Origin: Halomicronema sp. CCY15110
Lineage (GTDB): Bacteria; Cyanobacteriota; Cyanobacteriia; Phormidesmidales; Phormidesmidaceae
Direction: 5' to 3'
Assembly: GCF_016888165.1 (NCBI RefSeq)
Contig: NZ_JACSWC010000415.1
Location: 1-64,000 of the forward strand
DNA length: 64,000 bases
Position numbers and translations under genes: made by a program. Positions 1 through 64,000 of the stretch are shown here, piece by piece (the stretch's first letter is position 1; each line of letters opens with the position of its first letter). The notes beneath the pieces were generated by a model, which was not told the origin of the DNA, did not search any database, and saw only the letters and a list, made by a program, of their open reading frames with translations.

Positions 1-484
1 ACAGATGGCTCCCCTTCTCAATCTGAGAATCTAGCTACATCAATACTCTCAGGACTTTTCTGCACCACTAAGGTCCCCAACACCAGGCTTGTCTAGAGCC
101 GTTGTCCCCTAGCCTCAACGGACGGACTCGCAAACAGCAAAATCCCCATCCCCGGTTCTCGTTGGCGCGGGCCGCTTGGCTGATGGTCCGGCTCGGCGGA
201 TGGTCGGGGTATCAAAGCCAAAGACCGCCAGGTCTCGTCACCTTCTATTGAGGATTACAGACCTGTGAGGGCATCTTTCTGGGGTGGAAACTTGCCCATC
301 CGTGAGGCCGATGAGTTATGTATACACAGTAGCTTTGCGAAGGAGAGGTGAGGAGAGGTTTTCCTAAGCAAGCACAACTCCAGTTTTCAACTTTGATCAT
401 CTCCTTTGATGTATCGAACGGCCCAGAAGAGGGAAGCAGGTTGCAAAGATGAGGGACATATTGCCGCACAGTCCGTTACGACGA
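1..484. other. intergenic, no gene recognised
   Basis: No supported gene is seen. A 74-codon frame on the minus strand (245-469) resembles nothing I know and has no clear ribosome site. The stretch lies downstream of the minus-strand sensor gene that ends at 485. Confidence 0.5.
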
Positions 485-3400
485 TTAGGAATGTAGGGTG
501 GTGGGCGGCACTACCGCATAGCGATCGCGCCCTGCTTGCTTGGCTTGATAAAGGGCGAGGTCGGCGCGCCCCAGTAAGTCTTTAGCAGTGGGCACCTGGG
601 TGGGCAGAGCCACCGTAATGCCGAAGCTGAGGGTTATTCGGTCGACAGTGGGATGTGTGTCATGGGTGAGATTGAGGGCAGCGATCGCCGCCTGCATCTG
701 CTCCACCACCGCGATCGCCCCCGACAGATTGGTGTGGGGCAAAATGATGGCAAATTCTTCGCCACCGTAGCGGGCCACGCAGTCCGTGGCGCGATTGACA
801 CAGCCCTGTAGCGCCTGGGCCACCGCCACCAGACAATCATCCCCCGCCGGATGCCCATAGGTGTCGTTATATTGTTTGAAGTAATCGATGTCGCACAGAA
901 TCAGCGTGAGTTCTTGCTGCGCTCGCTGGGCGTGTTGCCACTCCACAGTCAGAGTGTCGTCAAACCGACGGCGATTAGCAATGCGGGTAAGCCCGTCCGT
1001 GCGAGAAAGATGCTCCAGTTCTTGATTGGCCGCCAACAGTTGCTGATGCAGTTCACATTGTTGCAGCGCAATTGCGAGTTGCTGTGCCACCTGCTGCAAC
1101 AGTTCCAATTCATCCGGCTCCCAATGACGACCATGCCTGCAGGCATGGGTGATTAGCAACCCCCACACGCAGACCGTGCCATCGAGTTGTGTTTGCGTGA
1201 TGGGTGCCACCATTTTGGATTGCACCCCCACCGACTGCATAAACTCCGTCAAACAAGCACCCCAAGTATCTTGAGTAATATCGGCGACGATGCGCCCCTG
1301 CCCCTGCCGATAAAACTCATAACAGTCGGGCGGAAAGTGCTCATCTTCCCATCCCATTTCTAAGGTTGTGGGGTACTCTGGGCAAACGCTTTCCTGTATC
1401 ACTACGCCAGCATGGTTCGATGTGAGTTGAAAAATTAAGGTGCGATCAGCATGGAGCGCCTGCTGCACTTCTGTCACCGCCGTTACCAGCAGGGCATCAA
1501 AATCTAGCGATTCCCGCATATGCTGCGTAATCATCCGCAGGGAATGTTCTTGATTGGCACGCCGTAACAGCGCGGTTTGCGCTTGCTTGAGGGAGGTAAT
1601 GTCACGAGACACAATGAGCACTGAGGTGATGTGTCCCTGGTCGTTACGCTCGGGGACGATGCGCGACTGAAATGCATAGATACCGGCGGGGAGCGATTCC
1701 TGCGTTTCCAACAGCTGCTCTTGACCAGAGTCAAAGGCCTCAGCGATCGCTGTTTGCCACGACCCTAAAAAATCAGCCGAAAAGCCCAGTTCTGCTAGTT
1801 TTTTGCCAAGTAATTCAGTCCGTGGCATCGCCATGCGACGTTCGACAGTGGGGTTGACATACTGAATTTGCCACGCTGCATCTAGCCGCAAAATGCCATC
1901 CGGGGAGTTTTCGGCGAGGGTGCGAAACTCCTCTTCTCGCTGACGCAGGGCCGTTTCCGCTGTGACGCGGGCGGTAATGTCGTCGACAATGCCGATGACA
2001 AGTTGTGCTTCGCCAGCGGCATCATAAACAGCGACCTTGCGGTTGTGAATAATCAGCGGTTCTCCAGATTCGAGGCAAACGACTTCTTCCGGACGTTCCC
2101 AAAGCTGACGCCTGGCAATGGCCTCTCGATCATTGGCAATACAGCGCTCCGCTAGGGCTGGGGGCCACAACTCATTATCTGTGCGCCCCAGTACTTCATC
2201 GCCGGTCAGACCGAGCAACTGAGTGCAAGCTGCGTTCCAGACTGTGTATTGCAGGGTGTCAGCGGTTTTGGCGAAAACGCCGACCGGCAAGTGATTCAAC
2301 ACTTGTTGCAGGAGGGTACGGGTCTGTTGGAGATCAACTTCGGCCTGTTTACGATCGCTGATGTCTGTCGCGATGATAGTGAAAATCCAATCGTCCTGTC
2401 CCGCTGGCTGGGTGGCCGAGATCGTTTCTTGAATCCAGTGAACCGAGTCGTCCGGATGCCGGAAGCGGTATTCGATCGTTTTGTAGGGCTGGCCCGAGCG
2501 CAAGTCTTGCACCGCCGGGGCAATGATGTTGTCCAAATCTTCGGGAATTACCCGCGATCGCCAGAGTTGGGACTGACTCTGCAACATGGCTGGTGGGTAA
2601 CCAAAGACGGCTTCGGTGCCGGGCGAGTAGTAATCGTAATTAATCGAGTCGTGAAGGTCACCAGATAAGCGGAATTTGGCGACGGCAGCGTGCAAACCGT
2701 TCAAAATCATCGCCAGTTCGTCGCGGGATTCTTGCAGTGCTTGCTCTAAACGGCAGCGATCGGTCACATCCCAAAAGATGCCTTGAGTCCCGACAATATT
2801 GCCGTCGCCATCACGCACCGGAGATTTCACTACTTGTAAATAGAGGGGGGGAACCTGCCCGGCGAGTGGAAATTCCTCAATCTGGTCAAAAGTATTTCCC
2901 GTCGTGAACACTTGGCAATCTTCAGCGTCATACTGGGTCGCCCAGTCCAGGGGGTAGAGATCATAGACCGTTTTACCGATGATCTCCGCTGCCGACATCT
3001 GCAACCAGCGCAACATCGCCGGATTAGCATATACCATGCGCCCTTGTTGGTCTTGCCGATAGAGGTATTGAGGCATGACCGCAGTCAAGGATTGATAGAG
3101 CGCGTTGCTTTCTCGCAGTGCGGCCTCGGTGGCTTTGAGCTCAGTCAGATTAATGTCAAATCCCAATATCTCCTTCGGTGTGCCGTCAGGTTGTCGGGTC
3201 AAGATGACTTCCCGGTTTTGCAGAAACTGGGTGCTGCCATCTTTACCAAGGCAGGTATGTTCCCATTCATAAATTTCGTTCATGCGATCGGCGAGCAGCT
3301 CTCGGCCATAGGCGGCAATCTTGTCGCATTCGTCACGGGGAAAGATGGTCGGTAAAAAGTCTTGGCCCAGCGCTTTGATTTCTGCCAAGGTATAGCCCAG

Positions 3401-5407
3401 ATTGGCTTCGTAGGCCGGGTTGCAGTAGGTCAATTGCCCTTGTTCAAGGTTGTAGATGTAGAGGGGAATGGGGGCGAGTTCCATGACCTGGCGGCGGAAG
3501 GCTTCGCTGGCTTGCAGGTCGAGTTCTGCCTGCTTGCGATCGCTAATATCCTCAATGGTGCCGAGCATCCGGATGGGGTGCACCTGCTCATTCCACACCG
3601 CCTGGCCCCGCGCCCGGATCCAGAGATAATGCCCCTGCCGATGCTGCATGCGAAATTCCATCGCAAACGGCTCACCCGTAGATAGATGCCGATACGCGGT
3701 GTCGCGCACCATGGCTCGATCATCGGGATGGATGCGTTCTAGCTCCCGCACAAAACTATTCAGTCCTTGCATTTGCGGGTCATAGCCGAGAATTTCCCAA
3801 TAGCGGTCGGAATCCAGGATGACGTCGTCGTTAGGTTCCCAATCCCAAATGCCTTCGCCGATACTTTGCAACACCAGGGCATCGCGCTCGTGGGCCGCTT
3901 GCAATTGTTGATACAAACTGGCTTGATGAATGGCGATCGCGAGTTGGTCAGCCACCCGCTGCGCCAGCTGCACCTCTTCGGCCAACCAGGGCAGCGGTTG
4001 GGGCGAACGCGCGAGGGTGAGAGCGCCCCAGATCACCCCTTCCACACTGATGGGCACCATCAGCCAAGCTTGATAGGGGCTATTTTCAGCCAGGTGACGG
4101 TTAATGGGGTCCTTAATGGTTGCCGTGTTGTCCACTTGCACCACTGCCAAACGTTTGAGCTGCGCGGCAAACGGATTGTCGGCATCGGGCACATCCACAT
4201 GTAGCTTGATGGCCTGACGGGTGCCCTGGTTAAACACCACTTGATGCCGCCAACAGCCTTCGGTGGGCAGGTATTGAACAATCGACACCGCGCCCTTAAG
4301 CAAGTCAGAAATTGCCGCCGCCGCTTCTACAAAAATCGTGTCTAAATCGAGGGAATTGCGCACCGCCTGCACCACCTCGTTGAAGGCACGCTCTTGCTGC
4401 GTTTGCTGGGCTAAGGCGAGCTCCGACCGCTTGCGATCGGTAATGTCAATGTCGGTGCCTAACATGCGGTAAGGGGTGCCGTCGGGCGATCGCAGCGCCA
4501 CCCCCTGGGCCAGTACCCACACGAGATGGCCATCGCGGTGCACCATACGATGCTCTATCCGATATTCCGGCGATCGCCCCTCCAAATGTTCGGTTGCCGC
4601 CGCCATCACCGCTGACAGATCGGCCTCGTAGACATACTGCGCCCAATCGTCAATATGGTTGCGAATCTCATCGTCTCGATAGCCCAGCATGTGTTTCAGC
4701 AATGGGTCGAGAAAGATGTCGTTGGTTTGCAGATCCCAGTCCCAAACCCCGATAGAGCAAGCTTGGGTCGCCTGTTGATATTGGGCTGCCGTTTTAGCCA
4801 CGGTGGTCGCCGCCTGACTTTGCACCGATTCCAGGTGTGCGCGCCACTGCAACTGCTCTAAGGCGGCTCCCAAAGATGCGCCAATTTGTTGCAGCACATA
4901 GCCATGCACCAACTGCCAGGAGCAGCTTGATCGACATAGATGAACCGCAAGCCACCCCCACAATTGCGGCGGCGCATCCGCCGTTGCGGTCGGGGGCGGA
5001 TTGGTCCAAATGCCGGTGATCAAGCAGGCTTTGACCTGGTGCTGAGTCAACTCGGCGATCGCTGCGGCATCGAGCTGACTGTCCACGACCTGGTCAATCG
5101 CCACGCACCCTGTATCCAGGTAAGCAACCGTCGGGGAACCTGTAAATGGGGGCATGGCAAGCGTTGTGTCCAGCAGCGATCGCCAGCCGTCCTCCACCAC
5201 TTCGGCGATGACGGTGCCATGCGCCGCCGTAGAGGCCCGACAAATCAGAACGCGATCGCCCTCAAAGAGCTGTTGAATCTGCTGCACTCCCACATTCAGC
5301 AGCGACTTCATCTCATCACAATGGCGCAGCTGCAAGGTCGTTTCGGTCAGACATGCAAAGACCTGATTCACCCTGTCGTCAGTCTGGGATAATACGGAAA
5401 AAAGCAT
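485..5407 (-). CDS. multi-PAS/GAF sensor diguanylate cyclase
   Basis: A very large (1640 aa) soluble signalling protein predicted to make cyclic di-GMP from two GTP in response to several inputs. In order: a GAF-like domain (about 20-195), PAS (about 212-330), GAF (about 345-500), five or six further PAS modules (about 510-1275), a phytochrome/CBCR-like GAF (about 1290-1455), and a C-terminal GGDEF domain from about 1467. The active loop is GGEEF at 1548-1552. An RATD motif lies exactly five residues before it, matching the RxxD inhibitory I-site, so product feedback is expected. There is no EAL domain. The third GAF keeps the cysteine (Cys1385) at the usual bilin-attachment position, but the following residue is Leu instead of His. 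No transmembrane segment is evident. ATG at 5407. It appears monocistronic. Confidence 0.93.
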   Translation of the reverse strand: MLFSVLSQTDDRVNQVFACLTETTLQLRHCDEMKSLLNVGVQQIQQLFEGDRVLICRASTAAHGTVIAEVVEDGWRSLLDTTLAMPPFTGSPTVAYLDTGCVAIDQVVDSQLDAAAIAELTQHQVKACLITGIWTNPPPTATADAPPQLWGWLAVHLCRSSCSWQLVHGYVLQQIGASLGAALEQLQWRAHLESVQSQAATTVAKTAAQYQQATQACSIGVWDWDLQTNDIFLDPLLKHMLGYRDDEIRNHIDDWAQYVYEADLSAVMAAATEHLEGRSPEYRIEHRMVHRDGHLVWVLAQGVALRSPDGTPYRMLGTDIDITDRKRSELALAQQTQQERAFNEVVQAVRNSLDLDTIFVEAAAAISDLLKGAVSIVQYLPTEGCWRHQVVFNQGTRQAIKLHVDVPDADNPFAAQLKRLAVVQVDNTATIKDPINRHLAENSPYQAWLMVPISVEGVIWGALTLARSPQPLPWLAEEVQLAQRVADQLAIAIHQASLYQQLQAAHERDALVLQSIGEGIWDWEPNDDVILDSDRYWEILGYDPQMQGLNSFVRELERIHPDDRAMVRDTAYRHLSTGEPFAMEFRMQHRQGHYLWIRARGQAVWNEQVHPIRMLGTIEDISDRKQAELDLQASEAFRRQVMELAPIPLYIYNLEQGQLTYCNPAYEANLGYTLAEIKALGQDFLPTIFPRDECDKIAAYGRELLADRMNEIYEWEHTCLGKDGSTQFLQNREVILTRQPDGTPKEILGFDINLTELKATEAALRESNALYQSLTAVMPQYLYRQDQQGRMVYANPAMLRWLQMSAAEIIGKTVYDLYPLDWATQYDAEDCQVFTTGNTFDQIEEFPLAGQVPPLYLQVVKSPVRDGDGNIVGTQGIFWDVTDRCRLEQALQESRDELAMILNGLHAAVAKFRLSGDLHDSINYDYYSPGTEAVFGYPPAMLQSQSQLWRSRVIPEDLDNIIAPAVQDLRSGQPYKTIEYRFRHPDDSVHWIQETISATQPAGQDDWIFTIIATDISDRKQAEVDLQQTRTLLQQVLNHLPVGVFAKTADTLQYTVWNAACTQLLGLTGDEVLGRTDNELWPPALAERCIANDREAIARRQLWERPEEVVCLESGEPLIIHNRKVAVYDAAGEAQLVIGIVDDITARVTAETALRQREEEFRTLAENSPDGILRLDAAWQIQYVNPTVERRMAMPRTELLGKKLAELGFSADFLGSWQTAIAEAFDSGQEQLLETQESLPAGIYAFQSRIVPERNDQGHITSVLIVSRDITSLKQAQTALLRRANQEHSLRMITQHMRESLDFDALLVTAVTEVQQALHADRTLIFQLTSNHAGVVIQESVCPEYPTTLEMGWEDEHFPPDCYEFYRQGQGRIVADITQDTWGACLTEFMQSVGVQSKMVAPITQTQLDGTVCVWGLLITHACRHGRHWEPDELELLQQVAQQLAIALQQCELHQQLLAANQELEHLSRTDGLTRIANRRRFDDTLTVEWQHAQRAQQELTLILCDIDYFKQYNDTYGHPAGDDCLVAVAQALQGCVNRATDCVARYGGEEFAIILPHTNLSGAIAVVEQMQAAIAALNLTHDTHPTVDRITLSFGITVALPTQVPTAKDLLGRADLALYQAKQAGRDRYAVVPPTTLHS

Positions 5408-5821
5408 CTCGGAATCAACCTAGGCAACTTATCCACAGTGAAGACACTGAGCAGACGCTCTTTATATTGTGTGTCATCCCACCAAGGATTTAGATTCCGC
5501 AGACTTGATTTTTTTTGTTAGTCACCAAAACTTTACAGATCTCCGCAATCCAGATCGGCTAGCAGCGAAGTCTCATTTCGGCAAAAATCAATATGTTTTG
5601 ATTGATTCGTCACTCAACGGCACTAACCGCTTCACAAAGATTTTGGTTAGGTCGCTGCTTGTAGCCGCTTCTTCATAAATGTTGTCAATTCAGTGACTGA
5701 ATTGGCTAGCGGCCAGGTAGCTAACCCTGAGAAATCATGAGCTTTCCTTGCCGGGGCAAACTTTAATTGACTTCGCTATGGAGTGTTGAAGTCGCTAATG
5801 AATGAAGATTGAACGAAGCTG

Positions 5822-5842
5822 GAACAGCCGTCTCGGCTGTTC
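5822..5842. repeat. 9-bp perfect hairpin, GAACAGCCG arms
   Basis: GAACAGCCG, TCT, CGGCTGTTC form a perfect hairpin in the gap between two minus-strand genes. There is no T-run on either side, so a terminator role is uncertain. The rest of 5408-5930 shows no gene; it holds the upstream region of the sensor gene. Confidence 0.55.
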
Positions 5843-5904
5843 ACTGTTAGGTACCAGGTTGATTCGGTCAGAGCCGGGTTCGTGTAATCGTGAACCCTAA
5901 GTCA

Positions 5905-5929
5905 CCTGGGCGGACGCTGCCCGCCCAGG
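5905..5929 (-). terminator. probable terminator after the ParA partner gene
   Basis: CCTGGGCGG and CCGCCCAGG form a 9-bp perfect GC-rich stem with a 7-nt loop, starting two bases after the stop codon of the minus-strand gene. No U-tract follows, so this is a terminator-like or mRNA 3'-end hairpin. Confidence 0.5.
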
Positions 5930-5930
5930 G

Positions 5931-6722
5931 CTAATCGACCCAGCCAATTTCTTCATCGGAGAGCATTTTGTTCTTTTGCTCACCGTGATCGATCGCATAA
6001 TCCGGCACTGATTTGTAGGCCGGCAAGCGTCGACCCCGGGAAATGTCGCCCCCGCTAGATTTGTAAGCGGGCAATCGCTGACCGCGATAAATATCACCCC
6101 CGCCAGGCGGAAGTTTGACGGTCAGTGCGGGTTTAGGTTCGAGTTCTGGCGAAGCTGCCGTGGGAGCCGGAGTCGAAGCCGGTGGCGTGGGCTTAGCCAC
6201 CGGCGCTGCTTCAGCCGTCTCGGTCATCTTGAGAATGACTGATTTAGCATCCTCTAATTCCTTGGTGACTTGCTGCAGTTTGTCGGCATCGGCCTTAGCC
6301 GCATTTTGGGCTTTTTCGAGCGTGTCTTTCAGTTCAAACAGACGCTCTTGCTGGTTGTTCAAATCTTCTTGCAGCCCTTGCACCTGCTTGTCCAAAGCGG
6401 CTTCTTTTTTCTGGGCGGCGGTCAGGTCAGCGGTGAGTTGAGCCACCTGCTTTTCTAGCTCGGCCTTGGTGACGGTACGACTGTTGGCACTGGTGGACTG
6501 GGTCGTGCTTTTGGTTGTTGTGGCCTTGCGGGGGGCGGCTGACTTGTTCGACGCTGCGGTCGATTTGGCCCGCGATGCAGAAGTCCGAGCGGTTGGTTTT
6601 TTCGCCTGTGCCGATTTGGCGGGAGCCGCTTTTGCCGTACTTTCTTTCGCCGATGTATCAGCGGCGGTTTCGGGACCGTTGGCCTCTTCTTTCAGCAAGT
6701 CAGATAGGTTTTTCTTGGTCAT
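5931..6722 (-). CDS. coiled-coil ParA partner, candidate McdB
   Basis: A 263-aa protein encoded directly after a ParA-type ATPase, with an ATGA overlap (6719-6722) that implies translational coupling. The N-terminal part (about 1-85) is Ala/Ser/Thr/Lys-rich and probably disordered. Residues about 86-170 form a long heptad-like coiled coil rich in Gln, Leu, Lys and Glu. A Pro/Ala linker follows. Then comes a tandem 16-residue repeat (207-222 and 223-238) sharing GGDI.RG.RLPAYKS. The chain ends with an acidic tail that has Trp at 261, third from the C-terminus. ParA neighbour, central coiled coil and a Trp within the last few residues are the described hallmarks of McdB carboxysome-positioning factors. 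The assignment is inference, because low-complexity proteins align poorly. Other ParA cargo adaptors (plasmid, chemotaxis or pilus type) remain possible. Confidence 0.55.
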
Positions 6723-7378
6723 GATAGGCTCCAGTCTTGCTGTATTTCTTCGGCAACTCGGTAATAATCGGCTCGGGCTTCTTTGCCGTTAGGGCCGCGC
6801 CATTGGGTGATAGGTACCCCCTCTAAGGCCGCCCGTTCATGGGCTTTGTAGGTGCGAATGACCGTTGCACAAGCGGGAATGTTGAGGCTATTCAAGGTTT
6901 GCTGCGCCTCGACCGCCTCGGCCAAACTACGGGAGTCCACTTTGGTGAGCAAGACCCGATGGGCCACCCCCGAAGGCGCGATCGCTGTTTTGATTGTATT
7001 GACTAAAGCGGCCAGATCCATCGGGGCCGGGGGCGTGGGCAGCAAAATGTAATCTGCTACGGGTACGACTGCCGCTAAAGCATCCGAGTTTAATGCCGGA
7101 GGGGTGTCCACCACGATCAAAGAATAATTGTTAACCTTCTTTAGTTTGCCTAGCAGGGTCGCGTCTGTCTCGGTTGTGATATCAAACGTCACGGGTTGAG
7201 GATTGCGTGACACCCACCAGCTGGCCGAACCTTGGGGGTCTGCATCCACGAGCAAAACGGGTTGGGCCTCAGACAAAATCGCAGCCATGTTGACAGCGGT
7301 GGTGGTTTTACCGACGCCGCCTTTGCCGTTGAGCACAGCTAAGATACGGGGAGAGGATTCCTTGCGCGGGCGGGCCAA
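6719..7378 (-). CDS. ParA/MinD-family positioning ATPase, candidate McdA type 2
   Basis: A 219-aa ParA-type ATPase. It has a deviant Walker A motif GKGGVGKTT at 18-26 with the signature lysine Lys19, a Walker A' region [10 protein letters not shown] at about 42-51, and a Walker B region ending in DTPP. Such proteins oscillate or form gradients on the nucleoid to position plasmids, carboxysomes or other cargo. The start is a TTG at 7378, supported by AAGGAG about 7 bases upstream; no ATG occurs before residue 31. It is the first gene of a two-gene operon with the coiled-coil protein that overlaps its stop codon. There is no parS-like site or classical ParB here, which argues against a chromosome-segregation locus and favours a cargo-positioning pair. 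Confidence 0.85.
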
Positions 7379-7563
7379 GGCCGTACTCCTTTACTTTGCG
7401 AGGAGAGCCCTGACCTGTAGAGCGCAGCGCCGGACTCATGACAGCATGACTATATCGCAGATGCGATCGCCCTAACTCCCCAATCCGACAAATTATTAGG
7501 CGAACGATCGCCGCCCTGGGAGACGAATGAATTGGATGCCTCCACCCGTGACAGGGGATCGCG

Positions 7564-8421
7564 TTACCCTCGCCGCCCGGGCTGGGAAGGTTGCACCGCG
7601 AGCTCAAAATTGACCTGTTCAACCATGGGCGTCGGCCCCAACAGGCGGGCGGCCAAATGGGCAAACTGGTCGGGGCAACCGCTCACAAAAAATTGCGTGG
7701 GGCGACCAGGAACCGTGCTTTTCAGGTCTAAGAGTTCGAGTTCTTTGACCGCAGCTTTGACCATTGACTGGGCTGGATCAATCCGCTGAATGGTGGCAGG
7801 TAAGAAGGTTTTGAAGACCGGGGCCAAATGCGGATAGTGAGTGCAGCCGTAAATGAGGGTATCGATATTGGCCGCGATCAAGGGTTGCAAATAGGTCTTA
7901 GCCACTTCAACCGTTTCTAGATGTTGCAGCCGATTTTGCTCAATTAGGGGTACAAATTTTGGGCACCCGACTTGCCAAACTTGTTTCGTGGCATCGACTT
8001 CTAAAATGGCTTGACGATAGGCATCGCTGGCAACCGTGGCGGGGGTAGCAATAACGCCGATGCGCTGTCCGGCTTGGGCGGCGGCGCGAGCACCGGGATG
8101 GATGAGGCCCAAAATGGGAATGGGAAATTCGGCTTGCACCTGCTCTAAGGCGAGGGCGGAACTGGTGTTACAGGCCATCATCACCATCTTGACGCCCTGG
8201 GCCATCATCCAGGTCATGATTTCGCGGACGAACTGCAAAATCTCGTCGGGGCTGCGATCGCCATAGGGCAAGCGCGCCGTATCGCCCACATACAAGATGG
8301 ATTCGTGCGGGAGTTGACGGTCGATCTCTCGCAGTACGGTCAACCCACCGACACCGCTATCAAAAATACCAATGGGGGCAGTGCTGACGGGGGCTGAGGC
8401 GAAATCACGCTGGTAGGCCAT
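7564..8421 (-). CDS. murI: glutamate racemase
   Basis: A 285-aa protein that interconverts L- and D-glutamate to supply D-Glu for peptidoglycan in the cytoplasm. The diagnostic FDSGVGG motif lies at 20-26. The two catalytic cysteines are Cys84 (ACNTSS) and Cys193 (YGCTHYP), and GDTARLPYG follows the usual spacing at 46-54. Length and motif layout are normal for the family. The ATG at 8421 is the only plausible start. The ParA pair lies about 185 bp downstream on the same strand and is probably a separate transcription unit. Confidence 0.95.
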   Translation of the reverse strand: MAYQRDFASAPVSTAPIGIFDSGVGGLTVLREIDRQLPHESILYVGDTARLPYGDRSPDEILQFVREIMTWMMAQGVKMVMMACNTSSALALEQVQAEFPIPILGLIHPGARAAAQAGQRIGVIATPATVASDAYRQAILEVDATKQVWQVGCPKFVPLIEQNRLQHLETVEVAKTYLQPLIAANIDTLIYGCTHYPHLAPVFKTFLPATIQRIDPAQSMVKAAVKELELLDLKSTVPGRPTQFFVSGCPDQFAHLAARLLGPTPMVEQVNFELAVQPSQPGRRG

Positions 8422-8608
8422 AGGATAACGAGTGCATCTGATCAGGTTGATAAGAGTTTAGTCGGGTTTCTCGAAATTTCAGTAGCGATCGCGCACTGAT
8501 TGCAAAGTCTCATCGATTGTCTGGGATTGATACTGCCGAAGCCGGGTGGCAGGGTGGCAGGGTGTGAGGGTAGGTGAAGCGGGTCTTGGCACTGAGCCGC
8601 AACAACTC

Positions 8609-8733
8609 ATCTCGTCTCTCCCCCCTGTTCTCACCAACTCCACTTACCCCCTCCACCTCACCTACCCCATCAACTCCATCTACTTCACCCCCTCCCCTTA
8701 CCCCATCAACTCCCCCTCCCCCCTTCCACCCTT
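8609..8733. repeat. polypyrimidine low-complexity tract
   Basis: About 125 bases are almost pure C/T on the plus strand. They include a 15-nt direct repeat TACCCCATCAACTCC at 8663-8677 and 8699-8713 (36-nt period). The tract lies between murI and the symporter gene. Frames crossing it give only Pro/Thr/Ser low-complexity peptides, so I do not call a gene. Confidence 0.7.
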
Positions 8734-8772
8734 GTGAGAAGATAGCCAGGAGTTTCTCATGCGTGGCGACCC

Positions 8773-10701
8773 ATGATTTGGATTGACTGGCTCATTGTCT
8801 TGGCGTATTTGCTGTTGACCCTCTGGCTGGGGCTGTATTTATCACGTCGGGCGTCGGGGTCGCTGGTGGACTTTTTTGTGTCGGGGCGATCGCTGCCGTG
8901 GTGGCTGGCGGGCACCAGTATGGCCGCCACCACGTTTTCCATCGATACGCCGCTCTACATTGCAGGAGTCGTCGGCAGTCGGGGCATTGCGGGCAATTGG
9001 GAATGGTGGAGCTTTGGCATCGCCCATGTGGTGATGATTTACGTATTCTCGCGGCTGTGGCGGCGATCGGAAATCGTCACCGATGCCGAACTGACGGAGC
9101 TCCGCTATGGCGGGAATATGGGCGCTTGGCTGCGGGGCATCAAAGCCTTTCTCTTTGCCGTGCCGATCAACTGCATCGGGATCGGATATGCCATGTTGGC
9201 GATGGTCAAGGTAATTACAGCGCTGCAACTGTGGGAAAGTCTGGGCTTTGAGCCGGGAGACGATGCCAAGCTGTGGAGCGTCATCGGCGTCAGTCTATTT
9301 GTGCTGGTTTATGCGGGATTTTCGGGACTGTGGGGGGTCGTCGCCACGGACTTTTTTCAGTTCTTTCTGGCGCTGTTTGGCGCGATGGTGGTGGCCGGAG
9401 CCGCGCTCATCAAGATTGGCGGCATGGGTTCCCTGGTGGATCAAGTCAATACCCAGTTTGGCCCCGATACGTTGGCGCTGGTGCCGCTGAAATGGGGCGA
9501 CGGGGGGATTCGGTGGAGCGAGACCGCCGGAATTTCGGTCAACACCTTCCTGGCTTACATTGGCCTGCAATGGTGGGCCTTTCGCCGCAGTGACGGGGGG
9601 GGCGAATTCATTCAGCGATTAGCCGCATCGAAAGATGAAGCCGAGGCGGAGAAGGCGGCTTGGTTTTTCAACATTTTGCATTATGTCGTGCGGACCTGGC
9701 CTTGGGTGGTGGTCGCCTTGGTCGCCCTGGTGGTTTATCCCACGCTGGAAGATCGGGAGCTAGGATATCCGTTACTGATGCTCGATTTTTTGCCCCCGGT
9801 GCTGTTGGGCTTAGTGGTGGCGTCGTTGATTGCGGCGTTTATGAGTACGGTGTCGACGCTGATTAACTGGGGCGCGTCTTATCTCACCAATGACTTATAT
9901 GGTCGGTTTATCAATCGCGATGCGGCTGATGAGGAGTTGGTGTTTGCCGGTCGGGTGGCGTCGGTGGTGGTGACAGCGGTGGGCGCGACGGCGGCGTTTT
10001 TTGCCCAAGATGTGACGACGATTTTTCGCCTGGTGATTGCGATCGGTACGGGGCCTGGCCTGGTGCTGATTTTGCGCTGGTTTTGGTGGCGCATCAACGC
10101 CGCGGCTGAGTTGGCCTCTATGCTGGCAGGATTTTGCATTGGGTTATTGACGATGCCGATCGCCGATCCGGCAACGGCGCAAAATCCCCTGGTGATTTGG
10201 CTGGCGGCAGTGCAGTCGCGGGTCACCATTTTGCAGACCAGCGATTTTGGGCAGCGGCTGCTGGTGATTGCGAGCATCACCACGGTGATTTGGGTGGCCG
10301 CGATGTATCTCACCCCGGCGGAAAGTCCCGAGACACTGGCCCAGTTTTATCAAAAAGTGCGGCCCGGTGGCCCCGGTTGGAACCGTCAGCGCCTTGCCGT
10401 CGGCGAACAGCCGATTCGCCTGATTTCCTTTGCGGGGGGCTGGCCGCAGCTTGGTTTTGATCAACCGGGCATTTTGCCAGAGCAGGATTTGCTGTTGCAG
10501 GGGCGTCAGGTAATTGCGGCCATTGGGCTGCTGTTTGGCACGATGTTTGCGATCGGCGGCTTTTTGCTACTGCAACCGCTGGTGGGCTGGTGGGGATTGA
10601 GCATTGCCGTGCTCGGTGGCGTGTGGCTGCGGCGGTTGCAGCGCGCCCGCATTGCCCCCATGCCGCGCCCTGGCCTAGATGATATCGGGGATGGTTTGTG
10701 A
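8773..10701 (+). CDS. sodium:solute symporter (SSS/SLC5 family)
   Basis: A 642-aa polytopic inner-membrane protein with about 13-14 hydrophobic segments. The N-terminus is typical of the sodium/solute symporter family: TM1, then SGRSLPWWLAG and a stretch with the AATTFS pattern where the Na+ site forms. It should couple Na+ entry to uptake of an organic solute. The substrate cannot be read; the family covers sugars, proline, pantothenate and acetate. The C-terminal part (about 500-642) extends beyond the core with two additional TM segments and a basic tail. ATG at 8773. It stands alone on the plus strand, followed at once by a palindromic repeat (10732-10804). Confidence 0.85.
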   Translation: MIWIDWLIVLAYLLLTLWLGLYLSRRASGSLVDFFVSGRSLPWWLAGTSMAATTFSIDTPLYIAGVVGSRGIAGNWEWWSFGIAHVVMIYVFSRLWRRSEIVTDAELTELRYGGNMGAWLRGIKAFLFAVPINCIGIGYAMLAMVKVITALQLWESLGFEPGDDAKLWSVIGVSLFVLVYAGFSGLWGVVATDFFQFFLALFGAMVVAGAALIKIGGMGSLVDQVNTQFGPDTLALVPLKWGDGGIRWSETAGISVNTFLAYIGLQWWAFRRSDGGGEFIQRLAASKDEAEAEKAAWFFNILHYVVRTWPWVVVALVALVVYPTLEDRELGYPLLMLDFLPPVLLGLVVASLIAAFMSTVSTLINWGASYLTNDLYGRFINRDAADEELVFAGRVASVVVTAVGATAAFFAQDVTTIFRLVIAIGTGPGLVLILRWFWWRINAAAELASMLAGFCIGLLTMPIADPATAQNPLVIWLAAVQSRVTILQTSDFGQRLLVIASITTVIWVAAMYLTPAESPETLAQFYQKVRPGGPGWNRQRLAVGEQPIRLISFAGGWPQLGFDQPGILPEQDLLLQGRQVIAAIGLLFGTMFAIGGFLLLQPLVGWWGLSIAVLGGVWLRRLQRARIAPMPRPGLDDIGDGL

Positions 10702-10731
10702 TAGCAGGTAGGATGAGAATTGGGCGATCCG

Positions 10732-10804
10732 GTAGGGGCGAGGCATTCTCGATGAAACACTCTGGTTAATCCAAAACGTTCTTCCGAGAATGCCTCGCCC
10801 CTAC
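10732..10804. repeat. 73-bp palindromic element, family A copy 1
   Basis: Perfect 20-bp inverted arms GTAGGGGCGAGGCATTCTCG (10732-10751) and its complement (10785-10804) flank a 33-nt centre. A second 73-bp copy with similar arms and centre lies at 11623-11695. It sits just after the symporter gene, so its hairpin may act as transcript 3' end. Non-coding, MITE/REP-like. Confidence 0.85.
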
Positions 10805-10853
10805 TACGGTCGGATACCTGTTGGTCGCCAGTGTTCTTCTATTCTCAAACGCC

Positions 10854-11066
10854 ATGTCATTTTTTCGTGCTTACATTGCGCCGTTGTTGATTGTGCTCAC
10901 GTTTTTAATTGCCATGTTGGCGGTGAGTGCGCGGATCTTTTTGCCTGGTGACATGCGAGCCCCAGCCCCCATTGAGGAGCCCGTGGGACAAGGGGATGGC
11001 GCTAGCACTAGCGAGTCGCCCGAAATTTCCTGGTTGTTAACCGGACAGCCCGATGACTTGAGCTAA
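10854..11066 (+). CDS. small single-pass membrane protein
   Basis: A 70-aa protein starting at the ATG at 10854 (a TTG at 10821 would add 11 residues but lacks support). It has one N-terminal hydrophobic helix (about 6-30, rich in Leu, Ile, Val and Ala), then an acidic Pro/Ser-rich tail predicted on one side of the membrane. I do not recognise a family. It ends 14 bp before the GNAT gene on the same strand, so the two are probably co-transcribed. It resembles in layout, not in sequence, the small membrane protein at 58088-58258. Confidence 0.55.
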   Translation: MSFFRAYIAPLLIVLTFLIAMLAVSARIFLPGDMRAPAPIEEPVGQGDGASTSESPEISWLLTGQPDDLS

Positions 11067-11080
11067 CGAGGCTTGAATTA

Positions 11081-11545
11081 ATGATCTTTGCGATCGCGGG
11101 CTACCAACTTCGAGTGGGATCGGACAAAGATCGGGCGCTGCTGGTGAAATTTCTCGGCAAGACCTATCGCGACGCGACGGGGAACGATCGCCTTCAGCAT
11201 TTGGCGGCGACGGTAGAACAGCATTTTTCGCCAGAGACTCCCCTGTGGTGGGTGCAAACGGAGGCCCAGCCCAGCCAAACGGTGGGATTTTTGTGGTTAG
11301 GCCATGCCATTGACCAACAGCAGGGCGATCGCCACGGCTATGTACTGGCGGTATACGTTGCCCCAGAACACCGTCGCCAGGGCATTGCCACGGCATTGTT
11401 AAACCACGCGCAAGACTGGGCACAGACGCGGGGCGATCGCCAAATTGCGCTGCAAGTCTTTGCCGATAATGAGGGGGCGATCGCCCTGTATCGCCAATTG
11501 GGCTATCAAACCCAGTCTCTCTGGCTGACCAAACCATTGCCGTAG
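11081..11545 (+). CDS. GNAT-family N-acetyltransferase
   Basis: A 154-aa single-domain acetyltransferase using acetyl-CoA. Motif A reads YVAPEHRRQGIATALL, with the Q/RxxGxG/A pyrophosphate-binding turn. The later NEGAIALYRQLGY block is the usual motif B/C of RimI-like enzymes. The acceptor substrate cannot be inferred. ATG at 11081, downstream of the small membrane protein gene. Its stop codon TAG (11543-11545) is part of a GTAGGGGCG sequence that matches the end of the palindromic element just downstream, so the C-terminus may have been set by repeat insertion. Confidence 0.85.
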   Translation: MIFAIAGYQLRVGSDKDRALLVKFLGKTYRDATGNDRLQHLAATVEQHFSPETPLWWVQTEAQPSQTVGFLWLGHAIDQQQGDRHGYVLAVYVAPEHRRQGIATALLNHAQDWAQTRGDRQIALQVFADNEGAIALYRQLGYQTQSLWLTKPLP

Positions 11546-11622
11546 GGGCGCGGCAGTTGCAGAATTAATGTTTGGGATTTCATCAAACCCATCACGCCGA
11601 CCTGGTTAATCAAACCCTGACC

Positions 11623-11695
11623 GTAGGGGCGAGGCAGGCTCGATGCCACAATCTGGCTGATCCGATGCGTCATTCCGAGCCTGCCTCGCCCCTAC
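11623..11695. repeat. 73-bp palindromic element, family A copy 2
   Basis: Arms GTAGGGGCGAGGCAGGCTCG (11623-11642) and its exact complement (11676-11695) flank a 33-nt centre similar to that of the copy at 10732. A half copy starting GTAGGGGCGCGGCAG begins at 11542, and the CTGGTTAATC that follows it matches the element centre. The right end provides the TAG stop of the minus-strand gene at 11692. Confidence 0.85.
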
Positions 11696-12213
11696 AGGGA
11701 ATTTTCCACGTAATCTTTGGCGGCTTTCAAGCTCCATCCAGTGTGGTCATAGATGAGCTTGACCGCCGTCACTTTTCGATGTTCGGCCAGCAGTTTTCGG
11801 GCTGTAGCGATCACCTCAGGGTCGAGGTCTCTGGACGATTGCTGCTGCTCCTGCTGGTCGATGTAGTCTTTAGCGTGTTGAAGATCCCAGCCTTGTTGCT
11901 CATGAAGGTAGTTGATGGCTTCTGACTGACGATTTTCTAAAATCAGATCCCGAATATCGCGACTCTCGGCTGAAACGGTTCCTTGATTAGCGTCAGCAGT
12001 CTGAGGTGGCTCGATGGCGAGCGATGCGGGGGCCGCGTCTGCTTCCCATGGCTGATCAGCCTTGTGGGTGGGCCTAGTCGGGGCAGAATAAGCGGGGGTA
12101 AGGGTGCCCGATGGGCCAGATGATTTCACTTTGCGCCTTTCCAGCTTGCGCACGAGCCAAAAACCCAATAGAAAAGCGCAGAGTCCAAGAAAAATCAGCG
12201 AAATCGGGTGCAT
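11692..12213 (-). CDS. membrane-anchored protein with two L7/L12-like motifs
   Basis: A 173-aa protein from the ATG at 12213; 12 upstream codons to 12249 are open but unlikely. It has an N-terminal TM helix (about 2-22), a basic stretch, a Pro/Ala-rich disordered linker (about 28-85), and two copies of a helix-turn-helix-like motif at about 87-119 and 137-170. The copies share I/ARxLLxExRxxxAxxxxxxxxGWxLxxAKDYxx. The pattern AxKxIxxxTGWxLKxAKDxVE closely resembles the C-terminal domain of ribosomal protein L7/L12, which recruits translation factors. A membrane-tethered tandem of this fold is unusual. The function is unknown. The stop codon overlaps a palindromic repeat. Confidence 0.6.
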   Translation of the reverse strand: MHPISLIFLGLCAFLLGFWLVRKLERRKVKSSGPSGTLTPAYSAPTRPTHKADQPWEADAAPASLAIEPPQTADANQGTVSAESRDIRDLILENRQSEAINYLHEQQGWDLQHAKDYIDQQEQQQSSRDLDPEVIATARKLLAEHRKVTAVKLIYDHTGWSLKAAKDYVENSL

Positions 12214-12437
12214 GGGATACCGGAGATAGGGGAGTGAGCGATCGCCCACCCACCACCTTCAACGGTGTCGGATGGTTGGCACGTCTATTGGCTGAGGATA
12301 ACGGGTTATCTGCTTTGACCAAAATCTCTGTTAGCAAACGCAACGCGATCGCGGTTTTGGGCATAAAAAACGCCGCCCCAATGTTAAGAGCAGCGGTTTG
12401 CCAGCCGACAGGCCGATTTGAAAATCGTCGCTGAGCG

Positions 12438-13460
12438 TTATGTGGACGGCACGTTCGCTTCCCAAATCGGATGATAGGACTGCACCGCCCGCATGTACTG
12501 CACCCGCTCAAACTCACTGGGGTTGGGGCTATTGCCCTGGCTCATGCTGCCCCGCAGAATGTCGAGGGATTCGTACTCGTGATCGTGCAGCCAGGTGATG
12601 AGGTCTTCCTCAATGGTTTTGAGATGGCCGATGCCGTGGCGCAGTAGGGTGGCCACCAGCATCGTTACGTCCGCCCCTGCCATCAGCATTTTGATCACGT
12701 CTTCCGCCTTGTTGATGCCCGTCGTCGCGGCTAGGCTAGCGGGAATGCGATCGTGCAGCAGGGCAATCCAGTTCAGCGGCAGCAGCATATCCGAGTGATG
12801 GCTGAGAATCAGGCTGGGCTGCACTTCCAGATTTTCAATATCAATATCCGGCTCATAGAAGCGGTTGAACAGCACCAGCCCATCGGCCCCCGCTGCGCAC
12901 AGTCGCTTCGCCATGTACGCCGTATTGCTGAAATAGGGGCTGAGCTTCACCGCGAGGGGAATGTTCACCGCTGCTTTGACAGCGTGAACCACATCGAAGT
13001 AATGCTGCTCTACATCCGCGCCGGACATATCCAGGTCAGTCGGAATCCAGTAGATGTTCAGCTCGATCGCATCTGCCCCGGCCTCCTCCATCTGCTGGGC
13101 GTAATCCGTCCAGCCGCCGAGGGTAAAACCATTCAAGCTGCCAATGATGGGCACATCGACCATGGTCTTGGCGATCCGAATGTGGTCGAGATAGGCCTCA
13201 GTGCCGACATGAAAAACTTCCGGTTCCGGAAAATAGGTCAGGGCTTCGGCAAAGCTCTCAGTGCCGTATTCCATATGGTGATGGAGCTCCATCCGCTCCC
13301 GGCGGATCTGCTCTTCAAATAAGGAATGCAGCACGATCGCCGCTGCTCCTGAATCTTCGAGCCACCGAATGTTACTCAGCTCTTCCGTCAACGGGGCAGC
13401 CGCGCCCACCACCAAGGGGGATTTCAGCGTCAGGCCCAGATAGGTCGTGGTTAAGTCCAT
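12438..13460 (-). CDS. dihydroorotate dehydrogenase-like flavoprotein
   Basis: A 340-aa TIM-barrel protein of the class 1 DHOD family: N-terminal TTYLGLTLKSPLVVGAAAPLT, a conserved SLNGF strand, KLSPYF with the FMN-phosphate-side lysine, and ADGLVLFNRF. The usual catalytic NxSCPN segment reads LNIYWIP here, so the catalytic Ser/Cys is missing and ordinary pyrimidine synthesis is unlikely. It lies 72 bp downstream of nifJ on the same strand, separated only by a palindromic repeat, and is probably co-transcribed. A redox role linked to pyruvate:ferredoxin oxidoreductase is inferred from context only. Confidence 0.8.
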   Translation of the reverse strand: MDLTTTYLGLTLKSPLVVGAAAPLTEELSNIRWLEDSGAAAIVLHSLFEEQIRRERMELHHHMEYGTESFAEALTYFPEPEVFHVGTEAYLDHIRIAKTMVDVPIIGSLNGFTLGGWTDYAQQMEEAGADAIELNIYWIPTDLDMSGADVEQHYFDVVHAVKAAVNIPLAVKLSPYFSNTAYMAKRLCAAGADGLVLFNRFYEPDIDIENLEVQPSLILSHHSDMLLPLNWIALLHDRIPASLAATTGINKAEDVIKMLMAGADVTMLVATLLRHGIGHLKTIEEDLITWLHDHEYESLDILRGSMSQGNSPNPSEFERVQYMRAVQSYHPIWEANVPST

Positions 13461-13491
13461 CGTTGTTCTCCATCAAAGGTGAGTTGGGTGA

Positions 13492-13524
13492 AGAACTCCG
13501 GCTTCTGCCAGAAGCCGGAGTTCT
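13492..13524. repeat. palindromic repeat, family B, AGAACTCCG arms
   Basis: AGAACTCCGGCTTCTG (13492-13507), one C, then the exact complement (13509-13524) form a 16-bp perfect hairpin between nifJ and the DHOD-like gene. The same arm start, AGAACTCCG, occurs in two elements at 57863-58047. Confidence 0.85.
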
Positions 13525-13532
13525 GGCAGCCT

Positions 13533-16500
13533 CTAAGCCGACGTATTAGCGGGATTCGAGCCGGAATCTTGCGAGTCGGTCTTTGGTTCCCCTGGCGACT
13601 TCACCGCCTTAACGTTGCCGGCGGCGGCCTCTTTGCGGGGCTGATAGGCCTTGCGGACTGGCATCTCCGGTTCATCGGCGGGATTGCGAGCCGCCAGATA
13701 CTGATACATGTGCCAGCGGGTCGAGACATCTTCGCGAGCCTGTTTCAAGAGCGTCTTCGCCGCTGCGGGATCGCTGCGGAGCAGCATCTTGAAGCGGTTT
13801 TCGCTGTACATGGCTTCTTCCAGCGACTTCTTCGGCGTCTTGCTATCCAGCATTAGCGGATTCTCGCCCTGTTCCCCCTTGCGGGGATCATAGCGATACA
13901 GCAGCCAGCGCCCAGACTCCACCGCGAGTTGTTGTTGGCCCATGCCCTTCGCCATATTGATGCCGTGGGCGATGCAGTGGGAGTAAGCCATAATCAGCGA
14001 CGGGCCTTCGTAGGATTCCGCTTCCAGGAAGGCTTTGAGGGTGTGCTCGTTGCGCGCCCCCATCGCCACGCTGGCGACGTATACATTGCCATAGGTCATC
14101 GCCATCAGCCCCAGATCCTTCTTGGGAGCCGGTTTGCCACCCGCTGCGAACTTGGCCACGGCTCCGCGCGGGGTTGCCTTGGACATTTGCCCGCCCGTGT
14201 TGGAATACACCTCGGTATCCATCACCAGCACGTTCACGTTGCGACCGCTGGCGAGGACATGATCCAAACCGCCGTAGCCGATGTCGTAGGCCCAGCCGTC
14301 ACCGCCAACAATCCACACGCTCTTACGCACCAGGTAATTAGCGAGCGACTTCAGGTTGAGCAGGCGGTTGCGCAGTCCCGGCGCGCGGCTCTCAGGATCG
14401 GTGTCGAGTCCGACCAGCCAGTTGTCCAGATGCCCTTGCAACGCCTCGACCCATTCCCGCTGTTCGACAATGTCAGCTTCATCTTTTTGCGTGTTGTTCA
14501 GCAAATGAGTCGCCAGGTCACCAGGAATCCGGGAGGAGCCGTTGAGTTCGAAGGCGAGATATTGCAGCAGTTCGACGGCCTGCTCGCTTTGCTTATCGAC
14601 GGACAGGCGGAAGCCCATGCCAAATTCGGCGTTGTCTTCAAACAGAGAGTTCGACCAGGCGGGGCCGCGACCCTCAGCATTTTTGGTGTAGGGGGTGGTG
14701 GGCAGGTTGCCGCCGTAAATGGAGGAACAGCCCGTGGCGTTGGCAATCAACATGCGATCGCCAAACAACTGCGTCGCCAGCTTGATGTAGGGCGTTTCGC
14801 CACAGCCCGCGCACGCCCCGGAAAACTCAAACAGCGGCTCCTGCATTTGCTGGTGGGAGATTTTGTTCAAATTCAGGCCATCCCGCGCGGGATTGGGCAA
14901 GTCGAGGAAGAAGTCCCAGTTTTCCCGCTCTTGTGCCCGCAGGGGCAGTTGGGCCTCCATGTTGATGGCTTTTTTGCTGGGTTCTGCCTTGTTCTTCGCG
15001 GGACAGACTTCGACACAGATGGCGCAGCCAGTGCAGTCTTCCGCCGCCACTTGAATGGTGAATTGCAGATCTGACCAGGCTTTGTCCTTGGCCCCGGTGT
15101 GCTTAAAGGCAGTGGGGGCATGTTCTAACTGTTCCGGTTCGTAAACCTTCGAGCGAATCACCGCGTGGGGACACACCATGACGCACTTGCCGCACTGCAC
15201 ACACACATCGGGATCCCAGGTGGGAATCTCCTGGCCCACGTTCCGCTTTTCATATTGCGTGGTGCCCGTGGGATAGGTGCCGTCTGAGGGGAGCGCACTG
15301 ACCGGCAGATCGTCGCCGTGGCGAGCCATGATCGATCCCAGCACGTCTTTGACAAAAGTGGGCGCGGTATCGGGTACCCATTGGTGGGTTGCGCCCTCGG
15401 TAGAGAGGGGGCCGACGGGCACTTCGTACAGGTAGCTGAGGGTGTTATCCACAGCGCTGATGTTCATATTGACGATTTCTTCGCCTTTTTTGCCGTAGGT
15501 TTTGCGAATGGCCTGTTTGATGGCGGCGATCGCCTCCTCCCTCGGCAGCACCCCCGACAGCGCAAAGAAACAGGTCTGCATCACCGTATTAATGCGGCCC
15601 CGCATTCCCGCTTCATTCGCCACTTTGAAGGCGTTAATGGCGTACACCTGCAACTGCTTGTCCACAATCGTTTGTTGCATCGCGGCGGGCAAGCGCATCC
15701 AGGTTTCTTGGGCCTCATCAAAGGGCGAGTTGATCAGGAATGTGCCGCCCACTTTGGCTTCTTTGAGAATCTCCAACTGCTGCAAAAATTCCCACTGGTG
15801 GCAGGCGACGAAATTTGCGCTGTCGATCAAATACGTGGAGCGAATGGGCTCAGGCCCAAAGCGCAGGTGCGACACGGTGACCGAGCCAGACTTTTTGGAA
15901 TCGTAGACAAAGTAGCCCTGGGCGTAATTGTCAGTGTCGCCACCAATGATTTTGATGGAGTTTTTGTTCGCGCCGACGGTACCGTCCGATCCCAACCCGT
16001 AGAAGATGCCGCGCACCACGCTATCCGGCTCGATGGTGAAGCTGGGATCCCAGTCCAGAGAGGTCAGCGTGACGTCATCGTGGATGCCGATGGTGAAGTG
16101 GTTTTGGGGATGATCCTGGCCCAAATTGTCGAAGACGCTCTTGACCATCGCCGGGGTGAATTCTTTAGACGATAGGCCATAGCGGCCACCGATCACCTTG
16201 GGATACGAGGCGCGAGGATAAACAAAGTGAGGATGTTCTTCGTCGCCTTCTAAATGCACGGTGCCTTCTTGCTTCGGCAGTTCGTGGACGGCGTGAACGA
16301 CATCGAGATAGAGCGGCTCACCGGGGGCACCGGGTTCCTTGGTGCGATCGAGCACCGCGATCGCCTTTACCGTCTTCGGCAGCGCCTTCATAAACTCGAT
16401 GGAGTCAAAGGGCCGATACATCCGCACCTTCAAAATGCCGACCTTTTCGCCCTGGGCAGTCAGGTAGTCCACCGTTTCGTGGGCGGTCTCGCAGCCTGAG

Positions 16501-17333
16501 CCCATCAGCACCACCACTTTTTCGGCATCGGGGGCACCGTGGTATTCGTACACCTTGTACTGGCGTCCAGTCAGCGCCGCGAACTCATCCATCGCCTGCT
16601 GTACCGCGTCGGCACAGTCGTAGTAAAAGCGGTTCACCGTTTCCCGCCCCTGGAAATACACGTCGGCGTTTTGGGCGGTGCCGCGAATCACGGGGCGATC
16701 CGGGGTGAGCGATCGCGCCCGGTGCGCCAGCACCAGGTCCAGCGGCACAAATTCTTCCAAAACCGCATCGGGGATCAGCTCTACCTTCTGCACTTCGTGG
16801 GAGGTGCGGAAGCCGTCGAAAAAGTGGAGAAAGGGAATGCGGGATTGCAGGGTGGCCTTGGTAGCGATCGCCGCCAAATCTTGCGCTTCTTGCACCGAGG
16901 CCGAACACAGCATGGCGCAGCCGGTGGTGCGCGCCGCCATCACGTCACCGTGATCCCCAAAAATTGATAGGGCTTGTGCCGCCAGCGATCGCGCCGCCAC
17001 GTGGATCACCGCTGGCGTCAATTCCCCCGCAATTTTGTAGAGGTTGGGGAGCATCAACATCAGTCCCTGGGAGGCCGTAAAGGTCGTGGTCACCGAGCCT
17101 GCCTGGAGTGCCCCATGCACAGCCCCCGCCGCCCCGCCTTCACTCTGCATTTCGACCACCGAGGGCACCGTGCCCCAAATATTCGGACGCTCGGCAGAGG
17201 CCCAAGCATCCGACCATTCCCCCATGGGTGACGACGGCGTGATGGGATAAATAGCGACGACCTCGCTGAGGCGATAAGCGACCCGGGCGACCGCTTCATT
17301 TCCATCTAGGGTGGCAAAAAGTTGTTCTGTCAT
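13533..17333 (-). CDS. nifJ: pyruvate:ferredoxin (flavodoxin) oxidoreductase
   Basis: A 1266-aa homodimeric-type enzyme that converts pyruvate and CoA to acetyl-CoA and CO2 with reduction of ferredoxin or flavodoxin. Domain I has YPITPSSPMGEWSDAW. Two 4Fe-4S clusters are encoded by CVQCGKCVMVCP and CTGCAICVEVCP. The TPP domain carries ACAGCGETPY and NATGCSSIYGG, with the additional cluster cysteines. Full length for the family, plus a low-complexity C-terminal tail of about 60 residues. The ATG at 17333 (MTEQLFATLDG) is preferred over the open frame to 17360 because it matches the family N-terminus and has GAGG upstream. In cyanobacteria the enzyme serves fermentation and over-reduced conditions. 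A DHOD-like gene follows. Confidence 0.97.
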   Translation of the reverse strand: MTEQLFATLDGNEAVARVAYRLSEVVAIYPITPSSPMGEWSDAWASAERPNIWGTVPSVVEMQSEGGAAGAVHGALQAGSVTTTFTASQGLMLMLPNLYKIAGELTPAVIHVAARSLAAQALSIFGDHGDVMAARTTGCAMLCSASVQEAQDLAAIATKATLQSRIPFLHFFDGFRTSHEVQKVELIPDAVLEEFVPLDLVLAHRARSLTPDRPVIRGTAQNADVYFQGRETVNRFYYDCADAVQQAMDEFAALTGRQYKVYEYHGAPDAEKVVVLMGSGCETAHETVDYLTAQGEKVGILKVRMYRPFDSIEFMKALPKTVKAIAVLDRTKEPGAPGEPLYLDVVHAVHELPKQEGTVHLEGDEEHPHFVYPRASYPKVIGGRYGLSSKEFTPAMVKSVFDNLGQDHPQNHFTIGIHDDVTLTSLDWDPSFTIEPDSVVRGIFYGLGSDGTVGANKNSIKIIGGDTDNYAQGYFVYDSKKSGSVTVSHLRFGPEPIRSTYLIDSANFVACHQWEFLQQLEILKEAKVGGTFLINSPFDEAQETWMRLPAAMQQTIVDKQLQVYAINAFKVANEAGMRGRINTVMQTCFFALSGVLPREEAIAAIKQAIRKTYGKKGEEIVNMNISAVDNTLSYLYEVPVGPLSTEGATHQWVPDTAPTFVKDVLGSIMARHGDDLPVSALPSDGTYPTGTTQYEKRNVGQEIPTWDPDVCVQCGKCVMVCPHAVIRSKVYEPEQLEHAPTAFKHTGAKDKAWSDLQFTIQVAAEDCTGCAICVEVCPAKNKAEPSKKAINMEAQLPLRAQERENWDFFLDLPNPARDGLNLNKISHQQMQEPLFEFSGACAGCGETPYIKLATQLFGDRMLIANATGCSSIYGGNLPTTPYTKNAEGRGPAWSNSLFEDNAEFGMGFRLSVDKQSEQAVELLQYLAFELNGSSRIPGDLATHLLNNTQKDEADIVEQREWVEALQGHLDNWLVGLDTDPESRAPGLRNRLLNLKSLANYLVRKSVWIVGGDGWAYDIGYGGLDHVLASGRNVNVLVMDTEVYSNTGGQMSKATPRGAVAKFAAGGKPAPKKDLGLMAMTYGNVYVASVAMGARNEHTLKAFLEAESYEGPSLIMAYSHCIAHGINMAKGMGQQQLAVESGRWLLYRYDPRKGEQGENPLMLDSKTPKKSLEEAMYSENRFKMLLRSDPAAAKTLLKQAREDVSTRWHMYQYLAARNPADEPEMPVRKAYQPRKEAAAGNVKAVKSPGEPKTDSQDSGSNPANTSA

Positions 17334-17935
17334 GGTGGGCCCTCTAGGTGTGCTGGGCAACGAAATAACGATAATTTCCGCAAGCGCTGATCTACCCTTA
17401 GGTCTGAATACGGGAGCAACTTTTCGCCAACCTCATTAGCTCAAATCGCCCCAGCATCGCAAATCTATTTTCAGCTCATACAGACAATCAGCCGCTGTTT
17501 TGTTGAGACAAGATACAAGATCTTTCATGTTCAAAAATTATCTCTATCGGCTAATGCTAAGTCGCAGACAGGGATTTTTGGACCTTGTATACCTCACATA
17601 TTGCCACTGGAAACTTAACTAGGCTCGGCTTTTTAGCTAAACTTTATCCCCGCATGTCAGGCCCTGATAACACACCCCAAAAAAGTCCAGTCAACGCTCA
17701 CAGTTCATTGAAGTTAAGGCCTGAAAGCCTTGCACAGAAGGCATATTAAAAAATCAATCTTCTGTATTAAACCTTGACTTTTATTTGCATTAAACGACAA
17801 TCGTGGTCAAGACTTAAGTTTTTACTTCGGAAAAGTGATTGAGAAATTGGATGTGTTTGCGCGGTCAAAATTCTCATCGCTGATTTACGCAGAATTACTG
17901 AAGTCAAACTACACACGGGCTAATTCATCGGCCTC
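17334..17935. other. AT-rich intergenic region upstream of nifJ
   Basis: About 600 bp with no convincing ORF, markedly AT-richer than its neighbours. It carries the nifJ promoter on the minus strand. Its right edge is a strong plus-strand terminator (17936-17964) although no plus-strand gene precedes it, so an unannotated plus-strand transcript is possible here. Confidence 0.5.
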
Positions 17936-17964
17936 GTCATGGAGCGGCGGCTTCATGACTTTTT
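17936..17964 (+). terminator. orphan intrinsic terminator
   Basis: GTCATGGAGC, loop GGCG, GCTTCATGAC form a 10-bp stem (one G-U pair) followed directly by five Ts on the plus strand. Both flanking genes are on the minus strand. The T-run is on the wrong side for the DUF2079 gene that ends at 18065. Confidence 0.7.
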
Positions 17965-18064
17965 ACGGCTAAAAATCTTAATTTGACATTCAGATTTCCA
18001 ACCCCTTTTTAGAGGCGTCAATCTCCCCTTCTTTAGATTGTTTTTCTTTTTTGCTAACATTCTT

Positions 18065-19702
18065 TCAAGGTTGGTTTGAGCTACCTTCCCAGGTCTCCCA
18101 GATGGCGGCTTGAAAAGCTTGCCACTCAGTCAGGGTGGTGGGTGCCGAGGGGGTGTCGCGCTGTAGTAAAAAGATACCTGGAGCCGCCGCGACGATCCCG
18201 TAGCGATCGCCCTCCAGTAGCCCTTGCACGATGGGCAGCCATTCCAGCAGGCGATCGCGAGATCCCGAAAACGCTCCCGCGTACTGCTGCAACTGCCAAA
18301 AGTCCACCAGTACATAGTCCACCTCGGAGGTCGCTCCGACATCATCCCGAAACTGGAGCGCTGGAAAGCGCAACACCGCTCGCCGTCCCGACACGTGGGG
18401 CAGCAAGTTATCCGTGGCGGTGACGCTCGCCTCGGCGGGAATTTGGGGGAGCAGCGATCGCACCGTGTTGGCGTGGCCCCACTGCTTCGTCAACGTTAGA
18501 TGCACCCACGGATCCACCGAATCGGGAATGATGAACGACCACGTGCGCGACGGATTGAGCGTGAAGGTAAAGAGCAAACTGAGACAGAGGCACGCCGCCC
18601 ACAAACTGCGAGTGCGTCGGGACAACTTTTGCCCATGATGGCTCCACCACACCACCGCCCCGTAAAACATGCCCGGCACCACCATCACGGTATAGCGGAG
18701 CTGCATCGACAGCGCGATATGAGTATCCGATCGCAACAGCAACGTGGCTAACGGCGGCGCAGTGCAAAGCCAAGCAGCGGGAGAAATCGCAGGCACAAAC
18801 AGCAGCGGCAACCAGTGCCCCAACATGAACCGCACGGTATTGCCCAACGGCATAAAGAGATCGACCAGCACGCGATCGGGCCGCCGCAGAAACGCCACCA
18901 ATAAATCCACCGTGGAGGCGTCGCCCGTGACATAGTTAGCGTAAGAAAAGGCCAAAAAGTTCGTGCCCACCTCCTCTGAAAACAGGGGCATTAGCACCGT
19001 CGTGGTGATCACGAGATGGGCCACACTCGCCACACACAAGCCACTGCCAAACCAGAGATGCCGCCGACTCAGCAAAAAATATAGCCCAAAGCCAAACAAG
19101 ATGATGCCGACATCTTCGCGGCAGAGGAAAACGAGCCCCGTGGCAGCGATCGCCCACCCCCACCGTTGGCGCTCCACGGCTAGCAGCAGCAAAAATATCC
19201 CCAGCGGAATCTGGGCAAAGTCATGGAAATTCGCCAGATGCGGCGCAATGACGGCTTGCGCACAAAAATAGCCCAACGTGATCCACAGTGATACCTGCTC
19301 AGACAATCGCTGTCGTGCCAACCAGTACAGCGCCACTCCCCCGGCAGTCACCAACGTCACCTGCAACACCAGCAGCGTCGCTGAGTGGGGAAACAGATAA
19401 TAGAGCGGTAGCCACAGTAGATGGATCGGGGTGAAATGCTGGCCTAACCGCTGATATGTCACATCCGGAACTTGCCCGCCAAAGAGCACCGCCGCCGACT
19501 CGCCCGATGAGAGCGTGCCCTGAAAAAATTGACCGTGGGTGCCGTTCCAGAAAATCTGGTTAAAAATGCCCTGATCATGGGTAGAAAACGACGGGTACAT
19601 GGCCCAGTGACGGTTGAGAATGCTGAGCACCATCAGTAACCAAAAGATACCGGCGGCCCATAGCAACCGTCGATGATTCGTTATCCAGTCCAAAGCACGC
19701 AT
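18065..19702 (-). CDS. DUF2079 polytopic membrane protein
   Basis: A 545-aa integral membrane protein with about 10 hydrophobic helices. The N-terminal YPSFSTHDQGIFNQIFWNGTHG and the GQHFTPIHLLWLPLYYLFP segment are characteristic of DUF2079 proteins, which are distantly related to membrane glycosyltransferases of the GT-C type. The C-terminal region (about 430-530) is soluble. Its VTATDNLLPHVSGRRAVLRFP and YVLVDFWQL segments are the conserved extramembrane portion of the family. The substrate is unknown; a role in cell-envelope glycosylation is plausible. ATG at 19702. It appears monocistronic. Confidence 0.85.
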   Translation of the reverse strand: MRALDWITNHRRLLWAAGIFWLLMVLSILNRHWAMYPSFSTHDQGIFNQIFWNGTHGQFFQGTLSSGESAAVLFGGQVPDVTYQRLGQHFTPIHLLWLPLYYLFPHSATLLVLQVTLVTAGGVALYWLARQRLSEQVSLWITLGYFCAQAVIAPHLANFHDFAQIPLGIFLLLLAVERQRWGWAIAATGLVFLCREDVGIILFGFGLYFLLSRRHLWFGSGLCVASVAHLVITTTVLMPLFSEEVGTNFLAFSYANYVTGDASTVDLLVAFLRRPDRVLVDLFMPLGNTVRFMLGHWLPLLFVPAISPAAWLCTAPPLATLLLRSDTHIALSMQLRYTVMVVPGMFYGAVVWWSHHGQKLSRRTRSLWAACLCLSLLFTFTLNPSRTWSFIIPDSVDPWVHLTLTKQWGHANTVRSLLPQIPAEASVTATDNLLPHVSGRRAVLRFPALQFRDDVGATSEVDYVLVDFWQLQQYAGAFSGSRDRLLEWLPIVQGLLEGDRYGIVAAAPGIFLLQRDTPSAPTTLTEWQAFQAAIWETWEGSSNQP

Positions 19703-19918
19703 ACAGTTCCAGCACGTAACAGGGCTTCCCTATTCTCACTGGCACTGGTGCGGAAAATCAAAAATATCGGCCAGTCCCCAACCTCGCCGGCAAACGCTGG
19801 CTGTTTGCTGAGCCCATCTCATCGGATCCAGTCGCTGCCGCTGCCCCTGCTACCCATCACCCTGGCATAGGCTGCTATGAACTCGGAGGTGGGGTGGTTA
19901 GTGCCGCGTGGCGATCGC

Positions 19919-21322
19919 TCATGGCGATCCGATGACCTTTTTGAAGAAGTCGAGCTTACCCGCATAGGGGGCATAGCGCCAGGCGAGATCAAACCAAAGC
20001 GGCTTTTTGAGCACGCTTTTCATGTGCGAAAAGGTCTCGAAACTGGTTTTGCCGTGGTAGGCCCCGATGCCGCTGTCGCCCACACCGCCAAACGGCAGCC
20101 CCCAAATCGCCACTTGCAAAAAGACATCGTTAAGGCAGACACCCCCCGATGAAGTCGTTCCGAGCACTTGCTGACGCAGCGCCTCATTTTTGGTGAACAG
20201 ATACAGGGCTAGCGGTTTGGGGCGGGCGTTGATTTGGGCGATCGCCTCCTCAATATTGCGGTAGGTCAGCACCGGCAGAATCGGGCCAAAAATTTCTTCC
20301 TGCATGATGGGACTGTCCCACGTCACCGCAGCCAAGATGGTGGGGGCCAGGTAGCGGTCATCGCGATTGGTTTCACCGCCGAGATCGGGCGACTCATCAG
20401 CCATGAGCGTGGTGAGGCGATCAAATTGGCGATCGCTCACAATTCTTGCCAGGTCAGGACTCTGGGCCGGATCATCGCCAAAAAATGCCTGGACGGTGTC
20501 TTTGAGCGCCGCCAAAAATTCCGCTTTGATGGATTCGTGGATCAGTAAATAATCGGGCGCGATGCACGTTTGCCCCGCATTCACAAATTTGCCCCACACA
20601 ATCCGTTTGGCGGCGACGGCGATATTAACGTCTTGATCCACAATGCAGGGACTTTTGCCGCCCAGCTCCAACGTCACCGGGGTCAGGTGTTGAGCGGCGG
20701 CGGCCATCACAATCTGGCCGATGCGAGTGCCGCCCGTGAAGAAAATGTGGTCAAACTTTTGAGCCAGCAGCGCCTGCGCCGTTTCTGCGCCTCCTTCCAT
20801 CACGGCAATATATTCAGGAGGAAACGTGTCGCGGACTAAATCAGCCACGACTTTGGACATCGCCGGGGCAATTTCTGAGGGTTTGATCAGCGCACAGTTG
20901 CCTGCCGCGATCGCCCCAATCAACGGCGAAATCACGAGTTGAAAAGGGTAATTCCACGGGCCAATGATGAGCACCACGCCCAGGGGATCAGGCTGCACCC
21001 AGGCTGATCCCGGCAGTTGCGTCAATGGCAGGCCCACCCGTCGTGGCTTGGCCCACTTTTTCAACCGCTTGAGCACATATTTCAGTTCGTCCAGCACCCC
21101 AATTTCAAAATAGCTCTCAAACTCGGGCCGACCTAAATCGGCAGTCACGGCGGCAACGATGTCATCCTGGCGCTCAATAATGGCCGTTTGTAACCGTTTG
21201 AGCTGGGTCAGCCGAAACTCAACGGGCTGTGTTGCCCCCGTGGCAAAGTAGGCTCGCTGCGCGTGGAGCAGCGCCGCTGCCTGGGACTCGATAGATTGTT
21301 CCGGCGTAGAGAGGGCCGTCAT
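19919..21322 (-). CDS. aldehyde dehydrogenase, class 3/fatty-aldehyde type
   Basis: A 467-aa NAD(P)-dependent aldehyde dehydrogenase. The catalytic Cys253 lies in NAGQTCIAPDY, the general base Glu219 in LELGGKSP, the GPWNYPF substrate-channel motif at 121-127, and the nucleotide-loop FTGGTRIG at 195-202. The short length, GPWNYP and QTCIAPDY are typical of class 3 ALDH. In cyanobacteria such enzymes oxidise long-chain aldehydes or apocarotenals to acids. The C-terminal hydrophobic/basic end may aid membrane association. ATG at 21322. A methyltransferase gene ends 30 bp upstream on the same strand, so co-transcription is possible. Confidence 0.93.
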   Translation of the reverse strand: MTALSTPEQSIESQAAALLHAQRAYFATGATQPVEFRLTQLKRLQTAIIERQDDIVAAVTADLGRPEFESYFEIGVLDELKYVLKRLKKWAKPRRVGLPLTQLPGSAWVQPDPLGVVLIIGPWNYPFQLVISPLIGAIAAGNCALIKPSEIAPAMSKVVADLVRDTFPPEYIAVMEGGAETAQALLAQKFDHIFFTGGTRIGQIVMAAAAQHLTPVTLELGGKSPCIVDQDVNIAVAAKRIVWGKFVNAGQTCIAPDYLLIHESIKAEFLAALKDTVQAFFGDDPAQSPDLARIVSDRQFDRLTTLMADESPDLGGETNRDDRYLAPTILAAVTWDSPIMQEEIFGPILPVLTYRNIEEAIAQINARPKPLALYLFTKNEALRQQVLGTTSSGGVCLNDVFLQVAIWGLPFGGVGDSGIGAYHGKTSFETFSHMKSVLKKPLWFDLAWRYAPYAGKLDFFKKVIGSP

Positions 21323-21352
21323 AGGGGGGGACCGATAGCGTCTGCTTCCCCA

Positions 21353-21967
21353 TCATAAATAACTGACGACCGACGGCGAAAATTGCGTCAGCATCACTGG
21401 GCCTAACAGATAAGCATGGCGATCGCACTGCAATCCGGCCTGTTCCCCCAATGCCGCCCGCGCCGCTGCGGTGTAAAAGGTGACGCCAGCGGGCGTAATA
21501 CCCCGATGGGAAATATCTTGGCCCATCCAGGCGGGCGGGGTGAAGTCGGCTAGATAAAAGTGTCCCGTTGGCTTTAGCACGGGGGCGATCGCCCGCAGCG
21601 CCGCCACCGGATCGGGATAATGCAAAAAACTAATGCAGCAAAACACGGCATCAAACGTCTGGGGGGCAAACGCCGCCTCGGTCACATTGCCCTCGACAAA
21701 CTGGAGGCGATCGCGGTCAAGACTCTGTTTGCGCGCTTGGGCCAACATGCCCGGCGACCAATCCAGCCCGACGCCGGACAGGGTCGGCGATCGCTGGGCG
21801 AGGCGATGCAACAATTTGCCCGTGCCGCAGCCCACATCCAGTACGTGAGCAGGCTCCGGCAGATCCACATATTCCAGCAGGCGCACATGCACCGCCTGAT
21901 AAAACACCGACGGCAGTAACCCGTCGTAAATGGGTGCCCAACGGTCAAAAAACGTCCGTTTATCCAT
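21353..21967 (-). CDS. class I SAM-dependent methyltransferase
   Basis: A 204-aa Rossmann-fold methyltransferase. Motif I is VLDVGCGTG at 42-50, followed by the acidic loop GLDWSPGMLAQA and the FDAVFCCISFLHYPDP motif that closes the fold. It resembles UbiE/Methyltransf_11-type small-molecule methylases. The substrate cannot be inferred. ATG at 21967. It lies between a pentapeptide-repeat gene (30 bp upstream) and the aldehyde dehydrogenase gene (30 bp downstream), all minus strand and closely spaced, suggesting one operon. Confidence 0.88.
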   Translation of the reverse strand: MDKRTFFDRWAPIYDGLLPSVFYQAVHVRLLEYVDLPEPAHVLDVGCGTGKLLHRLAQRSPTLSGVGLDWSPGMLAQARKQSLDRDRLQFVEGNVTEAAFAPQTFDAVFCCISFLHYPDPVAALRAIAPVLKPTGHFYLADFTPPAWMGQDISHRGITPAGVTFYTAAARAALGEQAGLQCDRHAYLLGPVMLTQFSPSVVSYL

Positions 21968-21997
21968 CGTTCCTCACCGCAGTTAAGGTCAGCAAAA

Positions 21998-22990
21998 TTA
22001 AGCGTGGATAGTATCATCCGGCATGGTGGTGCCCGTCAAAATCGCGTCTATGAGGATCGCACTGCTGATTTCAGCGCGGGTGAGAATTGCGTCAGTCAAG
22101 TCGGCTCCGGTTAAATTGGTGCGACCTAAATACGCCTCAATCAACGTGGCCGATTGCAATTGGGCGCGACTCAAATCAGCGCGGCTCAAGTCCACGAGAT
22201 TCAAGTTGCCGCGCGTTAACACGGCATCCTGCAAATTGGCCTGCCGCAAAATCGCATCCGTCAGGCGAATGTCATACATCGTCGCCTGGGTCAGCGTCGC
22301 CTCCGACAAGTCCGCTCGATTGACCGAGGCATTGGTCAAATCGGCCTCGGCGAGATTGGCCCCGGCCAGCTTAGCGTCACTCAGGTTGGCCTCTTTCAGA
22401 TAGGCCTTGGACAAATTGGCACCATGTAAATCGGCGTTTTGAAAGGTGACATTTGCCAAGTTCGCCTCACTCAAATCGACGTAGGCCAAATCGGCCCCGC
22501 GCAAATTCGCTCCTTCGAGATCGGCCTGATGGAGGTTCGCCCCGCGCAAATTCGCGACATACTTGCGATCTTCCTGCCGTAGGTTGGCTCCCCGCAAGCA
22601 GGCTCCGGTCAGGTTCGCCCCACTGAGGTCGGCATTGCGTAAATCTGCCTCAATCAAATTGGCATCCATCAGATCGGCCAGCATCAGCTGCGCACTCCGC
22701 AGGTCAGCCCCTTGCAAGCTGACGCCATGCAAATTCGCGTCGCTGAGGTTGGCTTTACTCAGATTGGCCTGATTGAGATTGGCCCCCGACAGTTGTACCT
22801 TAGACAGGTTGGTTTGCTGAAAGTTGGCCCGGGTGAGAAAGGCAAAGGTGAGATTAGCACTTTCTAAATCGGCCAGTTGTAGGTTCGCCCCAATCAAATC
22901 TGCTCCCGATAGATCAATCCCGTTGAGGGAAAAGCCCTTAAAGTTGGTTTTGCCTGCGGCATAGCGTTTGAGGAGTTCTTGTGGGGTCAT
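21998..22990 (-). CDS. pentapeptide-repeat protein
   Basis: A 330-aa protein made almost wholly of A(N/D)LxX pentapeptide repeats from about residue 24 to the end, predicting a long right-handed quadrilateral beta helix. It has no signal peptide or membrane segment, so it is probably cytoplasmic. Only a short segment at about 144-150 (REDRKYV type) interrupts the repeat and may form a loop. The N-terminal LLKRYAAGKTNFKGFSLNG is the usual cap of cyanobacterial members. The function is not known. It is first in a tightly spaced minus-strand group with the methyltransferase and aldehyde dehydrogenase. Confidence 0.93.
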   Translation of the reverse strand: MTPQELLKRYAAGKTNFKGFSLNGIDLSGADLIGANLQLADLESANLTFAFLTRANFQQTNLSKVQLSGANLNQANLSKANLSDANLHGVSLQGADLRSAQLMLADLMDANLIEADLRNADLSGANLTGACLRGANLRQEDRKYVANLRGANLHQADLEGANLRGADLAYVDLSEANLANVTFQNADLHGANLSKAYLKEANLSDAKLAGANLAEADLTNASVNRADLSEATLTQATMYDIRLTDAILRQANLQDAVLTRGNLNLVDLSRADLSRAQLQSATLIEAYLGRTNLTGADLTDAILTRAEISSAILIDAILTGTTMPDDTIHA

Positions 22991-23076
22991 GAGCGAAGGG
23001 CACTATGGCAGCAGATCACGCAAAGCCGAAGCACGGGGCAAACCAGTCAAAGGGAAAAAAACAATACCTGGTGACC

Positions 23077-24834
23077 TTAAGGATAAAACGGTTTCATCGC
23101 TTGCAAAATTGTCCCCGCTGTTTGGACGTTTTCGCCGACATTATCAACACAGTGGCACATGATCGTCAGTTTGCTTTCTAAATCTGAGAAGGTCTGGCAG
23201 TAGGCAAAGGTCTCGTGCAGTAAGTCATCCAAAGATTTTGATTTCAGCACAATCCAGTCTTGACGGCTGGCGGTAAACGGACTCCTCACCGTCGAGAGCA
23301 GCAGGATTTTGGCCCGCAGCGGGTTAGTGTATCGCATGATTTCTAAGCGCAGGCTGTAAAAGTTGGCCCGATCGCGCGATCGCGCTGACCCGTTATGCTC
23401 AGAGGCGATCGCCGAATTCGGCAGGGCGTTCGCTGGATGCATATGCGCACAGGTTTGCTCGCCTGACGCCTCTAAGCTCACCCAGTTCGTAAACGACGTC
23501 ATGCCATCGTCGCTGGGGATCAGAGCCGTGTCAGTCCGCATCACGGTGGCCTCATCATCCCCGGTGGCCGACTGCTCGGCTAGGGCCGTCTCCGATACCA
23601 TCGTGGCGGCCGACGCCATGTAGATGGGATGCAACGCTTCCGAGACGACTAGGGCCAGTTGGGTGTATCGTGCTTGGCGATTAAGCCGCTTAATAATGCG
23701 CTCCAGATGGTAACTGAGGTCGCTCTCGCTGGGGGCAACTTTGTGAACTTCGGCAATGAGTTCAGCAATGGTATGCAGCGCCAGCACCGCCGGGTCATTT
23801 TCCCAAGTGGAGTATAAGACGGCGTATAGCAGCTTTTTGATGCGCTGGCGATCGCTATGCGACATCAGGCTTTGCGCCGCTTGCTGATACATCTCCTGGC
23901 AATTACCTGGCGACCCAGGCGCGGCAATGACCGTGCCCTCGGACGGCTCATCGGGCTGATCGAACGTCGGTTCTAACACGGTCAAAATCGTGTCCGCGAT
24001 CGTCAGATAAATATCCTTATGGTTCAGCCGCGACGCCATCGTTTGAAAAGCTTTTTCCAGCGCGATCAGCGTGTGATAGCGCTGCCGCAGTTGTGACAGC
24101 ATCATCTGGAGATCAAACTGGGCTAAAACCTTGGCGTCATTTTCCCAGACCCCTTGATAGGTGCCAAACACCAGTTTTTGGATGCGCCGATATTGCGGAT
24201 CTTGCCGTAAGACGGTGACGGCGGCCTCAAGGGTGGAGGCGCGACTGGCCGCCGCCCCTGGAGCCTGGTTGGCCACTACCATCGTGGCCGATTGACCATA
24301 GGGCGGGATTTGATACGCCGTCACCGGCTCTTGAATATTTTTGAGTTTGAGCGGCCCTAAAAAACTGGCATTAATATCCAGTCGGGCCTTCACCACATCG
24401 TGGACGGTTTGAGAAATGCAAATGCCCCCAGGAGCCGATTTGGTCTGTAGCCGCGCGGCAATGTTAACGCCGTTGCCGAGGACATCATCCTGACTGAACA
24501 AGACATCGCCCAGGTGGATGCCGATACGGTGCTGCAAATATTCTCCTGGCGGTAGCCCTTCCGAGAGTTTGGTCAGTTGTTTTTGCACTTCTTGACTACA
24601 TAAAACCGCCTGCACGGCACTATAAAACGACATCAACAGGCCATCCCCAGTGGATTTCAGCACATTGCCGCCAAAGCATTCACACTGCTCAGCAATCAGG
24701 TCAAGGTCACGCTGAATCAGGGCCAAAGTGCCTTCTTCATCCACCGACATGCGCGCACTAAAACTCACGGCATCGGTCAAGACGATCGCGGCCAGGGCTC
24801 TTTCGGCGGGCTGGTGGATACTGCTGGGCTTCAT
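23077..24834 (-). CDS. class III nucleotide cyclase with repeated C-terminal domain
   Basis: A 585-aa protein from the ATG at 24834; 15 further codons upstream are open but do not fit the family. The N-terminal cyclase domain (about 10-180) has the two metal aspartates Asp21 and Asp64, purine-specifying Lys60 and Asp117, and transition-state residues Asn124 and Arg128 (GNGVNIAARLQ), so it should be active, probably making cAMP. It is followed by two copies of an unrecognised domain of about 78 residues (213-291 and 328-405) sharing RIxKLxxxxxxxxWENDxxVLA and ending LxPxY/F. The C-terminal part (about 490-585) ends in MKPFYP and may be a third, diverged copy. No TM helices. Confidence 0.88.
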   Translation of the reverse strand: MKPSSIHQPAERALAAIVLTDAVSFSARMSVDEEGTLALIQRDLDLIAEQCECFGGNVLKSTGDGLLMSFYSAVQAVLCSQEVQKQLTKLSEGLPPGEYLQHRIGIHLGDVLFSQDDVLGNGVNIAARLQTKSAPGGICISQTVHDVVKARLDINASFLGPLKLKNIQEPVTAYQIPPYGQSATMVVANQAPGAAASRASTLEAAVTVLRQDPQYRRIQKLVFGTYQGVWENDAKVLAQFDLQMMLSQLRQRYHTLIALEKAFQTMASRLNHKDIYLTIADTILTVLEPTFDQPDEPSEGTVIAAPGSPGNCQEMYQQAAQSLMSHSDRQRIKKLLYAVLYSTWENDPAVLALHTIAELIAEVHKVAPSESDLSYHLERIIKRLNRQARYTQLALVVSEALHPIYMASAATMVSETALAEQSATGDDEATVMRTDTALIPSDDGMTSFTNWVSLEASGEQTCAHMHPANALPNSAIASEHNGSARSRDRANFYSLRLEIMRYTNPLRAKILLLSTVRSPFTASRQDWIVLKSKSLDDLLHETFAYCQTFSDLESKLTIMCHCVDNVGENVQTAGTILQAMKPFYP

Positions 24835-25043
24835 AGTGTTTGACAAGTGCTCGATTCGCAGGAAATGGCAACCAAGCATAGCTTTCCCCAGTTCAGAAGC
24901 TGATTCAGCAACTGATTCACAAGTCTGTGCAGAAATGTCGCTAGATTGATATCCCTGCTTGGTGGACGGTACGATGTGGCCTGGGCGACTTGGCCTGGCG
25001 CGATCGCCCCGTCATCGCATTGTCAATCGCAGCGATCCCACCC

Positions 25044-27095
25044 TTAGGACTTGATGTCCGCGATTGCACTGCGAGCCATCGAGGCGATCGCCTGATCCGT
25101 CGCCTTGGGCAACTGATAGTATTTGCCCCCAGCGGTTTTAGCGAGTTCTTTGCCAAAGCCCGTGGACACAAACTTGCGTTCCGTATCAATGACCAATAGC
25201 TGAAATCCAGTTGCGCGAATGCGCCCCGCAATATCCAGCAGTTCTTGTTTGATGTCGGGTTTCTCCTCAGGATCAAGCGGTTCCCCCAGCGATCGCGCCA
25301 GCGGAATATTGCCCCGACCGTCGGTAATCGCCACAATCACCACATTGCCAATGTCCCCCGACTGCTGCGCATTGGTACCAATGCGCACCGCTTGCGATAG
25401 GCCGTGGGCTAGGGGCGATCCCCCCCCGCAGGGCATCCGTTCCAGTCGCCGTCGCGCCATTGAAATCGAGCGAGTCGGCGGCAGCAACACTTCCGCCTGT
25501 TCCCCACGAAACGGAATCAGCGCCACCTCATCCCGGTTTTGATAAGCATCATTCAGTAGCTGTAACACCGCGCCCTTCGCCGACTGCATCCGATTCAACG
25601 CCATGGAGCCAGACGCATCGACCACAAAGACAATCAGAGAACCGGCCCGACGCGCTAGCTTTTTCGCCCGCATGTCCCCTTGCTCAACGATGACCTTGCG
25701 ATGGGGTTCCCGCGCCCGGCGCGATTTTTGGTAAGGAGCCGCCGCTCGCAGGGTGGCATCCACCGCAATGCGCCGCACTGGCCCCTGGGGCAACATCGGC
25801 TTAATGTAGCGCCCGCGATCTTCAGAAATCACGAGACTCTGGCTGCCCGACTTGCCCTGCTGCGTCAGCGATTGCGCAAACATCAGCAACGACGGATCAA
25901 TCATGATCCCTTCAGGATCAAAGACAAATTCTTCGGGCAAACTCGGGGGCGGTTCTTCCGTCTGCTCGTCGTCTTCGTCCTGATCGTCCTCAGAGTCGTC
26001 GTTGTCGTCATCCTGAGCATCTTCAGGTTGCTCATCTTCATTCTGGTTTTGCGGTGGGGGCGGCGGAGGTGGCTGCTGCTCGTCGTCTGGCGGCGGCATT
26101 TGCACCGCTCGCGGCAAAATTACCAGTTCCACTGCAACCCGCAGGTCTTCCGCTGTGATCGTCGCCCGCCCATCCAACGCCGCGTGGGCCTTGGCCACCC
26201 GTACGGCAAACAGCTCGGCTCGGTGGCCTTGAACGCCGCCCCGTAGCGCTTCCGTCACCAGATATTGCACCTGCTCCCGGGTAATGGTCACGTCTTTGAG
26301 CCATTCCCGCGCCAAAATGATTTGAGTCTTGAGCGCATCAATCTCATCGGCATATTCCGCCAAGAAGGCGTCGGGATCGTTGGCAAAGCGAGTGAATTGG
26401 TCAACTACGCCCACGCGGCTTTCGAGGGAAAGAGACTGGTCGGCGGAGAGGGCGATCGCCATGCGATCCAATAAATGATCGCGCAATGGCCCCTCTTCAG
26501 GGTTGTAGGTCGCAATTAACAAGGGCATGCAGGGATGTTGAAAACTGATCCCCTCCCGCTCAATTTGATTCCGCTGCTCAGTCAGCGCTGACAGCAATAA
26601 ATTACTCGCCTGGTCTTCCAGCAAGTTAATTTCATCGATATACAGTACCCCGCGATTCGCCTCGGCCAGCAACCCCGGCTGAAAAACCGTTTCTCCCGCT
26701 TGAATCGACTTCGCCACATCCACCGACCCCAACAGACGATCTTCCGTCACGCCCAGCGGAATCTGTACAAAGGGGGCGGGAATCACCTTGGTCGGCAATT
26801 CATCTAAGTCTCGCGCTGCCGTCCCTAACCGCTCCAAAGTTTCGTCATCCCACAAAAGAGGATCGGTGGGATCCGCATTACAACAAGAGCCCTCAATCAC
26901 TTCAATCGGCGGCAATAACTGGTGAATGGCTCGCGCCATGACTGATTTAGCCGTGCCCCGGCGTCCCGCAATGACCACTCCTCCCAGCTTCGGATCCACC
27001 GCCGCCAGCAGTAAAGCCAACTTAATGGCCTCTTGATCAACCACCGCCGTCAAAGGATACACAGTGGGCATTTCAGGACGTTCTGCCGTCAGCAT
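25044..27095 (-). CDS. chlD: magnesium chelatase subunit D
   Basis: A 683-aa ATPase-like subunit of the ChlI/ChlD/ChlH complex that inserts Mg2+ into protoporphyrin IX, the first committed step to chlorophyll. The N-terminal AAA+ module has GRRGTAKS at 44-51 and a Walker B region ending YIDEIN. The linker (about 330-395) is a polyproline run followed by a long Asp/Glu stretch, a hallmark of ChlD. The C-terminal integrin-I domain carries the MIDAS motif DASGSMA at 493-499 and a later TDGRGN. Full length. ATG at 27095. It is divergent from the RbgA-type GTPase gene. Confidence 0.96.
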
Positions 27096-27501
27096 TCAAA
27101 CTTCCTTCATGAAACGAGTCATCAATATCGATGGCGCGAGCCGCGAGTCGCCTCAAGCTGAATATGGCGAGAAAGACAGATTGCAGAGGTCGCTCTGACA
27201 CGGTGTTGATAGAAACTGGTCAAGCTATCGTTTCTACAATGCGCAAGGCTAATGCCATCGCTTCTCAGCGTATCAGGAATCTTTATCGAAAAACGTGCCA
27301 AACGCTTGGAAGTGGCCTACTCGACAACATGACAAATGAGATGACTGCGGTCTCACACCCAAGCAAATTGGCCTGGTGACCGTCGGCTTCCGTTCGAGAC
27401 AAAATCCATCGCATCACAAAGATTCATGCTGTAGTCAGTCTTCCCTCAACGCTTGACTGTTATATGTGTACTCACGGCCCCGTTTCCCCCGTCAGCTTGC
27501 C
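27096..27501. other. divergent intergenic region, chlD / rbgA-like
   Basis: About 400 bp that must hold both divergent promoters. An 82-codon frame (27131-27379) has no recognisable features. I see no RNA structure or clear operator. Confidence 0.5.
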
Positions 27502-28368
27502 ATGACACCTGCAATCCAGTGGTATCCCGGTCATATTGCCAAGGCCGAAAAAGCCCTCCAAGAACAACTGAAACGGGTTGATGTCGTCTTAGAAGTTCGG
27601 GATGCTCGTGTGCCCCTCGCGACAGAGCATCCCCAAATACACCAGTGGATTGCTGGGAAAGCGCACATTCTGGTGATAAACCGCGTGGACATGGTCTCAA
27701 AGACCGCCCGCACCCAGTGGGAAACCTGGCTGAGAGCCCAGGGACAGGTGCCCTACTTTACGAATGCCCAACAGGGCAAAGGGGTGGCTGGCATTGCGAA
27801 GGCCGCCCAAGCAGCGGGACAAGAGATGAATCAGCGACGGCGCGATCGCGGCATGCGTCCGCGGGCGGTGCGCGCCGTGGTCATTGGCTTTCCCAATGTC
27901 GGCAAGTCTGCCCTCATCAATCGCTTGGTGAAGAAAAAAGTGGCTGAGAGTGCACGAAAACCTGGGGTCACGCGCCAACTCCGCTGGATCCGCATCACTG
28001 ACGACCTGGAATTGCTAGATGCACCCGGAATTTTGCCCGCTTTATTAACAGATCAAGAGGCCGCCCTGAAACTGGCTATTTGTGATGACATCGGGCAAGC
28101 CGCTTACGACAATCAGCGCATTGCTAGCAGCTTAATCGAGTTATTCAAAGCGTTAGATGGGCAAACTGAAGAAGCCTCGTACTTGGCCGCTCTCGACCAA
28201 CGCTATGGCCTTTCAGCACATGACATAACGGGAGAGACCTATTTGCAACAACTTGCCAGCCTGAGGTACCAGGGCGATCGCGAGCGCACCGCCCGCACTC
28301 TACTCCGCGACTATCGCATCGGTCACCTAGGTCAGCTACCGCTGGAATGGCCCACCGAAGAGGAGTAA
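27502..28368 (+). CDS. rbgA: RbgA/YlqF-type ribosome-biogenesis GTPase
   Basis: A 288-aa circularly permuted GTPase, with the G motifs in the order G4-G5-G1-G2-G3: NRVD at 60-63, GFPNVGKS at 129-136, and DAPG further on. The N-terminus IQWYPGHIAKA and EVRDARVP are diagnostic for the YlqF/RbgA family, which acts in late 50S subunit assembly. The ATG at 27502 is chosen over the GTG at 27466 because it gives the family N-terminus. It is monocistronic and divergent from chlD. Confidence 0.93.
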   Translation: MTPAIQWYPGHIAKAEKALQEQLKRVDVVLEVRDARVPLATEHPQIHQWIAGKAHILVINRVDMVSKTARTQWETWLRAQGQVPYFTNAQQGKGVAGIAKAAQAAGQEMNQRRRDRGMRPRAVRAVVIGFPNVGKSALINRLVKKKVAESARKPGVTRQLRWIRITDDLELLDAPGILPALLTDQEAALKLAICDDIGQAAYDNQRIASSLIELFKALDGQTEEASYLAALDQRYGLSAHDITGETYLQQLASLRYQGDRERTARTLLRDYRIGHLGQLPLEWPTEEE

Positions 28369-28682
28369 TGAAAAAAATCGATGAAAATCACCACTAAACA
28401 TGGCTTCTTCCCAGGACCTGGGTATTCTCATCTAAGCAGAACCACCGATTGATCAGGCGACCACGGACCGTCGCTCTGGCAAACGTAACTGTTAGCTGGG
28501 TCGAACCCAACTATTGGGCAATCTGCTATTGGGCAATCTGCTGATATCTAGTAGTTCTCAGTTTGGAAGATGGACAATGTTCGCTTAACACGCTGAGTTT
28601 TGGAAAATCTTCATGCCGATGTTGCCCGAGTTCTGTATGGCGCAGTTGTAATGTTCCAGTTTACTTGTCCCTTTGAGGTTCC
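28369..28682. other. intergenic with 15-bp tandem repeat
   Basis: About 310 bp without a gene. CTATTGGGCAATCTG occurs twice head to tail (28511-28525, 28526-28540). Just before it, TGGGTCGAACCCA is a short palindrome. This marks the boundary between GC-rich housekeeping sequence and the AT-richer glycan cluster. Confidence 0.6.
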
Positions 28683-29966
28683 ATGCCTGTAAAAGTTCAG
28701 GGAGAAGGTGAATTGAATACAAAACAAATTAGTTCACCTATCCACAACAAAATCTGGCCAGGTAAAGTTTCGATCATTGTGGGTGATTTATCCGCAGAAG
28801 GTGCGGGACGTTGGGGCGGCGCTGTCCGGCCATTTCTTTTAACCACAGCTCTGCGACAACTCGGAATAGCCGTCGAGATTCTAGGCTTTGCCAATGACAA
28901 CGTTCCTTTGTCGGTTCCGTCCGAAGTTTCGATTAAAAGATTTCCTAAGACTCAATACCCTCGATTCTTAAACTCAGCTCGACGACTGATACAAGCGATC
29001 GAAGGTGACATTATCTATGCTTACAAAACTAAAGCCAGTAGCTTTGGCGTGAGCCTACTAGCTAAAAAATGGTACAAGCGCCCACTAATTTTAGATATTG
29101 ATGATTGGGAAATGAGTTGGCATGGTGGCGATCAGTGGCGTTATCAACCCTCTCCTAAGCAGCGTTATCGAGATTTAGTCAAGCCTGACGGGGCATTACG
29201 GCAACCTGATCACCCCATCTACTTGCAGCGGATGGAAAAGCGAATTAGCCAGGCTGATGCAGTCACAGTACATACCTCATTCCTACAACGAAAATTCGGA
29301 GGCATGTGCATTCCCAATGGCAAAGATGTACATCAATTTAATCCCGAAAAATATGATAGCACTAGCAGTCGTCAACAGTTTGGTCTTGAAAACTATAAGG
29401 TCTTAATGTTTCCAGGGGCTCCACGTCCCTACAAAGGCTTAGAAGACTTACTAACTGCCCTAGAAATTTTAAATCGACCAAACTTACGCTTAGTCATTGT
29501 GGGCGGCAGTCCCTACGACGATTATGATCGCCAACTACACAAGCATTGGGGAAAATACATCATTCAACTACCCAAACTGCCCTATGCCGATATGCCCAAA
29601 ATTGTCTCAGCCGCTGACATCATCGTCGTGCCTCAAAGAGACACTGCCGCAGCTCAGGCACAATTTCCGCTCAAACTCACAGATGGGATGGCCATGGCAA
29701 AGCCGATTTTAGCCACTGCAGTGGGTGATATCCCCAGGATTTTGGGCGACGCTGGCTACATCGTTCCGCCTGGAGATAGCCAAGCAATGGCTCAAAAAAT
29801 CGCCGACATTTTGGCCAACCTGGAAGCCGCTAAACTTACGGGTTATCGAGCGAGAGAACGCTGTATTCGGTATTACAGCATTGAGGCCATGGCCAACTCT
29901 CTTCAGAACCAGGTCTTACCCGCTGTGTGTCCCCATTCAGAAGAGATCATTCAGTCTCAGTCTTAA
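28683..29966 (+). CDS. glycosyltransferase family 4
   Basis: A 427-aa GT-B-fold retaining glycosyltransferase. The N-terminal acceptor half has a glycine-rich GGAVRP segment. The C-terminal half has the donor-site region FPGAPRPYKGLEDLL, then LVIVGG and the EX7E-type region around QFPLKLTDGMAMAKPILAT, as in GT4 enzymes. It likely adds a sugar to a surface polysaccharide or lipid-linked oligosaccharide on the cytoplasmic side. The ABC exporter gene starts 61 bp downstream on the same strand. Codon use and base composition are AT-richer than the flanking housekeeping genes. Confidence 0.88.
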   Translation: MPVKVQGEGELNTKQISSPIHNKIWPGKVSIIVGDLSAEGAGRWGGAVRPFLLTTALRQLGIAVEILGFANDNVPLSVPSEVSIKRFPKTQYPRFLNSARRLIQAIEGDIIYAYKTKASSFGVSLLAKKWYKRPLILDIDDWEMSWHGGDQWRYQPSPKQRYRDLVKPDGALRQPDHPIYLQRMEKRISQADAVTVHTSFLQRKFGGMCIPNGKDVHQFNPEKYDSTSSRQQFGLENYKVLMFPGAPRPYKGLEDLLTALEILNRPNLRLVIVGGSPYDDYDRQLHKHWGKYIIQLPKLPYADMPKIVSAADIIVVPQRDTAAAQAQFPLKLTDGMAMAKPILATAVGDIPRILGDAGYIVPPGDSQAMAQKIADILANLEAAKLTGYRARERCIRYYSIEAMANSLQNQVLPAVCPHSEEIIQSQS

Positions 29967-30027
29967 ATTTTCCTCATCCTCAAAACACTTCAGAGAATTC
30001 CATATAACCAGTCGCCTACTAGCCACT

Positions 30028-32070
30028 ATGCAATCTTATTCTTCAGAAAAATCAACAGTATCTGACAATAAACTGACTCCCCGACAGATGCTGTGGAGGG
30101 TAGCCAAGAGATATCCTTTCAAGATTATTGCAAGCGTTGTAGCAGGCTTTTCCGGAGCTTTGTTTAACGGTGTGGGGACAGCCTTGATTGTTCCGATTAT
30201 GCTCAGCTTACTAGGTCAAGATGCCATCTTAAAAGATGGCCCACCTATTTTCCAGCTGTTGCTGTCCCCCTTTGAAGACCTACCGGGAGCCTACCGATAT
30301 GCTGCGATGGCACTAGCAGCATTATTAATGATTATCCTCAAAAATATCAGCAACTATCTTAATGCATTAGCCTCAGGAACTTTAAACCGGGCAATGACAG
30401 CCGATCTGCAGCGTCAGGGTTTAGACATTATTTTAGGGGTTGACTTAGAATACTTCTCAAAAGCTCAAGTGGGTGAGTTAATGAACCGCTTAGGCGGTGA
30501 AATGAATCGTGCTTCCAGCGCAATCACTAAAAGCATTCAACTCTACGTAACTGCTGGCACTGTTTTGGTCTTTCTATGTCTATTGCTATCAATTTCTGTG
30601 CAATTGACGCTAGTAGCAACAATCTTATTACCCATATCGGCTTTCATCAGTCAAACAATCGTCAAGCGATCTAAGGCATATAGCCAAATGCTAACTCAAA
30701 TCAACAGCCGATATTCTGGTGGGCTGGTTGAGTTGATTAGTGGTATGCGGTTGGTGAGATCCTCAGTAACTGAAGATGTCGAGTATGAACGCTTTTCTAA
30801 ATATATTGGTGATCGCGAAAAGCTCAATCTTAAGATTCAGATGAACTCACAGATCGTTGCCCCCTTGGGAGAAGTGATTAACATCTCAGTGCTGTTAATT
30901 CTGATATTGCTAGCACGAGTCATCTTTCAAGATCAAATAGCGTCACTAGCAGCAATTATGGTCACCTACTTGGTGCTGCTTAATCGATTATTGCCGTACA
31001 TCTCTCAGATCAATAGCGGTCGTAATCAGCTTGCTCAGGTTTCTGCTTCTGTAGACATCGTGAATGATTTACTGCGAACCGATAATAAATCTTTTATGCA
31101 AAATGGTGCATTACCTTATTACGGTCTGAACCACGGACTGGAGTTCAAAAATGTAAGCTTTAGCTACCCCGGCACGGATAATCCAGTATTGACAGATATA
31201 AGCTTGAAACTACCGAAAGGAACAACCTTGGCTTTGGTCGGCTCATCCGGGGCAGGAAAGTCTACTTTGGCAGATTTAGTTCCTCGTTTCTTCGACCCTA
31301 GCTCGGGGGCGATTTTAGTCGATGGTCAGGATTTGAGGAGTTTTGACATTGCCCAAGTCAGAGAAAACATGGGCATTGTTGGCCAGGAGACATTTCTCTT
31401 CAACAACACTGTGCGCTACAACATTGCCTATGGCAATTTCTCAGTATCGGACGATGAGATTCTAGCAGCCGCGAAAAGAGCAAACGCTTATGATTTCATC
31501 ATGAACCTATCAGAGGGATTGGATACGATGATTGGGGATCGGGGCGTCATGCTGTCGGGTGGACAACGTCAACGGTTAGCGATCGCCAGAGCCTTAGTCC
31601 AAAATCCTGAAATTCTGATTCTTGATGAAGCTACGAGTGCATTAGACACTGTCTCAGAGCGGTTCGTCCAAGAAGCCATTGATGAGTTAAGTCGTGATCG
31701 TACGACTCTGGTGATTGCGCACCGCCTCTCTACCGTGCGCAAGGCCGATCAAATTGCGGTGATGGAGCAAGGGCGAGTAGTCGAACTTGGTAACCATGAA
31801 AATCTTCTGCAGCAGGGAGGAACCTATAGCAAGCTATGTAAACTGCAATTTCACGAGACTAGTGAATCCAACAAACCTAAGCAGCAATTGGCACAAATGT
31901 CTTACGAATTCCGTTCTAACTTAAATCAATCAACTGGCTTGCTGTCACTTTTAGCACTTGAGGAAGAAGAAGAAGAAAGAGAAAAGATTATCAAGCAGAT
32001 GTCATTATCCTTAGAGGATATGTTGAAGAAACTGGAGAAAATAGAAAACACTTCTGATTATAAATATTGA
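30028..32070 (+). CDS. ABC exporter, fused TM and ATPase domains (MsbA-like)
   Basis: A 680-aa half-transporter. An N-terminal membrane domain (about 20-330, six helices) is followed by a nucleotide-binding domain. Walker A is GSSGAGKS at 405-412, the Q-loop lies in GQETFLF, the signature LSGGQ at 509-513, and Walker B ILILDE at about 529-534. A C-terminal extension of about 90 residues ends in a charged coiled coil with a run of glutamates, unusual for MsbA-like proteins. The ATG at 30028 follows the end of the GT4 gene; the frame is open further upstream but there it overlaps GT4. It probably exports a lipid or lipid-linked glycan. Confidence 0.92.
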   Translation: MQSYSSEKSTVSDNKLTPRQMLWRVAKRYPFKIIASVVAGFSGALFNGVGTALIVPIMLSLLGQDAILKDGPPIFQLLLSPFEDLPGAYRYAAMALAALLMIILKNISNYLNALASGTLNRAMTADLQRQGLDIILGVDLEYFSKAQVGELMNRLGGEMNRASSAITKSIQLYVTAGTVLVFLCLLLSISVQLTLVATILLPISAFISQTIVKRSKAYSQMLTQINSRYSGGLVELISGMRLVRSSVTEDVEYERFSKYIGDREKLNLKIQMNSQIVAPLGEVINISVLLILILLARVIFQDQIASLAAIMVTYLVLLNRLLPYISQINSGRNQLAQVSASVDIVNDLLRTDNKSFMQNGALPYYGLNHGLEFKNVSFSYPGTDNPVLTDISLKLPKGTTLALVGSSGAGKSTLADLVPRFFDPSSGAILVDGQDLRSFDIAQVRENMGIVGQETFLFNNTVRYNIAYGNFSVSDDEILAAAKRANAYDFIMNLSEGLDTMIGDRGVMLSGGQRQRLAIARALVQNPEILILDEATSALDTVSERFVQEAIDELSRDRTTLVIAHRLSTVRKADQIAVMEQGRVVELGNHENLLQQGGTYSKLCKLQFHETSESNKPKQQLAQMSYEFRSNLNQSTGLLSLLALEEEEEEREKIIKQMSLSLEDMLKKLEKIENTSDYKY

Positions 32071-32152
32071 GTTTCATGCATCCTGAATTGAGTTAAACGC
32101 TAAGCCCAAGCTTTTAGAACTCTGAGATAAAAAGTATTTCTAATTAATCAAG

Positions 32153-33019
32153 CTATTTTCTACATAGCTCTTCCATGACTAGGTTATAAAACCAGCGATT
32201 GCGGTTTCTACATTCCGCTAAGCTGTCTGGATAAGTTTTTAATGAATCGACAAGTTTCTTCCAGCCGTGAGTATCACAGGTGTGAATATCGCCTGGATTC
32301 ATAATTCTAAAAATTCTTTTCCCTTTTAGAGTTAATTGCCAGCGTTCTCGATTCCAGCTTCTGACGGGATAAATAGCTGGCTTATGTTTCATAGTCATAA
32401 ACTTACTGTTAAAAGGGAAAACTAGAACCTTACGGTTCAGTAATGTTCCCCAGTAAGCGGCATGAAAAGAAGTTGTCAAGATGGTCTCTCCAGAACCCAA
32501 AAAATCTAAAATCTGTTCTAGATCATTGGTTTCATTGGTCATCCTAGGAACTCTTGGAAATGAAAGACTAAACTTTTTGTGGGATAAGACAACCAATTCA
32601 TGTTTGATCTCTCGTGGCTTATCAAACGATGGATGCATGCAACTAACACATGGGAGCCAGTCATATTCTGCCCTATAATCTCGGATGCCGATAAGATCTG
32701 CTTTCTCAAAATAGGGGCTATAGTCAAATTCGTCAGGCTTATACATGCGGCTACCGTATCGTTGCTGACCAACGCCCCAAAAAATCATCTTGTGCTTTTT
32801 ATGTTGAGCCAGGTTGGTAATACCCGGCAAAAATCTCTTATACAGTAAACCTCCGCCGCCAATGATCAAATGTGCATCATCAACATCAGATTCACCCACT
32901 TTTCTGATGTCAGCTACATGACAATCAAAGCCTGGGAAGTCAAAATACTTCAATGGCGACGATAGGAGATCGCCAACATTACCTTGATCTGGGACGTGAT
33001 AGTTGATCAGTTTGTGCAT
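32153..33019 (-). CDS. polysaccharide pyruvyl transferase family protein
   Basis: A 288-aa protein of the CsaB/WcaK-type family (polysaccharide pyruvyl transferase). The early NVGDLLS motif, LIIGGGGLLYKR and the later TILTTSFHAAYWGTLL, with the family histidine, are diagnostic. Members add pyruvyl ketals to sugars of surface polymers, though many have unproven activity. It is convergent with the ABC exporter gene (82 bp apart). The AT-rich composition matches the rest of the glycan cluster. Confidence 0.85.
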   Translation of the reverse strand: MHKLINYHVPDQGNVGDLLSSPLKYFDFPGFDCHVADIRKVGESDVDDAHLIIGGGGLLYKRFLPGITNLAQHKKHKMIFWGVGQQRYGSRMYKPDEFDYSPYFEKADLIGIRDYRAEYDWLPCVSCMHPSFDKPREIKHELVVLSHKKFSLSFPRVPRMTNETNDLEQILDFLGSGETILTTSFHAAYWGTLLNRKVLVFPFNSKFMTMKHKPAIYPVRSWNRERWQLTLKGKRIFRIMNPGDIHTCDTHGWKKLVDSLKTYPDSLAECRNRNRWFYNLVMEELCRK

Positions 33020-33277
33020 TTTTCTATTGCGTTAAAAGTAAAAGGGCTATCTCAACGTGAGGCCAATATTAATTTTTCGCCTTAAATTATCCTCTGATTC
33101 AGAGCCAGGAGGGCATCGAAAAAATCTAAGCTACGTGCTCTAGATGCGGAAAATTATCATAGTTTCATACTAGAGAAAATATATCGTCCAAATACAAGAA
33201 CAGAAATTCAAAGCTGAACTATATTCACATGATTTTCTTGAATCAATCAACTCATTAGCGCGACAGATTAACGTCTA

Positions 33278-34279
33278 CTAGCGATCTTTTTGATAGTAGC
33301 TGAGGTACCATTCAACAAATTTTTGAATACCATTCTCAACGGAGGTCAGTGGCTTGAAGTTGATATCCTTCATCAAGTCATTGATATCTGCGTAGGTAGC
33401 AACTACGTCTCCCGGCTGCATTGGCTTCATGATCTTCTCTGCCGATTTTCCCATCGCCTTTTCGATGACTTCTATAAATTTCATCAGTTCCACGGGCTGA
33501 TTATTGCCAATGTTATAAATTTTGTATTGGGCTTTGGAATTGATTTCTTCACCTGTAGATATTTGACTGGGTAAGTGATCTAACAGGCGGATAATGCCTT
33601 CCACGACATCATCTATATAAGTGAAATCACGCCTCATTTTGCCCTGGTTATAGACTTCTATCGGGCGATCATGGGCGATCGCATCCACAAATTTGAAGTA
33701 CGCCATGTCAGGACGCCCCCATGGCCCATACACCGTAAAAAAGCGCAGTCCTGTCACAGGGAAATCATATAAATGGCTGTAGGCATGAGCCATTAATTCA
33801 TTGGCTTTTTTAGTGGCTGCATATAACGAGACTGGATGATCAACTGAATCTTGAGTTGAAAATGGAACTTTTGTGTTGGCCCCATATACTGAACTGGAGG
33901 AGGCAAAAATCAAGTGCTTTAGATTAGAACTATGACGGCAACCTTCTAGAATGTTGAGAAAACCAGATAAGTTTCCATCCGCGTAGGCATGAGGATTTTG
34001 TAAAGAATATCGGACGCCAGCCTGAGCGGCCAAATGAATGACATGCGTAAAAGAATTCTTGGAAAATAAAGTTTCTACGCCAGAATGATCATTTAGGTCT
34101 AATTGCTGAAAAGTGAAATTAGAGCTGTTCTTGAGCTGAGCTAAGCGATCGCACTTCAGCTGTACCGAGTAGTAATCATTAAGGTTGTCAATGCCATAGA
34201 TTTTCTGCCCAGCATCTAATAACTTTCGAGCCACGTGAAAGCCAATAAAACCGGCTGCACCAGTAATCAGAATTGTCAT
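33278..34279 (-). CDS. NAD-dependent epimerase, probable UDP-glucuronate 4-epimerase
   Basis: A 333-aa extended short-chain dehydrogenase. The Rossmann motif GAAGFIG lies at 7-13, the catalytic Tyr153 and Lys157 in SLYAATKKANEL, and a serine in FASSSSVYG. GIDNLNDYYSVQLK and TGLRFFTVYGPWGRPDMAYFKF are typical of UDP-glucuronate 4-epimerases (GalE/CapI branch), which make UDP-galacturonate for capsule or LPS. A GDP- or UDP-sugar epimerase of another specificity is possible. It sits in the glycan cluster. Confidence 0.88.
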   Translation of the reverse strand: MTILITGAAGFIGFHVARKLLDAGQKIYGIDNLNDYYSVQLKCDRLAQLKNSSNFTFQQLDLNDHSGVETLFSKNSFTHVIHLAAQAGVRYSLQNPHAYADGNLSGFLNILEGCRHSSNLKHLIFASSSSVYGANTKVPFSTQDSVDHPVSLYAATKKANELMAHAYSHLYDFPVTGLRFFTVYGPWGRPDMAYFKFVDAIAHDRPIEVYNQGKMRRDFTYIDDVVEGIIRLLDHLPSQISTGEEINSKAQYKIYNIGNNQPVELMKFIEVIEKAMGKSAEKIMKPMQPGDVVATYADINDLMKDINFKPLTSVENGIQKFVEWYLSYYQKDR

Positions 34280-34520
34280 AGCCTTTTATGTATAGAGCTG
34301 GCTCATGCCAAAGACGACAGAATCGTACGGATAATGTACGCACCAATTAAGATGCCCAAAAAAGTGAAACTGCAACCATGATACGCAGCGCCTGCACTAA
34401 ATGCTTCCTCAGATTGTCTCCCGACAAGAAAAAGTATTTAGGCCAGCTGTCTGCATTGGGCACAGCACCTTCGTACTCGACAGTTAATAAGTAGGTAGGC
34501 ACAACTATTTCACAGACGGG

Positions 34521-34587
34521 TTTCGACTCCGCTCAACCCTCAACTTCTGACCTGCCAAACAATATCACTGATTGAGCGGAGCCGAAA
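34521..34587. repeat. inverted repeat, family C, TTTCG(A/G)CTCCGCTCAA arms
   Basis: TTTCGACTCCGCTCAA (34521-34536) and TTGAGCGGAGCCGAAA (34572-34587) are 16-bp arms with one mismatch in an intergenic region. The rest of 34280-34795 holds no recognisable gene and includes the promoter of the epimerase gene. Confidence 0.7.
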
Positions 34588-34795
34588 TCAGCCATCAGGC
34601 TATCGTTTAATGAGGCGTTTAATTCGGCCCAGCGACTTAGCGGAGCAGCACCTCAAGCTGGGCTGGGGTGCATCGTAAACTTCAGCAACAGTGACTTCGT
34701 CCCAATGGCATGAACCTGAAGAGGAAGGGTACCCGCTGACAAGTTATCAGTCCCTTGCAGCGCTTTTGGCGCTTGGTCTGATAGGAGTGCGAGGG

Positions 34796-35887
34796 CTAAC
34801 TGAACAGCCGACATTGCCCATGGTGACGAAGCAAGTGATCACAGAGCACTAGAGCCATCATCGCTTCTACCATTGGTACGGCACGGGGCAAGACGCAGGG
34901 ATCGTGACGGCCTTTGGCTGCGAGTACCGTTTCAGTGCCGTCATTGGTCACGGTGTTTTGCGCTTTACGAATCGTGGCGGTGGGCTTAAAAGCCGCACGA
35001 ATGATGATGTTTTCACCATTGCTGATGCCGCCTTGGGTGCCTCCCGAACGATTGGTGCGGGTACGCCAGTTGCCGGTTTCGTCGGTGTAATATTCGTCAT
35101 TATGTTGGCTGCCTGTCAGCAATGTACCGGCAAAGCCAGAACCCAACTCAAAGCCTTTACTCGCCGGTAATGACATCACGCCTTTGGCTAGATCCGCCTC
35201 TAGCTTGTCGAACACGGGGGCACCGAGTCCTTTGGGGACGCTGCGAGCCACACACTCTACCACGCCGCCGATGGAATCGCCTTGGTCGCGGATTTGCTCA
35301 ATTCGGTCGATCATGTGTTGGGCCGCTTCGGCATCGGGGCAGCGAACAATATTGCTTTCGACCTGTGCCAGGGTCACGGTATCGGGATCAATCACGCTTT
35401 CAATGTCTTGGATGCGCTTGACGTAGCCGATAATTTCAACGCCGGCGTATTGTTGGAGAATCTTTTTGGCGATCGCCCCGGCGGCGACTCGGCCAATGGT
35501 TTCCCGCGCTGAGGAACGTCCGCCGCCCTGGTAGTTGCGAAAACCATACTTGCTGTCATACGTGGCATCGGCATGGGAGGGGCGATAGGTGGTTGCCATC
35601 TCACTGTAGTCCTGGGGGCGCGTGTCTTTGTTGCGCACCATGATGGCAATTGGCGTACCCAGCGTTTTACCTTGAAACACCCCTGACATGATCTCGCAGC
35701 GATCGGCTTCTTTACGCGGCGTGGTGATTTTGCTCTGACCGGGACGACGGCGATCGAGCTCTACCTGAATTTCTTCGGGGGTGATTTCAATTTGCGGTGG
35801 ACATCCGTCGATAATGACGCCCACGGCTCCCCCATGGGATTCGCCAAAGGTGGTAATGCGAAAAAGATGTCCAAATGTGTTGCCCAT
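34796..35887 (-). CDS. aroC: chorismate synthase
   Basis: A 363-aa enzyme that converts EPSP to chorismate using reduced FMN, the last shikimate-pathway step. It has GESHGGAVG near the N-terminus, RPSHADATY, the long [15 protein letters not shown] signature and [12 protein letters not shown]. The ATG at 35887 ([15 protein letters not shown]) gives the family length; the open frame extends to 36241 but that portion is unrelated and overlaps the upstream glycosyltransferase gene. It lies 126 bp downstream of that gene. Confidence 0.97.
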
Positions 35888-36012
35888 AAAGCCTAAATTG
35901 CCCAGCCAAAGAGGTTTATAGAACCGAACAGAAACGCTGTTTGATGTCCAATTCCAGACTTTCATCCTAGTACAGTCTGCGGGGACTTTGGCAGGCGAAA
36001 AGGTGGCGAGGA

Positions 36013-36849
36013 TTAACCGCGATCGCGCTGCCGCTGCCGCCATTGCTTCAACGCCAGATAACGATGCAGCACCCACTGCTCCCATGGGGGACGGTGCTTT
36101 TGGTAGTAATAGCGCTGACTGCGGCGGTATTCTGCCGCCATTTTGCCGGCGACTTGGGCGACGGAATAACCGCCAATGTGGATGAGCGAAACGGCTGGAG
36201 TATACAGCAGTCGATACCCGGCGTCGCGCAACCGCTGACACAAATCCGACTCTTCGAAATACATGAAAAAGGTTTCGTCAAAGCCACCGATCTCGAAAAA
36301 GTGCGATCGCCGCATCAGCATCGCCGCCCCCACAATAATATCGACGTATTGATCAGCGCCATACTGTTGGGCCAAAGCGGGTCGGCAAGCCGGTTGACGA
36401 TACTTTCGCACCGCTTGCAGCGTAAGCCATTCGCCCCACAGCCCAATTTCATAGGCCGTAGAGAGTTGAAAGCTACCATCAGGATTCAGCAATCGTGGCC
36501 CCACGATGCCAATGTCGGGGGCTGAATCTAGTTTGCTCATCAAAGCGGGCAGAATATTGTTCTGGATGAGCGTGTCAGAATTCAATAAAAATAAGTAGGT
36601 TCCTTGAGCGTGATGTGCCCCAATATTATTCGCTGTGCCAAACCCTAAATTCTCCGACTGGCGCAATAGGTGAACCTCAGGGAATTTTTGCTCAATAAGG
36701 TCAGGACTGCGATCGCGCGAATCATTGTCGACCACAATCACTTCCACAGTCGCCGTATCCAGATGTTGAAAAATGGACGCGAGGCAATCGATGATGACAT
36801 CACCACCGTTGTAATTGACGATAATAATTGAAACTTTTAAATCACTCAC
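36013..36849 (-). CDS. glycosyltransferase family 2 (rhamnosyltransferase-like)
   Basis: A 278-aa GT-A inverting glycosyltransferase. [10 protein letters not shown] at the N-terminus, VDNDSRDRS, the DXD-like LNSDT, and GAAMLMRR followed by [19 protein letters not shown] are typical of WbbL/rhamnosyltransferase-like GT2 enzymes of O-antigen or capsule synthesis. The start codon overlaps the stop of the preceding GT2 gene (36846-36849), so the two form an operon. The C-terminal end is basic and lacks TM helices. Confidence 0.9.
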
Positions 36850-37874
36850 TTGGAGCTAAATATCAGTACATGATCAAAGAACCAGTCTTTGACTTTTAAC
36901 CAGTCCAACACAAATTTATTGACCCATAAACGCAGCGCACAGCCTCGGGCTCCATAGCCACAGATGACACTGTATATTCCTAGTTTCAAAATTGGCACGC
37001 CAAAATCGATTCTATTTTCGGGAATAGGATTTAGCTTTGCCGCGATTTTGGGCGGATAAAATCGTTGATAAAATGCCCGACTTAGCGCTTCATGGATGGA
37101 GTAGCTCTTGAGGGTAAGACGACACTTTTTGGCCAGCCATTCTTCCAGTTCAACCCGAATAGTACCCGCAAACTCTCGGGCTCCAACCACATTATCGCCA
37201 TGCTGTCGATATTTAACCAGGGGTTGCCGGAGATGGGCAATGTGCCCTCGATGGGAGGCGACAAGCGCCATCCAGTGGTCGTGATACCAGGCAGTTGAAC
37301 CGTATTGTTTGGGGAAGGGCAACAGATCTGAAATTAAGCTTCGCCGAATCATGACGGTGCATCCCGTGACGGAATTCCGCAGCAGCAACAATTTCGTGTT
37401 CAGATTTTCGGGGCAGCGCTTTTCATAGTCCCAAACGGATGGATGCAGTTGCTGGCCCTGAGCGTCAATCAGTTCCAAATCCGAATGCGCCAACAGGGCC
37501 TCTTGGGATTCGATTTCGCGTAAGAGAATTTCTAGCTTCTGGTGATGCCAAATATCATCCTGATCAGAAAATGCGAGATGGGTAATATCAGGTCGATGGC
37601 TAAAATATTGAATGCCGGCTTCGAAATTATGATACGCGCCTAAATTTTGTGGCTGAACATAGTAAGTAAACCGTGCATCGTGAGCAATTTCAGCTCGGAT
37701 GAAATCCTGAATGTCAGGAGCAGAACCGTCATCTGTGATGAAGCAAACCCACTGTGAAACTGTTTGGCGCTTAATGGAGTCAATCTGTTGCTTAAAGTAG
37801 GTGCGATCACAATTATAGGTGGCTAACACGATCCCCACCTTAAACGGTTGCAGTGCCGATTCTTCTCGCTCCAT
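36846..37874 (-). CDS. glycosyltransferase family 2
   Basis: A 342-aa GT-A enzyme. It has VGIVLATYNCDR, TDDGSAPDIQD, the donor-binding FSDQDDIW with the acidic triad, and SVTGCTVMIRR. It resembles alpha-1,3-rhamnosyltransferases and other polysaccharide GT2 proteins. It is first gene of the two-glycosyltransferase operon that reads towards aroC, with a 4-bp overlap with the next gene. ATG at 37874. Sugar and acceptor are not inferable. Confidence 0.9.
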   Translation of the reverse strand: MEREESALQPFKVGIVLATYNCDRTYFKQQIDSIKRQTVSQWVCFITDDGSAPDIQDFIRAEIAHDARFTYYVQPQNLGAYHNFEAGIQYFSHRPDITHLAFSDQDDIWHHQKLEILLREIESQEALLAHSDLELIDAQGQQLHPSVWDYEKRCPENLNTKLLLLRNSVTGCTVMIRRSLISDLLPFPKQYGSTAWYHDHWMALVASHRGHIAHLRQPLVKYRQHGDNVVGAREFAGTIRVELEEWLAKKCRLTLKSYSIHEALSRAFYQRFYPPKIAAKLNPIPENRIDFGVPILKLGIYSVICGYGARGCALRLWVNKFVLDWLKVKDWFFDHVLIFSSK

Positions 37875-37955
37875 AGCCGCCCGTCCCCTTACAGAATTCG
37901 CGATCGCGCTGACTTCACAATGCTGTGAATATTTTACTGGTCAGCGGTCTGGCCG

Positions 37956-39671
37956 CTAATAATGGGTTCCAGTTTTGCGGAAGTGGACAGCGGTCTTCGC
38001 ATCGGGCTTCAACACTTCGCCATTTTGGATGGTGGCATAGACGACCCAATGATCCCCGCATTCCATCCGGTTGGCGACTTCGCATTCGAGGAAGGCGATC
38101 GCGTCTTGCAACACCGGGCAACCATTTTCTGCATCTTGAATATCCATGTCGGCAAAGCGGTCTTCTCCTGGGCCAAAGGGTTTCAAAAAATGCTTCATCG
38201 GTCCGAGGTGGCTCCCCTCGGCCAAAATGTTGAGCACGAAAGGGCTACCGGGATATAGCAGGGACTCAATGGCGCGGTCCTTAGCCACGGCCACAGTAAA
38301 GCCAGGGGGCGTAAAGGTGGCTTGTGATACCCAGGATGCCAGCATGGCGCTGCTGGCGTCGCCCTTGCGAGTGGTCACTACACAGAGAGACCCCACCAGC
38401 CGTCCCACCGCCTGTTCCACCGAAGTGGCGGGGGTGCGAGGCGCTTTGGCCCGCTTCACTTTTTTGAGCGCTTGGGCAAAGTCAGTCCCGAGTTCCTCAC
38501 AATATTGCAGCGTCGATTCGGTGGGCTTGAATTTGACGCGAATGGGGTCAAACGCCAAGCTATAGCCGCCGTCTTTGAGTTTACTTTCCAGCAGATCGAT
38601 CGCTTCCCCACTCCAGCCAAATGAGCCAAATACCCCGGCGAGTTGAGTTTTAGAGGCCGTCGAGAGAATGATGCCCAGCGCCGTTTGAATCTGCGTGGGG
38701 GCGTGTCCGCCGAGGGTCGGTGAACCAATCAAAAATCCGGCGGATTTTTCCAGCGCCGCCTTGATCTCCTCGGGAGCCGTCTGTTCCGCATTGATGGACT
38801 CTACCGCGACACCGGCTTTGGTGATGCCGTGGGCCAGGGTTTGGGCAATGGTGGCGGTGTTGCCGTAGGCCGAAGCGTAGATTAAGGCGACGGAAAGTTC
38901 TTTCCCCTTTTGCTGCTGACTCCAGGTTTGATAGGCCTGGAGCAAGTCACGGGTGTGGTAACGGACAGCTGGCCCGTGGACGGGCGCAAACATTCGGATA
39001 GAAAGCGCTTCCAGCTTTTCGAGGGCGACGCTGACCTGGCGGGCATTGGGGGCCATGAGGCAGTCGTAGTAGTGGCGGCGATCGCTCAGCAACTCTTGCC
39101 AATTCAGGTCGTACACCGAGTTGTCGCACAGGTGCATGCCAAAGAACTTATTGCTAAAAAGTATCTGGGTATATTCGTCGTAGGTCCACAGACCTTCAGG
39201 CCAGCGGGGGGTCGGCACGGGCAAAAATCGCAGCTGATGGCCTTTGCCCAGATCAATTTCGGCTTCGCCGCCTTTCACAACCTGAATGCGGGGCGTCTGG
39301 TTTTCCAGCAAATCTTCCAGGGCTTGGGCGGCGGGGTTGGAACAGACGATGGTGGCGTTGGGGGCTTTCGCCAGCAGCACCTGTAGGGTCTTGACGCGGT
39401 TGGGGTTGATGTGTCCCAAGATGATGTAATCTAACGCGGCAGGATCGATCTGCTGTTCCAACGTCGCCACAAAGCTGTCGGTAAATGACTCGCCGGGAAA
39501 GTCGATGAGCGCGGCGCGATCGCCCCGAATCAGATAGCTATTAGAGGTCGTGCCCCGCTCTAAGGCATACTCGATTTCGAAACGAAGTCGTTGCCAACTG
39601 CGCGATCGCATCACTTCAGTATCAGCAGCGATGGTGAGTGTTTGCACATCGCGCGGTTGGGTCGTGGTCAT
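37956..39671 (-). CDS. flv1: flavodiiron protein with non-canonical metal site (Flv1-like)
   Basis: A 571-aa class C flavodiiron protein: a metallo-beta-lactamase-like domain (about 10-240), a flavodoxin domain (about 255-400) with the ASAYGNT FMN loop, and a flavin-reductase domain (about 420-571). Cyanobacterial heterodimers use these to reduce O2 to water with photosynthetic electrons. The diiron HxExDH motif is replaced by HINPNR at 87-92. Arg, in TPRWPEGLWTYD, and Lys, in FSNKFFG, replace later ligands, as known for Flv1/Flv2 rather than Flv3/Flv4. No flv4-type operon is seen, favouring Flv1. The ATG at 39671 matches the family start. Confidence 0.85.
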   Translation of the reverse strand: MTTTQPRDVQTLTIAADTEVMRSRSWQRLRFEIEYALERGTTSNSYLIRGDRAALIDFPGESFTDSFVATLEQQIDPAALDYIILGHINPNRVKTLQVLLAKAPNATIVCSNPAAQALEDLLENQTPRIQVVKGGEAEIDLGKGHQLRFLPVPTPRWPEGLWTYDEYTQILFSNKFFGMHLCDNSVYDLNWQELLSDRRHYYDCLMAPNARQVSVALEKLEALSIRMFAPVHGPAVRYHTRDLLQAYQTWSQQQKGKELSVALIYASAYGNTATIAQTLAHGITKAGVAVESINAEQTAPEEIKAALEKSAGFLIGSPTLGGHAPTQIQTALGIILSTASKTQLAGVFGSFGWSGEAIDLLESKLKDGGYSLAFDPIRVKFKPTESTLQYCEELGTDFAQALKKVKRAKAPRTPATSVEQAVGRLVGSLCVVTTRKGDASSAMLASWVSQATFTPPGFTVAVAKDRAIESLLYPGSPFVLNILAEGSHLGPMKHFLKPFGPGEDRFADMDIQDAENGCPVLQDAIAFLECEVANRMECGDHWVVYATIQNGEVLKPDAKTAVHFRKTGTHY

Positions 39672-39855
39672 GGCTACAATCCCTCTTGCCTCAGCGGGTC
39701 TGAACGTCTGTCGATTAAATCCATCATAAAGCTGGCCCACTCACCCTGGAGCCTGGGCCACAGTCGACTAACGCTTACCCCCAGGCTGAGCAATCTGTCG
39801 GCAGGGGATCGTAAAATTGCGCTGCCGGAATGCCGCCCATCGTGACCGGAGGCCA

Positions 39856-40413
39856 TTAATCGCAGTCGCGGTTGGCCAGAGAACCATCGGGCATCACGGT
39901 GTTGCAAAACAGCACCTGGCTGCGGTTAACCCCTCGCAAATTGGCATCTTTGAGATTGGCTCCTTTGAGATTGGCCTGGCCCAATTTGACCGCTAGCAAC
40001 ACTGCCCCTTCTAAATCGGCATTCGACAAGTCAGCATCCAGCATATTGGCCTGAGACAAGTCGGCTCCCCGCAAATCAGCTCCTGAAAAATTGGCATTTA
40101 CCAACTGGGTTCCATTCATTTGAGCCCCCTGAAGATTCGCCCCGCTAAGGTTGGCATGATCCATAAACGCCAGCATAAAATCGACTTTTGATAAGTCAGC
40201 ATTACTGAGATTGGCATCGGTCAGGGTGGCAATTTTGAGATTAGCACCGCTCAAGTCCAGACCACTTAAGTCGGCTTCATCCAAAATGCAAACAGGGCAG
40301 TCTTTGGTCTCTTTGAGGAGATCAATGTCTTCTTGAATTGCCGCCCAACTCGGTTGAGCCAACCCTAGCCACAGTAGGACAATCAGGCAAAGGGCAAGTA
40401 GAGGATGCTTCAT
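39856..40413 (-). CDS. exported pentapeptide-repeat protein
   Basis: A 185-aa protein with a clear signal peptide: MKHPLL, a Leu/Ile-rich core, and AQPSWAA with a likely cut after WAA near residue 25. About 20 A(N/D)LxX repeats follow, forming a short quadrilateral beta helix. Cys pairs at the mature N-terminus (CPVC) and C-terminus (FCNTVMPDGSLANRDC) may form caps or disulfides. Similar cyanobacterial proteins occur in the thylakoid lumen or periplasm. The function is unknown. The flavodiiron gene lies downstream, 185 bp away, on the same strand. Confidence 0.9.
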   Translation of the reverse strand: MKHPLLALCLIVLLWLGLAQPSWAAIQEDIDLLKETKDCPVCILDEADLSGLDLSGANLKIATLTDANLSNADLSKVDFMLAFMDHANLSGANLQGAQMNGTQLVNANFSGADLRGADLSQANMLDADLSNADLEGAVLLAVKLGQANLKGANLKDANLRGVNRSQVLFCNTVMPDGSLANRDCD

Positions 40414-41102
40414 TCTGAAATTTGGGGTTGCAACGGTTACATTGTCTCACCCAGGCGATCGCTCTAGGCAACTGATCAGGATTTTGTCTGCTGTGGGCCC
40501 GCAAACGCGTCCTTGGTGGGGGAGTGGCCGACCAAGAACGCCGCAGGGTAGGCATGAACGGCGACGTCTGACTCAGGGGTTGGTCAGTCCCTCTTGAGCA
40601 AAGGAGATGAAGGGGGATCAGCACTAGCTGGACGCTAAACACATCCCTTGGCATTGCCCAACCCCTTACAGCCGCCTTTCCATCTTGGGGCGGTTATTTA
40701 AGGGCTCAGTCCTAAGGGACGAGGATCCAGCAACATCCAAATTTTTGAGGGCAGGCATCTTGCCTGTCTGGGGACAGCCGAGACGGTCATCCCAACTTAT
40801 TGAGTGCTCATTCCTAAGCTCAGGATTACCGAACACTCGTCTCTTGGCTTCCAGGGCTGGCCTCGTGCAAAGCTCTGGGGCAATTCTCAGCATGAATCCT
40901 GATCAAATTAACCCTGACCCAGGTCAGTCCCAGCCACACCCAGCCATTCAATCACCCAACTACCCAGCCACGGCCCTCATCAAGAGACAACCTTCTCGCC
41001 GCTCCCCCAGGGCAAACACAAAGAAAACTCAACAGTTCTCCATATTTCTCAGGATTGCCTTTTAGGCTCAAGATATATCAAGACTCACATTCCTTTTTTT
41101 GC
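40414..41102. other. intergenic region between pentapeptide and copper-ATPase genes
   Basis: About 690 bp without a convincing gene. Frames of 126 codons (plus) and 110 codons (minus) have unstructured, Pro/Ser/Arg-rich translations. CAGGCA, TCT, TGCCTG at 40752-40766 is a short perfect hairpin of a kind often dispersed in cyanobacterial intergenic DNA. Divergent promoters must lie here. Confidence 0.5.
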
Positions 41103-43508
41103 ATGGTTAAAGCACCCTCTCCGGCAGCCCCGGTTGCTCCCCCTGAACCAGTCCCTGCCACTACGCAGTCTCTGGTGTTTGATGTCAGTGGCATGATGTG
41201 TGCCGGGTGTGTGCGAGCCGTTGAAAAGCAACTGACTGCCTGCGATGGCGTCCAGAGCGCCACGGTAAACCTGATTACCGAGGTGGCGGTGGTGGAAACC
41301 TTGGCCGATCGCAAAGTCGATCCCCAGACCCTGGCCGATCGCCTGACCCAAAGCGGCTTTCCGAGTCAGCCACGCATTGCAGTGGATGGCACCGCCACGA
41401 ACGCTGGACTGACGGACTGGCTGGAGCGCAAGCAGCAAGAAAATCGGGCACAGACGGGGCGACTCGCGATCGCCCTCACCCTTTTAGCCCTCTCGACGCT
41501 GGGGCATCTGCATCACTTCGGCTGGGTCACGGTGCCCGTATTGAGCAACCTGTGGTTCCACTTTGGGTTGGCGACGGCGGTGCTGCTGTTCCCCGCCCGC
41601 GAAATTGTGGTCGATGGCTGGCAAGGGGCGCGGCGCGGTACCCCCAATATGAATACCCTCGTGGCGTTGGGGGCGCTGAGTGCCTACGGGGCCAGTGTCG
41701 TGGCGCTGCTGTGGCCCACCCTGGGGTGGGAATGTTTCTTTGATGAGCCGGTGATGCTGCTCAGCTTCATCTTGCTGGGCCGCACGCTGGAGCAGCGGGC
41801 GCGCTTTCGGGCCACGGATGCCCTGCGATCGCTGATTGCCCTACAGCCTGCCCAAGCTCGCCTGATCGGGATGCCGGCGGCAGATGGCAGCACTCAACCG
41901 GGGGTCGACATTCCCGTGAGTGCTGTGCAGCCAGGGGAATGGTTGCGGGTGCTGCCGGGGGAGACCATCCCCGCTGATGGGGTGATCGAAACCGGGCAGA
42001 CCACGGTGGATGAGTCGATGCTGACGGGCGAATCGTTGCCCGTGGAAAAGCAGCCAGGGGACGGGGTTGTTGCGGGCACGGTGAACCAAACCGGGGCGAT
42101 CGCCCTCAAAGTCACCGAAACGGGCAGTGACACGATGCTGGCCCAGATGATCCGTCTGGTGGAAGCGGCCCAAACCCGCAAAGCCCCGATTCAACGGCTG
42201 GCCGACGTGATTTCGGGCTACTTCACCTATGGCGTGCTGACTCTGGCGACCCTCACCTTTCTCTTTTGGTATTTGGTTGGTCTGCCCCTCTGGCCCGACG
42301 TGATGAATAGTGCCCTGGGGGCCATGCACGCCAATCACGAGATGACGATGCAGTCTTCGACACTGCTGGTGAGTTTGAAGTTAGCGATCGCCGTCCTCGT
42401 TATCGCCTGTCCCTGTGCGTTGGGCCTCGCGACCCCCACCGCCATTCTCGTCGGTTCTGGCATGGGGGCCGAGCGGGGGCTGCTAATTCGCGGCGGCGAT
42501 GTGCTGGAAATGCTCAGCCAGATCGACACCGTCGTTTTTGACAAGACGGGCACCCTCACCGCAGGGGTACCGCAAGTGACCGTCTGCCAATCTCTCGCTG
42601 ATGACCTGACCGACAGCGACTTGCTCAGCCTCGCCGCCACGGTCGAAAGTGGCACCCAGCATCCCCTCGCGATCGCCATTCAGCAAGCAGCGGCAGCTCA
42701 ATCGCTGGAGTTGCCCCCCGCTAGCAACTTTCAGACCCAAGCGGGACTCGGCGTGGCCGCCACGGTCACCTGGCGCGAGCAGGCCCACCCCGTGTGGATT
42801 GGCAAAGCCGACTGGTTGGCGCAACAAGGTGTGGTGCTGACGGATACGGCGACAGCACAAATGGCGGCCATTGCCCCAGGGCAAACCGCCGTGTACGTCG
42901 CCTTGGGCGATCGCGTCGTGGGGCTCATTGCTGTCGCCGACGAGTTACGGGAGGATGCGCAGGCAACCGTCACGGCACTACAGCAGCAAGGTATTAGCGT
43001 GTACTTACTGACGGGCGATCGCGCCCCCGTGGCCCAAGCGATCGCCGCCGCCGTCGGCATTCCGGCCACCCAAGTTACCGCCGAAGTGCTGCCCATGGAT
43101 AAGTCACAAGCGATCGCGGCGCTGCAAGCCCAAGGCCATCGCGTGGCGCTGGTGGGCGATGGCATTAACGACGCCCCCGCCTTGGCCCAGGCCGATGTCG
43201 GCATCAGCCTCAGTTCAGGGACAGATATTGCGGCAGAATCCGCTGGGGTAGTGTTGATGAGCGATCGGCTCACCGGAATTTTAGAATCTTTGCGTTTGGG
43301 ACAAGCAACTGTTGCTAAAATTCGGCAAAATCTCGCCTGGGCCTTTGCGTACAACCTCATTGGCATTCCCGCCGCTGCGGGCGTTTTCCTGCCCGCCTAT
43401 GGTGTCAGCCTCAGTCCCGCCGTCGCTGGCGGACTGATGGCCTTCAGTTCCGTCACGGTGGTCGTTAACTCCCTCTTGCTCAAAGCCCAGCGCCTCGACC
43501 CTCTCTAG
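41103..43508 (+). CDS. ctaA: copper-transporting P1B-type ATPase (CtaA/PacS type)
   Basis: An 801-aa heavy-metal ATPase. One N-terminal heavy-metal domain has GMMCAGC (30-36, Cys33 and Cys36). The membrane metal site is CPC at 436-438, with TGES at 308-311, the phosphorylation loop DKTGTLT at 480, the nucleotide-domain HP motif in TQHPLA, and [17 protein letters not shown] with this C-terminal TM pair predicts Cu(I) transport. The GM.CAGCV sequence resembles CtaA (plasma-membrane, copper supply to thylakoids) more than PacS, so the symbol is tentative. The ATG at 41103 is preferred over the TTG at 41055. The next gene starts 18 bp after the stop. Confidence 0.9.
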
Positions 43509-43525
43509 TGTGCAGATACAGTGCC

Positions 43526-44650
43526 ATGATCCGCTCCCGTTCTAAAACCCGTCTGGTCTTCCTGCAAATCGGTTTTTGCTCGTGGGGCGCTTTACTGCTA
43601 GGGTTTTTGGCCTTCCTGTGGCTGCGTCCCCAGGGTCAATTTGCCATCAGTCAACTGCCGCTGATGACGATGGCCCTGTGGCTTGCGGGCATTGGCTTGG
43701 TGGCGTTTCTGTTAGCGGGGCTACTGAGTCGCAAAACTCGGGTTTATATCTTGTTTTTTGTCGCGGTGCTGTTGGTTTTGGTCAACGGGCTAGCCTATTT
43801 TGGCGCGTACACCCTGACCCACTACAACGATTCCATGCTGCCGGGATTAGCCTTTGCCCCCAAGCCCGAAAATGCCAGTAATCCGGCTGAGTTTGGCCTC
43901 GACTACGCCACCGAGCGCATTGCCATCAACGACACCGAATGGCTCGAAGCCTGGCGCATTCCCTACTATGGTGAGTCCCAGGGCACGGTGCTGCTGTTTC
44001 CGGGCAATGGCGGCAACAAAGCCCACCAGCTCATGTGGCCCGCTGGCAAATTTCACCAAATGGGCTATCACACCCTAATGGTCGATTTTCGCGGCCAGGG
44101 TGGGTCCAGTGGCAACAGCGCCACCATGGGCCTGCGCGAAGCGGCAGATGTGGCCGCCGCTATGGCCCATGCTGAACAGATTGGCTTGCCCCGTCCCTAC
44201 GTGCTGTACGGGGTGTCAGCGGGTAGCGTCGCCGTCATGAAAGCGGTGGATGATGGCCTTCAGCCCGACGCCACTATTTTAGAAATGCCCTTTGCCCATT
44301 TCATGAAAGCGGTGAAAACCCGCATGAAAGCCCAAGATTTTCCCACCACGGGCGTGGCGGAGCTGTTGGTGTTTTGGGGCAGCGTGCAGCACGGCGTCAA
44401 TGGTTTCTTCCATAATCCGGTCAACTATGCCCAGTCCATGTCGATGCCGACCCTCATCCTCCAGGGGGAAAATGACCGCTGGACGACCCTGGAAGAAATT
44501 GATGAAATTTACGACAATCTGCCCGGTGCCAAAGAACTGGTGGTCTTTCCGAATACGGGGCACAGCCTGCTCGTCACGGTGGATGAGACCCTATGGAGTC
44601 AGAGCATTCGCGACTTTTTGCAAAGCCAAGGGGTGGCGCAGCAATCGTAA
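43526..44650 (+). CDS. membrane-anchored alpha/beta hydrolase
   Basis: A 374-aa protein from the ATG at 43526; a GTG at 43508 overlapping the ATPase stop is also open. There are three N-terminal hydrophobic segments, then a catalytic domain: FPGNGGNK oxyanion region, nucleophile elbow GVSAGS, acid in LQGENDRW, and histidine in FPNTGHS. It is a BEM46/YqkD-like hydrolase predicted to face the periplasm or cytoplasm while membrane tethered. The substrate is unknown. It follows the copper ATPase closely and probably shares its transcript, ending at the terminator at 44656-44686. Confidence 0.82.
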   Translation: MIRSRSKTRLVFLQIGFCSWGALLLGFLAFLWLRPQGQFAISQLPLMTMALWLAGIGLVAFLLAGLLSRKTRVYILFFVAVLLVLVNGLAYFGAYTLTHYNDSMLPGLAFAPKPENASNPAEFGLDYATERIAINDTEWLEAWRIPYYGESQGTVLLFPGNGGNKAHQLMWPAGKFHQMGYHTLMVDFRGQGGSSGNSATMGLREAADVAAAMAHAEQIGLPRPYVLYGVSAGSVAVMKAVDDGLQPDATILEMPFAHFMKAVKTRMKAQDFPTTGVAELLVFWGSVQHGVNGFFHNPVNYAQSMSMPTLILQGENDRWTTLEEIDEIYDNLPGAKELVVFPNTGHSLLVTVDETLWSQSIRDFLQSQGVAQQS

Positions 44651-44655
44651 CCAGA

Positions 44656-44686
44656 CAGCCTTTTCCCCATCTCAGGAAAAGGGCTG
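44656..44686 (+). terminator. intrinsic terminator after the hydrolase gene
   Basis: CAGCCTTTTCC and GGAAAAGGGCTG pair with one bulge around an 8-nt loop, five bases after the stop codon. The stem core is TTTTCC/GGAAAA, so the T-run lies inside the hairpin. Confidence 0.6.
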
Positions 44687-44943
44687 ATGGGTCGCGGCTG
44701 GCAAGCGTGGGTATTCACCTTGCAGTTAATCGCAGTTGATGACGGACTACACTGCCTTGGACTTCGGGCTAAGCGTTAGGAGATGACACTGCCTGAATTG
44801 AAAATGCTCAGGGGTCTTTAAGGCAGGGGGTTTACACAGCACTGATCATCCAAATGCACTGAGCGCGATCGCAACTGTTCAGGCCACCGTCGGCGCTTCT
44901 AAGTCGTTCCAGTAGCGACCCATCCACTGGGCAACTTCCCTCC

Positions 44944-46290
44944 TCACATCATCGGCCTTAAAAATCGAACAAAAACGAATAGCGCCACTGTAACTAGCTG
45001 TAGGGCCGTAATCGGCAGACTGTATTGCAAAAAGGTCTGAAACGAGATGCGCTGACCATGCTGCTCGGCAACGCCAGCCGCCACGATGTTAGACGAGGCA
45101 CCAATGAGTGTGCCATTGCCGCCTAACGTCGCGCCAAACATCATGGCGTAAAAGAGCGGCAGTACCTCAAGGGGCAGACTCCCGGCAAAATTGGGGTCGA
45201 GAATATCGGGCGTCGCTAACCCCACGTTGACGAGATATTCCTTGAGCAGGGGCACCATGGCAACCACGAGGGGAATGTTGGGCACCAAGCTCGACAGTCC
45301 GCCCACCAGCAACAACAACAGAATGGAGCCTAGGGCGATGTTGCGTCCCAGAATGAGCGCTAGTACGCCGGAAGCGGCACTCAGCACACCTGTTTTTTCC
45401 AGGCTGCCGATCAGCACAAACACGCTCATAAAAAACAGCAGGGTGCTCCAGTCTAAATCTCGCAGAATGTTTTGGATTGTATCGATGCGGCTGTGGTGGG
45501 TAATGAGCAAGCATAAGGCCGCCCCGGTGAGGGCTCCGGTGGCGGGCGAAATCGGCACGGGTAAGGTTTCGCCCACGACGAAGAGGGTTAGCACTAGCGC
45601 CACAATGATGCCCCCCAAAATCAACATGCGGGGATGGTTGACGCGGGGCTGGGGCAGTTGCGCTAAGTTATCCAGCTGCTTGTGCCAAATGCTGGGGAAC
45701 AGGACAGGCAGCAGCACCACGATCGCCCCCACCGCGATCGCGCCTCCCAAACTCAGCGATTTTAGATAGTCCAAAAAGCTGATGTTGATGGCATCGCCGA
45801 CGATAAAGGTTGCCGGATCGCCCACCAGGGTCAGCAGTCCGGCACTGTTGGCGGCAAACACGAGCAAAATCAGCAGCGGCACAAAGTTCACCCCCAGTTC
45901 CGTCGCAATGGGAGGCAATAGGGGAGCCAGCAGCATGACGGTGGTGGCGTTGGGCAACACCGCGCAAATGGGGGTGGTGATGACCACAATGCCCAGCAGC
46001 AAGCGCTTGCCCTGGCCGCCCGACATGTGCACTATTTGCGTAGCCAAATATTCGAAGATACCTGTCGGTTCGAAGGCGCGCACCATCACCATGACCCCAA
46101 AAAAGAGGGCCAGGGTGGCGTAGCTTTGAGCAATGTAGTCAACGGCTTCGGTGAGGGTGAGCACGTTGAGAAAGAGCAACAGCATAGCGCCCAGCATGGC
46201 GGCGATCGTCAGCTGCAAGCGCTCGGTCATGATGCAGACGAGGACGCCGACAAAGACGCTGAGGGATGAAACAGCGGCAAAGCTTCCCAT
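44944..46290 (-). CDS. SLC13/ArsB-NhaD-type ion transporter
   Basis: A 448-aa polytopic membrane protein with about 11-12 TM helices of the ion-transporter superfamily (CitM/ArsB/NhaD-like). Two inverted halves carry related re-entrant motifs, VLPNATTVMLLAPLLPP with FAANSAGLLTLVGDPATFIVG in the first, and LVPNIPLVVAMVPLL with ATLGGNGTLIGASSNIVAAG in the second. Substrates in the family include Na+/H+, arsenite, sulfate and dicarboxylates; none can be fixed here. The start ATG at 46290 has AGGAG upstream. It is the sole gene downstream of a cyclic-di-AMP riboswitch, which implies a role in ion or osmolyte homeostasis. Confidence 0.85.
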   Translation of the reverse strand: MGSFAAVSSLSVFVGVLVCIMTERLQLTIAAMLGAMLLLFLNVLTLTEAVDYIAQSYATLALFFGVMVMVRAFEPTGIFEYLATQIVHMSGGQGKRLLLGIVVITTPICAVLPNATTVMLLAPLLPPIATELGVNFVPLLILLVFAANSAGLLTLVGDPATFIVGDAINISFLDYLKSLSLGGAIAVGAIVVLLPVLFPSIWHKQLDNLAQLPQPRVNHPRMLILGGIIVALVLTLFVVGETLPVPISPATGALTGAALCLLITHHSRIDTIQNILRDLDWSTLLFFMSVFVLIGSLEKTGVLSAASGVLALILGRNIALGSILLLLLVGGLSSLVPNIPLVVAMVPLLKEYLVNVGLATPDILDPNFAGSLPLEVLPLFYAMMFGATLGGNGTLIGASSNIVAAGVAEQHGQRISFQTFLQYSLPITALQLVTVALFVFVRFLRPMM

Positions 46291-46294
46291 GGGA

Positions 46295-46336
46295 ATCTCC
46301 TGGATAGTGAGACGATTGAGCCAGATACCAGGAGAT
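46295..46336 (-). promoter_or_regulatory. ribosome-site-sequestering hairpin of the riboswitch
   Basis: In the mRNA, ATCTCCTGG (46336-46328) is perfectly complementary to CCAGGAGAT (46303-46295), which contains the AGGAG ribosome site before the ATG at 46290. The same TCTCCT can instead pair with AGGAGA at 46349-46344, at the 3' end of the aptamer, giving two exclusive states. Read as a translational expression platform. Confidence 0.75.
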
Positions 46337-46341
46337 CACAC

Positions 46342-46463
46342 GTCTCCTCTCAAGGCCGACGAAGTTAGCTGACGGGCTGGGCGTGAGAGTTCGCCCCCTT
46401 GCAACTGCAAGGTTTGCCCCAAAGATGGGTCCTCCGCTTTGGTCATAGACCAAACTAGGCCGA
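46342..46463 (-). ncRNA. cyclic di-AMP riboswitch aptamer (ydaO/yuaA)
   Basis: The minus strand reads in order: a 7-bp hairpin TTTGGTC-TAT-GACCAAA; GCGGAGGACCCA; TTTGGGGCAAA; a hairpin CCTTGC-AGTT-GCAAGG; GGGCGAA; a second stem to CGCCC; then CCCGTCAGCTAACTTCG and GAGAGGAGA. These blocks, in this order and spacing, match the ydaO consensus, especially the invariant CAGCTAAC segment and the GGAGGACCC/GGGG half. These RNAs bind two cyclic di-AMP molecules and usually shut off expression. Downstream is the ion transporter gene. Confidence 0.9.
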
Positions 46464-46651
46464 TGGCTCAGATAAATTTCTCCGACAATAGCACTAATTT
46501 TTAGAGCTGACAATTAGGCGGCATGATAACTCGCGAATCAGCGCGATCGCTCTTGCTGCCCCGCTGTGACGATTCCTTGTCCAGAGGGTTGTCTTCTTTG
46601 TTGATGGATAGTGAGTGAGGGGCGATCGCGCGTTTAGTCCCTCAGAGCCAC

Positions 46652-47749
46652 TCAAATATAGGTTTGTAAGAGCCGAATCATGGCCCCGACCGAGGCCAGG
46701 GAGGCGGTTTCATTGGGGGTATGGTATTCCGTAGTAGGCACTTGCAGGGTAGTGCCACTGATGGCTCCGTCGGTGGCGGCAGTTAAGCGACCCATTTCGG
46801 TGCGGCCCAGAGAGTAGGGTTTGGTGCGGGTGCGGTTTTGGGCGGTGATGTAATCGTCTTTGTAGCTGTAGGGGATGTCAAGCTGGGTGCAGCGATCGGC
46901 GAGTTCTTGGGTGATGCCTGTGGCAAAGTCAGCGCTGGCATCCTTGCGACGCAAGGTGACTAACTGCTGATCGGCGGCGGCGCGATCGTGGTAAGGGCTG
47001 GTATCGAGGGCGACTAATCGCTGGGTAGTGAGTTGCTGCCGCTGAAACCAGGACAGGGCATAGCGCCAACTGCGACCCGATTCTTCTTGGGCGGTGAAGA
47101 GGGCCGTACCCGCAAAGCCACAGCGAAATAGAAAGAGGATGATCGCGGCACTCAGCACGTTATCCAACTGGGCGGAGATGTAGCCATCGTTAAATTGCAG
47201 GCGATCGAGAAAGGCGATCGGGGTTCCCGGTTGCAGGTGCTCTAGGCCATCGACTTCAAAGATCAAGTTTTTGCGCTCTGGGCAAATATAGGAGCGGGTG
47301 ATGTGTCCCTGGCCGATGTAGGTGCCAGTGTAGGGGAGATGAGCCTGCACCCGTTGCCCTTGAAAGCGATGCTCAATGGTGTTGAGCATTTGTTCAGAGA
47401 CCGAATCCCCCGTGAGTTCGCTTTGGTTGCCCGCGATAAACGCTGCGTATTGAAACTCGTTGGGGCCGGTGCAGAGGAGGCCGTGGCGATCGATGTGGGC
47501 CGACAGCATCAGGTCGTGGGGGCGATCGCCCTGGGCGACTAAGACGCCGTGATAGTAGGTAACCTCAGCCCCAACTTCTTCTAGCTCGCGCCGCAGCACC
47601 CGAAAGAAGGAGTCTTCGCTCCCCACTACGGAGGGTTCTCGAATCAGCAGTTGCAGAATTTCCAACAATTCCGTCAGCTCGGCGACGCCTTCGGGTAGCG
47701 AGGCATTTTGGGCCACCAGTTGCTCGACAACCATATTCAAAGGGCTCAT
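46652..47749 (-). CDS. M42/M20-like metallopeptidase
   Basis: A 365-aa co-catalytic zinc aminopeptidase of the M42 glutamyl-aminopeptidase type. Metal ligands visible are His85 with Asp87 (SAHIDRHG), bridging Asp196 (SAQLDN), catalytic Glu222 and ligand Glu223 (TAQEESG), Asp249 (ALDTSPY), and a C-terminal His in TEYHTPNE. All key residues are present. ATG at 47749; the internal ATG six codons on is an alternative. The decayed insertion sequence lies immediately upstream, so the native promoter may be displaced. Confidence 0.9.
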   Translation of the reverse strand: MSPLNMVVEQLVAQNASLPEGVAELTELLEILQLLIREPSVVGSEDSFFRVLRRELEEVGAEVTYYHGVLVAQGDRPHDLMLSAHIDRHGLLCTGPNEFQYAAFIAGNQSELTGDSVSEQMLNTIEHRFQGQRVQAHLPYTGTYIGQGHITRSYICPERKNLIFEVDGLEHLQPGTPIAFLDRLQFNDGYISAQLDNVLSAAIILFLFRCGFAGTALFTAQEESGRSWRYALSWFQRQQLTTQRLVALDTSPYHDRAAADQQLVTLRRKDASADFATGITQELADRCTQLDIPYSYKDDYITAQNRTRTKPYSLGRTEMGRLTAATDGAISGTTLQVPTTEYHTPNETASLASVGAMIRLLQTYI

Positions 47750-47922
47750 GGGGCAACCTTAATCTTGAGTAGCTTGCAACGATACTGCTTTTCCCCATCG
47801 CATTTGGTTGAGCTCACTACAATTCGCCAGCATCGAGTCCTCGTTCTCGTTGTAGTTGGTTGGCGAGTTGGACGTTGGCAAGGGTCTGGGTTTGAATCCA
47901 ACTCAAGTTGGGAATGACTGAA

Positions 47923-49206
47923 ATGGTGGAATTGCTGGCCGCTATTAATCATCCGTTCAGATCGGAAACCTGTATTGAGCGTCTTCGGGTGATGATGTCA
48001 GGTACTGCTCTAGAACTAACCGACCCTCTGAGAGGGATTTTCCAAGACACTGCCAAATGTCTCAAAGGCACTGAGCGCCTTCAATTTATGGCGCAAGTCG
48101 TCCAAGCCTTAGGCCCAGGTGGTCAAGCGTAAGCGGAACGGGAATTGGGATGGAACCGAGGCACGATTCGCAAAGGTTGGCAGGAACTGGCCCACAGTCC
48201 CATCCGTGATGCCTTTGAGCAAACGGGGACGGAAACCGACCGAGGCCCGTTTACCGCAGTTGCTGGATGACATCCGGGCCATTGCGGAACCGCAAACTCA
48301 GGCCGACCCGTCCTTAACCAGTCAGCGACTCTATACCCGTCTCAGTGCCGCCGCCGTGCGCCGTCAACTGATCGCTCAAAACGGCTACCAGGATGCTGAG
48401 TTACCCACGGAGGAAGTGATCCGGCAACGGTTGAATCAGTTAGGTTATCGTCTCCAGCGCGTGGCTAAAACCAAACCTCAGAAAGTGATTGCCGAAACCG
48501 AGGCGATTTTTGCGGCAGTCAATCGAGTCAATCAGGCCCCCGATGAGGATGAACACACCTTGCGGCTCTCGATAGATGCTAAAGCGACGGTCAAAATCGG
48601 CGATTATGACCGAGGGGGGAAAAATCGCGTGCTCATCCCCGCGACTGACCATGATTTCCAGCCCACTGACACACTGACCCCCTTCGGCATTTTTCTGCCG
48701 ACGACGCATGAGCTTTGGCTCAGCTTCGTGAGATCCAAACTGACCGCCGATGCCATCGTGGATTGCTTGGAAAATTGGTGCAACAGGTCAAAGCGCGATT
48801 GCCCCACATCCGTCGGTGGGTGATGAATGCTGACAATGGTCCTGAAAATCACTCCCGACGCACCCAATTGATGGCGCGATTAGTGGCGCTGGCTCAACGA
48901 GAGCAACTCACCATTCAATTGGTCTACTATCCGCCCTATCACAGCAAATATAATCCTGTGGAGCGCACCTTTGGTTGGCTCGAACAGCATTGGCGCGGCA
49001 GCCTCTTGGACTCAGTCGAAACCGTTATCGGCTTTGCTGAATCGCTGACTTTTAAAGGGCATCATCCCACCGTTAATCTGGTTGCACAGACTTATCATAA
49101 CGGCGTCAAACTCACCCAAAAGGCCATGAGGCAACTCGAACAGAAACTGCGCCGATTGCCAGATTTAGAAAAGTGGTTTGTCGAAATCCCTCCGATGCCT
49201 GTCTAG
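47923..49206 (+). pseudogene. ISAzo13-type transposase, disrupted
   Basis: A DDE transposase of the ISAzo13 kind broken into pieces. Frame one starts at the ATG at 47923 and meets a TAA at 48130-48132 followed by in-frame AERELGWNRGTIRKG. A frameshift near 48210 leads into the frame with RGRKPTEARLPQLL up to LSIDAKATVKIG and DHDFQPTDTLTPFGIFLP. A second shift near 48770-48780 leads to NADNGPENHSRRTQLMARL, YYPPYHSKYNPVER and the C-terminus at 49206. At least three lesions make it inactive without trans help. Weakly matching ends are near 47814 and 49240, but no clean terminal repeats were found. It lies between the peptidase and WGR genes. Confidence 0.88.
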
Positions 49207-49250
49207 CGAGTGGATGTCTTTTTTCTTGGCGCACTCTAATCTTGCGTGGC

Positions 49251-51344
49251 TTAATCGCACACATGATAAAACTCGACTTCACTAAAATTGCGATCGCTGA
49301 GTTGCTCATCGGGAATGAAAAAGAGAAAAGATTCGTCAGAGTCTGGATAGCCCAACTCCAGTAGCAGTCTGCCATTCGTAGACGCGGCGATTTCATCAGT
49401 GTCGGCATGAAGGTCCACATATCCACCCAGTTTATTGCCTCGAATGCGGGTTTCGCTGTCATGCAGGTAATCCCACAGCCATTCGTCAAAGGTTCTACAC
49501 AGTTGTTTAAGTTCTTCAGGACGACTAAACTCTTCGCCGTACCGTGACTCCCAAAACAAATCTCGACTCGGAGAGAAGGCAATTGGATAAACTTCAGGAT
49601 AAAACTCCCGGATCGTCGTTTCGCTTTCAATAAAGCTGAAATCTGTCATTAAGTCACTGGGATTGGTCGATATCTCTGGAAAATAGAGAACCCGATATTT
49701 GCCAGGGGTTGCGCTTGCATCAGCGGGTTCAAACCCCAGATAAAATTGTAAAATGCCCGCTTGAGGAAAATCAAACCCAGCAATCGGTGGAACTTCAGCA
49801 CAGTTAATTTGCATCACTAGAGGCATCGCTTTACCCGTCCCTGGATCAATGGGATACTCTGCAGTCTTAGGGAAATAAGGGTTGCCGCCAATCTTACTCC
49901 GCCATACCGTCAGCGGGTCGCCAGGGCCTCTGTCGTAATAGTCCATGTTGCCAACTTTTTCTCCAACCTGAATTTGGACATAAGGCACTAAATTTTGTTG
50001 GAGGAACGATCGCAACGGCTCAAACTGAGATGGCAAATCCACCAAAAACGGCGGCATATCGGTTGTTGCTTGGGGTACTGGTGGGCGTTGGTCCGGAGGG
50101 GGCACTGGAGTAACGACCGCTGGACTTGAACGAGAAATCTGTTTTTCAACCGTTGGTGCTCCTAATACTCTGAACTGTTGCAGGTGTAAGCCAGTGGTGT
50201 CGTAGTTTAGGTGCAACGTATCCGGTGGGCCAGATGGTTCGAGAGGGTAGGAGAACGGTTGATTATTCAAATAAAAAACGATGTCTCTCGCTGGGGTTAG
50301 CACCAGAACATAGTGAAAGATTTGACCTGACGCAATTGCACTAGGAAGTTCGAGCCGTTCTTCCCGCTTTACGCTCCCGACAGCAGACCATTGCATCATT
50401 TGTCTTTGATTAGGTTGAAAGTCAAACCCATAGATGTAAACTGTCTCTCGACCCTGGTTTGCCGATAACCGAATGGTAAAACCGCCACACGCCAGATCGT
50501 GAAAGGTGCCAACCATCTGAATACATGTGAGCGATCGCGGTAAAGGGATGCTGTAGTTGCAATACTGCAACTCGCGGAAACTAAACCCTAGCTGATGCTT
50601 GACGGCAGGAAGAAGGTTTCGCGCAACGCGAGGCGGATAGAGCGGAGACTGATTCAAAAGCTCAATGCTGGGGACAGGAATGGTTGGATCAATCGCTGGC
50701 AGTGGCGGCGCAGCGACTGGTGGACTGGTTGGCTCCTGACTCAGGCTGATTTCACTGTCCGTTGGAGATTCGGAAGCAGGGCGATCGCGGCTGGGTTCCT
50801 GCCATTGTCCTTTGTGATACTCCTCCCACCTGGCGTCGGTTCCATCGCGATCCCATCGGACGAGCATGGCTACTGCCGTCAGTCGAACCTTCACCCGGCG
50901 GGACTGGTCGTACAGCTCAACGTACTCTTCGGTTCGGGTCGTCTCCCGAAACCGCCACGACTGGCTCTGGCGACGAGTCTCCTCGTTCACCTCTTCCCAG
51001 CCACCCTGCCCATCCGCAGCGAACCACGCGCTTCCGTAAACCCAGTAGTGCCGTGGATCGGTAAGCAACTGCTCTGACGAGATTGGGCGATCGTCTCCCG
51101 ATGAAACTTGCACATAGCCTTTTCTCAACTTTTCATTGATTTTCTTTGTTGCTTCGGCTTGCGCTTTTTCAGTCGTTTCATAAGCCGTGCTGGACAACTG
51201 TCCTGACGTGCCAATCCGACCGTAGCGGATCGTCACCTCTGCCTGAGCTACAGTCACTTCATAGAATTTGTGAGATTGGCCGTCTGACAACTCTAAATAA
51301 ACCGTTTCTGAATGGGGGCGATTACTACTGGCATCAATACTCAT
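49251..51344 (-). CDS. WGR domain / DUF1963 (YwqG-like) protein
   Basis: A 697-aa multidomain protein. Residues about 1-85 are a WGR domain (HKFYEVTVAQAEVTIRYGRIGTSGQ), the module named for its Trp-Gly-Arg motif in PARPs and MolR-like proteins. About 90-170 is a WEEY-type region. Around 235-395 lies a beta-rich segment with a lectin/laminin-G feel (YIYGFDFQPNQ, VFYLNNQPF). The C-terminal third (about 430-697) is a DUF1963/YwqG domain (WRSKIGGNPYFP, LVMQINCAEVPP, AGILQFYLG). No enzyme motif. The end lies 45 bp beyond the transposase remnant. ATG at 51344. Confidence 0.8.
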   Translation of the reverse strand: MSIDASSNRPHSETVYLELSDGQSHKFYEVTVAQAEVTIRYGRIGTSGQLSSTAYETTEKAQAEATKKINEKLRKGYVQVSSGDDRPISSEQLLTDPRHYWVYGSAWFAADGQGGWEEVNEETRRQSQSWRFRETTRTEEYVELYDQSRRVKVRLTAVAMLVRWDRDGTDARWEEYHKGQWQEPSRDRPASESPTDSEISLSQEPTSPPVAAPPLPAIDPTIPVPSIELLNQSPLYPPRVARNLLPAVKHQLGFSFRELQYCNYSIPLPRSLTCIQMVGTFHDLACGGFTIRLSANQGRETVYIYGFDFQPNQRQMMQWSAVGSVKREERLELPSAIASGQIFHYVLVLTPARDIVFYLNNQPFSYPLEPSGPPDTLHLNYDTTGLHLQQFRVLGAPTVEKQISRSSPAVVTPVPPPDQRPPVPQATTDMPPFLVDLPSQFEPLRSFLQQNLVPYVQIQVGEKVGNMDYYDRGPGDPLTVWRSKIGGNPYFPKTAEYPIDPGTGKAMPLVMQINCAEVPPIAGFDFPQAGILQFYLGFEPADASATPGKYRVLYFPEISTNPSDLMTDFSFIESETTIREFYPEVYPIAFSPSRDLFWESRYGEEFSRPEELKQLCRTFDEWLWDYLHDSETRIRGNKLGGYVDLHADTDEIAASTNGRLLLELGYPDSDESFLFFIPDEQLSDRNFSEVEFYHVCD

Positions 51345-51473
51345 AGAATCCTATACCTCAGAAACTATTTCTGCCCCAAGCTAACTTATGCCTAAATTGC
51401 GTGCAAGTGTCTGTTTCCTTTACTGGTTTTCAGTTTCCAAATAGCTCCTTTCTGCCACCCTTATAAAAGAGAA

Positions 51474-51559
51474 AGCTAACGTTCCGGTTGAGCGGATGCT
51501 TAGATTTTCGCATCCTTGCCGAGATGTCCTTTCCGTCCGCTCCAGCCGGGTTGTTATGC
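51474..51559 (+). other. attC-like recombination site 1
   Basis: An 86-bp imperfect palindrome opening with AGCTAAC and closing with GTTATGC (51553-51559). Inner arms GAGCGGA (51490-51496) and TCCGCTC (51536-51542) pair perfectly, and CCGG/CCGG pairs between. The AAC...GTT ends with two paired boxes and a variable centre have the R''-L''-L'-R' architecture of integron attC sites. It is related to the site at 52908-52994 at both ends but not in the centre. Confidence 0.65.
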
Positions 51560-51579
51560 GGCGTTTAGTCACGCAAGGT

Positions 51580-52389
51580 CTACTTATTGCTTCCAAACAT
51601 CATATGTGCAACCAGCGATCGCCACAATGAGTCAGGAAGAATTTTGTGCATGAGCAAAAAGGCTTCTCCATGTGGAGAATATCGCAATCTCTGTGAGCGA
51701 TCGTTTGCAGCCTTATAAATGGTTCTAGCAACTCCTTCAGGACCAGGCAGCGAATCATTTAATCCTTCACTGAACTGCTTCACGCGCTCAACTAAATTGG
51801 CATAGTTTGAGTGATTTGTCCAAGCTGAACCATGATTGATGAAGTTAGTTCTAATTCCACCTGGCTCAATAATCTTGACTTGAATATTGAAACGACGCAA
51901 TTCATAACGCAAAGCCTCAGAAAGACCTTCTACAGCCCATTTAGTCGCATGGTAAGAGGACGCAAGCGGAAAAGCGAGGCGACCCCCAATAGAGGCCACA
52001 TTGATAATTGAACCTTTCCCTTGTCGGCGCATAACTGGGAGAACTTTTTGAATCGTAGATACCAAGCCAAAGACATTGGTTTTAAATTGGCGCTCTAATT
52101 GCTCAGACGTCACGCCTTCAAGCGGTCCCATAAGTGCATATCCTGCATTATTGACAAGTGCATCAATTCGCCCAAACTGCACGAGCGTCTCATGAACTGC
52201 AATCTCAATCGTCTCAGAAGATGTGACATCCAAACGTGGACAAATCACCTTCTCTGCTTTCGTCCAATCTCCTGCATTCATGGGCGATCTCATCGTGGCT
52301 GACACATTCCAGCCCTTCTGAAGGAAATACTTTCCGGTTGCCTCGCCAATGCCACTTGAAGCGCCTGTAATCAAAACAGTTTTACTCAT
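51580..52389 (-). CDS. short-chain dehydrogenase/reductase
   Basis: A 269-aa classical SDR. The cofactor motif TGASSGIG lies at 8-15, NNAG at 80-83, and the catalytic Ser133, Tyr146 and Lys150 (YHATK). ARMS-like ATMRS after the second strand suggests NADP(H). The substrate is unknown. It is transcribed away from a merR gene, and the shared 100-bp gap contains a MerR-type promoter driving this gene. It lies between two attC-like sites and is AT-richer than the chromosome around it, so it is a candidate mobile-cassette gene. Confidence 0.92.
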   Translation of the reverse strand: MSKTVLITGASSGIGEATGKYFLQKGWNVSATMRSPMNAGDWTKAEKVICPRLDVTSSETIEIAVHETLVQFGRIDALVNNAGYALMGPLEGVTSEQLERQFKTNVFGLVSTIQKVLPVMRRQGKGSIINVASIGGRLAFPLASSYHATKWAVEGLSEALRYELRRFNIQVKIIEPGGIRTNFINHGSAWTNHSNYANLVERVKQFSEGLNDSLPGPEGVARTIYKAANDRSQRLRYSPHGEAFLLMHKILPDSLWRSLVAHMMFGSNK

Positions 52390-52443
52390 TTTTGGATATC
52401 CCTACCAGAAGTCTAAGTGCTGATATCCAGCAGCGTAAACTAT

Positions 52444-52473
52444 GGAGTATACTCCACAGTCAAGTGGAGTATA
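52444..52473. promoter_or_regulatory. MerR-type operator/promoter between SDR and merR genes
   Basis: GGAGTATACTCC (52444-52455) is a 12-bp palindrome, and TATACTCCAC (52448-52457) with GTGGAGTATA (52464-52473) form a second dyad with a 6-nt gap. On the minus strand a TTGACT -35 box (52463-52458) is followed by GTGGAGTATACTCCATAG, the long-spacer layout of ZntR/MerR-activated promoters, reading towards the SDR gene. Confidence 0.75.
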
Positions 52474-52491
52474 AAAGCTCATGGATACCCT

Positions 52492-52875
52492 ATGCTGATC
52501 GGTGAACTGTCTAAGAAAACAGGGCTATCAAAAGACACAATTCGTTTTTACGAGAAAATGGGACTAATTGCTGCAAGCGATCGACGTGCAGGAACAAGAC
52601 TTTATAAGGAATATAACTCAGAAACAGTGGAACGACTCCTGATGATTGTTCAAGGCAAAGGACTAGGATTTACACTTAATGAAATTAAACAATTGCTTAA
52701 TGAATGGGGAAGTGATGCAATCTCGAAGCGAGGTCAAATCAAAATTGTTGAGCGCAAGATTGAAGAAATTGTCGAAAAAACACGGCAGCTAGACGTGATC
52801 AAAACTTATCTTGTTGCCAAGCTGGGAAAACTGAACGAAGAAGTTTTGTCTGAATCCTCAAACCTAACAGATTAG
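52492..52875 (+). CDS. MerR-family transcriptional regulator
   Basis: A 127-aa protein from the ATG at 52492, chosen because it gives the MerR N-terminus MLIGELSKKTGLSKDTIRFYEKMGLI; a 25-codon extension is open but crosses the operator. It has a winged helix-turn-helix with the second wing around RLYKEYN, then a long dimerisation helix (about 75-115). There is no effector domain and no conserved cysteines, so it is not a metal sensor by sequence. It probably binds the dyads at 52444-52473 and activates the divergent SDR gene. It lies in the attC-like cassette. Confidence 0.92.
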   Translation: MLIGELSKKTGLSKDTIRFYEKMGLIAASDRRAGTRLYKEYNSETVERLLMIVQGKGLGFTLNEIKQLLNEWGSDAISKRGQIKIVERKIEEIVEKTRQLDVIKTYLVAKLGKLNEEVLSESSNLTD

Positions 52876-52907
52876 CTTCAAACTATAGCCTCACCGGTAG
52901 TCTAGTC

Positions 52908-52994
52908 GCATAACGTTCTCCTTCAGCGGCGGTTAGAAACTTTTGCGTCACCACCAGTGATTTCCGACCGTCCGTTGCAAGGGGTTTGTTATGC
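52908..52994 (+). other. attC-like recombination site 2
   Basis: An 87-bp imperfect palindrome opening GCATAAC (52908-52914) and closing with its exact complement GTTATGC (52988-52994). The inner arms CTTCAGCGGCGG and CCGTCCGTTGCAAG pair with one extra base, typical of attC. It shares TAACGTTC, AGCGG, CCGTCCG and GTTATGCGG with the site at 51474-51559. Confidence 0.7.
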
Positions 52995-53003
52995 GGTGAT
53001 CGC

Positions 53004-53678
53004 TTAACGACTAATTCTCAACATTTGATTCCCGTCCTTTTGAAACTCGTAAGCAACAGATTGAACTTGTGCTCTGTAACCCTTATTTGATAAATCTTTC
53101 AAAATTAATTCAAGGTACAAGGATGGCTCACCATCAAGTTTGAGTAAGGGGAAAATCCGAACCTCTGGGGCGATTCTCAGAAGTTCATGAATCGAAGTAA
53201 CATGAAAATCAAGCGATAACTGTTCTGAATACAAGAAGAGTAAATGAGAGCATACGCATAATTCAAATTGGTCATCAACAAACTCTAGGCTTGGCAAAGA
53301 CTGATATAAATACCGTCTTGCATTTTTCCCGGATTCATAGTCTAATAAAAATTTCTCCATTGCGTTGAGACGCGCCTTGCCAAGCTCATCAGCATCTTGG
53401 AAGTTCTTCCATATATAGTTTTTAGAATTTTGCTTCACCTGCGAAATGACTGGCTCGTAAGTAGCTCGAACACGCTGCTCAATTTGTTCAGCAGAAAATT
53501 GATAAACCGGATCGATAGACACAACAGAGTGTCCTAGCTCAGTCATTTCAGCATTGAAGCTAGCTGGGCCATCGCCGCATCCAAGAATTTTCGCGTTTAA
53601 ATCTGTTTCTGATAGACTAAACATCGACTTGTATTCTTCTAATGTTCTGCCCCAAGGGACTACTTCTTCAAGTTTCAT
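53004..53678 (-). CDS. putative SAM-dependent methyltransferase
   Basis: A 224-aa protein with a methyltransferase-like N-terminal half: VVPWGRTLEEYKSMFSLSE followed by ILGCGDGPASFNAEM (about 31-45), a motif I, and SIDPVYQF as the acidic loop. The rest is divergent, with a helical insertion (about 70-120), so activity is uncertain. The family is common in cyanobacteria but uncharacterised. It begins just after attC-like site 2, but is encoded on the opposite strand to that expected for a forward cassette gene. The AT-rich composition matches the SDR/merR cassette. Confidence 0.72.
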   Translation of the reverse strand: MKLEEVVPWGRTLEEYKSMFSLSETDLNAKILGCGDGPASFNAEMTELGHSVVSIDPVYQFSAEQIEQRVRATYEPVISQVKQNSKNYIWKNFQDADELGKARLNAMEKFLLDYESGKNARRYLYQSLPSLEFVDDQFELCVCSHLLFLYSEQLSLDFHVTSIHELLRIAPEVRIFPLLKLDGEPSLYLELILKDLSNKGYRAQVQSVAYEFQKDGNQMLRISR

Positions 53679-53840
53679 TTACAAGTAACCTCAATACATT
53701 TCCTTTGACAAAAAACAAGCTGCATAAATATTTATTGGACTGACGCATTCCACATCACTCCCCTGCTGGGGTGATTAGGTAGACGAGCTCAGTATAATCA
53801 GCCCTTCTAGTTTTAAGTTCAGTCGATTGAAGCGCTGTCT

Positions 53841-54932
53841 TTACCGCAACCGTTGCTTCAGCCAAAAGTTGAGCAGGGGCAAGGCAATGCGATAACTAAA
53901 TTGGGGGCCGTAGATCAGTCCTTTTTGTTCCAGGCTGTTGAGGGCACCTTGCAAGCCGCCGCCCCGAGAGAGCTGGTGCTTTTTGATGTAGGCACTGGCT
54001 TGGGGGCTGTCGGTGGGATCAAGGGCCAGACTTTCGAGCACGCGGGCCTGGGTAGGGGGCAGCAGCAGCAGCAGCACTTCAAAGGTGCCGCTCATGTCTT
54101 GGATGAGAGAGAGCATACTGCTGTGGACTTGATGGGCCTGGATCAGGCCGGTGGGGGGTTGGGGGGCGATCGCGGCGCAATCTAGCCAGATGCGCTGGGC
54201 CAGCGTAATCGCATCTTTCAGATGTCCCTGCACGTAACTCAAGTACAGTTCCAACGCCTGACTCTCAGAATCAAACTTCAGCCCTGCTGTCCCCATGCTC
54301 TCGGTAATCCAGGGGTGCAGTTCATCGTCGGCGAGGGGAGACAAGGCAATCACCGGCAGCTGACTGGCGAGCATCCAGGGGTCGGCCACGGTGGCAATTA
54401 GGGCATAGCTGACCCGATTTTGCTGCTGAATTTCTTGCCGCAGGTAGGTTTCCCACTTGCCGCGCCGATCCCATGAGCGGATGTGGGGGAAATTGTGAAA
54501 CACGATTACGACCTGACAGTTCAGCCACTCGGCTAAGGATTGCGGCAAGGTCAGGAGGCCTGCGAATAAGGGCCATTCTTTACCCGGATTCGGCGGCCAC
54601 ACCAGTCGCGCTTGGGCGGCCAGGGTTTGGTCGAGGGTCAGGGGTTGGTTGAGACTCCATTGTTGAATCTGGGCGAGTTCGTCAGGCTCGGCAAAGGTCT
54701 GGGTGAGGGCATCGGCCAGAAACCGCAGAAACTGTCCGGCGTTACGACATCGCAGAAAGTCAATTTCGAGGCAGCGACAGCCGACCTGCTTGGCGGCCTC
54801 TCGGATGAGCGATCGCCGCCCAATGCCAGGGACTCCCGTCACCACAAAATCACTGTCCTGTTGTAACAGGCTGGAAACGATGTCGAGTTCGGCTTCACGG
54901 CAGGGGAGCGATCGCGGCACAAAAGGAGGCAT
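53841..54932 (-). CDS. AAA/Orc1-like ATPase with degenerate Walker motifs
   Basis: A 363-aa protein with the layout of STAND/Orc1-Cdc6-type ATPases: an N-terminal P-loop domain, an alpha-helical lid, and a C-terminal winged-helix-like part (about 290-363, LTPTQARVLESLA type). The P-loop reads GVPGIGRRS at 33-41, lacking the essential Lys and the following Ser/Thr. The Walker B region reads VVIVFHNFP, with His in place of the Asp. It is therefore probably a pseudo-ATPase that binds nucleotide weakly or not at all. It diverges from the Ca2+-ATPase gene across 80-100 bp. Its biological role is unknown. Confidence 0.75.
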   Translation of the reverse strand: MPPFVPRSLPCREAELDIVSSLLQQDSDFVVTGVPGIGRRSLIREAAKQVGCRCLEIDFLRCRNAGQFLRFLADALTQTFAEPDELAQIQQWSLNQPLTLDQTLAAQARLVWPPNPGKEWPLFAGLLTLPQSLAEWLNCQVVIVFHNFPHIRSWDRRGKWETYLRQEIQQQNRVSYALIATVADPWMLASQLPVIALSPLADDELHPWITESMGTAGLKFDSESQALELYLSYVQGHLKDAITLAQRIWLDCAAIAPQPPTGLIQAHQVHSSMLSLIQDMSGTFEVLLLLLPPTQARVLESLALDPTDSPQASAYIKKHQLSRGGGLQGALNSLEQKGLIYGPQFSYRIALPLLNFWLKQRLR

Positions 54933-55029
54933 AGGAATTATTTTGCGGCCAGCACTATTTTTTAGTGCTACTATGATTGTCTAAGTACTCTTTGATCGTA
55001 ACACTCTATTTTTGAGGTATACCATCGTC

Positions 55030-57855
55030 GTGGTTCAAAGCCCTCTCACTGATTCTGAAGTCGATGCTTCTCCGGTCGGCGCGATCGCTGGGCCGGTGTC
55101 TACTCACTGGCAGACCTTGACGCCCCATCAGGCGGTCACACTTTTGGAGAGCAGTCCTCAAGGACTGAGCACCCGCGAAGTGGAGCGCCGCCAACAGATC
55201 TACGGCTTAAACGAGCTGCAGGAAGGGGCCACGCGCCGCCCGCTGGCAATTTTGTGGGACCAGTTCAAAAACATCATGCTGCTGATGTTGATTGCGGTGG
55301 CTCTGGTGTCGCTCGTGCTGGACTTGCAGGAAGGCGGCTTTCCTAAGGATGCGATCGCGATTTTTGCGATCGTGCTGCTGAATGGCGGGCTGGGGTATTT
55401 GCAAGAGAGCAAAGCCGAAAAAGCCCTGGCCGCCCTCAAAAACATGACCTCACCCCGCGTGCGCGTGCTGCGGCAAGAACGGGAGCAAGAGATCGACGCC
55501 AAAGAGTTGGTGCCAGGGGATATTGTGCTGCTGGAAGCCGGGGTTCAGGTACCGGCGGACGGTCGGTTGTTGAATGCGGCTAATTTGCAGATCCGGGAGG
55601 CGGCCCTCACGGGGGAAGCCGAAGCGGTGATGAAGCAGCCCGAAGCCAAACTGCCGGAAGAAGCGGCCCTGGGCGATCGCGTCAACCTCGTCTTCCAGGG
55701 CACCGAAGTGTTGCAGGGGCGCGGCACCGTGCTCATCACCCAAACGGGCATGCAAACGGAGCTGGGCCGCATCGCCACGATGATTCAATCGGTGGTCGTA
55801 GAGCCGACCCCGCTGCAGCAGCGAATGGCGCAACTGGGGAACGTCCTTGTAACGGGCTCGCTCGTGCTGGTGGCCTTGGTCGTGGCCGTGGGCCTGTTCC
55901 GCACGGGAGATTTAAGCCTATTTGATGAGCTGCTGGAAGTCTCCCTGAGTATGGCGGTGGCGGTGGTGCCCGAGGGGCTGCCTGCCGTCATTACCGTGAC
56001 CCTGGCCTTGGGTACCCAGCGCATGGTGCGCCGCCACGCCCTGATTCGCAAATTGCCCGCCGTCGAAACCCTGGGCTCCGTCACCACCATTTGTTCTGAC
56101 AAGACGGGCACCCTGACCCAAAACAAGATGGTGGTGCAGCGGGTGCAAACTCTGGACGCCCAGTATGACGTCACGGGGGAAGGCTACGCACCTGAAGGTC
56201 GAATTTTGGCACACGGACAGGCGGTGGATATCGAGGCCACCCCCGGGTTAGAAATGCTGCTAATGGCGAGTGCCTTTTGCAACGATGCCACCCTGCACCG
56301 TTCCGGCAGCGTGTGGACGATTTTGGGTGACCCGACGGAGGGGGCGTTGCTGGCGCTGGCGGGCAAAGGCGGATTTTACGCCAATAAGCTGAACCTGAGC
56401 TGCGATCGCATCGACGAAATTCCCTTCAGTTCAGAGCGCAAGCGGATGAGCGTGGTCATCCGGCCCTGTGAGGACGGCACCTGTCCGGTGGATGAAGCGG
56501 TGATGTTCACCAAGGGCTCGCCAGAGCTGGTGCTGGAGCAGTGCCAGTCGGTGCAGACGGCGGCGGGCGTCGAGCCGCTGACGCCCGCCAGGCGCGACCA
56601 GATCTTGGCCCACAACAATGACCTGGCGGCGGGTGGCCTGCGGGTGCTGGGCTTAGCCATGAAGCCGTTAAACGCCCTGCCCGTCAAAGATTTGGCCGCC
56701 GAAGAAGCCGCGCTGACGTGGTTAGGACTGGTCGGCATGTTAGACGCGCCGCGTCCGGAAGTGCGGGCAGCGGTGCAAGCCTGTCGCCGAGCGGGCATTC
56801 GTCCAGTCATGATTACGGGCGACCATCAGCTCACCGCGCAGGCGATCGCCAACGACCTGGGCATCGCCCAACCGGGCGACACCATTCTCACCGGGCGCGA
56901 CCTGACCCATCTTTCTGCCGCTGAATTGGAAGCGACCGTGCCCCACGTGAGCGTGTACGCCCGAGTCGCCCCGGAGCACAAACTCCGCATCGTCCAAGCG
57001 CTCCAAAAGCAAGGCGAATTCGTCGCCATGACGGGAGACGGCGTCAACGATGCCCCGGCGCTAAAACAAGCCGACATCGGCATTGCCATGGGCATCACGG
57101 GCACCGATGTCAGCAAAGAAGCCAGCGACATGCTGCTGCTCGACGACAACTTCACCACCATCGTCGCCGCGACGGAAGAAGGGCGGGTGGTCTACGACAA
57201 CATTCGCCGCTTCATCAAATACATTTTGGGCAGCAACATCGGCGAAGTGCTGACCATTGCCGCCGCGCCCCTGATCGGGTTGGGTGGCGTGCCTCTGTCG
57301 CCCCTGCAAATTTTGTGGATGAACCTGGTGACGGACGGGGTGCCCGCCCTGGCCCTGGCGATGGAACCGGGCGAACCCAACGTCATGCAGCGTCCGCCTA
57401 ATAATCCGCGCGAGAGCATTTTTGCGCGAGGGTTAGGGTCTTACATGGTGCGGGTGGGCATTTTGCTGGCGATTTTGGCGATCGCCCTCATGGGTTGGGC
57501 CTACCAGCATACCCACGCGGCGGGCTATCCCCGTGACCCTGCCACCTGGAAAACGCTGGTATTTACCACCCTCTGTTTGGCCCAGATGGGGCACGCCCTG
57601 GCCGCCCGGTCGGACACTCGCCTGACGGTCCAAATGAGTCCCTTATCGAATCCTTTCATTTGGGTGGCGGTGCTGCTCACCACGGCGCTGCAAATCCTGC
57701 TGATCTATGTGCCGCCGCTGCGGGAATTCTTTGGCCTATATTTCCTTTCTGGTATGGAATTGGCGATTTGCTTTGGCTTTAGCGCCCTGCTGTTCATCTG
57801 GCTCGAAGGGGAAAAACTCTTCATCCAGTTCGCCCTCAAACGCCAGCGATCGTAA
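55030..57855 (+). CDS. P-type cation ATPase, Ca2+-ATPase-like (type IIA)
   Basis: A 941-aa (from the GTG at 55030) P2-type ATPase. It has an N-terminal cation-ATPase cap ([19 protein letters not shown]), LTGEAEAV actuator loop, PEGLPAV in TM4, [10 protein letters not shown] phosphorylation loop, [28 protein letters not shown] in TM5, and [16 protein letters not shown] in TM6. The TM4 Glu, TM5 Asn/Glu and TM6 Asn/Thr/Asp set is that of calcium pumps; a Na+ or K+ role is not excluded. A TTG at 55012 is an alternative start; GAGG at 55014-55017 favours the later one. It is followed by duplicated palindromic repeats. Confidence 0.92.
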
Positions 57856-58086
57856 CGAACTGAGAACTCCGATTTCTTGGGTCGCAGTTTTACCGACTGG
57901 TCAACCCTGAACCAGAAATCGGAGTTCTGTGCGCCCTTACATCTCCATCGCCTTTTCCCTCAACTTGACTAGCACGAACCGAGAACTCCGATTTCTTGGG
58001 TCGCAGTCTTACCGACTGGTCGACCCTGAACCAGAAATCGGAGTTCTGTGCGCCCCGACATCTCCACCTACCCTTTCCTCAACTTG
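57855..58086. repeat. tandem palindromic repeat, family B copies 2 and 3
   Basis: Two 113-bp units (57855-57967, 57974-58086; 119-bp period) are nearly identical. Each contains arms AGAACTCCGATTTCT and its exact complement: 57863-57877 with 57914-57928, and 57982-57996 with 58033-58047. The first unit begins on the last base of the ATPase stop codon and the second ends two bases before the small gene at 58088. Related to the palindrome at 13492-13524. Confidence 0.85.
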
Positions 58087-58087
58087 T

Positions 58088-58258
58088 ATGAAAAAACTGA
58101 TTGATTTTGGTAAAAGTCCCTGGCCGATGTTGATTTTGACGGCGCTGTCGGTCGTGGTGGCGGTGCTCACCAGCTTGGACTGGAGCTATTCTGAATATGC
58201 GCCCGATCGCCCCGCTGCCCCTGCCGCTGAAACGCCCGTTAAGGCCACACAGCCATGA
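58088..58258 (+). CDS. small single-pass membrane protein
   Basis: A 56-aa protein starting at the ATG at 58088, immediately after the repeat: MKKLIDFGKSPWPM, one hydrophobic helix (about 14-30), and an Asp/Pro/Ala tail. No family is recognised. An open frame extends upstream through the repeat to 57929, but that part is repeat-derived and lacks support. The Ca2+-ATPase gene precedes it and the exoD-like gene follows, all on the plus strand, so co-transcription is plausible if the repeats do not terminate. Confidence 0.5.
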   Translation: MKKLIDFGKSPWPMLILTALSVVVAVLTSLDWSYSEYAPDRPAAPAAETPVKATQP

Positions 58259-58414
58259 CAAGCCCTCACCCTGGGCATTTGCTAGCGCTGGTCGATTTCA
58301 TTGAAAAATGTTTTCTGGTGGGTGCGATCGCGGTTAGGAGTATGCTTTTCTCGATCAGTCCCCGCTCTCATTAGCAATCGGCCTGGTTTCCGGCTCTACT
58401 GCTCATGGCGTTCT

Positions 58415-59035
58415 ATGGACTCTAAAACCGCTCAATCGAAGTTTTCGCAGGAAATCAAAAGCTTGCTAGAGCAGTTGGCCCATCAGCCGCTCACCCTGGC
58501 CCATGTACTCCATGAAACGTCAGAACGGGGGTTTAGCCTGGTGATTGGGTTGTTGGTGCTGCCCTTTCTGTTTCCCATGCCGCCGGGCCTGACGACGATT
58601 TTGGGCTCGGCCTGCCTGCTACTGTCCCTGCAAATGACGGTGGGACGGCGATCGCCCTGGCTCCCCCAGCGAGTCGCCCAATTCCAGTTTCCCTCAACGC
58701 TGGCGCGGCAGATTCTCAGCAACTTGAAACGGGTCACTCGCGTGACAGAACGGTTCGTGCGGCCCCGGCTGACCCACCTGGCGAGCAGCTCCCACATCTG
58801 GCAAATCAACGGCGCTTGCATTAGCTGGCTGACCTTGCTGCTGATGCTGCCCATCCCCATGACCAACCCCATTCCCACCCTCGGGATTTTGCTGCTGGCG
58901 ATCGCCACCCTGGAAGCAGATGGGCTGATGATGTGTCTCGGTTATGCCGCCACGGGCTTGATTACGGGCCTGTTTGGACTGCTGGGATATGGATTGTGGC
59001 GATCGCCCGACCTGATCATGCACTGGTTCCAGTAA
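58415..59035 (+). CDS. ExoD family membrane protein
   Basis: A 206-aa protein of the exopolysaccharide synthesis ExoD family. A helical N-terminal segment (LLEQLAHQPLTLAHVLHETSERGFSLVIGLLVLPFLFPMPPG) leads into about four to five hydrophobic helices with the conserved PMP(P/A)G and PIPMTNPIPTL motifs. ExoD proteins are linked to exopolysaccharide production and tolerance of alkaline stress in rhizobia; the molecular role is unknown. The ATG at 58415 is preferred over the TTG at 58301 because it gives the family start. Confidence 0.88.
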   Translation: MDSKTAQSKFSQEIKSLLEQLAHQPLTLAHVLHETSERGFSLVIGLLVLPFLFPMPPGLTTILGSACLLLSLQMTVGRRSPWLPQRVAQFQFPSTLARQILSNLKRVTRVTERFVRPRLTHLASSSHIWQINGACISWLTLLLMLPIPMTNPIPTLGILLLAIATLEADGLMMCLGYAATGLITGLFGLLGYGLWRSPDLIMHWFQ

Positions 59036-59199
59036 CTTTTCTGAATTCCTCGCCCAGAGGATGCTTTAAACGGGTTACTTTGCGTAGCAAAGATGGCCTA
59101 ATCTCCTGAAGAGTTGCCGCCAATCGCTCCAGCCCCCAAAATACCGACATTCACATGTGCCATCGCTCAAACACGCCGAGAGAAAAGAGCTGAATTGCT

Positions 59200-59823
59200 A
59201 TGAGCCCTCGTATTTTCTTCATTGGTGATTCCTTCATCAACGGCACCGGCGACCCCAGCGGCCTCGGCTGGGTCGGGCGGGTCTGCGCCCAGGCCATGGC
59301 CGATGGCACAGCCCTCACTTGCTACAACCTTGGCGTTCGGGGCGACACCACCCAATTGATCCACCAGCGTTGGCCCCCAGAAGTTCAGTGTCGTTTAGCC
59401 GCAACCGGCAGCGCTGGTTTGGTGTTCTCGTTTGGGGCCAACGACGTCAACCTCGACGAGCACACCGGCCAACCCAGAGTCAGCCTGACCGACAGCCTCG
59501 CTTACGCTCAGACCATGCTCTGTCAAGCCCAAAAGTTCGGTCCGGTGTTGCTCGTCGAATCGCCACCGATCGCCGCCGACTCTGCGGCCAACCAAAGACT
59601 GATCACACTCAACCAGCAGGTCATGAACCTCTGCAATACCCTGACGATTCCCTATATTCAGACCGGTGAAGCTCTGCGCAAAAATTCTGTTTGGTGTGCA
59701 GAAGCGATCGCAAACGACGGTGCCCACCCTAGAGACCAAGGCTATGCGGCCTTAGCAAACATCATCCTGAGTTCACACCAATGGCCCCAATGGCTCCAGC
59801 AACTCTACCGAGTCGAAGTCTAA
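59200..59823 (+). CDS. SGNH/GDSL-type esterase or lipase
   Basis: A 207-aa hydrolase with the four SGNH blocks: GDSF near the N-terminus (block I nucleophile Ser), GVRGDTT (block II glycine), FGANDV (block III Asn) and DGAHP (block V Asp and His). No signal peptide is apparent, so it is probably cytoplasmic. It would hydrolyse an ester, acyl or acetyl group; the substrate is unknown. ATG at 59200. It converges with the mscS-like gene across a bidirectional terminator. Confidence 0.88.
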   Translation: MSPRIFFIGDSFINGTGDPSGLGWVGRVCAQAMADGTALTCYNLGVRGDTTQLIHQRWPPEVQCRLAATGSAGLVFSFGANDVNLDEHTGQPRVSLTDSLAYAQTMLCQAQKFGPVLLVESPPIAADSAANQRLITLNQQVMNLCNTLTIPYIQTGEALRKNSVWCAEAIANDGAHPRDQGYAALANIILSSHQWPQWLQQLYRVEV

Positions 59824-59869
59824 ACTGATTGCCAAAAGCGTACGCTCCAGCAGGCCCTAAAAGCTGAAA

Positions 59870-59914
59870 AGCCCTTCCTAAAGTCAGCCATAGTGCCTGA
59901 GTTTAGGAAGGGCT
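59870..59914. terminator. bidirectional terminator between SGNH hydrolase and mscS-like genes
   Basis: AGCCCTTCCTAAA (59870-59882) and TTTAGGAAGGGCT (59902-59914) form a perfect 13-bp stem around a 19-nt loop. AAAA at the left edge (59867-59870) gives a short U-tract on the minus strand, and the stem sits between the two converging stop codons. Confidence 0.8.
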
Positions 59915-59948
59915 AGCATGATAGTTGCACACTGCGCAAAAGCGGTGG

Positions 59949-60761
59949 TTAGGCAGCCGTTTGGTGAACGACAAAATGCTGTTCCGGAGCGGCAAAGTTA
60001 GCCTCTACACAAGTTTCACGAATGATCTTATTCGTGTCGAAATAAACTTGCCAGTAATGGTCGTTATTGCAATAAGGACGTACTGCTAAGACTGGCCCCA
60101 TCGGTGTGAATTCTAGAATTTCTACATCCGGTGCAGGCTCAACCATGACATTAGGAATAGCGCTGACTTTTTCCTTGAGTAGGGCGATCGCGTGCTTATG
60201 ATTCACATCATGATTGAGCTGCGCCACCAAATCGACTCGACGATAAGGATTGGTAGAAAAGTTTTGAATCGTGCCAGAAAATAGAATGTTATTACCAACA
60301 ACATTTCTGACGTTATCCAGCGTGTCAATACTCGTGACAAAAAGGCCAATTTCCCTGACTGTGCCAGTGATTTCACCAGAAGTGATAAAGTCGCCCACAC
60401 TATAAGGGCGGAAAATCACCAAAAAGGCACCCGCCGCAAAATGAGCTAGCAATCCACTCCAGGCCGCACCAACTGCAATACCGGCTGCGGCTAGAAAAGC
60501 GACAAAAGACGTGGTTTCAAGGCCGAAGAAACCGAGAATTGCCACAACTAAGACAATATTCAGTAAGACGCTCAGGGTTGACTTGATATAGATCAATAAC
60601 GTTTCTTCAAGGTTGCTCTTGTGGAAAGCTTTGGTGAGCAAACTTGTGGCGATACCAATTAACCACCGCCCGACAAACCAAAAGATAATGGCCCCCACAA
60701 TCTTGAGGCCAAACGCGATGAAAACATCGACCACACTGGTTAAAATTATATTGATATCCAC
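59949..60761 (-). CDS. small-conductance mechanosensitive channel, MscS family
   Basis: A 270-aa MscS-type channel. Three N-terminal TM helices are followed by the pore-lining third helix with the Gly/Ala pattern (AAAGIAVGAAWSGLLAHFAAG), the conserved RPYSVGDFITSGEITGTVREIG hinge, and a beta/alpha cytoplasmic domain. It gates under membrane tension to release solutes during hypo-osmotic shock. The start is GTG at 60761 with AAGGAG seven bases upstream. It appears monocistronic. Confidence 0.92.
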   Translation of the reverse strand: MDINIILTSVVDVFIAFGLKIVGAIIFWFVGRWLIGIATSLLTKAFHKSNLEETLLIYIKSTLSVLLNIVLVVAILGFFGLETTSFVAFLAAAGIAVGAAWSGLLAHFAAGAFLVIFRPYSVGDFITSGEITGTVREIGLFVTSIDTLDNVRNVVGNNILFSGTIQNFSTNPYRRVDLVAQLNHDVNHKHAIALLKEKVSAIPNVMVEPAPDVEILEFTPMGPVLAVRPYCNNDHYWQVYFDTNKIIRETCVEANFAAPEQHFVVHQTAA

Positions 60762-61128
60762 AGGAATACTCCTTCACGTAAATAAGCCCTAAAAATACCA
60801 CAGCTTTTGCCTCGCACGCCCCAGAGACGGTGAAAATGTGATCAAAAATTGTTGTTGTGCCTGCCCCTCAGTCAGCCACCGAATCTGACGGTTTTGCCCA
60901 CCACTGATTAGGTTGGCGCGCCCACTCAGGCACCTCAATGACGGATGACCAGGATGCCTTCAGCACCCAGCCCAGGATGATGGCGGTTGGGGACGGGACG
61001 GCGAACAGGCGGGCAGTTGAGTGAATCAGAGTTTGAGGTCACCGCCGCCTGATTCCAATTCCCCCGGCGGCGGCGATCGCGGGCAACGGGCGGGAACATG
61101 CCGCCACTGGCTGGGATGGCAGCCTCAT
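60762..61128. other. GC-rich intergenic region upstream of mscS-like gene
   Basis: About 370 bp with no gene recognised. Partial resemblance to cobalamin-riboswitch fragments was considered and not sustained. It contains the mscS-like promoter region next to 60762. Confidence 0.45.
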
Positions 61129-62229
61129 TTAGACTAGGGCTTGGCGCAGCGCAGTGACGAGGCGCTCGTTTTCTGCTGGGAGTCGGACGGCGACCCGAAA
61201 GTAGCGATCGCCCAACTCAGGAAAGCTCAAACAGTCGCGGATCAGAATGCGATCGCGCTGCAACAGGGTTTGCTGGAGGGCGGTGACGGAGCGATCGCAC
61301 CGGACGAGCAAATAATTCGCCTGCCCCGGCAAAGGATACAACCCCGGAATGGCCGCTAACGCCTGGAATAGGGCCGGACGTGCGGCGGCGAGCCACTGCC
61401 AGGTGCGGTGCTGAAAGTCGTGATCTTGCAACACGGTGACCGCCGCCGCCGCCAAGGCATTCACCGACCACGGATCGCGCCACTGCTGCCACCGTTGCAG
61501 ATGTGGGGGCTGAGCGATCGCATACCCTAAGCGCAACCCCGGCAGACTGTAAAACTTGGTCAGCGATCGCACAATCACCAAATTGGGCCAGCGATGGATC
61601 TGAGGAATCAAGCTTTGCTGCTCACTCGGGGCGACAAAGTCCATAAAGGCTTCATCCACCACCACGAGTTGAAACTGACTGAGTAAGGTTTCTAATACGG
61701 CCAGCGGGATCACCAGGCCCGTTGGGTTGTGGGGCGTGTTGAGCAAGAGACCACACCGGGCGGGGTCGTGCTGCAAGCCTTGGGCCACCACCGTCAGCCA
61801 ATCGAGCTGGCCGCTGGCCGCTGCCGTTAACGGGAGGGGAATGGCTTGGGGCTGGGCGGCAAAGGCTCGGAGCGATCGCCCATAGTCGCCAAAGGCTGGG
61901 GTCAGCAAATAAGTGGCCTCTAGCGCGGCGAGGTCGCGTCCGGCCCAGGTCAAGAGTTCGGCGGCCCCGTTGCCGGGCAGCACCCAGTCGGGGGCCAGGT
62001 GGTGGTGCTGGGCGAGCTGCTGTCGGAGTGCTGTGTATTGCGGATCGGGATACTGGGTTAACTGCGGCAAGCAGGCTTGGATGGCGGCGATCGCCGATGC
62101 TGGTGGCCCTAGGGGGCTAATACTGGCGGAAAAATCGAGCAAAGCAAAAGGGGAACAGCCAGCCACTTGCGCAGCCCAGGCTAAGTTCCCCCCATGATTT
62201 GGTCGATTGTTAAACAGACTATCTGCCAA
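61129..62229 (-). CDS. cobC: CobC/CobD-type threonine-phosphate decarboxylase (PLP)
   Basis: A 366-aa fold-type I PLP enzyme related to histidinol-phosphate aminotransferase. HGGNL near the N-terminus, DFSASISPLG, LPGNGAAELL, NTPHNPTG, VDEAFMDF and the PLP lysine Lys225 in SLTKFYSLPGLRLGY are the usual marks of L-threonine-O-3-phosphate decarboxylase, which makes aminopropanol phosphate for the cobalamin lower-loop linker. Another class II aminotransferase is possible. The start is TTG at 62229. The gene begins only 16 bp after the HU gene stop, so it may be translated by coupling. Confidence 0.85.
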   Translation of the reverse strand: MADSLFNNRPNHGGNLAWAAQVAGCSPFALLDFSASISPLGPPASAIAAIQACLPQLTQYPDPQYTALRQQLAQHHHLAPDWVLPGNGAAELLTWAGRDLAALEATYLLTPAFGDYGRSLRAFAAQPQAIPLPLTAAASGQLDWLTVVAQGLQHDPARCGLLLNTPHNPTGLVIPLAVLETLLSQFQLVVVDEAFMDFVAPSEQQSLIPQIHRWPNLVIVRSLTKFYSLPGLRLGYAIAQPPHLQRWQQWRDPWSVNALAAAAVTVLQDHDFQHRTWQWLAAARPALFQALAAIPGLYPLPGQANYLLVRCDRSVTALQQTLLQRDRILIRDCLSFPELGDRYFRVAVRLPAENERLVTALRQALV

Positions 62230-62245
62230 CGGAATTTGAACCGGC

Positions 62246-62521
62246 TTATTCAGCCACCATTTCTTTGAACTGCTTACCGGCAGAAAAGGCGGGCACCTTA
62301 GTAGCCGGAATCACCATGGTTTCACCCGTTTTGGGGTTACGCCCTTCGCGCTCTTTACGATCGCGCCGTTCAAACGAACCAAAGCCCACGAGGGTGACCT
62401 TTTCGCCGCTCGACACCGCTTCCATAATCACATCGACTGCTGCTGTGAGAACCTTGTCGGCTTCCTTTTTGGTCACCTCAGACTTCTCAGCAATCTTGTC
62501 AACCAATTCACCTTTATTCAT
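62246..62521 (-). CDS. hupB: HU-type nucleoid-associated protein
   Basis: A 91-aa histone-like DNA-binding protein. MNKGELVDKIAEKSEVTKKEADKVL, the TLVGFGSFERRDRKEREGRNPKTGE arm and the C-terminal PAFSAGKQFKEMV are diagnostic. It dimerises and bends DNA, compacting the nucleoid. The leader (62522-62655 on the minus strand) contains a tandem GGTTTCAGC duplication. It is followed at 16 bp by the cobC-like gene. Confidence 0.97.
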   Translation of the reverse strand: MNKGELVDKIAEKSEVTKKEADKVLTAAVDVIMEAVSSGEKVTLVGFGSFERRDRKEREGRNPKTGETMVIPATKVPAFSAGKQFKEMVAE

Positions 62522-62681
62522 GTCTGTGAGTCTCCTTTTGGGGGAATAGGGAATTTAGAGGGGAGCGATCGTTACCCCACAAACTGGGGCCAACAACAGC
62601 CCATCGGCTGAAACCGCTGAAACCCCTGGCATCCCGGAATTTCACTGCCCTATTCTAAGGGCAACTTCCAAAATATGGATC

Positions 62682-62720
62682 GTCGAAAGCTTTAATTAAG
62701 GTCGTTTTCGGCTTTTTTTT
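62682..62720 (+). terminator. orphan plus-strand intrinsic terminator
   Basis: GTCGAAAGC (62682-62690) pairs with GTTTTCGGC (62704-62712) through 9 bp including two G-U pairs, followed directly by eight Ts (62713-62720). No plus-strand gene precedes it; the flanking genes (HU and pilQ) are both on the minus strand. Confidence 0.65.
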
Positions 62721-62770
62721 ACGAAAGGTAACGTAATTACTAGGGTTTGGGGCTTTGCTAAACCCCCAAA

Positions 62771-62813
62771 GAAATGGCTAAAGCCTTTGAGAACCAAAGA
62801 CTTTAGCCATTTC
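62771..62813 (-). terminator. intrinsic terminator of pilQ
   Basis: GAAATGGCTAAAG and CTTTAGCCATTTC form a perfect 13-bp stem around a 17-nt loop, about 40 bp downstream of the pilQ stop codon (62852). On the minus strand TTTCTTTGG continues past the stem, giving a T-rich tail. Confidence 0.75.
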
Positions 62814-62851
62814 ACCAGAACCAGAGAAGAATGAGTGACCGCGATCGCGAT

Positions 62852-64000
62852 TTAACGCTGCTGCGATCGCTCAATGATCTCTTGCACCTCGTCACTCGGC
62901 GTATAGCTATAACCAAACATGGATTGATCGCTGTCATCCAAGATCTCAGGGGTGAGTAACACAATCAGTTCATTTCTCTCAGTCTGATTAACAGTGCTGC
63001 GGAAAAGGGCACCTAGCAATGGTAGATCACCTAGAATTGGAACTTTTGAAACACTAGTTCTATCAGTTTCCTGAATAATTCCAGAAAGCACTAGAGTTTG
63101 ACCATCACGCACTCTGACTAAGCCAGACTGAAGTTCTCGGGCTGACAAGGTAGTTACAAATTGGTTAGGACCGACATCAATAACACCTGTAGGAGCTGTC
63201 AGGCTGGGGGAGACTGTGAGTGAGACGAACCCATTGTCATCAATGCGGTCAATATTCACACTTAAAACCAAACCAGCATCAACTAGCTCCGGATCTAATA
63301 GAATTTGGGGAGTGTCTCCATCTCCAACTTCTTCCTGGGTAACCTTTTGTATAACTTGCTCTGTTAAAGCGACTGACGCAGTTTGCCCCTCTTGAATAAT
63401 CAAAGTTGGGTCGGTCAGTATCTTCGAATTACCTTCCTGAACAGTAGCAAAGAGTTGAAAAAGGAAATCCTCACCAACGCTAAACTGATTACTCGCACCA
63501 GGCCCAACGGGACTTATAGGAGCACTACTTGGAAAATTACTTGTTCCAAAAGGAGTGCTATCACCAAAATTAACTACTCCGACCCCCCCAGAATTTGTAA
63601 GGCCCACATCTCCGAGTTGAAATGAGAAGCTCGTACCAAAGGCATCAAGAGCACCCAGATTGACATCTATAACCTTGACATTGACGGCCACCTGTCGACG
63701 GCGCAGATCTAATCGTGCAAGATAATCCGTCGCACTTTGTACTATCCTAGGCTCACCAACTAAGGTGATAGAGTTTGTTCGCTCATCAACAACTGCCAGC
63801 AATCCACGAAGAATTTGTGGTGTCCCATTACCTTCTGCTGGCTCAAAGTCAAGGGCTGTAACCTCAGTAGAGGTTGCACGCTCAACTAATCGAAGTGTGG
63901 ACTCAAGGTTGCCACCACCTCCCTCGCCCCCAGTCTCAGCAGCCTCCGCTGTACCTAACCCTGCCCCAACATCAGTAAAAGTTGTCTGAGTAATAACTTG
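62852..64000 (-). CDS. pilQ: type IV pilus secretin, C-terminal part (cut by window edge)
   Basis: The frame runs from 62852 to the window edge at 64000 without interruption, so 382 residues of a longer protein are visible and the start lies outside. The domain just before the secretin has NSITLVGEP and DLRRRQVAVNVKVIDVNL. The secretin domain shows ATVQEGNSKILTDP, EGQTASV and the C-terminal KVPILGDLPLLGALFR with NELIVLLTPEIL, all standard for PilQ. It forms the outer-membrane pore for type IV pili used in motility and DNA uptake. A Gly/Glu-rich linker (GGEGGGGN) precedes the visible domain. Confidence 0.95.
   Translation of the reverse strand, partial: QVITQTTFTDVGAGLGTAEAAETGGEGGGGNLESTLRLVERATSTEVTALDFEPAEGNGTPQILRGLLAVVDERTNSITLVGEPRIVQSATDYLARLDLRRRQVAVNVKVIDVNLGALDAFGTSFSFQLGDVGLTNSGGVGVVNFGDSTPFGTSNFPSSAPISPVGPGASNQFSVGEDFLFQLFATVQEGNSKILTDPTLIIQEGQTASVALTEQVIQKVTQEEVGDGDTPQILLDPELVDAGLVLSVNIDRIDDNGFVSLTVSPSLTAPTGVIDVGPNQFVTTLSARELQSGLVRVRDGQTLVLSGIIQETDRTSVSKVPILGDLPLLGALFRSTVNQTERNELIVLLTPEILDDSDQSMFGYSYTPSDEVQEIIERSQQR

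Follow-up and report, generated by a model that had tools for sequence, protein, structure and literature searches.

An intact ydaO-type cyclic di-AMP riboswitch, probably acting on translation, before an slr0753-type transporter gene in a cyanobacterium

A minus-strand leader in a 64,000-nucleotide stretch of DNA from Halomicronema sp. CCY15110 (hereafter, the window) carries a ydaO-type cyclic di-AMP (c-di-AMP) aptamer that, with a probability we put at roughly 0.7, controls the translation of the slr0753-type transporter gene behind it as an OFF switch, in which the choice between folds is probably kinetic. The element is a real, intact, and conserved regulatory RNA, of a known kind and before a known target; the part that may be new is its lineage-specific platform, in which a segment of the leader can hide the Shine-Dalgarno (SD) sequence. 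As a candidate translational c-di-AMP switch, the leader is compact and open to testing.

The leader carries a complete c-di-AMP aptamer

The earlier note had recognized a ydaO/yuaA aptamer from its conserved blocks, and had named a search with the Rfam ydaO-yuaA covariance model as the check. All of these blocks (GCGGAGGACCCA, GGGGCAAA, CAGCTAAC, and GAGAGGA) are found in the leader, and the search returned a full-length match to RF00379 (model positions 1-134 of 134) at window 46339-46471, on the minus strand, as are all leader features described below. The match scored 73.3 bits (E = 4e-15) against a gathering score of 38 bits, and no other was found in the 6.1-Mb genome. The span first proposed, 46295-46463, captured the element, but missed 8 nt at the aptamer's 5' end.

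The pseudoknot typical of the class is also present, formed between a loop strand (CTCTCA, 46384-46389) and a strand of the 3' tail (TGAGAG, 46347-46352). Across 92 distinct aptamers from throughout the phylum this helix covaries, appearing for instance as CTCTCA/TGAGAG, CCTTCCA/TGGAAGG, or TCTTCC/GGAAGA, and its mean length was 7.33 bp, compared to a maximum of 6.79 bp in 200 swaps. In this aptamer class, the 3' tail is held by ligand binding. The window RNA presumably binds c-di-AMP as well; a diadenylate cyclase gene, a mere prerequisite for such binding, is found in the same genome. That gene (G000:C202, 3507-3869) is located about 15 kb from a gene encoding an SbtA-type bicarbonate transporter (19029-20156).

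Directly upstream of the aptamer is a promoter-like site (46513-46485), in which a -35-like hexamer (TTGTCA, 46508-46513) and a -10-like hexamer (TATTGT, 46485-46490) are separated by 17 nt, and the second is preceded by an extended TG. This was the sole promoter-like site in 46200-46700, where 0.1 would be expected in shuffled sequence, and a similar arrangement is visible 5' of the aptamer in relatives.

A helix that can hide the SD is conserved in the nearest relatives

The aptamer ends 48 nt before the start codon (ATG, 46290-46288). As the earlier note had proposed, an anti-SD arm, ATCTCCTGG (46328-46336), is the perfect complement of CCAGGAGAT (46295-46303), which adjoins the start codon and contains the SD sequence AGGAG (46297-46301). 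Each leader was scored by the length of the longest perfect helix that its spacer can form with the SD region, with dinucleotide shuffles and orthologous genes in which no aptamer was detected serving as background. Taken by itself, the window leader has a probability of 0.013 of forming a 9-bp helix by chance (20,000 shuffles of its 32-nt spacer), a modest value that reflects the abundance of TC and CT in that spacer. Conservation of the helix in relatives makes a chance origin very unlikely.

Among the eight leaders of the nearest clade, seven keep a helix of 7-9 bp, with an anti-SD arm of the form (T)CTCCTGG (either TCTCCTGG or CTCCTGG), even though their spacers (47-80 nt) vary in both length and sequence. 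At 9 bp, the window leader ties with those of G170 and G419 for the longest helix of all cyanobacterial c-di-AMP leaders scored, the window's genome (G000) and G170 being close relatives that do not constitute independent cases. The Petrachloros leader (L091) has 8 bp, and the remaining leaders have 8, 8, and 7 bp; the exception is G395, with a perfect anti-SD match of only 4 bp. By comparison, the helix reached at most 5 bp in all 24 orthologous transporter genes without a detected aptamer. Compensatory changes are scarce, because the SD itself limits variation in the helix. An anti-SD arm that is both complementary to the SD and co-conserved with the aptamer is the mark of a translational riboswitch, and both properties were found here. 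The related genomes therefore support a putative SD-hiding platform whose conservation appears to be limited to a small set of relatives.

The target is a transporter resembling slr0753

The gene behind the leader (44944-46290, minus strand) encodes a 448-aa member of the CitMHS/ArsB superfamily (PF03600, 205.6 bits; PF02040, 53.5 bits) with distant similarity to the ArsB and VcINDY structures, bearing out the earlier assignment to the SLC13/ArsB-NhaD-type transporters. Identity as an ArsB arsenite pump was rejected, the protein scoring 102 bits where the NCBIfam ArsB cut-off is 457; its scores are likewise far below the NCBIfam cut-offs for MamN (86 of 500 bits) and DASS (82 of 199 bits).

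According to a review (PMC10117731, which cites Mantovani et al. 2022 and Kobayashi et al. 2006), slr0753 of Synechocystis is under the control of a c-di-AMP riboswitch and encodes a putative chloride exporter; suppressor mutations of a mutant that requires chloride fall in this gene (PMC9896922). Four genomes of one Synechocystis-type genus each have, as their sole close match to the window transporter (P0001), an orthologue that is 67% identical, and in three of them (G076, G080, and G093) it is located downstream of the genome's single RF00379 match. The genus was assigned by way of SbtA, which in G076 is very close, and in G080 similar, to Synechocystis Slr1512 (PDB chain). From this comparison of sequences, we infer that the window gene is an slr0753 orthologue. 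The tie between such a transporter and c-di-AMP in a cyanobacterium, which the earlier note had put forward, therefore holds but is not new, having been reported for slr0753. Calling the substrate unknown was too strong, since the slr0753 product has already been termed a putative chloride efflux transporter (PMC10117731); the window protein probably transports chloride or another anion.

At least one c-di-AMP aptamer was found in 93 of 386 genomes drawn across the phylum. As judged by Pfam, the first gene downstream of 163 aptamers in 110 genomes was an ABC permease in 56 cases, a Usp-family gene in 46, and a transporter of the window type in 42, which places this anion-transporter family among the three main targets of the switch in cyanobacteria. 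The aptamer stands directly before transporter orthologues in neighbouring genera, and upstream of the transporter in many named cyanobacteria; in two of the 58 entries with a transporter in the fetched flank, the order is reversed. The order Nostocales often has the arrangement aptamer-Usp-transporter, in which the Usp-like gene encodes about 200 aa (L092, L106, L109, L112, L115-L118, L123, L126, L130, L137, L139, L143, and L162), a layout that suggests a c-di-AMP-controlled Usp-transporter operon.

Several further arrangements were observed. Three c-di-AMP aptamers lie on one strand within 6.6 kb in G415 (C19, 100868-107454; L034 and L053), and several other genomes have two aptamers about 4 kb apart. 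In G286 (C1, 3623785-3624302; L242), the aptamer is followed by only a C-terminal fragment of the transporter (residues 361-444), which gives the impression of a gene cut short behind its switch; elsewhere in that genome is a complete copy, for which no aptamer was detected. Within the window itself, an ISAzo13-type transposase (48119-49206, plus strand) is divided between two overlapping reading frames, matching PF07592 positions 1-174 and 174-308, by a frameshift that could be programmed or a sign of decay, and a 697-aa protein (49251-51344, minus strand) joins a WGR domain to DUF1963.

Predicted folds and direction of the switch

The tail segment AGGAGACG (46341-46348) can pair with either (i) the anti-SD arm, through AGGAGA (46343-46348) and TCTCCT (46330-46335), or (ii) CGTCTC (46309-46314), further downstream. 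The earlier note had predicted two exclusive folds, with the first of these pairings as the alternative to the SD helix. Both complementarities exist; as the main competitor, however, the hairpin between tail and anti-SD arm was rejected, reaching alone only -7.1 kcal/mol against -13.2 for the SD helix. Of eight relatives inspected for this pairing, two (G400 and G397) have only a weak form of it or none. The best predicted competitor is instead AGGAGACG paired with CGTCTC, behind the anti-SD arm, in a fold of -19.7 kcal/mol compared to -22.2 for the SD-hidden one.

In equilibrium folding of the whole free leader, which like all our folding calculations leaves out pseudoknots and ligand, the SD was predicted to be hidden even without ligand (probability of being unpaired, 0.01), and locking the tail left the cost of freeing the SD essentially unchanged (5.4 to 5.2 kcal/mol). 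As the unlocked leader hides the SD and locking has no effect, equilibrium folding shows no switch for the window leader. An SD that is hidden with or without the aptamer tail is what one would predict if the helix dampened expression constitutively, or responded to temperature, while the aptamer contributed little or was decaying. We consider this explanation unlikely: the aptamer is intact and high-scoring, and in the leaders compared the helix was found only where the aptamer occurs.

Very unlikely, too, is a transcriptional switch of the B. subtilis ydaO/kimA kind, in which bound c-di-AMP brings about premature termination. A simple scan, whose results partly overlap chance, placed terminator-like hairpins after 59 of 162 cyanobacterial aptamers, with many of these in the Usp and ABC-permease groups, and in Synechocystis the leader before slr0753 accumulates as an RNA of its own, Ncr1680 (PMC5386190). 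In the window leader, however, no hairpin with a U run was found after the aptamer, in agreement with the earlier reading, and a terminator platform was rejected for it; further, the SD helix occupies the mere 48 nt that separate the aptamer from the start codon.

We favour a switch that acts on translation, as the earlier note had predicted, for which modelling makes the OFF direction plausible. With the tail locked, the predicted cost of freeing the SD (in kcal/mol) rose from 5.5 to 10.0 in G391, from 1.8 to 5.1 in G395, from 5.8 to 9.0 in G397, and from 7.6 to 9.2 in L091; the rise was small in G170 (4.6 to 5.5) and slight in G419, and there was none in G400. Because locking favours the OFF fold in most relatives, the OFF direction is favoured. 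That the ligand-bound aptamer should instead favour an open SD is highly improbable, since, although the fold pairing AGGAGACG with CGTCTC shares only two nucleotides with the pseudoknot, tail locking acts in the opposite sense in most relatives and OFF is the direction described for members of the class.

The proposed OFF switch would operate as follows. At high c-di-AMP, the aptamer would fold and its 3' tail would be held in the known pseudoknot; with the tail so held, ATCTCCTGG would pair with CCAGGAGAT, and the ribosome would be blocked. At low c-di-AMP, the tail would compete, taking as its partner either the anti-SD arm or the segment immediately after that arm, and the SD could be open long enough for initiation. 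The decision between the folds would probably be made co-transcriptionally, such a kinetic choice being the most likely way for the switch to work.

Comparison with known systems

In cyanobacteria, c-di-AMP affects osmotic, salt, and night-time physiology. The regulatory step acting on the same gene, whether termination or translation, may differ by lineage, and results obtained in Synechocystis therefore need not carry over. We tentatively suggest, at somewhat less than even odds, that the same slr0753-type target and aptamer are combined with different platforms in different lineages, an SD-hiding one only in the Leptolyngbya-like clade and another, sometimes terminator-like, elsewhere; this would constitute platform exchange at a fixed target, and the first mapped SD-hiding c-di-AMP platform in cyanobacteria. 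No description of such a platform in cyanobacteria was found in the literature searched, the primary papers on the class lying outside that search.

The window protein has its superfamily in common with ArsB and with the DASS transporters (VcINDY), but scores far under the NCBIfam cut-offs for both. The prototype of the riboswitch class, B. subtilis ydaO/kimA, is an OFF switch that uses a transcription terminator platform and targets a potassium importer; it shares with the window leader the aptamer class and an ion-transporter target, and differs in its terminator and in the potassium importer that it controls. In Synechocystis, as in the window, the same aptamer family precedes an orthologous transporter; the spacers there, however, are 185-323 nt long and without CTCCTGG/CCAGGAG, whereas that of the window is 48 nt and includes the SD-hiding helix. 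The accumulation of Ncr1680 (PMC5386190) is consistent with a different platform in Synechocystis but is not proof of one. The nlpC riboswitch of C. glutamicum, which belongs to the same aptamer class, has been reported to be translational and OFF (PMC9960051), as we propose here, although it is found in an actinobacterium and controls a cell-wall peptidase gene.
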